This document shows, piece after piece, positions 1-38,266 of a stretch of DNA of 38,266 bases. Each line of letters starts with the position of its first letter. Position 1 is the first letter of the stretch. The notes beneath the pieces are model-generated. The model was given only the letters and a program-made list of their open reading frames with translations. It had not been told where the DNA came from and ran no database searches. The DNA is from a virus, in the IMG/VR virus record IMGVR_UViG_3300034418_011152, positions 1 to 38,266 of that record; one strand, written 5' to 3'. The translations under genes and the position numbers were made by a program.

Positions 1-3
1 CTA

Positions 4-2316
4 ATGGCTCAAATTAAAATATATGAACCGCAAGAATATTTTAATACTTTAAAACAAGGAGACGCTGAAACAGGAGAGGGTTCTTTACCAGAAGCTCCTG
101 CTAAAATAAGATTTCTAGTAGAAGGAGCACCTAATAGAGAATCTAAACTAGCAACGTTAAAAAAATTTTATACGGATGTCCAAGAAATTGATGATGGTAA
201 TTATATCTTAACAGATGCTAAAGGAAAAAAACATATTTTTGATGACAGGGAAAAAACTAATTTTGCAGATTTAATTGATGCATCTAAAGAAATAACGGAA
301 GCATTAGCTTCTACTGCAGGAGCTATTGGTGGAAGTATGGTTGCACCAGGAGCTGGTACTATAGCAGGATCTGGAGCAGGTATGGCAGCAGGAGCAGAAA
401 TTTTTGAAAGAGTAGCTCAAATGTTTGGTACAGAAATTTTACGAACTCCAGAAGAGTATGCTAAACAAAGAGCAACAGATGTTGCTTTTGGTTCAGTGGG
501 TCAAGCAGTGGCTCCTATGATATTTAAAACTCTCAAATACGGTATTACGGGTGGAAAAGATGCAATTGCAAAAGCAGGGCAAAGACTAGAAGCTTTTGTT
601 AATGCAGGAGTAGAGCCTAGTTTAGGTCAAGTTACAACAAATAGAGGAATTCAAACCATTGAATTAGCTTTGGGAAATATACCAGGATCTTCTGGAAAAA
701 TTGCACAATTTGCCCAAAAGGCTCAAGATGATTTTGGAAAATCAGTAGTTAACTTATCAAAAAAAATATTAGCTGGCGAAGGTGCTACTTTAGATGATAT
801 AGCTAAACAAGCTATTCCAGATGAAACTATTGCTGGTCAAGTTATACAAAAAGGTATTTCTGATAAAGGTATGTTAAATGGAGTTAATTCCATGGATAGT
901 TGGACAGGAAGATTTAAATCTGTAACAGGATTATTGTTTGGTAAAGTAGATGAGTACGTTCCTCCTAAATCTTTATTTAATATTTCTAATACACAGAACA
1001 TGTTATTAGATTTAAACAAACCAATTGCAGGAGCTCCTACAGTAACTAAACTTTTAGAAAATCCATTTATAGCAGATGTATTTGAAGGAGTATTAAAAGA
1101 CTCTTCTAAGTTAGCAACGAAAGATGGAGTAAACAGATTATCTTATGAAGCTTTAAAAACTATGAGAAGCAGAATTGGGGACAGATTATCGGACGCTACT
1201 CTAATAGGCAATACTGAAAGAGGACAGTTAAAACAACTATATGGAGCACTTACAAGAGATATTGAAGCAGGTGTTTTAAACACAGGTGGTCCTGCGGCTG
1301 TTAAAGCATTGCAAAGAGCAAACGCAACTTATGAAAAAGGATTACAAAAATTAGAAGATTTTTTACAACCTATATACAATAAAGCAGATCCAGATAATAT
1401 TGTAAAAAGTTTAATGGGATCTTCAGCAGAAGGAGCTACAAGAATTGCTGCAGTTAAATCTTCGCTTACTGCTCCTCAATATAAAGTTTTATTATCTACT
1501 ATACTAGATAAAATGGGAAGAATTTCTCCAGGTCAAGGATTGGCTGAGGGAGCAGAACAAACAGGTAGATTTTCAACTGAAGTATTTTTAACCAATTGGA
1601 ACAAATTATCTCCTGCGGCTAAAAAAGTTTTATTTAACGGTAAAGGCTTTGGGCCTGGAATGATTAAAGACTTAGATGCTTTAACTAAAGTAAGTTCTAT
1701 TATTAGAGAAAGCGGTAAAACATTTAAAAATCCATCAGGTACTGCGGATAGATTAGCCGGTGTTGGTTTAGTAATTGGAGGTGGTGCTGGAGTAGTTACT
1801 GGTAATCCGATGTTCTTAGCAGCATTGCCTGTAGTTATGGGTGCATCTAATTTAACAGCTAGATTAATGACGAATCCTAAATTTGTTAAATGGGCAGCTG
1901 AGGCTACCAAGATAGCGGGTAACAAAGGTTTCCAAGGAGTAGCAGAGCATTTAACTAAATTAGGGGTTATTGCAGCTAATTCCTCTCCAGAGGAAAGACA
2001 ATATTTATATGAGTATTTAGACACAATAGCTAAATCTGGAAACGCTAATGCTGCGTTAGCCACAGAAGAAGATAAAATGTCTATTAGACCTACTAGAGGT
2101 GGAGGAGAACAAATCACTACAGAACAACAAATTAACGTACCTACTTTAGATAGATCTATTTTACCTGGTGCATCTACAGGAACTTCCATGGCACCTGCTA
2201 CAATGCCCACGGCTCAGGGAGCTGGTGGAATAGCTTCTTTAGCTAATAACCCTCAAGCCTATCAAGCACTATTTCCTGGTGATACATTAGGTGCTGTACT
2301 TGCAGGTAGAAGATAA
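4..2316 (+). CDS. putative internal virion / structural protein (770 aa)
   Basis: The ATG sits in a TAATG context (TAA at 2-4), so an upstream gene probably ends here and the two are translationally coupled. An N-terminal segment (about residues 33-82) is followed by a Gly/Ala-rich hydrophobic stretch at 100-131, a long mixed helical middle and a second Gly-rich hydrophobic stretch at 584-617. The C-terminus is Thr/Pro/Ala-rich. Large size plus glycine-zipper-like hydrophobic segments is typical of phage internal or ejection proteins that cross the host membrane during DNA entry. I infer that role from architecture and from the neighbouring virion-type genes, not from a recognised domain. The gene itself is certain; the function is tentative. 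Confidence 0.6.
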   Translation: MAQIKIYEPQEYFNTLKQGDAETGEGSLPEAPAKIRFLVEGAPNRESKLATLKKFYTDVQEIDDGNYILTDAKGKKHIFDDREKTNFADLIDASKEITEALASTAGAIGGSMVAPGAGTIAGSGAGMAAGAEIFERVAQMFGTEILRTPEEYAKQRATDVAFGSVGQAVAPMIFKTLKYGITGGKDAIAKAGQRLEAFVNAGVEPSLGQVTTNRGIQTIELALGNIPGSSGKIAQFAQKAQDDFGKSVVNLSKKILAGEGATLDDIAKQAIPDETIAGQVIQKGISDKGMLNGVNSMDSWTGRFKSVTGLLFGKVDEYVPPKSLFNISNTQNMLLDLNKPIAGAPTVTKLLENPFIADVFEGVLKDSSKLATKDGVNRLSYEALKTMRSRIGDRLSDATLIGNTERGQLKQLYGALTRDIEAGVLNTGGPAAVKALQRANATYEKGLQKLEDFLQPIYNKADPDNIVKSLMGSSAEGATRIAAVKSSLTAPQYKVLLSTILDKMGRISPGQGLAEGAEQTGRFSTEVFLTNWNKLSPAAKKVLFNGKGFGPGMIKDLDALTKVSSIIRESGKTFKNPSGTADRLAGVGLVIGGGAGVVTGNPMFLAALPVVMGASNLTARLMTNPKFVKWAAEATKIAGNKGFQGVAEHLTKLGVIAANSSPEERQYLYEYLDTIAKSGNANAALATEEDKMSIRPTRGGGEQITTEQQINVPTLDRSILPGASTGTSMAPATMPTAQGAGGIASLANNPQAYQALFPGDTLGAVLAGRR

Positions 2317-2522
2317 TGGCTAGACGTAATCGTAATTCATCTACAGCACATCAAAGAATAGATGATCACGAAAAGCTTTGTCGAATCATGCAAAAACAAA
2401 CTTGTCAAAAAATTGAAGAGTTACATCAACAAATAAACAGCATTAAAACAATATTAGTAGTATCTGCAGGATCTATAATTGGTGGTTTATTTACTATCGT
2501 TCTTATGCTACTACAGCAGTAG
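2316..2522 (+). CDS. small coiled-coil protein with C-terminal membrane segment
   Basis: This 68-aa protein overlaps the preceding stop codon (TAATG). Residues 1-43 are charged and heptad-like (IDDHEKL, IEELHQQI), and residues 44-66 form one hydrophobic membrane helix. This helix-then-anchor layout resembles XhlA-like lysis-accessory proteins or small membrane-anchored virion proteins. I cannot choose between them from sequence. Two cysteines (C22, C30) lie in the coiled region. Confidence 0.7.
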   Translation: MARRNRNSSTAHQRIDDHEKLCRIMQKQTCQKIEELHQQINSIKTILVVSAGSIIGGLFTIVLMLLQQ

Positions 2523-3232
2523 TGAAAATCATAAAAGAAAATAATTTATTTAAAATCGAAGACTTCTCTAAAGTACAGAAGTATCCATATAAACACTATA
2601 ATCGTTTTGCAGACGAAAAAGGTAGAAAATATTTAGTGGAAGAAAAAAAGGTTCCTTCAGTAACTACTATTTTATCTGCTACTCAGTCTGATGAAAAAAG
2701 ACAAGGGTTATTACGGTGGAGAAAAAAAGAAGGAGAAGCTCAAGCGCAAAAGATATTAAGTGAAGCTACTAAACGTGGTACGGAAATGCACTATGTATTA
2801 GAAAACTATTTAAATGGACAGATCTATTATAATGAATCTCCAGAGGGAGAGCGACCACGGATCATGGCTCATACCATATTAGAAAATTTAACAGATCTAA
2901 CCGAGGTATGGGGTAATGAAGTAAGTTTGGCCTACGAGGATAAGTACGCTGGAACTACTGATTGTATAGCACTATACGGAGGGAAACCAACCATTGTAGA
3001 CTTTAAACAATCTAATAAACCTAAAAAAGAAGAATGGGTTGAAGACTATAAATATCAATTAGGAGCGTATTATTTGGCTCATGTTAAGAACTATGGTCCT
3101 ATCGAACAAGGTATTATATCCATATGTTGTAAAGATCTTACTTATCAAAGCTTCCTACTAAATGAAGATAAACTAAAAGAATATTCAGATAAATTCCTTC
3201 AAAGGGTAGAACAGTTTCAAAAACTGCAATAA
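2522..3232 (+). CDS. PD-(D/E)XK exonuclease (RecB/Cas4-like)
   Basis: The 236-aa protein shows the ordered motifs of the RecB/Cas4-type nuclease fold: RGTEMH with H90, a conserved Glu near 133, D147 in the GTTDC strand, D160-F-K162 as the catalytic D...DxK core, and QLGAYYLA at 179-186 as the QxxxY motif. It should degrade or process DNA ends during recombination or host DNA breakdown. The start is GTG at 2522, overlapping the TAG of the previous gene (TAGTG). Similar exonucleases are common in marine phages. No Cys cluster of the Cas4 iron-sulfur type is visible. Confidence 0.85.
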   Translation: MKIIKENNLFKIEDFSKVQKYPYKHYNRFADEKGRKYLVEEKKVPSVTTILSATQSDEKRQGLLRWRKKEGEAQAQKILSEATKRGTEMHYVLENYLNGQIYYNESPEGERPRIMAHTILENLTDLTEVWGNEVSLAYEDKYAGTTDCIALYGGKPTIVDFKQSNKPKKEEWVEDYKYQLGAYYLAHVKNYGPIEQGIISICCKDLTYQSFLLNEDKLKEYSDKFLQRVEQFQKLQ

Positions 3233-3241
3233 ACTTTGAAA

Positions 3242-3898
3242 ATGACAAAAGGAATTTTCATAAACGAAGACGATCAAGATTGGGGTAGTTCTGGTATGAA
3301 TAATATAGTCCAACCAAAAGAAGTGCTAGTTCATAAACATTTAATTGTTAGAGCAGAAGCAGTTAATCCTCCAATGGTAGAACAACACTTAAAAGATTGG
3401 TTATTTAATTTTATTGAAACTATTAATATGAAAGTATTAATGGGTCCTTATGTTATTTATCATGACGTGCCAGGTAATAGAGGTATTACAGGAGCAGCTA
3501 TTATTGAAACCTCTCACATTGTTATGCATGTTTGGGATGAGCCATCGCCAGCGTTAATGCAATTTGATGTATACTCTTGCGGTGAATTTGATCCTGAAGT
3601 GATTTGTAAAAAAATTAAAAAAGATTTTGACATTGTAAAAATAGAATATAAATTCTTAGACAGGGATACAGAACTAAGAGATATATCTGGTGGAATGAGT
3701 GTAGAAAAAAATAGATTAAAAGATTTAATTATAAAAAATAATCAAGATAAAGAAAAAAAAGATAAAGAAAAACTTTTATTAAAGACAAGAAAAGAAGTAA
3801 ATATTAATAAAGATGGATCTGGTTACACAATTAAAGAAGGTCCTAATAAAGGTAAAGTATTGGCTCATATTCAAACAATCCATAAAAATATAATTTAA
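3242..3898 (+). CDS. speD: SpeD-like pyruvoyl-dependent decarboxylase homologue
   Basis: The core matches prokaryotic S-adenosylmethionine decarboxylase: a Gly-rich turn (GNRGITGAAI), then ETSHIVMHVWDE and YSCGEFDP. By alignment with the bacterial enzyme, S91 would become the pyruvoyl group, and H96 and C113 are the processing and catalytic residues. The residue before the cleaved Ser is usually Glu and is Thr here. SpeD homologues can also decarboxylate ornithine or arginine, so the substrate is open. A Lys/Glu-rich tail of about 80 residues follows the domain and is not part of the usual family. ATG at 3242 is preferred; an in-frame TTG lies two codons upstream. Confidence 0.78.
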   Translation: MTKGIFINEDDQDWGSSGMNNIVQPKEVLVHKHLIVRAEAVNPPMVEQHLKDWLFNFIETINMKVLMGPYVIYHDVPGNRGITGAAIIETSHIVMHVWDEPSPALMQFDVYSCGEFDPEVICKKIKKDFDIVKIEYKFLDRDTELRDISGGMSVEKNRLKDLIIKNNQDKEKKDKEKLLLKTRKEVNINKDGSGYTIKEGPNKGKVLAHIQTIHKNII

Positions 3899-4128
3899 TG
3901 GATGAATTTATTATTATAGTGATGCTTTGTATCCTTAGTCCTTCAACAGGAAAAGAAGAATGTTATCCATTAGCAGAAAACCCTAAAGTTTTTTATAGAA
4001 CAGAAAAAGAATGTAATTTAGAAGCTATTGAAAAAAGAAAAGAAGTAACAAGCGTAGCTTTATCTTATAGATATACAGTAACAGGTGTATATTCTCATTG
4101 TATCAAAGAAAAAAGAACTGATACTTGA
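3898..4128 (+). CDS. small hypothetical protein, possibly exported, four cysteines
   Basis: This 76-aa protein starts in a TAATG overlap with the SpeD-like gene. Residues 4-13 are hydrophobic but the segment is short for a classical signal peptide. Cysteines at 11, 22, 39 and 68 could form disulfides if it is exported. I do not recognise a family. The downstream promoter for hsp20 overlaps its last codons. Confidence 0.6.
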   Translation: MDEFIIIVMLCILSPSTGKEECYPLAENPKVFYRTEKECNLEAIEKRKEVTSVALSYRYTVTGVYSHCIKEKRTDT

Positions 4129-4154
4129 TATAACTTAATTTATTACTATATAAT
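4125..4154 (+). promoter_or_regulatory. sigma70-like promoter for hsp20
   Basis: TTGATA (4125-4130) is followed by an 18-base spacer and a perfect TATAAT (4149-4154). Transcription should start near 4161, leaving a leader of about 56 bases before hsp20. The leader holds a short GC-rich stem, AUGUGG paired with CCAUAU around a CUGG loop. This is one of the best host-type promoters in the window. Confidence 0.7.
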
Positions 4155-4216
4155 GCTCATGGTGCAGCAATGTGGCTGGCCATATTAACTTGCTTAACTA
4201 TAACAAGGAGTAATAT

Positions 4217-4624
4217 ATGACAAGTTTTGATTTAATTAATTCCGTACACAAACAATTTTTTGATAAAGGATTAGACATCTTTGATGGTGTTTTTGATTCT
4301 TGGTCAAAAGTAACTGGGTTTCCATTTTGGAATGTTGTAAAATATTCTAAAGGTAAATACGGTTTAGAACTAGGATTAGCTGGTTTCAAGAAAGAAAATG
4401 TTCTTGTAGAAGTAAACGATGGCGTTTTAACTATTGAAGGTAAAGTAGATGATTCAGCTGTGGACTATGTTCAAAAAGGTTTGTCTACTAAATCTTTCTT
4501 TAAACAATTTTCATTACCTAATGAAGCAATTGTTGACGAAGCTAAGATGGAAGATGGAATGTTAAAAATACAATTTGGTATTAAAGAAGTAGAAAAGACT
4601 TCTAAAAAAGTTGATATCAAATAA
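4217..4624 (+). CDS. hsp20: Hsp20 family small heat shock protein
   Basis: The 135-aa protein carries an alpha-crystallin domain from about residue 48 to the end: YGLELGLAGFKKENVLVEV, then VLTIEG, then the closing GMLKI strand. Holdase chaperones of this type keep unfolding proteins soluble and are frequent in marine T4-like and other phages. The C-terminal IxI oligomerisation motif is not obvious (it ends KKVDIK). AAGGAG lies just upstream of the ATG, and the gene has its own promoter, so it can be expressed apart from its upstream neighbours. The aromatic-rich N-terminal arm fits the family. Confidence 0.9.
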   Translation: MTSFDLINSVHKQFFDKGLDIFDGVFDSWSKVTGFPFWNVVKYSKGKYGLELGLAGFKKENVLVEVNDGVLTIEGKVDDSAVDYVQKGLSTKSFFKQFSLPNEAIVDEAKMEDGMLKIQFGIKEVEKTSKKVDIK

Positions 4625-4690
4625 TGTTTCCTTACACAGAAGAGGAGCTTGAATTTATTAACAAATAAATTTCATACCTAGTCTTTTATT

Positions 4691-4738
4691 GTCATCCTTC
4701 TTAGGTTACCATTTCGTTCTAACCAATAGGAGGATGAC
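4691..4738 (+). promoter_or_regulatory. RNA hairpin occluding the ribosome binding site of the next gene
   Basis: GTCATCCT (4691-4698) is the exact reverse complement of AGGATGAC (4731-4738), and GGTTA (4704-4708) pairs with TAACC (4720-4724) inside it. The right arm contains part of the Shine-Dalgarno AGGAGG (4728-4733) and runs up to the ATG at 4739. Folded RNA would hide the ribosome site, as in RNA thermometers or other translational switches. No U-tract follows, so it is not a terminator. A 14-codon frame also starts at 4624, overlapping the hsp20 stop. Confidence 0.5.
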
Positions 4739-4882
4739 ATGCCAAAAAGAAAAGAAGAAACCTTGATGGATATACTAGATAGAATTGAAGACGATCTAGT
4801 AACTCTTAGAGACAAAGTTGAAGAAATGGAAGATCAGGAGGATTGCGATGACGATTCTTTTGATGACGAGGACGAAGAATAA
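4739..4882 (+). CDS. small acidic coiled-coil protein (47 aa)
   Basis: The ATG is preceded by AGGAGG with five-base spacing, which decides the start. The N-terminus is basic (PKRK), the middle is a predicted amphipathic helix (ILDRIEDDL, LRDKVEEME) and the last 15 residues are nearly all Asp/Glu. I recognise no family. Translation may be gated by the hairpin covering its ribosome binding site. Confidence 0.7.
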   Translation: MPKRKEETLMDILDRIEDDLVTLRDKVEEMEDQEDCDDDSFDDEDEE

Positions 4883-4895
4883 TTATAAGATAATA

Positions 4896-4976
4896 ATGAA
4901 ACTAACACATACACACCTAGCATATATTGGATTAGGGATCGTAGCAGCTATTTGGATTCTTAATTTAATTCAGTAA
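4896..4976 (+). CDS. 26-aa single-pass membrane peptide
   Basis: The peptide begins MKLTHTHLAY and continues as one hydrophobic helix (IGLGIVAAIWILNLI). It is the last frame before a strong terminator and starts 14 bases after the preceding stop, but the ribosome binding site is weak. Tiny membrane peptides occur in phage lysis or superinfection functions; no role can be assigned. Confidence 0.45.
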   Translation: MKLTHTHLAYIGLGIVAAIWILNLIQ

Positions 4977-4984
4977 AGTTACTA

Positions 4985-5030
4985 GGGCAGTAGCTATAGT
5001 ACTAAAAGCTACTGCCCTTTTCTATTTTGT
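4985..5030 (+). terminator. rho-independent terminator
   Basis: GGGCAGTAGCT (4985-4995) pairs perfectly over 11 bases with AGCTACTGCCC (5007-5017), followed by TTTTCTATTTTG. It ends the plus-strand hsp20 unit. The opposite strand lacks a U-tract, so the convergent helicase gene probably does not share it. Confidence 0.9.
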
Positions 5031-5095
5031 TAACCACAACAAATAGAAGGAATAAAACCCAATTGTTTTACTCAAATAATAATATAATGATTTTT

Positions 5096-6523
5096 TTAAT
5101 TAAGCCAAGTTTTAATTTCTTCACCCAATGTCTCTCCAGATATAGTAAGTTTTTTATTGAGAGCATCTACAATCTTTTCGTCTATTGTTTGTTTGGCTAT
5201 TATATCAATATAAACAACATTCTTTTTTTGACCTATGCGGTGTGCTCTATCTTCCGATTGAAGCCTAACCTCTAGGTTGTAATTATTAGAAAAATAAATA
5301 ACGTAACCAGCTGCGGTTAAAGTTAATCCATAACCTCCAACAGTTGGATTACCAATAAAGAAACGAACATTAGGATCTGTTTGAAAATCATGACAAATCT
5401 TTTTACGAGTATCTACAGAGGTTGCTCCATACATAGTAACACAACTACCTTTACCATATTTTTTAGATATCTCGTAAGCAATGTCTTCTATATTTTTAAC
5501 ATAGTTAGCCCAGATAATTGCTTTGCCATTAATTTCGTCTAGCACTGTCATTAGTTCTTCCATTTTAGGATTGTCCAATTCTTCTGTTTCTCCATTATCA
5601 TTTTTAACAAAACCATTGGTGACTTGATGTAATCTTAATATTTCAGTTAGTTTATTCGTAAAAGAAACAGTGCTATCGTTTAGAACAGCAAACGCTTTTT
5701 GTTTTAGTTTCTCATACAATAATTCTTGTTTATTTTTTAAGGTAACATATCTTTGTTCGTATATTTTTTCCGGTATGTCTAAACAATCTTCTTTTTTAAC
5801 TCTAGTAGAAAAAGTTTTAATTTTATATTCTAACTCATCTAAATTTTTATAAAATTTTGGGATCTGTACTTGTTGATTGGCTCCTGTATAAATAGTATGC
5901 ATCTCTGCATATCTTGCTCTAAAAGCATAATACGAATCATAACCTAACAAACTAGTGTCTAAAAATTTACATTGTGCATATAAATCTAACGGTGATTTAG
6001 TAATCGGAGATCCTGTTAAGATCCTACGAACCACGGCCAACGGAGCAATCTTATGAATATGTTTAGTTCGTTTGGCTTTGGGGTTTTTAATTGTAGTAGC
6101 TTCATCAATAATGATAGCACTTTTTTTATTGTAATATAAAAAAGACAATGCGTTCTCAAATCCATTTTTGTTAGATAGAGCTTCTACGTTCATTAATAAG
6201 ATAGAAAAAGTATCTGTTAGTTTAGATTTAATAATATTTATTTTTTTGGTTTTAGTTAAATTCCAAACTTGTATATATCTATGTATATCATCTGATAGAT
6301 GAGTATTAATTTCTTTTTCCCACATGGCATAAACAGATTTCGGTGCGATGATTAAAGCTGATTCGATTTTATTTTCTTGGTACAACATACCAAGATTATC
6401 TATAGTTGTTTTAGTTTTACCTGTACCCATGTCCATGAAAAAAGCCCAATTGACTTTATCTTTACAATCATTAATAGCTTGTAATTGATGTTCGTAAGGC
6501 TTTGTTTTGAATTTATAATCCAT
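5096..6523 (-). CDS. SNF2-type DEAD-like helicase (475 aa)
   Basis: This superfamily 2 ATPase has motif I DMGTGKT (31-37), motif II DEAT (140-143), motif III-type LTGSP (169-173) and motif VI QSEDRAHRIGQ (422-432), the last being characteristic of SNF2-like enzymes. The length matches compact phage SNF2 helicases. It probably acts in replication, recombination or fork restart by translocating on DNA. It is a lone minus-strand gene divergent from the replication block, with only 59 bases between the two start codons. No good Shine-Dalgarno precedes the ATG. Confidence 0.9.
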   Translation of the reverse strand: MDYKFKTKPYEHQLQAINDCKDKVNWAFFMDMGTGKTKTTIDNLGMLYQENKIESALIIAPKSVYAMWEKEINTHLSDDIHRYIQVWNLTKTKKINIIKSKLTDTFSILLMNVEALSNKNGFENALSFLYYNKKSAIIIDEATTIKNPKAKRTKHIHKIAPLAVVRRILTGSPITKSPLDLYAQCKFLDTSLLGYDSYYAFRARYAEMHTIYTGANQQVQIPKFYKNLDELEYKIKTFSTRVKKEDCLDIPEKIYEQRYVTLKNKQELLYEKLKQKAFAVLNDSTVSFTNKLTEILRLHQVTNGFVKNDNGETEELDNPKMEELMTVLDEINGKAIIWANYVKNIEDIAYEISKKYGKGSCVTMYGATSVDTRKKICHDFQTDPNVRFFIGNPTVGGYGLTLTAAGYVIYFSNNYNLEVRLQSEDRAHRIGQKKNVVYIDIIAKQTIDEKIVDALNKKLTISGETLGEEIKTWLN

Positions 6524-6546
6524 ATAAAATCATATATAATTTATTG

Positions 6547-6574
6547 TTGACTTCGTAAAGGAAATAATTATACG
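6547..6574 (+). promoter_or_regulatory. candidate promoter of the replication block
   Basis: TTGACT (6547-6552), a 16-base spacer and TATACG (6569-6574) lie just before the ATG at 6583. The predicted transcription start falls within a few bases of the ATG, so the first gene may be leaderless; the nearest AAGGA is 21 bases away, too far to serve it. The -10 matches only four of six consensus bases. Confidence 0.45.
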
Positions 6575-6582
6575 TATCGATT

Positions 6583-7119
6583 ATGGATTTCGAAAATATA
6601 AAAATAAGTGTAGATGACAAAGCTGTACATGGCATCTCCGCTAAGTGTAATGAATTAACTGATCTACTAAGAGAAGTAGAGAGTAAAGAAAACGAATTGC
6701 TTATATTGCAAAAAAAAGCAAAAGATCTTCAAGAGCGGGTCATTCCCGACTTGATGCACCAGGCAGGTGTTGATTCGATCGATCTAATAGATGGTTCAAG
6801 GGTTGAGGTCAAACCTGCCTACTACGCTAAAATACCTACCGAAAGAGAACAAGAAGCTTTCGATTGGCTAAGACAAAAAGGCAAGGATAGTTTAATTAAG
6901 AATACGGTTACTGCGTCCTTTGATAAAGGACAAGATAATTTAGTATCTCAATTAATCCAAGTCTGTGAAGAAAATGGTTTCAATTATAATAAGAAACAAA
7001 AAATTGAACCCATGACTTTAAAAGGATTTGTCAGAGAACAGATTGAAGATGGGAAAGAAATTCCGATGGATCTGTTTGGGGTATATATAGCAAATAAAAC
7101 TAAAATAACTAAAAAATAA
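6583..7119 (+). CDS. conserved phage protein with N-terminal coiled coil
   Basis: The 178-aa protein has a helical, heptad-rich segment at about 20-55 (LTDLLREVESKENELLIL) ending in RVIPDLMHQAG, then a small beta region (SIDLIDGSRVEVKPAYYAKI) and a helical C-terminus. This coiled coil followed by 'IDGSRVEVKP' layout is recurrent next to single-stranded DNA binding genes of marine phages and is of unknown function. It opens the replication operon and is nine bases upstream of the putative ssDNA-binding gene. No catalytic motif is evident. Confidence 0.7.
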   Translation: MDFENIKISVDDKAVHGISAKCNELTDLLREVESKENELLILQKKAKDLQERVIPDLMHQAGVDSIDLIDGSRVEVKPAYYAKIPTEREQEAFDWLRQKGKDSLIKNTVTASFDKGQDNLVSQLIQVCEENGFNYNKKQKIEPMTLKGFVREQIEDGKEIPMDLFGVYIANKTKITKK

Positions 7120-7128
7120 GGAGTAACA

Positions 7129-7917
7129 ATGAGTAACGAACAAGTAAAAAACGAAGTAGCAAAGAAAGCAAAGTCAGAAGTTGCAGTATTGGATATTGAA
7201 TCTTTTGGCGATCAAGGTTTTGAAAATCTTACATCAAAAGATTTAGCATTACCTTTTTTAAAAATACTAGGACAATTATCTCCACAAGTAACGCAAGGAG
7301 ATTCTAAATTCATTCCTGATGCTAGACCTGGTATGATTTTTAATACAGTGACTAATCAATTATATGATGGTCAAAAAGGAATTAATGTGGTTCCTTGTTT
7401 TTATAAACTTCAATACATTGAGTGGCAAGATAGAAAAGAAGGAACAGGTTCACCTGCTAATATTTATGAATCTGATTCTGACATCTTATCTAAAACTACT
7501 AGAGATGATTTCAATAAAGACCGTTTAGAAAATGGAAACTATGTTGAAGAAACTGCATCTCACTATGTGTTGATATTAGATAAAGACATGCCAACAGAGA
7601 CAGCATTAATTACTATGAAATCCACTCAAAGGAAAAAATCTAAAAAGTGGAATTCAATGATGCAGTCTATTAAAGAAAAGAAAAAAGATGGAAGTGGTTT
7701 TTACAAACCTGCTATGTTCACACAAGTATACAATCTTAAAACAGTTCTTGAAAAAAACTCTTTAGGATCTTGGTACGGTTGGGACATTGAGCATGTAAGT
7801 AAAGTTCCTAATAATTCTGTCCTTCAAGCAGCTCATGATTTTTATAAGTCATGTTCTGGCGGTGAAGTTAAAGTAAAATACGATAATGAGGAAACAGCAG
7901 AAAAAGCTCCTTTCTAA
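7129..7917 (+). CDS. putative single-stranded DNA binding protein
   Basis: A good ribosome site (AAGGAG) precedes the ATG. The 262-aa protein has a beta-rich centre with many aromatic residues and a flexible acidic C-terminus ending in NEETAEKAPF. A short acidic tail finishing in Pro-Phe or Phe is the docking signal of bacterial SSB and of T7 gp2.5. Position between the operon's first gene and the primase also fits. No OB-fold signature can be proved by eye, so another replication or recombination role is possible. Its stop codon overlaps the primase start (TAATG). Confidence 0.55.
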   Translation: MSNEQVKNEVAKKAKSEVAVLDIESFGDQGFENLTSKDLALPFLKILGQLSPQVTQGDSKFIPDARPGMIFNTVTNQLYDGQKGINVVPCFYKLQYIEWQDRKEGTGSPANIYESDSDILSKTTRDDFNKDRLENGNYVEETASHYVLILDKDMPTETALITMKSTQRKKSKKWNSMMQSIKEKKKDGSGFYKPAMFTQVYNLKTVLEKNSLGSWYGWDIEHVSKVPNNSVLQAAHDFYKSCSGGEVKVKYDNEETAEKAPF

Positions 7918-9512
7918 TGCAACCACAGATAACTTCCTTGGAACAGTTTCAAAAGCTGTTCCAAGGGTCTGATACTTATTATGGTGAATCGAAACCTAAA
8001 GGAACTAAAAGACCTGATGGTAAAGACGAATATAAGTCTTGGATCAATCAAAACCCTATTCAAGATTCTGATTGGTCTGACCATGTTAATGGCTCTAGGC
8101 ATGTCGGTGTCGTTCCTATTCGTGATGATTCTACATGCTCATGGGGTGTCATAGACGTTGATAGATATAATTTAGACCACATCACTCTTATTAAAATAAT
8201 AAGGGAAAGAAAATATCCTTTAGTTCCTTATAGATCTAAATCTAACGGACTACATTTAATTTTACATGTAGATGGAACAGTCCCTGCAAAATTAATGAGA
8301 GAAAAATTAATTGAAATTGCAAGTGACTTAGGAGTTAAAGACGAAACAACTGATATATTCCCTGCACAAGATTATGTGGATCTTACTCCACAAGATTGGA
8401 ATGAAAAGAAAAAAGGAAACTTTGTAAATTTACCTTATCAAAAAGCAGCAAGGACTACTAGAATGGCTTTGTATGATAATGGAATGGGAGTACCTTTTAT
8501 TGATTTATATAACTACGTTCAAAAATTTATAGTTAAACCAGAAGATTTACATAAAATAAATACAGAGACAACTGAGGATCCAAAGCTAAAAGATTATCCT
8601 CCTTGCGTTCAAGGTTTTATTAAAAACAAAGTTAAAGAAGGACATGGAAGAAATGATGCTATGTTTAACTGTGCTGTTCTATGTAAAAAAATAAATCCAG
8701 ATGAACATGAATGGCCAGAACTATTTAGAGAAATAAATAAAATTGTAGGAGAACCACCTTTATCAGGTAAAGAATTAAATACATTAATCAATCAACATAA
8801 AAAAAATGAATATGGTTTTAGATGTGGAACCTCTATTGCTAAAGCACATTGTGATCAAAGAAAATGCTTAACTAAAAAATATGGAATTAATAGAAATGAA
8901 AGTATGCCAGAAGTGGGTAAGTTAATTAAATACAATGTATACCCAGAACCCTATTGGGTGTTACCTGTGAATGGAGTTAATATTAAATTAGATAATAAAG
9001 AATTATATTCACAAAGATTATTTGCTGAAAAGTTACAAACTGCGGATATTGTATGGAGAACATTAAAAGCATCTAAACAATCCCCTGACCCATGGTCTGA
9101 TTTTAAAGACGAGTTAATTAAAAATAAAATTGATATGGAGGGTTACGATGCATTAGCTGATAAGGATGATTTCTATAATTCTAAAATGGTTCAATTTTTT
9201 GAAGACAGTGAACTACATGAATCTTTTGATCAAATTGATAATGGTTACTTATGGTTGGATAATCAAGATGTTACAAAAGCAACGGAGCTTCGTTTTAAAA
9301 TACAAACGTTTCAAAAGTTTATGAAGAAAATGGGAAGTAATTGGGGATATAAAGAATGTACTAATTTTTTACAGTCTGGAGGTGCCACACCTAGCAAGAA
9401 ACATGATAATATACAGACAAGACATTGGAGAAGTCCTATGCCAAAGATTCAGCAGTATAAGAATAAAGAGGTGAGACATGAAAAGAAATCAGCTCCATGG
9501 CAAGACAATTAA
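7917..9512 (+). CDS. archaeo-eukaryotic type (AEP/TOTE-like) DNA primase
   Basis: The 531-aa protein has the primase-polymerase metal motif GVIDVD (D80, D82) and the SKSNGLHLIL motif with S109 and H113. A GNFVNLPYQ segment typical of the AEP domains of TOTE systems and phages follows near 180. A C-terminal PriCT-like region holds C303, C312 and C317 (CGTSIAKAHC, then C317), suggesting zinc. It should synthesise primers for the polymerase encoded 3 kb downstream. No helicase motifs are fused. The ATG overlaps the preceding stop, and its last 35 bases overlap the next gene. Confidence 0.78.
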   Translation: MQPQITSLEQFQKLFQGSDTYYGESKPKGTKRPDGKDEYKSWINQNPIQDSDWSDHVNGSRHVGVVPIRDDSTCSWGVIDVDRYNLDHITLIKIIRERKYPLVPYRSKSNGLHLILHVDGTVPAKLMREKLIEIASDLGVKDETTDIFPAQDYVDLTPQDWNEKKKGNFVNLPYQKAARTTRMALYDNGMGVPFIDLYNYVQKFIVKPEDLHKINTETTEDPKLKDYPPCVQGFIKNKVKEGHGRNDAMFNCAVLCKKINPDEHEWPELFREINKIVGEPPLSGKELNTLINQHKKNEYGFRCGTSIAKAHCDQRKCLTKKYGINRNESMPEVGKLIKYNVYPEPYWVLPVNGVNIKLDNKELYSQRLFAEKLQTADIVWRTLKASKQSPDPWSDFKDELIKNKIDMEGYDALADKDDFYNSKMVQFFEDSELHESFDQIDNGYLWLDNQDVTKATELRFKIQTFQKFMKKMGSNWGYKECTNFLQSGGATPSKKHDNIQTRHWRSPMPKIQQYKNKEVRHEKKSAPWQDN

Positions 9513-11097
9513 AATATTCGGTCCTCCAGGTACAGGTAAAACGTATCAATTATTAAGAAGGATAAAATATTATCTAAGACATGGTGTGCAAACAAATGAA
9601 ATTGCTTATTTTAGTTTTACTAATAAAGCAGTAAACGAAACTATCGATCGTTTAAAAACTATTAACTCTGATTATACAGAGGATACGTTTCCTTATTTTT
9701 CTACTATTCATAGTTTTGCTAGAAAACAATTTTCCGACATACCGGTACTAGATCCAAATGAAGACATGATTCAATTCCATACCGATTACGGAACCGTAAA
9801 AATAAATGTACAAAAAGGTTTTGAGGAACAATGTGTTTTTAACAATTGGTCTTTAAAAATTTATGACAAAGCACGGAACACGAAACAGGATCCAATTGCA
9901 TTATATAAACAACAGGATAGGAAAGAAGTAAGATTACCTCAATTTATATCTATCATAACAGCATATGAGTTATTTAAATCCTATGAAAGTGCTCCAGGTG
10001 TGCGAACTCAAGATCGATTAGATTTTACAGACATGATCTCTAAATTTATTGAAGAAGGCATTCCTCCTAAATTAAAAGTATTAATGATAGATGAAGCTCA
10101 AGATCTTACTCCATTACAATGGGATTTAGTTTTAAAATTAGCAGAGCATTCCGAGATTATCTATTTAGCGGGAGATGATGATCAAGCTATTTACGAATGG
10201 AATGGAGCAGATGCAGATTTTTTCATATCTTTTCCTGGTAAGAAAAAAATACTAAAACAATCTAGAAGAATACCAGGAAGAATTCATTATTTTTCTAAGT
10301 TATTAATGCTACCCGCTGAGGGATATAGAGAAAAGAAAGAGTTTAATCCTAAAGATATTGAGGGGTTTATAAACACTTATGCGGACATAAAAAGGGTCAA
10401 ATTTAATCGAAATGAGACTTGGATGATACTTTGTAGGATAAATACCGTAAAGGAAGAAATACAGCAGGATTTGTACGATATGGGGCTATATTATCAAGAT
10501 GTTCAGGGTAGAAAGTCTTTTAAAATTGAGCATTATCAAGCAATTCAATCATGGAGCCATTTGATGAATGGTGGTTCTATTACAAGAGAAGAGGCCTGTA
10601 TTATGTATACTTTTATTCAAAACATAGATTATGGATATAGAAGTGCAGATAGTCAAAAATGGTCTTTTGCACATCCTAACGAAGTATTTGATTATGATGA
10701 GTTACAAATTAGAGCGGGACTTAGAGAGGAAAAAGGACATTGGATAGATGCATTAAAGATAAGATTCAAAAGTAAAGAAAAAGAATATTTACAAAGACTC
10801 ATAAATAGTTATGGTGATCTAAATAACAAATCAAATATTATCGTGGATACAATACATGCAGTCAAAGGAGGAGAGGCAGACAATGTAGTTTTAATGGCTA
10901 AAGCTAATTGGCCATCTCACTACGAGAGAAAAAATCTACAAGAAAAAGTAAAAGAGTTAAGGGTGTGGTATACAGGTGTTACTCGTACAAAAAATCACCT
11001 TCATTTAATTAATACAGATCATAAATATCATTTTCCATTAGGAAAATTATTTAATACATACAAGGCGAACTATGACAAGCAAAGACGACTTTCTTAA
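9478..11097 (+). CDS. UvrD/Rep-like superfamily 1 DNA helicase
   Basis: The 539-aa protein shows motif I GPPGTGKT (15-22), motif II DEAQD (205-209), motif III GDDDQAIY (232-239), a THAVKG-type motif V as TIHAVKGGE (458-466) and motif VI VTRT (R503). This is a complete 3'-5' UvrD-type ATPase, somewhat short, with a reduced 2B region. It probably serves as replicative or recombination helicase, since no DnaB-like gene is present in the window. GAGG before the ATG supports this start although it overlaps the primase by 35 bases. Confidence 0.9.
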   Translation: MKRNQLHGKTIKIFGPPGTGKTYQLLRRIKYYLRHGVQTNEIAYFSFTNKAVNETIDRLKTINSDYTEDTFPYFSTIHSFARKQFSDIPVLDPNEDMIQFHTDYGTVKINVQKGFEEQCVFNNWSLKIYDKARNTKQDPIALYKQQDRKEVRLPQFISIITAYELFKSYESAPGVRTQDRLDFTDMISKFIEEGIPPKLKVLMIDEAQDLTPLQWDLVLKLAEHSEIIYLAGDDDQAIYEWNGADADFFISFPGKKKILKQSRRIPGRIHYFSKLLMLPAEGYREKKEFNPKDIEGFINTYADIKRVKFNRNETWMILCRINTVKEEIQQDLYDMGLYYQDVQGRKSFKIEHYQAIQSWSHLMNGGSITREEACIMYTFIQNIDYGYRSADSQKWSFAHPNEVFDYDELQIRAGLREEKGHWIDALKIRFKSKEKEYLQRLINSYGDLNNKSNIIVDTIHAVKGGEADNVVLMAKANWPSHYERKNLQEKVKELRVWYTGVTRTKNHLHLINTDHKYHFPLGKLFNTYKANYDKQRRLS

Positions 11098-11314
11098 AAT
11101 ATTCCCAGATGACAATCAAATTGGAGGATCTCATTACAAAGAATTTACGATCCAACCTTGGACGTTTATTAGAAAAAATAAATTGTCTTACTTTCAAGGG
11201 AATGTAATTAAATATGTATGCCGTTACGAAAATAAAAACGGTATAGAAGATTTAGAAAAAATAAAACATTATTGCGATTTAGAAATCAAATCCTTGAAAG
11301 AAGAAAAACAATGA
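11072..11314 (+). CDS. DUF3310 protein (T7 gp1.7-related domain)
   Basis: The 80-aa protein is essentially one DUF3310 domain: IGGSHYKEFTIQPW, then FQGNVIKYVCRYENKNG and DLEKIKHY. In T7 the domain forms part of gp1.7, a nucleotide kinase, but the free-standing version has no proven activity. Location beside helicase and polymerase suggests a link with nucleotide supply. It overlaps the helicase by 26 bases and the next gene by four (ATGA). Confidence 0.85.
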   Translation: MTSKDDFLKIFPDDNQIGGSHYKEFTIQPWTFIRKNKLSYFQGNVIKYVCRYENKNGIEDLEKIKHYCDLEIKSLKEEKQ

Positions 11315-11982
11315 AACGATATTGGCATCCTATAAAACAAGTTACAGAATTTATTGAATCTATAGCACAAGGAAAAGTTTTAGAGTTAGGACCAGGTTCT
11401 ATACCTTTTAATAAAGCAACACATTTTTGTGGTCATAGTGAAGAAGAGAAATCTCGTTTCCAAAATTATTCGTTGTGTGATTTTTCATCTCAAGTTTTTC
11501 CATACGAAAATAAAGAATTTGATTTTGTTTATGCAAGACATGTTATTGAAGATTTAAATAATCCTGTTCATTTTTTACAAGAATGTAAACGTATAGCAAA
11601 AGCTGGATATTTTGAAACACCATCCCCTTACGTTGAAATTCAAAAATATATTGAACATGATGGGGCTATACATAAAGGATACCATCATCATTTTAGTTAT
11701 GTTTGGACAAAAAATAATACGATTAATATTTTACATAAATATCCAATTACAGAACATATGGATATTAAAGTAAAGACAGAACTGTTAGATGACCCTTTTA
11801 ATTGGAACAATTATTTTTTGTGGGAAAATGATTTTGATATTCAGCATTGGCGACATGAAAGAAATTTTAATACTATTGAAGATTATCCAAATTTAATTTG
11901 CCAAGCTATTGATGAAGGGATAAAACATGGCAATCAATTTAAAACAAAAATTTTAAAGCATGCAAAAACCAATAGAGGTTAA
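11311..11982 (+). CDS. class I SAM-dependent methyltransferase
   Basis: From the ATG at 11311 (ATGA overlap) the 223-aa protein has the Rossmann motif VLELGPGS (23-30), a second strand with the acidic SLCDFSS, and the motif IV region FDFVYARHVIEDLNNP typical of Methyltransf_11-like enzymes. A His-rich stretch (YHHHFSYVW) follows. The substrate is unknown; it could modify a small molecule, a sugar or a base. It overlaps the next gene, also a methyltransferase, by 23 bases, so the two are likely co-translated. Confidence 0.75.
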   Translation: MKRYWHPIKQVTEFIESIAQGKVLELGPGSIPFNKATHFCGHSEEEKSRFQNYSLCDFSSQVFPYENKEFDFVYARHVIEDLNNPVHFLQECKRIAKAGYFETPSPYVEIQKYIEHDGAIHKGYHHHFSYVWTKNNTINILHKYPITEHMDIKVKTELLDDPFNWNNYFLWENDFDIQHWRHERNFNTIEDYPNLICQAIDEGIKHGNQFKTKILKHAKTNRG

Positions 11983-12625
11983 TACTAATTTATACAGACG
12001 ATTAAAAGAAAACGGTATACGATTTAATAATATTATTGATGTAGGTTGTTACAAAGGATCTTGGACAAGTAAGCTTAAATTAAGTTATCCTGATGCAAAT
12101 TATTATTTAATAGACCCTAATGATAAATATAAAGAAAAATTAGAAATACTAGGAACTTTTTACCAAGAGGTAGTCGGTCAGCAAAAAGAGGAAAGAGAGT
12201 TTAACTTTAGTGAAAACGAATTAGAAGAAACAGGTAATTCTTTATATGATGAAAATTCTAATATTGAATTTAATAAAAAAACAATCATGGTAAAACCCTT
12301 AAAAGACATCGTGCCTGATCAAACTTATGATTTAATCAAAATGGATGTGCAAGGAGCAGAACTAGAAATTATAGAAGGTTCTTTAGAATTGTTTCAAAAA
12401 ACTAAATTCGTTCAATTAGAATGTCCTGTCCATCATAACAATAAAGGTGCTCCTGAGTTTGAACATTATATTAACTATATGGCTAATTCTAATTTTAAAG
12501 TATTTGACATTGATACAATATTCTTTAATAACAAATTAATGGTTTTAGATTTTCTTTTTGTAAATACATTATTGCCAAAAGCATCTTCCTTAGAAAGCCA
12601 GACTTTAATTTATAATAAACTATGA
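11960..12625 (+). CDS. FkbM-family methyltransferase
   Basis: The 221-aa protein contains IIDVGCYKGSW (D27-V-G) as SAM-binding motif I, YLIDPN as motif II, and the FkbM signature LIKMDVQGAELEIIEGS followed by VQLE. FkbM enzymes are O-methyltransferases often acting on glycans or secondary metabolites. In phages they are common auxiliary genes of uncertain target. The start is inside the previous gene and the stop overlaps the polymerase start by four bases. Confidence 0.85.
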   Translation: MQKPIEVNTNLYRRLKENGIRFNNIIDVGCYKGSWTSKLKLSYPDANYYLIDPNDKYKEKLEILGTFYQEVVGQQKEEREFNFSENELEETGNSLYDENSNIEFNKKTIMVKPLKDIVPDQTYDLIKMDVQGAELEIIEGSLELFQKTKFVQLECPVHHNNKGAPEFEHYINYMANSNFKVFDIDTIFFNNKLMVLDFLFVNTLLPKASSLESQTLIYNKL

Positions 12626-14490
12626 CACATCAACTTAATTTTGTTTTTCAAGAATCGGATTGGGTATGTCCGTCTGAATACCCAGACTTATCTCATGCAG
12701 ATGCAATTGCAATTGACTTAGAAACTAAAGATCCAAATTTAAAAACATTAGGTCCAGGATGGCCACGATTTGATGGAGCGATCGTAGGGTTTGCCGTAGC
12801 TACAGCAGGTCAACAATATTATTTTCCTATTCAACATGATGCAGGAGGTAATATGGATTTGGCTATTACCACAGCTTACATGCAAGATTTATTAAAATTA
12901 CCTTGTCCTAAAATATTTCATAATGCACAATACGATGTAGGTTGGTTAAAAATTAATGGGTTTGAAATTAAAGGACCCATTATTGATACTATGATTGCAG
13001 CTGCAGTGGTTAATGAAAATAGATATTCATATTCATTAAATGCGTTGTCCTTTGATTTGTTAGGAGAAATTAAATCAGAAAACTTTTTAAATGAAAAAGC
13101 AAAAGAATGGGGTCTAGATCCTAAACAAGATATGTGGAGACTTCCAGCGGGTTATGTAGGTCATTATGCAGAGCAAGATGCAGCATTAACTTATAAACTT
13201 TGGCAACATTTAAAACCCATTATTATAAAAGAAAATTTACAAGACGTGTGGGAAATGGAGATGGAACTATTACCTATTCTTATTGAAATGAGAATGACAG
13301 GATTGAGAGTAGACTTAGATAAAATTAAAATATTAAAAAAAGAATTTATTACAGATGAAAATAAAATACTAAGAGAGATCCATGATCTTACCGGTATGAG
13401 AGTAGATATATGGGCTAATCGATCGGTAGCAAAGCTATTTGATCACTTAGGGTTAGATTATCCTAAAACAGAAAAAACAAAAGAACCTAGTTTTACTTCT
13501 AATTGGTTAGAGAATTGTGAGCATAAAATTGCAAAATTAATTAGAGATGCAAGAGAAGTAAATAAATTTCATTCTACTTTTTTAGATGCCATTGATAGAT
13601 ATTCTTTCAAAGGGAGAATTCATTCCGAGATACATCAATTAAGATCTGATGGCGGAGGAACCGTTTCAGGACGGTTAAGTTATTCCAATATGAACTTACA
13701 ACAAATTCCTGCACGTAATAAAGAATACGGAAATAAAATTAGAAGTTTATTTTTGCCAGAAGAAGGAAGACAGTGGGGGTCTTTTGATTACAGTCAACAA
13801 GAACCACGGCTCGTGGCTCACTATGCAGCTTCTATTGAGCAAGGCTTTACCGGTGCAGATGAATTTATTCAAGCTTATAAAAATGAAGAAGCAGACTTCC
13901 ATCAACTTGTTGCAGATATGGCAGGTATACCTAGATCAGCGGCTAAGACAATTAACCTGGGTATCTTTTATGGAATGGGTAAAAATAAATTGTCTAGAGA
14001 ACTTGGGATATCGAAAGAAGATGCAGAGCAACTACTACAACGATACGATGCAAGGGTTCCCTTTGTTAAGAAATTAGCTAATGAAGTTATGTCTTCTGCA
14101 AGTAAATTTGGATTTATAAGAACTATTAAAGGACGTAAATGTAGGTTTGATATGTGGGAGCCAACTACTTTTGGTATGTATCAATCTATGAAATACGAAG
14201 AAGCTAAGGCACATTATGGTAACAATATTAAACGAGCAGGAACATACAAAGCATTAAATAGATTAATTCAAGGATCAGCGGCAGATCAATCTAAACAAGC
14301 TATGATTGATTGTTATAAAGCAGGGCATAGACCTTTGTTACAGATACATGATGAATTATGTTTTTCTATTAATGAAGAAAAAGATATAGAAGTAATTAAA
14401 GAAAAAATGACAACGTGCATTGATAATCTAAAAGTACCTTTTACTGTAGATGTGGCTTTGGGGAGATCTTGGGGTGAAGCAAAAGAGTAA
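12622..14490 (+). CDS. polA: family A DNA polymerase with 3'-5' exonuclease
   Basis: The 622-aa enzyme has the DEDDy exonuclease motifs IDLET (D32, E34), FHNAQYDVGW and YAEQDAAL. The polymerase motifs are A (GSFDYSQQEPRLVAHYA), B (R438, K442, L446, Y450) and C (LLQIHDELCF). The 5'-nuclease domain is absent, as in phage replicative enzymes. At the E. coli Phe762 position it has leucine (L446). It ends the replication operon's main gene run and presumably copies the phage genome. The start overlaps the FkbM gene by four bases. Confidence 0.95.
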   Translation: MTHQLNFVFQESDWVCPSEYPDLSHADAIAIDLETKDPNLKTLGPGWPRFDGAIVGFAVATAGQQYYFPIQHDAGGNMDLAITTAYMQDLLKLPCPKIFHNAQYDVGWLKINGFEIKGPIIDTMIAAAVVNENRYSYSLNALSFDLLGEIKSENFLNEKAKEWGLDPKQDMWRLPAGYVGHYAEQDAALTYKLWQHLKPIIIKENLQDVWEMEMELLPILIEMRMTGLRVDLDKIKILKKEFITDENKILREIHDLTGMRVDIWANRSVAKLFDHLGLDYPKTEKTKEPSFTSNWLENCEHKIAKLIRDAREVNKFHSTFLDAIDRYSFKGRIHSEIHQLRSDGGGTVSGRLSYSNMNLQQIPARNKEYGNKIRSLFLPEEGRQWGSFDYSQQEPRLVAHYAASIEQGFTGADEFIQAYKNEEADFHQLVADMAGIPRSAAKTINLGIFYGMGKNKLSRELGISKEDAEQLLQRYDARVPFVKKLANEVMSSASKFGFIRTIKGRKCRFDMWEPTTFGMYQSMKYEEAKAHYGNNIKRAGTYKALNRLIQGSAADQSKQAMIDCYKAGHRPLLQIHDELCFSINEEKDIEVIKEKMTTCIDNLKVPFTVDVALGRSWGEAKE

Positions 14491-14522
14491 ATATCAAAAG
14501 TTTATTTTATGGATGACCAAAA

Positions 14523-14861
14523 ATGCAAAAACAATACAAAGACACTACAGAGAAAATGTGTTGTTCAAAATGCAACAGAAGAGAGATGGCTGTGAAACTA
14601 AAAAAATACATAAAGAAAAAAAATAAATTCTCTAAGTTTACTATGGAAGATGTAAAGTTAGTTCATTCCATGAAACCGTATTTACCAATCGAACGATTTA
14701 TAAAACTATACGGATACTTTAATTATAAAATATCTAAAGGCAAAAACGTAAAATATTTTTACCACTTAATGGAAATGGCAGTAGAGAGTAAATTTGCAGT
14801 GACAGGTATCCCTTGCCCAACTTGTCAAACTTGGGGTGTTCCCAAAAACAAACAAAATTAA
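14523..14861 (+). CDS. Cys-rich small protein, possible zinc binder
   Basis: The 112-aa protein begins with a CCSKC cluster (C13, C14, C17) and ends with CPTC near residue 98-101, a layout able to bind one zinc ion. The centre is Lys-rich and basic, suggesting nucleic acid contact. No family is recognised. It is the last plus gene before a convergent minus operon, and I see no terminator between the two. Confidence 0.6.
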   Translation: MQKQYKDTTEKMCCSKCNRREMAVKLKKYIKKKNKFSKFTMEDVKLVHSMKPYLPIERFIKLYGYFNYKISKGKNVKYFYHLMEMAVESKFAVTGIPCPTCQTWGVPKNKQN

Positions 14862-14865
14862 TTAG

Positions 14866-15078
14866 CTAAGAAGCGTAACTAAAATCTGTAGGATTTGGTG
14901 ATTGCGATTCTACTCTAGCAATGTCTAGGTCAAGGTTAACTAATAATTTTCTACATTTTCGAATTTCTTCCTGAATGTAGTTCATATCAGTTGTAACTTT
15001 ACCGTTCTCTAAATAAAGTTGGTTCCACTTGGATTCCAAGCTTATTTTCTTTGCTAGTATTAACTGAGATTGTAGCAT
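14866..15078 (-). CDS. small helical hypothetical protein (70 aa)
   Basis: GAGGAGG lies nine bases before the ATG on the minus strand, an excellent ribosome site. The protein is mostly helical with a possible coiled coil (IQEEIRKCRKLLVNLDLDIA). It overlaps the next upstream gene by 80 bases in another frame. Function unknown. Confidence 0.6.
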   Translation of the reverse strand: MLQSQLILAKKISLESKWNQLYLENGKVTTDMNYIQEEIRKCRKLLVNLDLDIARVESQSPNPTDFSYAS

Positions 15079-15265
15079 CCCTGTTAACCTCCTCGTAAGT
15101 TAGGAACAGTCTATTTTCTAAATAGTTACTGTTCGGTTTAGCAGTAATTTCTCCGCTCTTAACTTTTTCAGAGTAGATCAACCCTGCTTCATGAAAGTTG
15201 TTTCCTAGGACTATCCCATCGGTATAGTAACCTTTGTATCTAACTTGGATACGAAAAGCTTTCAT
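14999..15265 (-). CDS. small hypothetical protein (88 aa)
   Basis: The N-terminal half reads as a compact alpha/beta protein (MKAFRIQVRYKGYYTDG, then FHEAGLIYSEKVKSG). The C-terminal 26 codons share bases with the next gene. No Shine-Dalgarno is visible, and an AAGATAAT -10-like element lies just upstream, so it may be leaderless. Family unknown. Confidence 0.55.
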   Translation of the reverse strand: MKAFRIQVRYKGYYTDGIVLGNNFHEAGLIYSEKVKSGEITAKPNSNYLENRLFLTYEEVNRDATISVNTSKENKLGIQVEPTLFRER

Positions 15266-15305
15266 AAGATTATCTTAACACTTTTTTTAATAAAATCAAT
15301 CACTT

Positions 15306-15416
15306 TTAAAAAATAATAGCCCCTAGAATAAAGGATACAATTAATGATATAATTATGACTTTATTTTGGATAATTTTATCTTTAATATCTTTAGGCGTGT
15401 TTCCGTAAATTAGCAT
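15306..15416 (-). CDS. 36-aa single-pass membrane peptide
   Basis: GGAGGG lies eight bases upstream of the ATG on the minus strand. The peptide has a polar N-terminus (LIYGNTPKDIKDKI) and a 16-residue hydrophobic helix (VIIISLIVSFILGAII). It overlaps the preceding gene by 26 bases. Role unknown. Confidence 0.55.
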   Translation of the reverse strand: MLIYGNTPKDIKDKIIQNKVIIISLIVSFILGAIIF

Positions 15417-15543
15417 TTTTTTCCCTCCAAAATTTTTTCTTCCATAATATAAAACTTTCTTTACCGTCCCAATAAAAACCTTCAAATTCGTATCCTCTAC
15501 GTTTTTTAAAGTCTTTATTAGTATTAGTTGCTTTAACTATCAT
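15391..15543 (-). CDS. small basic hypothetical protein (50 aa)
   Basis: The frame begins MIVKATNTNKDFKKRRGYEF and is rich in Lys, Arg, Phe and Trp. Its ATG lies within the last codons of the ribbon-helix-helix gene (11-base overlap), which suggests translational coupling. No family is recognised. Confidence 0.5.
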   Translation of the reverse strand: MIVKATNTNKDFKKRRGYEFEGFYWDGKESFILWKKKFWREKNANLRKHA

Positions 15544-15754
15544 GGCCGTTTTTTAATGTTTTTACTTCTTCTAATAATTGTTCCATCATTTTAGAAGAAC
15601 TAACATTATTCTTTTTAGCTACTTTACTTACTTCTTGATCTACTAATTTAGCAATCATGGCTCCAGGTTTTCTATAACCATGTTTACATAATGCCTGTAG
15701 GAGTAAATAACTTTTCACATCTACTGCCACAGATTTCCATTTTGATATGTCCAT
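15533..15754 (-). CDS. ribbon-helix-helix (CopG/Arc-like) transcription regulator
   Basis: From ATG 15754 the 73-aa protein shows a short strand WKSVAVDV followed by two helices (KSYLLLQALCKHGY, then KPGAMIAKLVDQEV), the ribbon-helix-helix layout. A polar helical tail follows. The start at 15754 is preferred because AAAGG precedes it and the promoter predicted just upstream would start RNA near 15781, inside the longer alternative that begins at 15784. It heads a minus-strand operon and adjoins a dyad repeat, so it is a candidate repressor of this region and of itself. Confidence 0.6.
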   Translation of the reverse strand: MDISKWKSVAVDVKSYLLLQALCKHGYRKPGAMIAKLVDQEVSKVAKKNNVSSSKMMEQLLEEVKTLKNGHDS

Positions 15755-15787
15755 ATTTATACCTTTTTGATTGTTTGGAATCATAAG

Positions 15788-15815
15788 CTTATAATATTGA
15801 TAAATAATATGTCAA
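15788..15815 (-). promoter_or_regulatory. sigma70-like promoter of the regulator operon
   Basis: On the minus strand TTGACA (15815-15810) is a perfect -35, with a 16-base spacer and TATAAG (15793-15788) as -10. The expected RNA start is near 15781. It is divergent from the plus promoter at 15852. Confidence 0.7.
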
Positions 15816-15851
15816 CCCATGAAATTACATAAATTATAAGATATACACAAT

Positions 15852-15880
15852 TTGACTTTTTTCAAAAACTTTCCTATAAC
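15852..15880 (+). promoter_or_regulatory. sigma70-like promoter overlapping the dyad repeat
   Basis: TTGACT (15852-15857), an exact 17-base spacer and TATAAC (15875-15880) form a strong promoter. The dyad CCTATAACAATAGG (15873-15886) covers the -10 and start region, the classical position for a repressor operator. RNA would begin near 15887. Confidence 0.65.
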
Positions 15881-15886
15881 AATAGG
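15864..15886 (+). repeat. dyad repeat, copy 1 of 3 (23 bases shared)
   Basis: This 23-base stretch, from the run of five A to the final AGG, recurs exactly at 19466-19488 and 19536-19558. Its core CCTAT-AACA-ATAGG is an inverted repeat of five-base arms. In this copy it lies on a sigma70-like -10. Confidence 0.85.
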
Positions 15887-15972
15887 GCATAAGCCTTCCT
15901 ATGGGTTTATAATTTTTAGTGAATGTAAAGAGCAGGTAATTTTTGGCTCTTCTTGGATTACCTGCTTTTATT
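15887..15972 (+). ncRNA. candidate short RNA or attenuated leader (about 85 nt)
   Basis: RNA from the promoter at 15852 would run about 85 bases to a terminator. A first hairpin is AUAAGCC with GGUUUAU (one G-U pair), and the second is the terminator stem. An alternative stem, AAGAGC (15928-15933) with GCTCTT (15946-15951), shares bases with the terminator arm and excludes it, as in attenuators. No frame of useful length lies inside. This is inference from structure only. Confidence 0.4.
15931..15972 (+). terminator. rho-independent terminator or attenuator
   Basis: AGCAGGTAAT (15931-15940) pairs perfectly with ATTACCTGCT (15957-15966) and is followed by TTTATTCTG. It lies between promoter and gene, so it either ends a small RNA or attenuates transcription into the 761-aa gene. 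Confidence 0.7.
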
Positions 15973-15981
15973 CTGTATAAT
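15953..15981 (+). promoter_or_regulatory. candidate promoter giving a leaderless mRNA
   Basis: TTGGAT (15953-15958), a 17-base spacer and TATAAT (15976-15981) predict RNA starting at about 15988-15989, exactly at the ATG of the 761-aa gene, which lacks any Shine-Dalgarno sequence. The -35 lies in the loop and right arm of the terminator. Confidence 0.5.
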
Positions 15982-15988
15982 CATTCTC

Positions 15989-18274
15989 ATGGCAGCTCCA
16001 ATATTAGGAATACCCGCATTATATGAATTACTTGTAGGAACAGGACTACTTGCCGGAGGTGCTATAACTGCACAACAAATGCAAAAACAAGTAGAATCTA
16101 ATCCAGAGTTAGTGCAAGAAGCATTGAAAAGAGTATTTACAGGACCTGCAACTAATTTAGTAAATCCCGATGTGTTAAAGTCCGTATCCCAAACTCCATC
16201 TGGTAGCGTATTTGGTCCACAACAAAAAGACATTGATAAGATTCAAAAAGAAATTAAAGAATTAAGTAAGTTACCTGGCTACAGTACGATTGACGAATTA
16301 ATGTCCAATGTAGAAACATTAAATCCTCCAGAGCAAGAAACAAAACAATTAACCACTCCTATACCAGGAAGTGATATTATAGAAATCAATAAAGAAAGTT
16401 TTCCTCCCGCTCCTAAGATAGATACTTCTATTCTTACTATGAAGGATCCAAAAGAATTTTTAGCAAAAGATAAAAACACAAAACAATATATTGAAGCTAC
16501 CAACCCAACTAAAATTTTTGGAGAAACTAATTTACAAGATGTGGATTACAAAGCTAAAGAAGCAATTCCAATTGAATATCGATTTGACCCTAAAACTTAT
16601 AATGCAGTCTACGAACAATCCATTGCAGAATTAAACGATAAAACAAATGTAGATATTCCAAAAATTGCAAAAAAATTTAACTTAACAATGCCAGATATTA
16701 ATTTAGTAAATAGTTCTTTAGAAGCTGCAGCCGATCCTGATAAACGTTATTGGTATCAACGTTCAGGAAACTATTTAAAAAATTTAGTAACTACGATAGA
16801 TCCTAATGCAACCGATAAGGACGTAGCAACTTTTATTGATATTGTTTCTGTAACTTCTGGGGGAGTAGCACCGAAACAAAATTTAAAATTAGCACTTGGT
16901 GTATACTCTGATTTAAAACAAAACCAACCGTCCATGACAGGATTTAAAACTCAACAAAGTTTAGATAAATATTTATCCAATAAAGACGAAGTTATTAATA
17001 CACCTAAGTTTGGTAACTTTACTGATACCATGAAATATTTTGCAAAAGTAGGAGAAAGACAACCTAATGTCGTAAATGATTTACAAATGGCTAAGTTGTT
17101 TGGTGTAAAACCAGATCAATTAGCATCGAACCCTGAACTCTATAATGCTATGACAGGGATCATGAATAATTTAACAGCAGAAGTAAATAAACAATTACCT
17201 AAAGGACAAGAGTTACAACCATTTGAATTACAATCTTTGATGTGGTCTCAAGCTAGAGGAGTAGCATCTAATTACGAACAAGTAGGACAAGAGTTAATAA
17301 AAGAATTATATGATCAAGGAATCAATATTGAAACAGATGTAATGAAACCAGATTTTGCTGCACGACTGCAAAAAACAATTACTCCGTACAAAGAAGCTAT
17401 GAAAGGCACTATTGAAATTGGATCGTTCTTAACTCCACAAGGTAAAGAAATAGAAAAAATTATTAATCAATTTGGAACAGATCCGAAAGTAATGGACGGT
17501 ATCAACTCGATCCACGTATCAGGATTAAAGAAACTAATTACTAAACAAGCAAAACAACCATCGGTCATAGAAGATGTCGTATCTAATGTAATTGGCCAAA
17601 AAGCAGAAATATCAAGAATGCAAGTTGGTTTAGGTACTTATGAGGGTAAAGCAAATTACAATGTCGTTATTCCTTTAACAGTAAACACGGCTCAGGGACC
17701 ACGGCCATTAACAGATGAAGAACGATTACAGACTTTAGCTGTGTTAGGTACAGAATTAAATCAAGCGGCTATGGCAGCATCCAATTTTAGAACCCTGCAA
17801 GACATAAATCTAAAAGAGGGAGAACAAGCAACAGGTCAAATTTACGCTAAGTTTCCTGTAGATCAGTCTAAAATACAACAATTACATGCTGAAACAGGCT
17901 TAGATTTTAATGTTAGTCCTGTTCCAGGTGGATTTATTGGCTCTATTATTTCATTTAAAGGGGAACCTGATAAAGCAAAATTAGATCAAGCGTTTGAAAA
18001 AGTATTTGGAAAAAATGCTGAAATGGTATATACTAAATCTGCTTGGAAAGGCGATTATATAGAATCAAAAGACTATAAAGGATATTACGATGGCGTTAAA
18101 AGAAGTATCAGCACAAGAGTGGGAAGCGATGGGGCTACCAAGTTCGATCTCAATAGTTTCGACAGTGCCACAGAAAAAGCAAGAAACATCTCCAAAGAAA
18201 GAGACGCAGCCTATCAAGAATTCATCAACTCTCCCTACATCACAAAACTCAGACAAGTAAAATCTAATAATTAA
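15989..18274 (+). CDS. large phage protein of unknown function (761 aa)
   Basis: The ATG at 15989 fits the promoter at 15953 and gives a hydrophobic Gly-rich N-terminus (ILGIPALYELLVGTGLLAGG) that could insert into a membrane. The rest is soluble and helical. A segment DPDKRYWYQRSGNYL, followed by SVTSGGVAPKQNLKLAL and later QSLMWSQARG, resembles modules I have seen in polyvalent or virion-associated proteins of marine phages. That suggests a protein injected with the DNA or packaged in the virion. No catalytic residues stand out. It is separated from all other structural genes and lies beside the methyltransferase. Confidence 0.65.
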   Translation: MAAPILGIPALYELLVGTGLLAGGAITAQQMQKQVESNPELVQEALKRVFTGPATNLVNPDVLKSVSQTPSGSVFGPQQKDIDKIQKEIKELSKLPGYSTIDELMSNVETLNPPEQETKQLTTPIPGSDIIEINKESFPPAPKIDTSILTMKDPKEFLAKDKNTKQYIEATNPTKIFGETNLQDVDYKAKEAIPIEYRFDPKTYNAVYEQSIAELNDKTNVDIPKIAKKFNLTMPDINLVNSSLEAAADPDKRYWYQRSGNYLKNLVTTIDPNATDKDVATFIDIVSVTSGGVAPKQNLKLALGVYSDLKQNQPSMTGFKTQQSLDKYLSNKDEVINTPKFGNFTDTMKYFAKVGERQPNVVNDLQMAKLFGVKPDQLASNPELYNAMTGIMNNLTAEVNKQLPKGQELQPFELQSLMWSQARGVASNYEQVGQELIKELYDQGINIETDVMKPDFAARLQKTITPYKEAMKGTIEIGSFLTPQGKEIEKIINQFGTDPKVMDGINSIHVSGLKKLITKQAKQPSVIEDVVSNVIGQKAEISRMQVGLGTYEGKANYNVVIPLTVNTAQGPRPLTDEERLQTLAVLGTELNQAAMAASNFRTLQDINLKEGEQATGQIYAKFPVDQSKIQQLHAETGLDFNVSPVPGGFIGSIISFKGEPDKAKLDQAFEKVFGKNAEMVYTKSAWKGDYIESKDYKGYYDGVKRSISTRVGSDGATKFDLNSFDSATEKARNISKERDAAYQEFINSPYITKLRQVKSNN

Positions 18275-18320
18275 TCTAGAAACACTGGACAAATTCATAT
18301 AATTAGGTAGATACGCTAGT

Positions 18321-19466
18321 ATGAAGATACTAGATTTGTTTTCTGGAATTGGTGGTTTCTCTTTAGGCATGGAAAGTACAGGCCATTTTGAAACTGTTAA
18401 ATTTGTAGAAATGGATAAGTATTGCCAAAAAGTTTTACGTAAACATTGGCCTAATGTACCAATTGAGGAGGATATAAAAAATGTCAAAGGAAAAGAATTC
18501 GAAGCAGATGTTATTGTGGGAGGCTTCCCGTGCCAGCCAATGTCCGTTGCCGGTAGACAAAAAGGAACTAGTGACAGTCGATATCTCTGGCCAGAAATGT
18601 TTAGACTCATTAGGGAAGTCAAACCCGAATTCGTTATTGGCGAGAATGTGCAAGGAATTATTAACATCCAAGACGGCATGGTGCTCCGACAGGTGCAAGA
18701 TGACTTGGAAAGTGAAGGTTTCGAAGTCCAATGTTTCCTTATTCCAGCTTCAGGCATCGGTGCTTGGCACCAAAGAAACAGAGTTTGGATTGTGGGCCAC
18801 TCCGAATACAATGGATCACTTGCCACCAAGAAGTCCAGAGGGAACACTGAAACTACAACAGGGACATCGCAAGGGAAGAAAGAAACCATCGAACTTGAGA
18901 GAACAAGTGGATCCAGAAACAATGAGAATGTACCCAACACCGAAAGCATCCGGTCAAGAGAATGCGGACACACTGATCAAGAGAAAGGGATGGGTGAAAG
19001 CAGCTTCGCACAATCTAACTGCACATGTACAAATGTTCCCAACTCCAACTGTAGGATGTGTGGAGGGAGGAGAGCAATCGGACCGAGTAGAACAAACCAA
19101 GTCTGGGGGTTTTATCCTGAGAAAGAAAAACAAACCGAACATGACGTACGGAGCGAAACTATCGGACGCAATGTTGTACCTGGAGAAGAAGAAATTAATC
19201 AGCACACCAACAACCAACGACAGCAAGAACCTAACCTTTTGCGAGAGCCAGAAGAACCGATCCTCGATCATCGGAGACATGATGAGGGAGGGGGAAGTGA
19301 AAGTTGGTGGACGACTCAATCCAGAATTTGTGGAATTCCTGATGGGATTTCCTATGAACTACACAAAGATCGAGTCAACCGAGTAAAAGCTTTAGGCAAT
19401 GCAATCGTACCACAGATTGCAAGACAACTTGCTTTAGCAATGTTAGCAGCCAAGGGAAAAATTTGA
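18321..19466 (+). CDS. C5 cytosine-specific DNA methyltransferase
   Basis: The 381-aa enzyme has motif I DLFSGIGG (5-12), motif IV GGFPCQP with catalytic C71, motif VI ENV (108-110), motif VIII QRNRVW (151-156) and motif X VKALGNAIVP (355-364). It should methylate cytosines in phage DNA, probably against host restriction. The region between motifs VIII and X, where the target recognition domain lies, is low-complexity and rich in Glu, Asn, Arg and Thr. This same DNA encodes a second protein in the +1 frame. A -10-like TATAAT lies at 18298-18303 without a clear -35. Its stop falls inside repeat copy 2. Confidence 0.9.
   Translation: MKILDLFSGIGGFSLGMESTGHFETVKFVEMDKYCQKVLRKHWPNVPIEEDIKNVKGKEFEADVIVGGFPCQPMSVAGRQKGTSDSRYLWPEMFRLIREVKPEFVIGENVQGIINIQDGMVLRQVQDDLESEGFEVQCFLIPASGIGAWHQRNRVWIVGHSEYNGSLATKKSRGNTETTTGTSQGKKETIELERTSGSRNNENVPNTESIRSRECGHTDQEKGMGESSFAQSNCTCTNVPNSNCRMCGGRRAIGPSRTNQVWGFYPEKEKQTEHDVRSETIGRNVVPGEEEINQHTNNQRQQEPNLLREPEEPILDHRRHDEGGGSESWWTTQSRICGIPDGISYELHKDRVNRVKALGNAIVPQIARQLALAMLAAKGKI
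18481..19386 (+). CDS. nested gene in +1 frame of the methyltransferase (301 aa)
   Basis: The frame is open for 301 codons entirely inside the methyltransferase gene. Its ATG has the strong Shine-Dalgarno GAGGAGGA (18465-18472) eight bases upstream. The protein has four spaced TP motifs, LWATP (104-108), MYPTP (150-154), MFPTP (185-189) and STPTTND (241-247), and ends with LNPEFVEFLMGFP (279-291). I recognise this 'LWPTP ... LNPxWVEWLMGFP' pattern from phage proteins near C5 methyltransferases. The LWATP motif is read from the same DNA as the methyltransferase motif VWIVGHS. Function unknown, perhaps a partner of the methyltransferase. Confidence 0.6.
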   Translation: MSKEKNSKQMLLWEASRASQCPLPVDKKELVTVDISGQKCLDSLGKSNPNSLLARMCKELLTSKTAWCSDRCKMTWKVKVSKSNVSLFQLQASVLGTKETEFGLWATPNTMDHLPPRSPEGTLKLQQGHRKGRKKPSNLREQVDPETMRMYPTPKASGQENADTLIKRKGWVKAASHNLTAHVQMFPTPTVGCVEGGEQSDRVEQTKSGGFILRKKNKPNMTYGAKLSDAMLYLEKKKLISTPTTNDSKNLTFCESQKNRSSIIGDMMREGEVKVGGRLNPEFVEFLMGFPMNYTKIESTE

Positions 19467-19499
19467 AAAACTTTCCTATAACAATAGGCAAAACGACTT
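19457..19499 (+). repeat. 43-base direct repeat, copy 2 of the dyad element
   Basis: These 43 bases recur without mismatch at 19527-19569, a 70-base period. They contain the CCTATAACAATAGG dyad at 19475-19488. The methyltransferase stop codon lies inside. No -35 at proper spacing from TATAAC is visible, unlike copy 1. Confidence 0.9.
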
Positions 19500-19526
19500 T
19501 GTCTAAAATAAAAATTTGGACTTTCA

Positions 19527-19569
19527 AAAAATTTGAAAAACTTTCCTATAACAATAGGCAAAACGACTT
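19527..19569 (+). repeat. 43-base direct repeat, copy 3 of the dyad element
   Basis: This copy is identical to 19457-19499, with the dyad at 19545-19558. It ends one base before the GTG of the 58-aa gene at 19570, so a bound protein or RNA start here would directly affect that gene. Confidence 0.9.
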
Positions 19570-19746
19570 GTGAAAAACGTGAATTGTGGCAAAAAACAGG
19601 TTAAAAAAACCGCTAAAAATAAGGATAATTTAAGAAAGTGGGATCTACTAGGTATTGAGTATGGACTTGCACCTGACCCACAAAATCCTGGGCAATGTAT
19701 TTTTAAAAGAATTGACAATTTCAGTGGTTGCCCTAAGAAGAAATAG
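19570..19746 (+). CDS. small Lys-rich hypothetical protein (58 aa)
   Basis: The frame starts with GTG directly after repeat copy 3. The N-terminus is very basic (GKKQVKKTAKNK), followed by a more ordered part (WDLLGIEYGLAPDPQNPGQC) and a GCPKKK end, with three cysteines. No Shine-Dalgarno is seen, so initiation may be leaderless or repeat-driven. No family is recognised. Confidence 0.5.
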   Translation: MKNVNCGKKQVKKTAKNKDNLRKWDLLGIEYGLAPDPQNPGQCIFKRIDNFSGCPKKK

Positions 19747-19853
19747 TATTCCTATTTAAGACCTTAATGAAAAGTAGAGGTTACAACTACTTATCAATCA
19801 CTAACCACTGACCATGAACCGCGAATCAAATTTATAAACTTAAATTTTGATTT

Positions 19854-20093
19854 ATGGCAAAAATGAAATTAACAGAACCTGTTAATTTGCTAGAGCAGTC
19901 ACTCAAGTCTTTAGCAAATTTAACCAACGATAAACGATTGTATGATCGTTGTAGTGATTTGTTGTTTCAATTATGGAATGGTGAAAAATTTGGTATTAAA
20001 AAGGAATTAGATTTTTTAGATCTTGTGGAATTTAATTGGTTGAAACACCGAAAAAGAATTGCACAACAAAAAGGTTTAAAAATAATAAAGTAA
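19854..20093 (+). CDS. small helical hypothetical protein (79 aa)
   Basis: The protein is helical and basic at the end (WLKHRKRIAQQKGLKIIK), with an LLEQSLKSLANLTN helix at the start. No ribosome site is evident. A strong stem-loop begins directly after its stop codon. Family unknown. Confidence 0.55.
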   Translation: MAKMKLTEPVNLLEQSLKSLANLTNDKRLYDRCSDLLFQLWNGEKFGIKKELDFLDLVEFNWLKHRKRIAQQKGLKIIK

Positions 20094-20146
20094 TATGCCT
20101 GTGATTTTTCCCCTTTCGATAATCCATGTATTAAATCATAGGCATA
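20094..20146 (+). promoter_or_regulatory. long intergenic RNA stem-loop
   Basis: TATGCCT (20094-20100), G, TGATTT (20102-20107) pairs with AAATCA (20133-20138), T, AGGCATA (20140-20146): a 14-pair stem with one G-U pair and a 25-base loop. It fills the gap between two small genes. No U-run follows, so it is not a simple terminator; RNA processing or control of the gene at 20153 are options. Confidence 0.5.
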
Positions 20147-20152
20147 GTACTT

Positions 20153-20350
20153 ATGGACTTCGATGATCTCATTAAAGAAAATGGTTTTGATCCCAATCAA
20201 ATTAAAAATTTATCAGGAATCGAAAAAATGCAATTCATAGAGTACGTGCTTGATGATTTAGATTACGTGATTAATCATAAATCTCATCCTAAATTAATTA
20301 AATATTATAAAAATGTACTCTCAGAACTTATTAAAACTTATGGGCATTAG
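20153..20350 (+). CDS. small acidic hypothetical protein (65 aa)
   Basis: The protein begins MDFDDLIKENGFDPNQI and has a helical middle (IEKMQFIEYVLDDLDYVI). It starts seven bases after the stem-loop and overlaps the next gene. No family is recognised. Confidence 0.55.
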   Translation: MDFDDLIKENGFDPNQIKNLSGIEKMQFIEYVLDDLDYVINHKSHPKLIKYYKNVLSELIKTYGH

Positions 20351-20753
20351 GTTAGCCACCGAATTTACCAAGGCAGCTCATGGTAGAGGTGATGAACGAT
20401 TATGGAAAGCAGTGGTCGCAACTGCTTTTGAAGATTGTTTAAATTTATCGGGAACCAAAATTGAAAGTTACCGAAAAGAAGATGCACATAAATGGTTTAT
20501 GTCTAAGTCAGAAGATTTTCATAATGTTTGTTACATGGCATCGTTAGAACCTTTGTTGGTGTATAACCGATATCTGTATTTATTAAAAAATAAAAAAGTA
20601 AAATTTACTGAGGTACAAAATTATTGGATCAAGTATCGTAATGCATACAAAGTGTATCGCGAAACTCGGCTCAAGGAACAGCGAAAAATTATTCGCAGTC
20701 ATATCGAAAAGATTAAATGTAAAATTTTAAAATTTAAACCGAAGAAAAAATAG
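20340..20753 (+). CDS. conserved phage hypothetical protein (137 aa)
   Basis: From ATG 20340 (11-base overlap with the preceding gene; an alternative ATG is at 20313) the protein has GRGDERLWKAVVATAFEDCL, then SEDFHNVCYMASLEPLLV and a very basic C-terminus. The 'W...S.DF..VC..A...P' pattern recurs in small alphaproteobacterial phage proteins of unknown function. It may bind DNA through its basic tail. A terminator lies 72 bases after its stop. Confidence 0.6.
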   Translation: MGIRLATEFTKAAHGRGDERLWKAVVATAFEDCLNLSGTKIESYRKEDAHKWFMSKSEDFHNVCYMASLEPLLVYNRYLYLLKNKKVKFTEVQNYWIKYRNAYKVYRETRLKEQRKIIRSHIEKIKCKILKFKPKKK

Positions 20754-20764
20754 TGAGTATTGAA

Positions 20765-20980
20765 CTATTCAGATTTTGACCTTACAATATTGATACCATC
20801 CTTTGTTTGATTGTTATCAACACTTAAAGGGCTAAGATCTACCTTAGCCCTTTTTTCTTTTAAGTATCGAATGAATTGAATTTTAATAATTCCATTAGAA
20901 CTTAAACAATTAGCAAAAGTTATGGCTTTCAGTCTTTTAATTTCCTCTGAAATACCCTTTTTTTTTGCGATTTGAGACAT
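20765..20980 (-). CDS. small basic hypothetical protein (71 aa)
   Basis: The ATG overlaps the stop of the upstream minus gene (TAATG). It begins MSQIAKKKGISEEIKRL and is basic and helical. Its 3' part is antisense to the terminator of the convergent plus operon, which supplies the codons for KEKRAKVDLSPL. It is the last gene of the minus cluster. Family unknown. Confidence 0.55.
   Translation of the reverse strand: MSQIAKKKGISEEIKRLKAITFANCLSSNGIIKIQFIRYLKEKRAKVDLSPLSVDNNQTKDGINIVRSKSE
20826..20860 (+). terminator. rho-independent terminator
   Basis: AAAGGGCTAAG (20826-20836) pairs with CTTAGCCCTTT (20843-20853) around a six-base loop, followed by TTTCTTTT. It ends the plus operon whose last gene stops at 20753 and lies inside the antisense 71-aa gene. 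Confidence 0.88.
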
Positions 20981-21507
20981 TAGTGGATAGTAACACCCTC
21001 TATTTTTTGGCCTGTAGTTTGCATATATTCTAATGCCATATCTCTTTTAAAATCATCCTCTAAAAATTTTGGAATTCTTATTGCATGATGTAAAGATTTG
21101 GCTAATCGAAAACCATTTTTCCAATCAGACCAATTACCATCAGAAGATATTTTTAAGGCATCAGGTGCAAGATGATTTGCAAACACTAACATAGCAACCA
21201 CATATAAGTCATATGGTTTTTCTGCGGTTTTACAAAAATTAAAATAACCATCTTCATCTTTAACCTGATACTTGTCATCGGTAGGCACATAACGTTCCAA
21301 TGCAAATGTTTCGTGTGCTAATTCTTTTTTACCATTAAACACGACACAGTGATCATTAATTCTTAAATAATCACAATCTTTTTTATCAGAGGTAAGTATT
21401 TTTTTTGCGTCTTTAGATTTTAATAATTTTTTAGAAAAATCCTGGATCTGTTTCCATTCTTCTTTAGTAAGATCCCTAGACTGTCTCCAATAGTGTGTGT
21501 ATCCCAT
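20980..21507 (-). CDS. MGYTHYW-family phage protein (175 aa)
   Basis: The N-terminus MGYTHYWRQ is the hallmark of a widespread phage and bacterial family of unknown function. Further family-like features are HCVVFNGKKELAHETFAL, FCKTAEKPYD and SSDGNWSDW. GGAGG precedes the ATG. It is the largest and best conserved member of the minus-strand cluster. No catalytic motif is established for the family. Confidence 0.8.
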   Translation of the reverse strand: MGYTHYWRQSRDLTKEEWKQIQDFSKKLLKSKDAKKILTSDKKDCDYLRINDHCVVFNGKKELAHETFALERYVPTDDKYQVKDEDGYFNFCKTAEKPYDLYVVAMLVFANHLAPDALKISSDGNWSDWKNGFRLAKSLHHAIRIPKFLEDDFKRDMALEYMQTTGQKIEGVTIH

Positions 21508-21508
21508 A

Positions 21509-21748
21509 TTATTTTCCTCCTTGTATGATTGTTAGATTTGATTTTTTACTTTCAAAATATTCGTATTCAGAAAAATCACTAATCAATGTTTTTGCATAAT
21601 TGTGATCTACTAAATAAGAATTCTCAACTTGCTTAACCTCAGGATCAATTGTTTTTTGAATCCATGAGGATGCAAGACTTGATAATGGTTTCATTTTTAT
21701 CAAACCATTATCGTCATCACCTCTAATTTGGAAATGATCAATTAACAT
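21509..21748 (-). CDS. small acidic hypothetical protein (79 aa)
   Basis: The start MLIDHFQIRGDDD is chosen because GGAGG lies five bases before this ATG; longer in-frame starts lack one. It overlaps the upstream gene by 11 bases. No family is recognised. Confidence 0.6.
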   Translation of the reverse strand: MLIDHFQIRGDDDNGLIKMKPLSSLASSWIQKTIDPEVKQVENSYLVDHNYAKTLISDFSEYEYFESKKSNLTIIQGGK

Positions 21749-22016
21749 AGTTTCCTCCATACCTTTTGTTGATTTGATGTCTAACATACAAAGCCATATT
21801 ACCATTAAACATGGTGTAGTCATCTAAATTATTTTGAACTACTAACACTCCATCTGTTTCATTGGTAATAGTGATTAGATCGTTCAGAAAATCTGCTTTT
21901 GCTGAATACAACTTATCTTTGATAAGGTATTCCTCACTTTTTGTCATAAGATTTTCAAATTGTTTTCTCATACTGTCGGGCATTGCCTTAACAATTGTTT
22001 TTGTTTTATCGTCCAT
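21738..22016 (-). CDS. small hypothetical protein (92 aa)
   Basis: GGAGGG precedes the ATG, which overlaps the stop of the 57-aa gene upstream (TAATG). The sequence starts MDDKTKTIVKAMPDSM and has a helical first half and a beta-like second half (DGVLVVQNNLDDYTMFNGN). Function unknown. Confidence 0.6.
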   Translation of the reverse strand: MDDKTKTIVKAMPDSMRKQFENLMTKSEEYLIKDKLYSAKADFLNDLITITNETDGVLVVQNNLDDYTMFNGNMALYVRHQINKRYGGNYVN

Positions 22017-22189
22017 TAGTTACCCTCCTTTAGTTCAGTTTTAAAATCTTTAAGTTGTTTAATAGTCATACTATTTAACTTAAATGCTTTTTCTATAAGA
22101 TAGTGCCAATCCTCTTGATCCCAATCTTTTTCTTTTATGTTTGTAATGTAATCATCACAAATCCAATTAATTAGTTTTTCTTTTTTCAT
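22016..22189 (-). CDS. small hypothetical protein (57 aa)
   Basis: This frame begins MKKEKLINWICDDYITNI and has a clear GGAG ribosome site. Its stop overlaps the next start (TAATG). Several Trp residues and acidic helices (KDWDQEDWHYLI) are visible. Family unknown. Confidence 0.6.
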   Translation of the reverse strand: MKKEKLINWICDDYITNIKEKDWDQEDWHYLIEKAFKLNSMTIKQLKDFKTELKEGN

Positions 22190-22210
22190 TATGCTCTCCT
22201 TTGTTTGTGG

Positions 22211-22288
22211 TTAGTGCATCACTCTCAACATGAGAGCAATGATTAAAACGATGATGTAAATAACTAATAAAGAAAAATTAAATATCAT
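22211..22288 (-). CDS. 25-aa membrane peptide
   Basis: GGAGGA stands just upstream of the ATG. Residues 2-20 are almost all hydrophobic (FNFSLLVIYIIVLIIALML), followed by RVMH, so it is a single membrane helix. It overlaps the end of the upstream gene. Confidence 0.5.
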   Translation of the reverse strand: MIFNFSLLVIYIIVLIIALMLRVMH

Positions 22289-22709
22289 CGTTCCTCCTAA
22301 TTAATTTTACCTCGACAGATCCATAAGCATCCTCGTCATCAGGAAAATTAAATATTAATGAGTTATCCCAATCGTTTAATTGATCAAAATGAGAATCCAT
22401 TTTTACAAAAATTTCTTCGTGATCCTCGTCATACTTTACTCTTTTGATCTTACCTTTTTTGTGAGACACATTAATATCGTCATTTAAGATAGTGTGATAA
22501 TGATTCAAAAACCTAACCTCATCACCATCTTTAACATTTTTAATGCTTATCACTTTGTTATCATGAACAAATTGATTGCAACATTTAATTGCAGGTAAGT
22601 ACAAGTCATTAAAAATATCTTTTGGATCTTGTCCATTCGATTTATATTTTTTTTCTGAATTAGCTAAATCTGAAATTGATTTTACTAATTTTTGTAATGA
22701 GTAAGTCAT
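22278..22709 (-). CDS. hypothetical protein (143 aa), partly SH3-like
   Basis: The start MTYSLQKLVK is favoured by the GGAGGAG upstream and by TAATG overlap with the preceding gene. A beta-rich centre (VISIKNVKDGDEVRFLNHYHT, then KKGKIKRVKYD) looks like a small barrel. The end is acidic. No family is assigned. Confidence 0.6.
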   Translation of the reverse strand: MTYSLQKLVKSISDLANSEKKYKSNGQDPKDIFNDLYLPAIKCCNQFVHDNKVISIKNVKDGDEVRFLNHYHTILNDDINVSHKKGKIKRVKYDEDHEEIFVKMDSHFDQLNDWDNSLIFNFPDDEDAYGSVEVKLIRRNDDI

Positions 22710-22903
22710 TATTGTATCTCCTCCCATTCTAATTGATCTTGAGTTTTTTCTCTTTTTAATATTTGTGACCATACTTTTTTATCAAAATCATCCATCCCAT
22801 GAAAAGTCATATCTCCATTTTTATAATGGATCGATACGAAATCTAAAGGTCGATCAATCATGACATAATCAACATCTTGGATATTAATATTATTTGTTTT
22901 CAT
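22709..22903 (-). CDS. small hypothetical protein (64 aa)
   Basis: GGAG six bases before the ATG is within the end of the upstream gene. The frame reads MKTNNINIQDVDYVMIDRP and ends QLEWEEIQ. It has a beta-hairpin-like part (FVSIHYKNGDMTFHGM). Function unknown. Confidence 0.6.
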   Translation of the reverse strand: MKTNNINIQDVDYVMIDRPLDFVSIHYKNGDMTFHGMDDFDKKVWSQILKREKTQDQLEWEEIQ

Positions 22904-23189
22904 TTTTTGCTCCTCTCTTTTTTTGTAAAAACTCTTTTAAAGATAAAACCGAAATAAACTCACGTGCAAATCGATCTCTCCTCCATTGATAATAAGTGGG
23001 TAAACTAAAAAAATGATCTTTAGCTTTTTTTTCATCTGAAAAATAACCATAAAATTTTATTTTTTTAATTCTGTTCTTAGGATCCTCAGTCATAAGAGTT
23101 TCCCGATATTTCACCACATACTTAGGTGAACGATCAAAAGTCTCATAGTCTTTTAGATCTGTAATAGTTGGCTCAGGTAATTTAGTCAT
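22890..23189 (-). CDS. small basic hypothetical protein (99 aa)
   Basis: The start at MTKLPEPTITDL is decided by GGAGG five bases upstream; another ATG four codons earlier would place that GGAGG inside the gene. The C-terminus KKRGAKNEN is shared with the gene ending at 25098 because both stop within the same ribosome-site cassette. Family unknown. Confidence 0.6.
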   Translation of the reverse strand: MTKLPEPTITDLKDYETFDRSPKYVVKYRETLMTEDPKNRIKKIKFYGYFSDEKKAKDHFFSLPTYYQWRRDRFAREFISVLSLKEFLQKKRGAKNENK

Positions 23190-23353
23190 TTTTTCCTCCA
23201 TCGTTTTAATTGTTTCACTGATTTTTTGTAAACCTCGTTTGGTTTATCAATAGCAAACAAATTAGATAATTCTTGAATTACCTTTGGATCATCTAATTTT
23301 TTAAAGTTGATCGCTTTGGTAAAACCAAAAGGATCTTTGATTGTTACTTTCAT
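23186..23353 (-). CDS. small basic hypothetical protein (55 aa)
   Basis: AGGAGG precedes the ATG, which overlaps the stop of the upstream gene (TAATG). It begins MKVTIKDPFGFTKAINF and ends very basic (KQLKRWRKK). The stop overlaps the next start (ATGA). Function unknown. Confidence 0.6.
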   Translation of the reverse strand: MKVTIKDPFGFTKAINFKKLDDPKVIQELSNLFAIDKPNEVYKKSVKQLKRWRKK

Positions 23354-23730
23354 TATTTATCCTCCTCATTCATTTTAATTCTCTCATCGTAATGTTTCCA
23401 ATATTCTAAATTGTCTTCCACCTCCTTTTCAAAAGTTTTTACTATTTTTAACATGGAATCAAAATCGTTCGTGGTTGCAATCGATTTTTCATACTCACCA
23501 TGCTCATCAAGTGCCATGATGGAAAATTTATAATTTAAACTTTCAGCTTTCATTTCGTCACTTTCAACATCAATAAAAAAGACTTGGATGTTTTTCTTTT
23601 TATTCATGTAAGATGGTGCAAGGTCATTATGATAAGAAGAATTAACAAAACCATTTTCTTCAAGATCTTTAAACGTACAATTTAAATTGTAATTGTCGTA
23701 ACCATGCCATTTGATTTTATCTGTTTGCAT
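23353..23730 (-). CDS. hypothetical protein (125 aa)
   Basis: Both ends use TAATG overlaps and an AGGAGG ribosome site. It contains a WHGYDNYNLNCTFKDLEENG start, a beta strand set (NIQVFFIDVE) and an acidic helical tail. No family is recognised. Confidence 0.6.
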   Translation of the reverse strand: MQTDKIKWHGYDNYNLNCTFKDLEENGFVNSSYHNDLAPSYMNKKKNIQVFFIDVESDEMKAESLNYKFSIMALDEHGEYEKSIATTNDFDSMLKIVKTFEKEVEDNLEYWKHYDERIKMNEEDK

Positions 23731-23945
23731 TATTTATCCTCCTTTATGTTTAATTGTTGTTGTTTCACAGATTCTTTAAATTGATTGATGAGATCGGAAA
23801 AAATAGAAGATCGCTCAAGTACTTTTTCATCTTTCCACCAACCCTCTCTTTTCATGATGTCTCGTTGTTGATCAACCATGTGCAAGATGGCAGTGTTCAG
23901 ATCTTTTAAAGGCATCTCAATATTTACAAATATTTTTTTGTCCAT
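23730..23945 (-). CDS. small hypothetical protein (71 aa)
   Basis: AGGAGG lies upstream of the ATG. The sequence starts MDKKIFVNIEMPLKDLNTAI, a strand then helix, and ends with a Gln-rich helix (FKESVKQQQLNIKEDK). Function unknown. Confidence 0.6.
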   Translation of the reverse strand: MDKKIFVNIEMPLKDLNTAILHMVDQQRDIMKREGWWKDEKVLERSSIFSDLINQFKESVKQQQLNIKEDK

Positions 23946-23954
23946 GTTTTCCTC

Positions 23955-24233
23955 CTATACAATTCTTGTGATCATCATGTTATCGCAATAAAATTTTATT
24001 CCGATAAATGATTCATTGGTTAATGATTTACGTAAATATTTTTTAAATGGTAATGGCTCATAAGCCATAAAAAAACATTGAAAAATATTTTCTTCATTAT
24101 CATCGTACAAATTCGTATCAATGTAATCATTTTTTAATGTACCTTGAGTATGAACTTGAACAATTTCTCCATTGTTCCAACTACATAAATATTTTGGTGT
24201 ATCGTCTGTAGTTAGTGTTATCGATTGTTTCAT
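23955..24233 (-). CDS. small hypothetical protein (92 aa)
   Basis: The start MKQSITLTTDDTP is chosen because GGAGAG lies just upstream. It is beta-rich (GEIVQVHTQGTLKNDYI) with aromatic segments (FQCFFMAYEPLPF). Family unknown. Confidence 0.6.
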   Translation of the reverse strand: MKQSITLTTDDTPKYLCSWNNGEIVQVHTQGTLKNDYIDTNLYDDNEENIFQCFFMAYEPLPFKKYLRKSLTNESFIGIKFYCDNMMITRIV

Positions 24234-24234
24234 A

Positions 24235-24438
24235 TTACTCTCCTTGTTGTTGTTGGTTAAAACCATCTCTAATATCAGGGAAATATCTGCATTCAACGCA
24301 ATACCAATATCCCATCCTTGCACAATTTGAATCTACATTTTCTCTCCACCATTCTTTTGCAAAGTCAGTGTTTGGTTGAACCAAAACAATCGTTCCACTT
24401 GGAACGATATCAAAGTGATCCATGAATAAATTTTCCAT
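24235..24438 (-). CDS. small hypothetical protein (67 aa)
   Basis: The ATG overlaps the preceding stop (TAATG), with GGAGG upstream. The protein holds TIVLVQPNTDFAKEWWREN, three cysteines (one in YWYCVECRY) and a Gln-rich end. Family unknown. Confidence 0.6.
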   Translation of the reverse strand: MENLFMDHFDIVPSGTIVLVQPNTDFAKEWWRENVDSNCARMGYWYCVECRYFPDIRDGFNQQQQGE

Positions 24439-24611
24439 TATTTATTTTCCTCCTTTATTTTTGTAACTATAAATTTATTACAAGTTGTGAAAACTTCTTT
24501 AGCTTTTTTGATTACCTCTGATTTGTTTTTACCCTCAAAGACATCATCATAATTCACAGCCAAGTAACCATACGTTGGACTAAATTTATAACCTTGCACT
24601 TTGTATTTCAT
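24438..24611 (-). CDS. small hypothetical protein (57 aa)
   Basis: The start MKYKVQGYKF is supported by GGAGG upstream and a TAATG overlap. The layout is strand, turn, then helix (NKSEVIKKAKEVF) and strand (KFIVTKI). Function unknown. Confidence 0.6.
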   Translation of the reverse strand: MKYKVQGYKFSPTYGYLAVNYDDVFEGKNKSEVIKKAKEVFTTCNKFIVTKIKEENK

Positions 24612-25117
24612 TATTTGCCCTCCCAATCATAAAATTCAGGAAAATCTTTTTTGAATTTTTCCTGAACTGCTAGTTGAACTTGTTTACTTGGTTTTCTCTC
24701 GAACACATTTTCTTCTAAGTCTTTTGCATCAAGATTAGTACCCTCGAAAATTTCTTCGTAGATACCATCATGGCCATGAAATGATTCAGAGTGAGCATTA
24801 AACTTAGCAAGTTGTTGTTGAATGTAACTCCACGCAATTTGCATATCGTAAGAGTAATCTTGCTCACCAAAAAAATGACCACCATGCATACCATCGACAT
24901 CATAAAATAAATTGCCATCATCGTTTTTACCAAAAACAACCCAAGCAACATTTTTTAAATTTGTCTGAGGAAAATTTTCATCGATGTAATCTACTTTGAT
25001 CACATTGCGATTATTAGGTCTTTGCTCCACTACGATGTTACTCGCTAAGGAATCAATTTTTTGAATTAAAGAAATTAAAATTTTCTCTAATTGTTTTTTA
25101 GTTATTTGTGTTTTCAT
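24611..25117 (-). CDS. hypothetical protein (168 aa)
   Basis: GGAG six bases before the ATG lies in the same ribosome-site cassette as at 22903. The protein has VAWVVFGKNDDGNLFYDVDG, GMHGGHFFGEQ and several His residues (HSESFHGHDG) that could bind metal, and it ends in a Lys-rich helix. No known family is recognised. Confidence 0.6.
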   Translation of the reverse strand: MKTQITKKQLEKILISLIQKIDSLASNIVVEQRPNNRNVIKVDYIDENFPQTNLKNVAWVVFGKNDDGNLFYDVDGMHGGHFFGEQDYSYDMQIAWSYIQQQLAKFNAHSESFHGHDGIYEEIFEGTNLDAKDLEENVFERKPSKQVQLAVQEKFKKDFPEFYDWEGK

Positions 25118-25313
25118 TTTTTGCTCCTCTCTTTTTGTTTTTTAAATAATCTTGTTTCCACTCCTTTAAAACTTTCATAGGAACGTGATTAAGGGCTGAA
25201 ATTAATAAACCATCTATTGCTTGTTGATAGTCATCAGATTCATAAGCAAGTCCTAATAACTCTTCAGACAATTTGGCTTTTAAAAGTATTTGTTCGTCAG
25301 TTTTAGATTTCAT
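25098..25313 (-). CDS. small helical hypothetical protein (71 aa)
   Basis: AGGAG precedes the ATG. It is helical (DEQILLKAKLSEELLGLAY) and ends KKRGAKNENTNN, a tail produced by reading through the ribosome site of the next gene. Function unknown. Confidence 0.6.
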   Translation of the reverse strand: MKSKTDEQILLKAKLSEELLGLAYESDDYQQAIDGLLISALNHVPMKVLKEWKQDYLKNKKRGAKNENTNN

Positions 25314-25316
25314 TTT

Positions 25317-25532
25317 TTATTCTCCTAAACCTTGGACAATAATATTGATCCAAGAAATTGGTTTTTTGTTTTTTGAAATCCATGTACCCATTTCAATCTC
25401 ATTTTTATATTTGATATCGTAGGACATAGATCGTTTACCAATTTTGTGATTGGATACATCAATTTCAAAATTAGCATCATCAGGTAGATCTTTGATTAAT
25501 TTTTTTAGATCACCAACTTTTATTCTTTTCAT
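25317..25532 (-). CDS. small hypothetical protein (71 aa), 'LKKLIKDLPDDA' type
   Basis: The start MKRIKVGDLKKLIKDLPDDA is a pattern common in small phage and plasmid proteins of unknown function. AGGAG lies upstream in a cassette nearly identical to that of the next gene. The second half is beta-rich. Confidence 0.65.
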   Translation of the reverse strand: MKRIKVGDLKKLIKDLPDDANFEIDVSNHKIGKRSMSYDIKYKNEIEMGTWISKNKKPISWINIIVQGLGE

Positions 25533-25535
25533 TTT

Positions 25536-25700
25536 TTATTCTCCTCTCGCAATTATGATTTCACCAATTCCATCACACTCTTCACAGGAATCTTCATTGT
25601 TCAAATTTTCTCCTGTGCCATGACAATCTAAACATGGAACTGATAGATACCCAAAAAGATCTTGAGTAATTGTTGTGTCTACGTCTGTATTTGTTTTCAT
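25536..25700 (-). CDS. zinc-ribbon protein, DnaJ-like CxxCxGxG repeats (54 aa)
   Basis: The ATG at 25700 has GGAG upstream. Two motifs, CLDCHGTG and CEECDGIG, match the CxxCxGxG repeats of DnaJ zinc fingers and would hold one zinc ion. It is the first gene of the 19-gene minus cluster. A small chaperone-like adaptor or regulator is possible. Confidence 0.65.
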   Translation of the reverse strand: MKTNTDVDTTITQDLFGYLSVPCLDCHGTGENLNNEDSCEECDGIGEIIIARGE

Positions 25701-25729
25701 TTTGCTCTCCTTTTTTATTTTTAACATTA

Positions 25730-25742
25730 TGGGATACTCCCA
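25730..25742. promoter_or_regulatory. palindromic operator candidate 1
   Basis: TGGGATACTCCCA has five-base perfect arms. On the minus strand it abuts CATAAT, a possible -10 for the 19-gene cluster. A close relative lies at 25872-25884. Confidence 0.45.
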
Positions 25743-25871
25743 CAAACAAATGCTTTTTTAAAGAAAATAATGATGTAAAAAAATAAGTAATTGAAAATTA
25801 ACAAATTTTTTTAAATTAAAAAAAACCGATTTTAAGACACGTAGAGCATCGAAGAATTGTCTTTAGGTACT

Positions 25872-25884
25872 TGGGTATATCCCA
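25872..25884. promoter_or_regulatory. palindromic operator candidate 2
   Basis: TGGGTATATCCCA has four-base arms, and its reverse complement TGGGATATACCCA differs from site 1 at only two central positions. The two sites are 142 bases apart centre to centre. Confidence 0.45.
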
Positions 25885-26007
25885 TGAAATTATTGTTAAA
25901 ATAAAGACGAATTTGCCCAGGTTTATTATAAGTTATTGAATTTATTTACTTTTTCAGCAGTGCCTGGATATTTTTTCATGATGCATGGAACATGGAGCAT
26001 TTTGCAT

Positions 26008-26041
26008 GGATCAGGGAACATGGATCGCGGATCAGGGAACA
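26008..26041 (+). repeat. direct repeat GGATCAGGGAACA, two copies
   Basis: GGATCAGGGAACA occurs at 26008-26020 and 26029-26041, 21 bases apart (two helical turns), with CATGGA elements around it. The CGGATCAGGGA core also occurs inside genes elsewhere in the window. Confidence 0.75.
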
Positions 26042-26107
26042 CCTGAATTCCTACTATATAAATTCTACACGAATCAGAGACATGATGAAAAATATTTTTC
26101 AAATGGT

Positions 26108-26209
26108 GTACCTCTGTACCTCTGAGACTATTATTCAATAATACCAATGTAAGTAGATCAATTTTGTAGTGTACCTCTAGTGTACCTCTAGTGTACCTCG
26201 TGTACCTCT
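26108..26209 (+). repeat. GTACCTCT iteron array (six units)
   Basis: GTACCTCT occurs at 26108, 26116, 26171, 26182 and 26202, and as GTACCTCG at 26193. The first two are tandem. The units at 26171, 26182 and 26193 are 11 bases apart and thus lie on one DNA face. The array ends 96 bases before terS, so it could be a TerS-binding packaging site, an origin or an operator. Confidence 0.8.
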
Positions 26210-26305
26210 AAATACATTTTCTTGGTGATCCGATTTTACACTGACTTACATGGTTTTGTAATTTTCTGTATAATCTTATTAGTAGAAATTAATCTTGAGG
26301 ATGCG

Positions 26306-26824
26306 ATGGGTGCAAAACCAAAACATGAATTAACTATTGATGACTTAACTCCCAAACAAATTTTGTTTGTAGATAAATTGATTGAGGGTTGGGGCAAAAG
26401 AAATAAAACTGAAATTGTAAAAGAAGTTTATGGTGAAGAGGGAAAAACCATGACTGATAAATCTGCAAGTGCAATTGGATCAAGATTAACAAATAGAAAA
26501 ATTTCTCCACACGTTTGTATGTACTTAGATAAACGTAAGGCCGAGGAAGCTGCAATGTATGAAAAAGATAAATTGCGAAGATATAAAAGATTAGAGTACT
26601 ATGCCAACAGTGCAGCCGAAGATAAACAGTGGGCAAGTGCAATTAATGCTGAGTACAGATCAGGACAACTTGCAGGACTTTACGTTGATAAAAAAGAAGT
26701 CCGCGTTTCAGGTTTGGAGGGAATGAGTAGAGATGAACTTGAGAAAAAACTTGAGGAACTTTCGAAAAAAATCGATCACGAAAATGCAAAAATCATCGAG
26801 ATCGATCCAATCGAAGAAAATTAG
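26306..26824 (+). CDS. terS: terminase small subunit
   Basis: The start MGAKPKHELTIDDL follows GAGG closely, which is better than the upstream in-frame starts. The 172-aa protein has an N-terminal helix-turn-helix type segment (LTPKQILFVDKLIEGWGKRN, then KSASAIGSRLTNRKISPHV), a central helical region and a charged C-terminal coil (MSRDELEKKLEELSKKI). This is the layout of DNA-recognising TerS proteins that bring the packaging motor to the genome. It heads the packaging and head module. Confidence 0.75.
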   Translation: MGAKPKHELTIDDLTPKQILFVDKLIEGWGKRNKTEIVKEVYGEEGKTMTDKSASAIGSRLTNRKISPHVCMYLDKRKAEEAAMYEKDKLRRYKRLEYYANSAAEDKQWASAINAEYRSGQLAGLYVDKKEVRVSGLEGMSRDELEKKLEELSKKIDHENAKIIEIDPIEEN

Positions 26825-26915
26825 CGAAGAAGAATTTTGGAAATTGTTAACTAGTGGGAAGATAGGAACAAATGTCGGAACTGTTAAAATTATTACCGAA
26901 GAAGATAAAAATTAG
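26784..26915 (+). CDS. possible small protein overlapping terS (43 aa)
   Basis: The frame starts inside terS (41-base overlap) and continues past it as ISEEEFWKLLTSGKIGTNVG, then IITEEDKN, which reads like real protein. It overlaps the next gene by 44 bases. No ribosome site is clear, so the exact start is uncertain. Confidence 0.4.
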   Translation: MQKSSRSIQSKKISEEEFWKLLTSGKIGTNVGTVKIITEEDKN

Positions 26916-27312
26916 TTACGCAGATGTTTCACTTGAAACAGAATCTAATCCAACTTTTTTGGAAGAATGTTATGGTGAATACTCAAGTCAAGAAAATAAA
27001 ATTACAATTGCAAGTACGATCTCTGATGCAGACATTGCGAACACATTAATTCATGAAATTATTCATGCATGTGTTTGGTATGGAGGACTAAAAGATGATG
27101 GAGCAGAACTTGAAGAAGATAAAAAAGAGGAAAGAGTTGTAAATGTAATTTCAAATCAACTCAGTCAAATATTACGAGACAATCCCAAAATACTGACTGT
27201 CATCAAAAAGGGTTTATCAAAAAAATATGTCGGATCAAAAAAGAGAAACGAAACTGTGGCACTCTCTCAAAAAATACTTGAGAAATATACATTTCACAAG
27301 AATCGAAAGTAG
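26872..27312 (+). CDS. HExxH metallopeptidase-like protein (SprT-like)
   Basis: The 146-aa protein has NTLIHEIIHACVW with H61, E62 and H65 as zinc and catalytic residues, and EERVV (E86/E87) as a likely third ligand region. This is the pattern of short SprT/ImmA-like phage proteins. It may process a phage or host protein, or just bind metal. It lies between the two terminase subunits and overlaps the following nuclease by 86 bases. Confidence 0.65.
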   Translation: MSELLKLLPKKIKISYADVSLETESNPTFLEECYGEYSSQENKITIASTISDADIANTLIHEIIHACVWYGGLKDDGAELEEDKKEERVVNVISNQLSQILRDNPKILTVIKKGLSKKYVGSKKRNETVALSQKILEKYTFHKNRK

Positions 27313-27625
27313 GACTGTCAATGGCATTCCTGATCTATTTGGTTGTCATAATGGTGTAAGTTTTTGGTTAGAATTAAAATCTGATTACGTCAGTTATCCT
27401 AAACTTTCTAAATGGCAGATTGCATGGATCAATGGATATGTTCGACATGGTGGTGTGATGTTGATCTGCAATAATGCCCTCTCGGAGAGCAAGTTGAAAC
27501 TTTATAGAATTCGCGCCATGGTTGTGGAGCCAAGGGAATTGATCCCTGATGCAACCCACGCGAACCGAGGAGCATGGCACGAGGTTGAGCAATCTATGTT
27601 GCAACTGCTCAATAACGATAATTAA
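27227..27625 (+). CDS. VRR-NUC type PD-(D/E)XK nuclease
   Basis: The 132-aa protein shows E27, GIPDL (D36), LELKS (E49, K51) and the following SKWQIAWINGY with Q64, the order seen in VRR-NUC and Holliday junction resolvase-like nucleases. It ends in a polar helix. It may resolve branched DNA before packaging or assist the terminase. The conserved E27 argues for the start at 27227 despite the 86-base overlap. Confidence 0.75.
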   Translation: MSDQKRETKLWHSLKKYLRNIHFTRIESRTVNGIPDLFGCHNGVSFWLELKSDYVSYPKLSKWQIAWINGYVRHGGVMLICNNALSESKLKLYRIRAMVVEPRELIPDATHANRGAWHEVEQSMLQLLNNDN

Positions 27626-27857
27626 TTACTATCAATAGTCTTTCCGATAATTGAATAGTTATCAGTCATGTTCGTGATTCGTTCTTATTTGTTCGTGTGC
27701 ACTGCACCATGGATCATGTTGCATGTGCGTAGGGGTCCAATAGGAATTACAAAAATGATTTTTGTTAGATTCAACTTACGCGGGAATTTTTAAAATATGG
27801 TACCACCGGTCGGGGCTAGGGTGTAAGTTTGATACACGCAGTGATATTGTAAACGAT

Positions 27858-29333
27858 ATGGGAAAATTAACACATTTAACTGATGAAGAATTACGCGATC
27901 TAGTTTTCAAAAAACAACTAGAGTATGTGAAGTTATGCCAAGATGATTTCTTAATGTTTGTTAAGGAGATGTGGCTAGATTTTATTTATCGTCAGACTGA
28001 TGACCCTGACAACTATGGTCACCATCAAATTATAGCAAAAGAGTTTACAAAAATAGCTGATAAAAAATTACGAAGGCTCATTGTGAATATGCCTCCTAGG
28101 CATACTAAATCTGAATTTGCATCTTATTTGTTTCCTGCGTGGATGATAGGCAGGAACCCAAAAATGAAAATAATGCAGGTTTCGCATAACGCAGAACTTG
28201 CAAGTAGGTTCGGAAGTAAGGTTCGTAATTTAATGGAAACCTCAGAGTATAAACAAATTTTTGGAGATGTTCGTTTGCGTGAGGACTCCAAAGCAAAGGG
28301 ACGTTGGGAAACAAATCATGGTGGAGAATATTTTGCAGCTGGTGTTGGAGGTTCCATCACGGGTCGTGGTGCGGATTTATTGATTATTGATGATCCTCAC
28401 ACCGAACAAGATTCCTATTCGGACACCGCAATGGAACGAACGTACGAATGGTATTCTTCAGGTCCACGTCAACGTCTTCAACCAGGAGGAACTATTTGCG
28501 TGGTAATGACTAGATGGGCAGAAGATGATTTAACAGGAAGGCTCATCAAGGCTCAAAAAGAACCGAAAGCCGATAAGTGGAAAGTAATAGAATTTCCTGC
28601 CATCTTAGAAACAGGTACTCCGGTATGGCCTGAATATTGGAACCTAGAAGAATTAGAAAAAGTCAAAGCTTCTATTTCTCCTCACAATTGGAATGCTCAG
28701 TATATGCAGAACCCTGTAGCGGAAGAAGGGGCTATACTAAAACGTGAGTGGTGGAGGATGTGGGAGAAAGATTTTATCCCGCAATTACAACATGTGATTA
28801 TGAGTATGGATACAGCGTATTCTAAAAAAGAAACAGCCGACTATTCTGCGATTACTGTATGGGGAGTATTTCAACCACAAGAGGGTTATGATAATAATTT
28901 AATATTACTAGATGCTCAAAAAGGCAGATGGGACTTTCCTGATTTGAAGAATGTAGCATACGACTTATATCGTTATTGGGAGCCTGAAAGTATTATTATT
29001 GAAGCTAAGGCCACAGGACAACCACTCATTCAAGAGATGAGAAAAATGGGTATACCGGTGATTGATTATGTTCCAGCTAAGGGACGAGATAAATTTACTA
29101 GGGCTAACTCGGTTGCCCCTATTTTTGAAAGTGGAATGGTATGGTATCCAGACGAGCATTGGGCAAAAGAAGTTATCGAAGAATGCGCTGCATTTCCTCA
29201 TGGTCAGCATGACGACTATGTAGACAGCACCACACAAGCAATGTTAAGATACCGACAAGGTGGTCTGGTATCAACATACCAGGACGAAGAGGAATCGCCA
29301 CGTATAGAACGGGAATATAGATACTATGCCTAA
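27858..29333 (+). CDS. terL: terminase large subunit
   Basis: From ATG 27858 the protein is 491 aa. The ATPase half has the Walker A-like PPRHTKS (79-85) and Walker B LLIIDDP (D178, D179). The nuclease half has MSMDTAYS, IIIEAKATGQ and the C-terminal HDDYVDS, the acidic residues of the RNase H-like fold. It cuts and pumps DNA into the procapsid through the portal. The frame stays open upstream to 27762 through a GC-rich hairpin region, but that extension has no family-like sequence. No Shine-Dalgarno is visible. Confidence 0.93.
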   Translation: MGKLTHLTDEELRDLVFKKQLEYVKLCQDDFLMFVKEMWLDFIYRQTDDPDNYGHHQIIAKEFTKIADKKLRRLIVNMPPRHTKSEFASYLFPAWMIGRNPKMKIMQVSHNAELASRFGSKVRNLMETSEYKQIFGDVRLREDSKAKGRWETNHGGEYFAAGVGGSITGRGADLLIIDDPHTEQDSYSDTAMERTYEWYSSGPRQRLQPGGTICVVMTRWAEDDLTGRLIKAQKEPKADKWKVIEFPAILETGTPVWPEYWNLEELEKVKASISPHNWNAQYMQNPVAEEGAILKREWWRMWEKDFIPQLQHVIMSMDTAYSKKETADYSAITVWGVFQPQEGYDNNLILLDAQKGRWDFPDLKNVAYDLYRYWEPESIIIEAKATGQPLIQEMRKMGIPVIDYVPAKGRDKFTRANSVAPIFESGMVWYPDEHWAKEVIEECAAFPHGQHDDYVDSTTQAMLRYRQGGLVSTYQDEEESPRIEREYRYYA

Positions 29334-29625
29334 GACAAAAAAAGATATAGACGCTGAAGTTGAGATAGAATTAAAAAAGGAAACTCCTAATGCATATCCT
29401 ATTATGAAAGGAGCGAGTCCTATTACTCATCTAAGAAAATTTTTAATGAAGAGAAAACTAGAAAGACAAAATGAGCTTTTAAAAGAAATCAACGAGTCTG
29501 ATAAGGATAAAGGTATTGGTTTGTATATGGAACCTAAACCTAAAAAAGTTTCTAAGAAATCTGGCGGAATGATCAAAGCCAGAGGAAATAAATTAGCAAG
29601 ATCTAAACCAACCAAAATCTGTTAA
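29326..29625 (+). CDS. small basic hypothetical protein (99 aa)
   Basis: It overlaps terL by eight bases. The sequence has a helical basic centre (LRKFLMKRKLERQNELLKEI) and ends SGGMIKARGNKLARSKPTKI, a Gly-Gly-Met plus Lys/Arg tail that recurs in small head-module proteins of marine phages. Role unknown, perhaps a minor virion protein. Confidence 0.65.
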   Translation: MPKTKKDIDAEVEIELKKETPNAYPIMKGASPITHLRKFLMKRKLERQNELLKEINESDKDKGIGLYMEPKPKKVSKKSGGMIKARGNKLARSKPTKIC

Positions 29626-29635
29626 GGAGAAAATT

Positions 29636-30043
29636 ATGGATCCATTATTAAAATTAAAAGAACCTAGATTAAAATTTAAAAAAAGAAAAGATTTAAATAA
29701 AAACGAAATTATGGGCATGGGAACCGCATTAGGTTTAACCTCAGGAATGGCAACTTATTTAAAACTAAAAGAAAACGAAAAAGGTTTAGATAAATATTCA
29801 AAAGCAAAAATGGAGTCTGCATCAATGAAAAAAGTAATGCCAAAAGAAAAACCAAAAGATTTTTATGAAGGAGAAGGATACAAAGGCTCTCCTGATATGT
29901 ACCCTGATTACGAAGAAGATAAAAAGGATATGAAAGAAGGACGTAAGGTTAAACACATGGGCTCCAAGTATGGTGGTTCTATTAAAAAATTAAAATTAGG
30001 CGGCTTCTCAAGAAACAATTATAAACGTACCGGCAAACTGTAG
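29636..30043 (+). CDS. Lys-rich hypothetical protein (135 aa)
   Basis: AAGGAG precedes the ATG. A short Gly/Met segment (IMGMGTALGLTSGMATYL) sits between strongly basic regions, and the end carries KYGGSIKKLKLGGF. The high Lys content suggests DNA or capsid contact. Family unknown. Confidence 0.65.
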   Translation: MDPLLKLKEPRLKFKKRKDLNKNEIMGMGTALGLTSGMATYLKLKENEKGLDKYSKAKMESASMKKVMPKEKPKDFYEGEGYKGSPDMYPDYEEDKKDMKEGRKVKHMGSKYGGSIKKLKLGGFSRNNYKRTGKL

Positions 30044-30051
30044 GAGTTGCC

Positions 30052-30435
30052 ATGGTTAAAGATAAAGCAAAAAAGGTTCTTAAAGAAGTAGAAAGCAAGT
30101 CTAACGAAGCTTCTGAAGAAAAAATAAAAAAAACGAACACTGATTCGATATCCATGATACCTGAAAACTTTTCCGAGTTTGGTAGTTCTGTAGACCCTAC
30201 CGATAAGAAAGTATTTGTGTATGGTGCCAAAAAATTTGGTAAAGATACCTTAGGCCATGCAGCAGCAAAAGGTACTAAAGAATATAGAGCCTCTCTACGC
30301 AATAAAAATTTTGAATTAGAGTATGATCGAAAAGGAGATAACAAATCTATTGGATTTAAGTTTGTTAGAGAATTTTCTAAAGGAGATTTTGTAGTTGCTA
30401 AGAAAGATAAAAAATACTACAAGGATATTGTATAA
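30052..30435 (+). CDS. hypothetical protein (127 aa)
   Basis: AGGAG lies upstream. A charged helical N-terminus leads to a small domain with VFVYGAKKFGKDTLGHAAAKG and a C-terminal strand set (FKFVREFSKGDFVVAKKDKK). Its stop overlaps the next gene (TAATG). Function unknown. Confidence 0.65.
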   Translation: MVKDKAKKVLKEVESKSNEASEEKIKKTNTDSISMIPENFSEFGSSVDPTDKKVFVYGAKKFGKDTLGHAAAKGTKEYRASLRNKNFELEYDRKGDNKSIGFKFVREFSKGDFVVAKKDKKYYKDIV

Positions 30436-30689
30436 TGGGTCACGAAAATAATATTACTAAATCTTATAAAGTTAATGGTACAACTAAATACTATAATGTA
30501 CCTGATCCTAAACATAAAACTCCAGATATGAGTCTTCCTAAAGAATACGGAAAACAATATGATGATTTAGAGAAAGCCGTAAAAGGGGCAAAAGATATTT
30601 CGAAAAAATTAGATAAGTATCCTCACAAACATAATCAAGGTGGCATGGTAATAGGCAAACAAAAAGATTACATAAAGGATTTATTATAA
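30435..30689 (+). CDS. small hypothetical protein (84 aa)
   Basis: Both ends are TAATG overlaps. The protein begins MGHENNITKSYKVNGTTKYY and has a helical Lys-rich centre and an NQGGMVIGKQ motif like its neighbours. Probably a minor head-module protein; no family assigned. Confidence 0.6.
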   Translation: MGHENNITKSYKVNGTTKYYNVPDPKHKTPDMSLPKEYGKQYDDLEKAVKGAKDISKKLDKYPHKHNQGGMVIGKQKDYIKDLL

Positions 30690-33040
30690 TGGCTGTAGAA
30701 AAAAACGAACCACAAACAGAAGAAATTAAACTAGCGGAAAACCCTGAGATCGCTCCTGAAGAAGTAGTGATCATGGAGGAAGATGCAGAGACCACGGATC
30801 AGGGACCAGAAGAAGAATTTAATTTTGCAGAAAATATTGCAGAACGTTTAGACGATAGAGTACTAAAAAGATTAGCATCGGATTTAATTGCGGATGTAGA
30901 AAACGATAGAGAAAGCAGAGCAGGTTGGCAGGAAACTATCGACAAAGGTTTAGATTTATTAGGTGTTAAATACAACGTAATGAACCGACCTTTTAAAGGT
31001 GCGTCTGGTGTAACTCATCCAATGCTCTCTGAAGCGTGTACCCAGTTTCAGGCTCAAGCCTATAAAGAATTATTACCCCCTGATGGTCCTGTACGAACTC
31101 AGATTGTAGGTAACCCTACTCCTGAAAAAGAAGCTCAACAACAACGAGTAAAAGAATACATGAACTATCTTCTAATGGAGAAGATGGAAGAATACACAAC
31201 CGATGTAGATCAAATGTTATTTTATTTACCTTTAACAGGATCTACGTTTAAAAAAGTATTCTATGATGAATTATTAGAAAGACCCGCATCTTTATTTATA
31301 CCGGCAAGAGATTTAATTGTACCTTATTATGCGACCGATTTAAAAAGTTGTGAACGAATTACGCAAGTCATGAAAATGAGTGACAATGAAATTCGTAAAA
31401 AAATGGAAATCGGCATGTATATGCAAACGGAATTGTTAGATCCGCAACCAGAACAAACCGATACAGAAAAAAGATTAGACGATCTTCAAGGATTAAAACC
31501 AAATTACAAAGACTACATGTACAATGTATTAGAAATTCATGTGGATCTAGATATGGAAGAGTACACTTCGGATGTACCTAACAAAGAAAAAAATATTAAA
31601 GTTCCTTACATCGTAACTGTGATTGAAAACACAGGACAGATTTTATCTATTTATAGAAATTTTAGAGCAGATGATCCTAAATATAATCGTATTGAATACT
31701 TTGTTCATTATAAATTTTTACCAGGATTAGGATTTTATGGTTTTGGAATGCTCCACATGATTGGTGGATTGTCTCGAACTGCTACTGAAGCGTTAAGACA
31801 ACTATTGGACGCTGGTACGTTATCCAATTTACCTGCTGGATTTAAGTCTAGAGGGATGCGAGTACGTGATGATGACCAACCTATTCAACCTGGAGAGTTT
31901 AGAGATGTCGATGCACCAGGTGGAAACATCAAAGATCAGTTTCAATTACTTCCTTTTAAAGAACCTTCAAGCGTTTTATATTCATTATTAGGTTTTGTAG
32001 TCCAAGCAGGACAAAGATTTGCTGCGATTGCAGACTTACAAGTAGGCGATGGCAACCAACAAGCAGCTGTTGGCACTACGATTGCGTTAATGGAACGTGG
32101 TTCGCGGGTCATGAGTGCTATTCATAAGCGTTGTTACTATGCAATGAAGCAAGAATTTAAAATTTTAGCAAGAATTTGTTCAGAATTTCTTCCACCAGAG
32201 TATCCTTATGATGTTTATGGCGGAGAAAGAACTATTAAAGCACTAGATTTTGATGATCGAGTAGATATTTTGCCAATGGCGGATCCAAATTTGTGGTCAA
32301 TGGCTCAAAGAGTGACTTTAGCACAGACACAATTGCAAATTGCGCAGTCAAATCCGCAAATGCACAACATTTATGAAGCTTACAGAAGAGTGTATGAGAG
32401 TTTAGGAACAAAAAATATTGATTTATTGTTAAAAGCACCAGAAATGCCTGAACCAATGGATCCTGCAAAAGAAAATTCGCTATCTTTACAGATGCAATTG
32501 CTTAATGCGTTCCCTGATCAAGATCACGATGCTCATATTCAGGCTCATACGATATTTATGCAGACCAGAATGGTACAAATTAATCCGCAAGTGTATGCAT
32601 TATTACAATCACACGTTTCAGATCACATAAGTATGAAAGCATCGTTAGAAGTACAAGCTGCAATTCAACAAAATGCACAATTACAACAAATGGCTCAAGT
32701 AGATCCGCAAGCTTTTCAAACTGTATTTAATTCTATGATTGCAAAAAAGACAGTTGAGATTACTGCACAGTTAGCACAGGCCGAAATGCAAGCAGGTCAA
32801 GCACAACAAGATCCTTTAGTTCGTTTAAAACAACAGGAAATAGATTTAAGAGCTCTCGATCTACAAAGAAAAACTCAAGAGGCTCAAATGAAGGAAGCGG
32901 GTCAATTCAATAGACAAGAAAATGATATTGCTTTCCAAATGGAGCGTTTGCAATCACAAGAAGAAGCTTCGGATAAACGTTTGCAAGTCGCAAAAGAAAA
33001 ACTTAACTTAATGAGGGAAAAAAATGTACAAAAAAGCTAG
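30689..33040 (+). CDS. portal protein (P22-like, 783 aa)
   Basis: After an acidic N-terminus the core reads VMNRPFKGASGVTHPMLSEA, YKELLPPDGPVRT, LPLTGSTFKKVFYD and IPARDLIVPY, which I recognise from P22-type portals of podoviruses and related phages. The last 150 residues are Gln-rich and helical, like the barrel or crown of long portals. Twelve copies should form the ring through which DNA passes. It follows terL and four small genes. Confidence 0.88.
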   Translation: MAVEKNEPQTEEIKLAENPEIAPEEVVIMEEDAETTDQGPEEEFNFAENIAERLDDRVLKRLASDLIADVENDRESRAGWQETIDKGLDLLGVKYNVMNRPFKGASGVTHPMLSEACTQFQAQAYKELLPPDGPVRTQIVGNPTPEKEAQQQRVKEYMNYLLMEKMEEYTTDVDQMLFYLPLTGSTFKKVFYDELLERPASLFIPARDLIVPYYATDLKSCERITQVMKMSDNEIRKKMEIGMYMQTELLDPQPEQTDTEKRLDDLQGLKPNYKDYMYNVLEIHVDLDMEEYTSDVPNKEKNIKVPYIVTVIENTGQILSIYRNFRADDPKYNRIEYFVHYKFLPGLGFYGFGMLHMIGGLSRTATEALRQLLDAGTLSNLPAGFKSRGMRVRDDDQPIQPGEFRDVDAPGGNIKDQFQLLPFKEPSSVLYSLLGFVVQAGQRFAAIADLQVGDGNQQAAVGTTIALMERGSRVMSAIHKRCYYAMKQEFKILARICSEFLPPEYPYDVYGGERTIKALDFDDRVDILPMADPNLWSMAQRVTLAQTQLQIAQSNPQMHNIYEAYRRVYESLGTKNIDLLLKAPEMPEPMDPAKENSLSLQMQLLNAFPDQDHDAHIQAHTIFMQTRMVQINPQVYALLQSHVSDHISMKASLEVQAAIQQNAQLQQMAQVDPQAFQTVFNSMIAKKTVEITAQLAQAEMQAGQAQQDPLVRLKQQEIDLRALDLQRKTQEAQMKEAGQFNRQENDIAFQMERLQSQEEASDKRLQVAKEKLNLMREKNVQKS

Positions 33041-33170
33041 AGGTAAAGGACTTCAAGATGAGAAAATGAAACCTGGTACAATCATGAAAGCTAAAAAAGG
33101 TAAAATGGCAATGCACAAAATGCCAAATGGTAAAATGATGAAAGGTGCAAAGCACAAAGGTAAAAAATAA
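33024..33170 (+). CDS. Lys/Met-rich micro-protein (48 aa)
   Basis: The frame overlaps the portal end and has GAGGG upstream. It is built of Lys, Met and Gly (MKAKKGKMAMHKMPNGKMM). A DNA-binding or condensing role is a guess. The stop overlaps the next gene (TAATG). Confidence 0.6.
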   Translation: MYKKARGKGLQDEKMKPGTIMKAKKGKMAMHKMPNGKMMKGAKHKGKK

Positions 33171-33346
33171 TGGCTCAAGGTTATCATAAAACAAAAAAAG
33201 GAACCATGGCTAAAAAAGGTCTTTGGTACAATATTCAACAAAAGAAAAAAAGAATCGCTGCAGGTTCAGGTGAGAAAATGAGAAAACCTGGAACTAAAGG
33301 TGCTCCAACCGCTAAAGCTATTAAAAAATCACAAGGAAAAAAATAA
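33170..33346 (+). CDS. conserved micro-protein with GSGEKMRKPG motif (58 aa)
   Basis: MAKKGLWYNIQQKKKRI and AAGSGEKMRKPGTKGAPTAK match a small phage protein family that I have seen in marine phages, of unknown function. The start overlaps the previous stop; a second ATG 12 codons in (MAKKGLW) is also possible. Confidence 0.7.
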   Translation: MAQGYHKTKKGTMAKKGLWYNIQQKKKRIAAGSGEKMRKPGTKGAPTAKAIKKSQGKK

Positions 33347-33492
33347 TGCCACTTACAAAAAAAGGTGCCAAGATAATGAAAGCGATGAAAAAAGAATACG
33401 GTTCAAAAAAAGGTGAAACTGTATTTTATGCATCTAAAAATAAAGGAGTTATCAAAGGTGTCGACAAAAAAAGCAAAAAGAAAAAGAAATAA
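33346..33492 (+). CDS. conserved micro-protein with YGSKKGETVFYAS motif (48 aa)
   Basis: MPLTKKGAKIMKAMKKEYGS followed by KKGETVFYASKNKGVIKGV is a recognisable small family widespread in phage head modules. It ends in a Lys run. Overlaps: TAATG at the start and 35 bases with the next gene. Function unknown. Confidence 0.75.
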   Translation: MPLTKKGAKIMKAMKKEYGSKKGETVFYASKNKGVIKGVDKKSKKKKK

Positions 33493-33568
33493 TTTACCTG
33501 GTAAACGGTTTGGTCCTCCTCCTAAACGTGGACCTAATCCGCAAGGATTAAAAAACAAAAATCTATAA
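33458..33568 (+). CDS. Pro/Gly/Lys-rich micro-protein (36 aa)
   Basis: A GTG start with GGAG about 13 bases upstream gives a protein with LPGKRFGPPPKRGPNPQGL, a pattern seen in tiny marine phage proteins. It overlaps the previous gene in another frame and ends directly before the homing endonuclease. Confidence 0.55.
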   Translation: MSTKKAKRKRNNLPGKRFGPPPKRGPNPQGLKNKNL

Positions 33569-34009
33569 ATGTCTTTATCTGAAAAGGAAAAACTTATTTT
33601 CTTAGCCGGAGTATTTGAAGGTGAGGGTACTATGGGTTATTGGAAAAATGGCGTAAGAAACGGCAAAATAAGAAAAAGAATTCAATGTAGTGTTAAGATG
33701 ACTGATAAAGATATTATTTATCGATTTATGAATTATTTTAATTGTGGATATGTTTCAGAAATGAAACAAAGAGAAGATCACTATAAAATATGTTGGTCTT
33801 GGACAATAACTGGTTCTAAGGCTTTACAGGTTTTGGAGCAGATGTTACCCTATTTAGGATTAAGGAGATCAAAAAAATATCATGATATGGTTAAATCTTT
33901 TAGGGACAGCATTCAAAACGGGAGTCACGTTATACGAGAACAAACAAAAAGAGAAACAAGCAATCTCCCAAGCGAGACTAATGCATGCGGAGAAAATGGC
34001 TCGTGGTGA
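33569..34009 (+). CDS. LAGLIDADG homing endonuclease
   Basis: FLAGVFEGEGTMGYW (LAG at 12-14, acidic residue E19) is the LAGLIDADG helix and active site. At 146 aa with one motif it would act as a homodimer. Such free-standing enzymes cut phage lacking the insert and spread themselves. It starts one base after the previous stop. The last 128 bases overlap the holin-like gene in another frame, and the tail (TKRETSNLPSETNACGENG) does not look like a conserved domain, consistent with insertion into an older gene junction. Confidence 0.8.
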   Translation: MSLSEKEKLIFLAGVFEGEGTMGYWKNGVRNGKIRKRIQCSVKMTDKDIIYRFMNYFNCGYVSEMKQREDHYKICWSWTITGSKALQVLEQMLPYLGLRRSKKYHDMVKSFRDSIQNGSHVIREQTKRETSNLPSETNACGENGSW

Positions 34010-34271
34010 AATTGAATTAAGAAACGAAGTATTTCAAACACAAAAAAACGATTGGAAGGACGAATTTATACTCCTCGTTCTATCAAGTCCTCTATTTTTG
34101 TTGGCCTATTCCGTATTTGCGGAAGATGAAAAGATTGGTCAAAAATTAGATCTTTATTTCGAAAAATTACAAAACATGCCTTGGTGGGTGACTGGACTTT
34201 GGATTTCAGTCGTGGCTGCTGTGTATGGAATTAAAGCAACGGATATCATTAACACTAAAAAGGGCAAGTAG
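33882..34271 (+). CDS. holin-like protein (GTA-type, about 3 membrane segments)
   Basis: The 129-aa protein has an amphipathic N-terminus (IWLNLLGTAFKTGV), a charged helix with RGEIELRNEVFQ, then NDWKDEFILLVLSSP leading into a membrane helix (62-80), and a second helix at 101-117 (WWVTGLWISVVAAVYG). This layout matches the holins of three segments in gene transfer agents and alphaproteobacterial phages. It should permeabilise the membrane for lysis. AAGGAG lies 14 bases before the ATG. No endolysin is recognised nearby. Confidence 0.65.
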   Translation: MIWLNLLGTAFKTGVTLYENKQKEKQAISQARLMHAEKMARGEIELRNEVFQTQKNDWKDEFILLVLSSPLFLLAYSVFAEDEKIGQKLDLYFEKLQNMPWWVTGLWISVVAAVYGIKATDIINTKKGK

Positions 34272-34272
34272 T

Positions 34273-34413
34273 ATGACTAGTGAATGTGGAAAATGTCATG
34301 AAGAATTTGAAGTAAAAGACAACGAGTTTTTTTGCGATAAATGCAAGCCTATTAAAAAAGAAACATTAGAGGACTTAGATTTTAATAGCGATGAATGTTT
34401 ATCTTGCCAATAA
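34273..34413 (+). CDS. small zinc-ribbon protein with three CxxC motifs (46 aa)
   Basis: CGKC (5-8), CDKC (21-24) and CLSC (42-45) are visible. The first two could hold one zinc. The start at 34273 is preferred because it lies two bases after the holin-like gene's stop and gives a compact protein. Role unknown. Confidence 0.6.
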   Translation: MTSECGKCHEEFEVKDNEFFCDKCKPIKKETLEDLDFNSDECLSCQ

Positions 34414-34440
34414 AGTATAAATTTGTTAAGCCATTATTAA

Positions 34441-34683
34441 ATGATGGATATAGATACAATTAACCGTATTAGAAAAGAAATCTATAAATTAATAGATACC
34501 AAAAAAGATCATATCGTGCATGGTGTTGACAGCATAGAGAAGCTACAATACTCTAGAGGTCAACTCAGTTCTTTAGAAGAACTGCTTCAGGTGATTAAAT
34601 ACCTGCTGAAAAACGAGGATATAGAAGATGACTTTGGTAAGACCAGATGGGTCGAAAATTCTGACAACGGTAAAAAAACCTAA
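34441..34683 (+). CDS. small helical hypothetical protein (80 aa)
   Basis: The protein is helical with a central GVDSIEKLQYSRGQLSSLEE, a pattern found in short phage head-module proteins. It overlaps groES by 56 bases. Function unknown. Confidence 0.6.
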   Translation: MMDIDTINRIRKEIYKLIDTKKDHIVHGVDSIEKLQYSRGQLSSLEELLQVIKYLLKNEDIEDDFGKTRWVENSDNGKKT

Positions 34684-35059
34684 ACCAGAAATACCTACCG
34701 ACCCCAACTCAATAGATAAAATGTTAGACAAAATTCCAGAACCAACTGGATGGAGAATAGTAGTACGTCCATACATTCCGCCTGCAAAAACAAAAGGAGG
34801 AATTCACATATCAGATGAAGCTCAAGAACGAATTGCACTTGCAACAGTTTGTGCATTAGTTTTAAAAATGGGTCCATTATGCTATGAGGACAAAACTAAA
34901 TTTCCCACTGGTCCGTGGTGCAAGGAAGGTCAATGGGTAATCTTTGGACGATATGCAGGTTCTAGATTTAAAACAGAACTTGGAGAAGTTCGTATTCTTA
35001 ATGACGATGAAATTATCGGCACAGTAGAAGACCCTGAACATATAACACACAACTATTAG
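34628..35059 (+). CDS. groES: GroES-like co-chaperonin
   Basis: The 143-aa protein has a 40-residue N-terminal extension and then a Cpn10 domain: GWRIVVRPYIPPAKTKGGIH with the mobile-loop region, ATVCALVLKMGPLCY, QWVIFGRYAGSRF and VRILNDDEIIGTVED. Phage GroES homologues, such as T4 gp31, help GroEL fold capsid protein; its position before scaffold and capsid genes agrees. GAGG nine bases before the ATG supports the start. Confidence 0.82.
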   Translation: MTLVRPDGSKILTTVKKPKPEIPTDPNSIDKMLDKIPEPTGWRIVVRPYIPPAKTKGGIHISDEAQERIALATVCALVLKMGPLCYEDKTKFPTGPWCKEGQWVIFGRYAGSRFKTELGEVRILNDDEIIGTVEDPEHITHNY

Positions 35060-35067
35060 GAGAAAAA

Positions 35068-36075
35068 ATGGTAGACGAAAATAAAAAGGATATCGAACTA
35101 GATACTGATGATGCTCAAGAAACAAATATTGTACTTGAAAATCAATCAGAGAAGGATACGGATCCTTCTCAATTAAAAAAAGAAGACGTTGATTTAGGTT
35201 ACACTGATCTTGATGTTAGCAAAAAAGAAAAAGCTGAAATTAAAAAAGTAGAAGAACCTCAACCAGACGTTGAAGTAACTACAGAAACTAAAAAAGACGA
35301 TAAAGAAAATTTATCTAAAGTTTCTGAGAATGCTCAAAAAAGAATTAAAGAGTTAACTTTTAAATACAGAGAAGCTGAGAGAAGAGAACAAGCAGCTCTT
35401 GAGTATGCTAAAGGATTGCAGAAAAAATATTCTGACGTTTCTAATAAGTATGAAGAATCAGATACTGAATATTTAAAACAATACGATGCAAGAATAGACG
35501 CTGAAAGAGATAAAGTTAAAAGACAACTTAAAGAAGCATTAGATTCTTCCGATACAGATAAAGTTATGGAAGCTAATGATGCTTTAACTAAGTTAGCTGT
35601 AGAAAAAGAAAAAGTTAGAATTTCTTTATCTGAAAAAGAAAAAGCAAAAAAAGAAAAAGAAACTAATCCAGAACCGGTAGAACAAACATCGCAAAATCAA
35701 TACATTCCGCCAAAAATTAGCCCTAAAGCTAGAGATTGGGCATCTAGAAATGAATGGTTTGGAAATGATAAAATCATGACTTCTGCTGTCATGAACATGC
35801 ATGATGAATTAATAATGCAAGGGTTTGACGCAGAGAGCGATGACTACTATAATGAAATTGATAAACAACTGAGAGATTATTTTCCTCAGAAGTTTAACAA
35901 TGCCGAAGAAGCAAATATACCTAACAACAAGCCCGTCCAAAATGTTGCAGGTGTTTCTAGAAGGCAAGGAGGACGCAGGACTGTGACTCTCACCAAATCA
36001 CAGGTAGCAATAGCTAAAAAACTTGGGGTGCCACTAGAGGAATACGCTAAATTCGTGAAGGAGGAAAGAAAATAA
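35068..36075 (+). CDS. putative capsid scaffolding protein (335 aa)
   Basis: AGGAG precedes the ATG. The protein is highly charged, with an acidic N-terminus, a long coiled-coil centre (about 90-205) and a C-terminal domain with ARDWASRNEWFGNDKIM, SDDYYNEIDKQLRDYFP and a basic end (RRQGGRRTVTLTKSQ). This helical scaffold with a C-terminal capsid-binding part, placed two genes ahead of the head proteins, fits a scaffold. Its stop overlaps the next gene. Confidence 0.7.
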   Translation: MVDENKKDIELDTDDAQETNIVLENQSEKDTDPSQLKKEDVDLGYTDLDVSKKEKAEIKKVEEPQPDVEVTTETKKDDKENLSKVSENAQKRIKELTFKYREAERREQAALEYAKGLQKKYSDVSNKYEESDTEYLKQYDARIDAERDKVKRQLKEALDSSDTDKVMEANDALTKLAVEKEKVRISLSEKEKAKKEKETNPEPVEQTSQNQYIPPKISPKARDWASRNEWFGNDKIMTSAVMNMHDELIMQGFDAESDDYYNEIDKQLRDYFPQKFNNAEEANIPNNKPVQNVAGVSRRQGGRRTVTLTKSQVAIAKKLGVPLEEYAKFVKEERK

Positions 36076-36548
36076 TGAATAACACGATAGACAAGTCTTC
36101 ACGCGAGTCCAATTCTAGAGATAAGACTACTAGAGTTAAAAGTTGGACTTTACCATCCAGTTTGGATGCGCCACTGCCACCGAAAGGTTTTGTTCATAGA
36201 TGGATCAGAACTGAAGTTGCAGGTTTTGAAGATACAGGAAATGTATCTAAAAAACTTAGAGAAGGATACGAGTTCGTAAGAGCAGATGAATATAAAGATG
36301 CGATTAATGAATTTAATTATCCTGTCATTGCAAAAGGTAATTATCAGGGGTGTATTGGGATTGGAGGCCTTGTGTTGGCAAGGATACCAGAAGAGATATT
36401 GAAACAACGCAGTGAGTACTTTTCAAAAGTTACTCAAGATCAAATGCACGCTGTTGATAATGATCTCATGAAGGAACAACATCCAGGAATGCCTATCAAT
36501 ATTGATAGACAATCTAGGGTAACCTTTGGTGGTGGACGAAAGAGTTAG
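36075..36548 (+). CDS. conserved head-module protein (157 aa)
   Basis: The protein carries LPPKGFVHRWIRTEVAGFED, LREGYEFVRADEY and GIGGLVLARIPEEIL, a pattern I have seen between scaffold and capsid genes of marine phages. It overlaps the scaffold stop (TAATG). It may be a minor capsid or assembly factor. Confidence 0.65.
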   Translation: MNNTIDKSSRESNSRDKTTRVKSWTLPSSLDAPLPPKGFVHRWIRTEVAGFEDTGNVSKKLREGYEFVRADEYKDAINEFNYPVIAKGNYQGCIGIGGLVLARIPEEILKQRSEYFSKVTQDQMHAVDNDLMKEQHPGMPINIDRQSRVTFGGGRKS

Positions 36549-36611
36549 TTAACTTTTACTACCATTAAGAAGGCAAATTAAACTTAAAAAATAAATAGGA
36601 GAAAAACTATA

Positions 36612-37187
36612 ATGGCAAACGTTGTGGAAAAGTTCGGTCTTAGACCGTACAGAAAACTAGACGGTACACCATTGGTTGGAGCTCAGAACAGATATACTAT
36701 TGCAAGTAACTATGGAACTGCAATTTATCAAGGTGACTTGGTTGTACCTGTTACTGGGGGAAACATCGAAAGACATACAGCTGGAAACAGTACTGCTGTC
36801 GTTGGTGTTTTCAACGGAGTTTTTTACACAGATCCTACTACTCAAAAGCCGACTTGGAAAAACTATTATCCTGGTTCAGTTGTTGCGAGCGACATTACAG
36901 CGTTCGTAGTAGATGACCCAGATGCAGTTTTTTTAATGGACGCTGATGCGGCTTTCGCAAGAGCAGATCTGTTTCAAAACTATTCTGTAACCAATGCTAA
37001 TGGAAATACAAAAACAGGAATTTCAGAAGTCCAATTGGACGTTTCTGAAAGCGGAACTAACGCATCATTTATTATACAGGCGATTGATATTTCTCAAGAC
37101 CCTGATAACAGTGATACTGCGTCAGCTAACGCTAACGTTCTTGTTAGAATCAACAAACACTTCTACAGAAGTGGAACAGGCATATAA
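36612..37187 (+). CDS. putative head decoration or minor capsid protein (191 aa)
   Basis: AGGAG lies upstream. The sequence is beta-rich: GLRPYRKLDGTPLVGAQNRY, AIYQGDLVVPVTGGNI, VVGVFNGVFYTDP. It lacks Lys/Glu runs and resembles decoration or accessory capsid proteins that precede the major capsid gene. The 63 bases upstream hold only a weak promoter-like sequence. Confidence 0.65.
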   Translation: MANVVEKFGLRPYRKLDGTPLVGAQNRYTIASNYGTAIYQGDLVVPVTGGNIERHTAGNSTAVVGVFNGVFYTDPTTQKPTWKNYYPGSVVASDITAFVVDDPDAVFLMDADAAFARADLFQNYSVTNANGNTKTGISEVQLDVSESGTNASFIIQAIDISQDPDNSDTASANANVLVRINKHFYRSGTGI

Positions 37188-37201
37188 TAGGAGAATAAAA
37201 C

Positions 37202-38122
37202 ATGGCTATATCACGATCACAACTAGTTAAAGAACTAGAGCCAGGTTTGAATGCACTATTCGGCCTGGAGTATTCTCGTTATGAAAACGAGCATACTGAA
37301 ATCTTTACTCAAGAGTCTTCGGACAGAGCATTTGAGGAAGAAGTAATGCTATCTGGTTTCGCATCAGCACCCGTTAAACAAGAAGGTGCTGGAGTGGTAT
37401 TCGATCAGGCGAACGAAACGTTCACTGCAAGATACACTCACGATACCATCGCATTAGCTTTCGCAATTACTGAAGAAGCTATTGAGGATAACCTGTATGA
37501 CAGACTTGCTGCGAGATACACAAAAGCTCTTGCAAGATCTATGTCAAACACAAAACAAGTCAAAGCGGCTTCTGTGCTAAATAACGCTCAGAAATCTTCT
37601 GGCTACAATGGTGGAGATGGAAAACCTTTAATTTCTAACGCTCACCCATTAGCAACTGGAGGAACTTTCTCGAACGTTCTTGCAACAGCTGCAGACTTGA
37701 ACGAAACATCTCTAGAGCAATCTTTGATTGACATTGCTGGTTTTGTTGACGAAAGAGGATTAAAAATAGCTCTTTCTGGCGTTAAAATGATAATTCCAAA
37801 AGAATTACAATTTACTGCTGAAAGACTTATGAAAACTCCTTTAAGAGTTGGCACAGCTGATAACGATATCAATGCTATCGCTAATATGGGAATGCTTCCA
37901 CAAGGATACAGAATTAATCACTTCTTAACAGATACTGATTCTTTCTTTATTTTGACGGATGTTCCTAATGGCTTAAAGCATTTCGTTAGAAGTCCAATTA
38001 AAACTGCTATGGAAGGTGACTTCGATACAGGTAACGTGAGATTTAAAGCTAGAGAAAGATACAGCTTCGGCTGGTCTGACCCTAGATGTATTTTTGGTAA
38101 CGGAAACTTACCTACTAGCTAA
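37202..38122 (+). CDS. major capsid protein (Mu gpT-like)
   Basis: The 306-aa protein has a helical N-terminus (QLVKELEPGLNALFGLEY), an AFAITEEAIEDNLYDRL segment, GDGKPLISNAHPLATGG, and a C-terminal FKARERYSFGWSDPRCIFG. I recognise this as the Mu gpT-like capsid family, with an HK97 fold. AGGAG precedes the ATG, and codon choice is slightly more GC-rich than in neighbours, as expected for a highly expressed gene. A strong terminator follows at once. Confidence 0.85.
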   Translation: MAISRSQLVKELEPGLNALFGLEYSRYENEHTEIFTQESSDRAFEEEVMLSGFASAPVKQEGAGVVFDQANETFTARYTHDTIALAFAITEEAIEDNLYDRLAARYTKALARSMSNTKQVKAASVLNNAQKSSGYNGGDGKPLISNAHPLATGGTFSNVLATAADLNETSLEQSLIDIAGFVDERGLKIALSGVKMIIPKELQFTAERLMKTPLRVGTADNDINAIANMGMLPQGYRINHFLTDTDSFFILTDVPNGLKHFVRSPIKTAMEGDFDTGNVRFKARERYSFGWSDPRCIFGNGNLPTS

Positions 38123-38146
38123 TAGTTAGTAATACAATCTTTACGG

Positions 38147-38178
38147 AAAGGGCGGTCTTCACGACCGCCCTTTTTTTA
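38147..38178 (+). terminator. strong rho-independent terminator after the capsid gene
   Basis: GGGCGGTC (38150-38157), loop TTCAC and GACCGCCC (38163-38170) are followed by seven T. It should give high-level, bounded expression of the capsid transcript. Confidence 0.95.
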
Positions 38179-38266
38179 TGTATAATATAAATACCTAGAA
38201 TAACAATTTTGCAGACTGACTAGGCAGACGGTATAGAGACTGCAGAATTTAACCGCTATACAGGAG

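Follow-up and report, generated by a model that had tools for sequence, protein, structure and literature searches.

A gene for a C5 cytosine methyltransferase in a phage genome contains, in its +1 frame, a second open reading frame (ORF) of 301 codons plus stop, which begins with ATG and lies wholly within the methyltransferase frame. This raises the question of whether two proteins are made from the same DNA and, if so, what the second one does. The window analyzed, a stretch of 38,266 bases (IMGVR_UViG_3300034418_011152), is a phage record with genes for DNA polymerase, primase, helicase, terminase and portal proteins. We refer to the outer methyltransferase protein as alpha and to the nested +1-frame protein as beta (Table 1). 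Alpha can be assigned to the C5 cytosine methyltransferases on the basis of its PF00145 domain (E = 8e-52; TIGR00675, E = 1e-44) and of motifs I, IV (PCQ), VI (ENV), VIII and X in alignments A2 and A6, and 182 relatives of it were found among viral contigs. The gene is preceded by a 773-codon ORF (15953-18274) without a PHROG match, and its 3' end overlaps the first copy of a 43-bp perfect direct repeat (19457-19499 and 19527-19569) with a CCTAT/ATAGG hairpin.

The original prediction, that this methyltransferase gene harbors a complete second gene, agrees with the layout of the DNA. A ribosome site is located eight bases ahead of the nested ATG, the encoded protein contains the four TP motifs LWATP, MYPTP, MFPTP and LISTP, and it closes with LNPEFVEFLMGFP. 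The same DNA is read as LWATP in beta and as VWIVGHS in alpha, and the DNA encoding FLMGFP in beta overlaps that encoding ICGIPDGIS in alpha. The GC content is likewise raised in the overlap, at 46% compared with 33% for the whole window.

Table 1 Features of the methyltransferase locus (positions in the window).
Feature	Position	Strand	Evidence
Alpha, C5 cytosine methyltransferase frame, 381 aa, motifs I-VIII and X	18321..19466	+	PF00145, TIGR00675
Shine-Dalgarno of beta, GAGGAGGA	18465..18472	+	Equivalent site in 91/100 relatives
TAA in the beta frame just ahead of the ATG, closing the frame upstream	18475..18477	+	Sequence
Beta, nested gene, 301 aa, +1 frame relative to alpha	18481..19386	+	ORF; phrog_1008; dNN/dNS; synonymous-shuffle HMM
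Alpha motif IV, GGFPCQPMSVAG, catalytic Cys	18519..18554	+	Invariant PCQ in alignments A2 and A6
Alpha motif VIII, QRNRVWIVG; last shared point ahead of the module array	18771..18797	+	Alignments
Beta module A, WATPNTMDHLPP...	18793..18930	+	Type A in 74/103 loci
Beta module C, YPTPKASGQENAD...	18931..19035	+	Type C in 42 loci, array positions 2-5
Beta module B, FPTPTVGCVEGG...	19036..19197	+	Type B in 57 loci, array positions 1-6
Beta module J, ISTPTTNDSKN...	19198..19314	+	Type J in 10 loci
Beta motif-IX-like end, LNPEFVEFLMGFPMNYT	19315..19365	+	Nearly invariant in alignments A1 and A3
Alpha motif X, RVKALGNAIVPQ	19380..19415	+	Alignments

The coding potential of the nested frame was assessed by randomization of alpha. 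The frame was never stop-free in 5000 within-gene synonymous shuffles (mean of 8.3 stops), nor in 5000 resamplings from codon usage (mean of 15.7 stops). Among the other large genes of the window that were checked, the longest open stretch in the +1 or +2 frame was at most 127 codons. On the minus strand, an antisense ORF of 302 codons (18065-18973) spans the end of the upstream gene and part of the methyltransferase gene.

Beta matches the PHROG family phrog_1008 across its full length (residues 2-299, E = 1.3e-22), and has at least 585 relatives in viral contigs. About 160 viral loci were fetched with either beta or the methyltransferase as the query, and since these loci were found by similarity, their frequencies do not represent C5 enzymes at large. 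A homologous ORF is present in the +1 frame of all of them, nearly always unbroken, and the frame is also open in loci retrieved by the methyltransferase query only. The alpha frames of two loci (L044 and L157) are broken, possibly through sequencing errors. In two contigs matched by both queries, the identity of beta exceeds that of alpha (79 versus 66%, and 78 versus 68%). A beta HMM was then constructed that excluded the window, the five closest of its listed relatives, and loci L158 and L159. The +1 frame of the window scored 513 bits against this HMM, compared with a maximum of 217 for synonymous shuffles (z = 18), and in each of the 11 loci the real frame outscored every one of its 300 synonymous shuffles (z of 4-18), the ten distant loci including N15, epsilon15, and phages of Paenibacillus, Lacticaseibacillus, Xanthomonas, Acinetobacter and Porphyromonas. 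Because the real frame far outscores its synonymous shuffles, the similarity in the +1 frame is not a shadow of alpha conservation.

Among the bacterial genome hits inspected, beta lies in +1 of an overlapping methyltransferase frame in every case except one MAG, in which beta and the methyltransferase form a single ORF, and no standalone beta was present. Beta occurs in 12 of the 199 genomes scanned for the Paenibacillus alvei family and, across its phylum, in 4 of 398, a sparse occurrence that fits carriage by mobile elements. The nested locus was also seen on three Lihuaxuella thermophila contigs (L206, L207 and L208) with identical match statistics (51% to the query). Viruses of many bacteria share the nested arrangement, and databases usually miss or mislabel the nested protein.

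Selection was estimated separately for the two frames. The nested-frame dNN/dNS was 0.29 (0.26-0.33; 47 independent pairs), while in the same analysis the part of alpha preceding the overlap gave 0.95 and the +2 control frame 1.47, indicating that the beta frame is under purifying selection. Resolved by region, dN/dS in the +1 frame and in frame 0, respectively, was 0.84 and 0.13 before the overlap, 0.31 and 0.12 across motifs IV-VIII (the N-terminal part of beta), 0.16 and 0.94 in the module array, and 0.20 and 0.23 in the motif IX part; outside the module region, the frame-0 dN/dS of alpha is 0.12-0.13. Within the array, changes altering only alpha (0.389 per site) accumulate about six times faster than those altering only beta (0.066 per site). 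Judged by these rates, the alpha frame across the modules is neutral, with no detectable selection on its amino acids. Given this neutrality and the strong constraint on the +1 frame, it is probably the nested frame alone that encodes specificity.

In 30 of 103 loci, beta extends beyond the alpha stop. Extensions longer than 100 codons showed a dN/dS of 0.118 (12 independent pairs) and normal codon periodicity, and this constraint provides, at the level of sequence, overlap-free evidence of a protein. A conserved beta C-terminal domain of about 130 aa past the alpha stop (L032:3586-4099, L130:1999-2422 and 23 other loci) belongs to no Pfam family and shows a weak match to phrog_28064.

The start region of beta is also conserved. 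A Shine-Dalgarno core lies 4-12 bases ahead of the beta start in 91 of 100 distinct loci, compared with 7% of the other ATGs in the same genes, and an in-frame stop occurs within five codons upstream in 87 of 100. The beta site is kept through two alpha protein solutions, GAGGAGGAT (EED) and GAAGGAGAT (EGD); a recognizable Shine-Dalgarno for alpha's own start is found in 3 of 100 viral loci only. Because both the Shine-Dalgarno and the upstream in-frame stop are conserved, we infer that beta initiates independently. The conserved dual-coding pair put forward in the original prediction is thus borne out by a +1 frame that is open in essentially all relatives, by the preserved ribosome site, and by purifying selection. 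To our knowledge, large, fully nested genes on the same strand are rare and hard to prove, and the case made here rests on the agreement of hundreds of relatives, the ribosome site, the opposing selection pressures on the two frames, and the non-overlapping extension. Together, these lines of evidence indicate that the nested 301-codon ORF is a real gene.

Beta is composed of an N-terminal part, two to seven modules of about 44 aa that each open with a TP motif, and an end of the form LNPxFVEFLMGFPxxWT. Across the 103 loci, 410 modules belonging to 49 types form 72 distinct arrays, and the order in the window is A-C-B-J. The end is designated motif-IX-like, an assignment by position and pattern, and it shares a frame with motif X in single-chain mycobacteriophage methyltransferases and in split beta proteins; among solved C5 methyltransferases, no significant sequence match reached this end. 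Searches of beta against Pfam and NCBIfam gave no match, and profile searches of solved structures gave no significant match. An AlphaFold model of beta, based on an alignment of 54 relatives, was of low confidence, with a pLDDT of 50.8. The model of a single-chain mycobacteriophage enzyme had a good core, with modules mostly below a pLDDT of 30, and superposed on M.HhaI with a Z score of 22.5 and an rmsd of 4.1 over 241 aligned residues, a comparison that shows the C5 fold and not the modules.

Insights into the function of beta come from relatives with other gene layouts. Mycobacteriophage methylases such as DLane gp65 carry the TP modules and the end in a single frame, between motifs VIII and X, and beta aligned by hhalign with these single-chain methyltransferases over the VIII-X segment only (96.4%, E = 1.2e-9). 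In mycobacteriophage Wizard007, both halves are present as tandem genes. In loci from Brevibacillus (L205), Alicyclobacillus (L216) and a marine virus (L073), alpha terminates after motif VIII, and the modules, the motif-IX-like end and motif X are all carried by beta, which starts inside alpha. Three layouts thus occur, single-chain, split and nested, and the counterpart of beta in single-chain enzymes is their VIII-X segment. A Pelosinus locus (L215) looks single-chain but was not counted as such, as a +1 beta N-terminus is present in its genome too; it may represent a one-base shift of a nested gene.

We propose that alpha and beta, read from overlapping frames of one locus, are the two subunits of a C5 methyltransferase, with beta supplying target recognition to alpha in trans, a reading to which we assign a probability of about 0.8. 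In the proposed scheme, the frame-0 product alpha would contribute catalytic motifs I-VIII, a long unselected segment, and then motif X, while beta, started from its own ribosome site inside alpha, would join alpha in a complex and provide target recognition in trans. The exchangeable TP modules would be the target-recognition units, perhaps one module per target, such that a swap of cassettes would alter the set of methylated sequences, and methylation re-targeted in this way would presumably allow the phage to escape host restriction. Target recognition is the best supported role because of the VIII-X homology and because beta carries motif X in some loci, and the same evidence favors the earlier suggestion that the nested protein is a partner or target-recognition factor of the methyltransferase. 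We further consider it reasonably likely that a broad class of phage and prophage C5 methyltransferases has its specificity only in hidden +1 cassette arrays, with the annotated frame acting as a neutral pass-through and cassette recombination re-targeting the enzyme while both frames are kept open.

Several other explanations of the nested frame were weighed. The ORF could be an accident of methyltransferase sequence and base composition that yields no protein, as might be suggested by an overlap that is GC-richer than the genome and partly crossed by the long antisense ORF as well. Such an origin is contradicted by the shuffles that never leave the frame open, the dNN/dNS of 0.29 versus 0.95 upstream, the Shine-Dalgarno in 91 of 100 loci, and the constrained extension beyond the methyltransferase stop (dN/dS of 0.118); unless all of these are artefacts, a chance ORF is refuted, and we rejected it as having practically no likelihood. 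Ribosomal frameshifting from alpha could instead give access to the nested frame, generating a fused protein with no start of its own, and the existence of single-chain versions implies that such a fusion would in principle have activity. The upstream stop (87 of 100), the conserved ATG and the conserved Shine-Dalgarno (91 of 100) led us to reject frameshifting as the main route, and split versions also retain the internal start region; we regard this route as very improbable.

An out-of-frame gene within a phage methylase has a precedent in the hidden HNH element of ShiLan, a homing endonuclease in mycobacteriophage methylases (PMC11855218). A beta of this type was rejected and is given next to no weight, since it matches no HNH or other nuclease family, overlaps core motifs IV-VIII rather than an insertion, and accompanies the gene in every relative rather than being patchy. 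Beta could also be a real protein with a role separate from methylation, such as an anti-restriction factor, a regulator or a DNA-binding protein, and the extra C-terminal domain of about 130 aa in some beta proteins, with no Pfam family, would suit such a role. Against this stand the homology of beta to the VIII-X segment of single-chain methyltransferases, the presence of motif X on beta in split loci, where alpha is incomplete without it, and the lack of standalone beta in the genome hits inspected, and we consider a separate role unlikely. The reading of beta as the target-recognition subunit of a two-subunit enzyme is the one retained below.

Known systems offer partial parallels to this proposed enzyme. 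The Bacillus phages SPbeta, phi3T and rho11 encode multispecific C5 methyltransferases with several target-recognition modules of about 40 aa, resembling the present locus in having several such modules and differing in being single-chain. In M.EcoHK31I, the gene for the large polypeptide also encodes the small one in a different frame, as reportedly described by Lee, Kam and Shaw in 1995. The ORFs and selection point to the same arrangement here, with the beta ORF lying in a different frame of the alpha gene. In M.EcoHK31I, motifs I-VIII and X reside in the large polypeptide and motif IX in the small one (PMC3404938); here alpha has motifs I-VIII and X, and beta has a putative motif IX, assigned by position and pattern. 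M.EcoHK31I differs in being a bacterial enzyme with one reported target, YGGCCR, whereas two to seven exchangeable modules are present here. Its predicted target recognition domain was placed in the larger subunit (PMC3404938), whereas the constrained modules here lie in the nested protein, and this placement disagrees with an extension of the proposed specificity role of beta to M.EcoHK31I. M.AquI is a split C5 methyltransferase whose second polypeptide carries motifs IX and X (PMC3404938); it resembles the split forms L205, L216 and L073, while in the window alpha retains motif X and fully encloses beta. Mycobacteriophage DLane gp65 and PHappiness gp71 have the same TP modules and a PEWMMGWPAGW end between motifs VIII and X, with the difference that they are encoded in one frame as one chain, and a nested gene is unneeded.

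The nested protein itself is already present in databases as phrog_1008 ('DNA methyltransferase'), Rani gp51 of a Paenibacillus phage ('g50 Internal gene') and K1ind2 gp33 of an Escherichia phage. The annotation treats phrog_1008 and K1ind2 gp33 as methyltransferases in their own right, and leaves the subunit role and the nesting unexplained. A literature search restricted to open-licence papers returned no account of the nested family as widespread. The two-polypeptide precedent of M.EcoHK31I is known, and what is new here is the breadth of the family, the hidden module arrays and the neutral pass-through frame.

If the proposed model is correct, many annotated phage 'DNA methyltransferases' would be only half of an enzyme. 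With the annotated ORF being half an enzyme, cloning would retain beta only if the internal frame were left untouched, and codon optimization of the annotated ORF would destroy beta and yield an inactive enzyme. The nested arrays would also represent a natural system of swappable target modules, including those of Escherichia phages of the BASEL collection (Bas70, Bas71 and Bas77).
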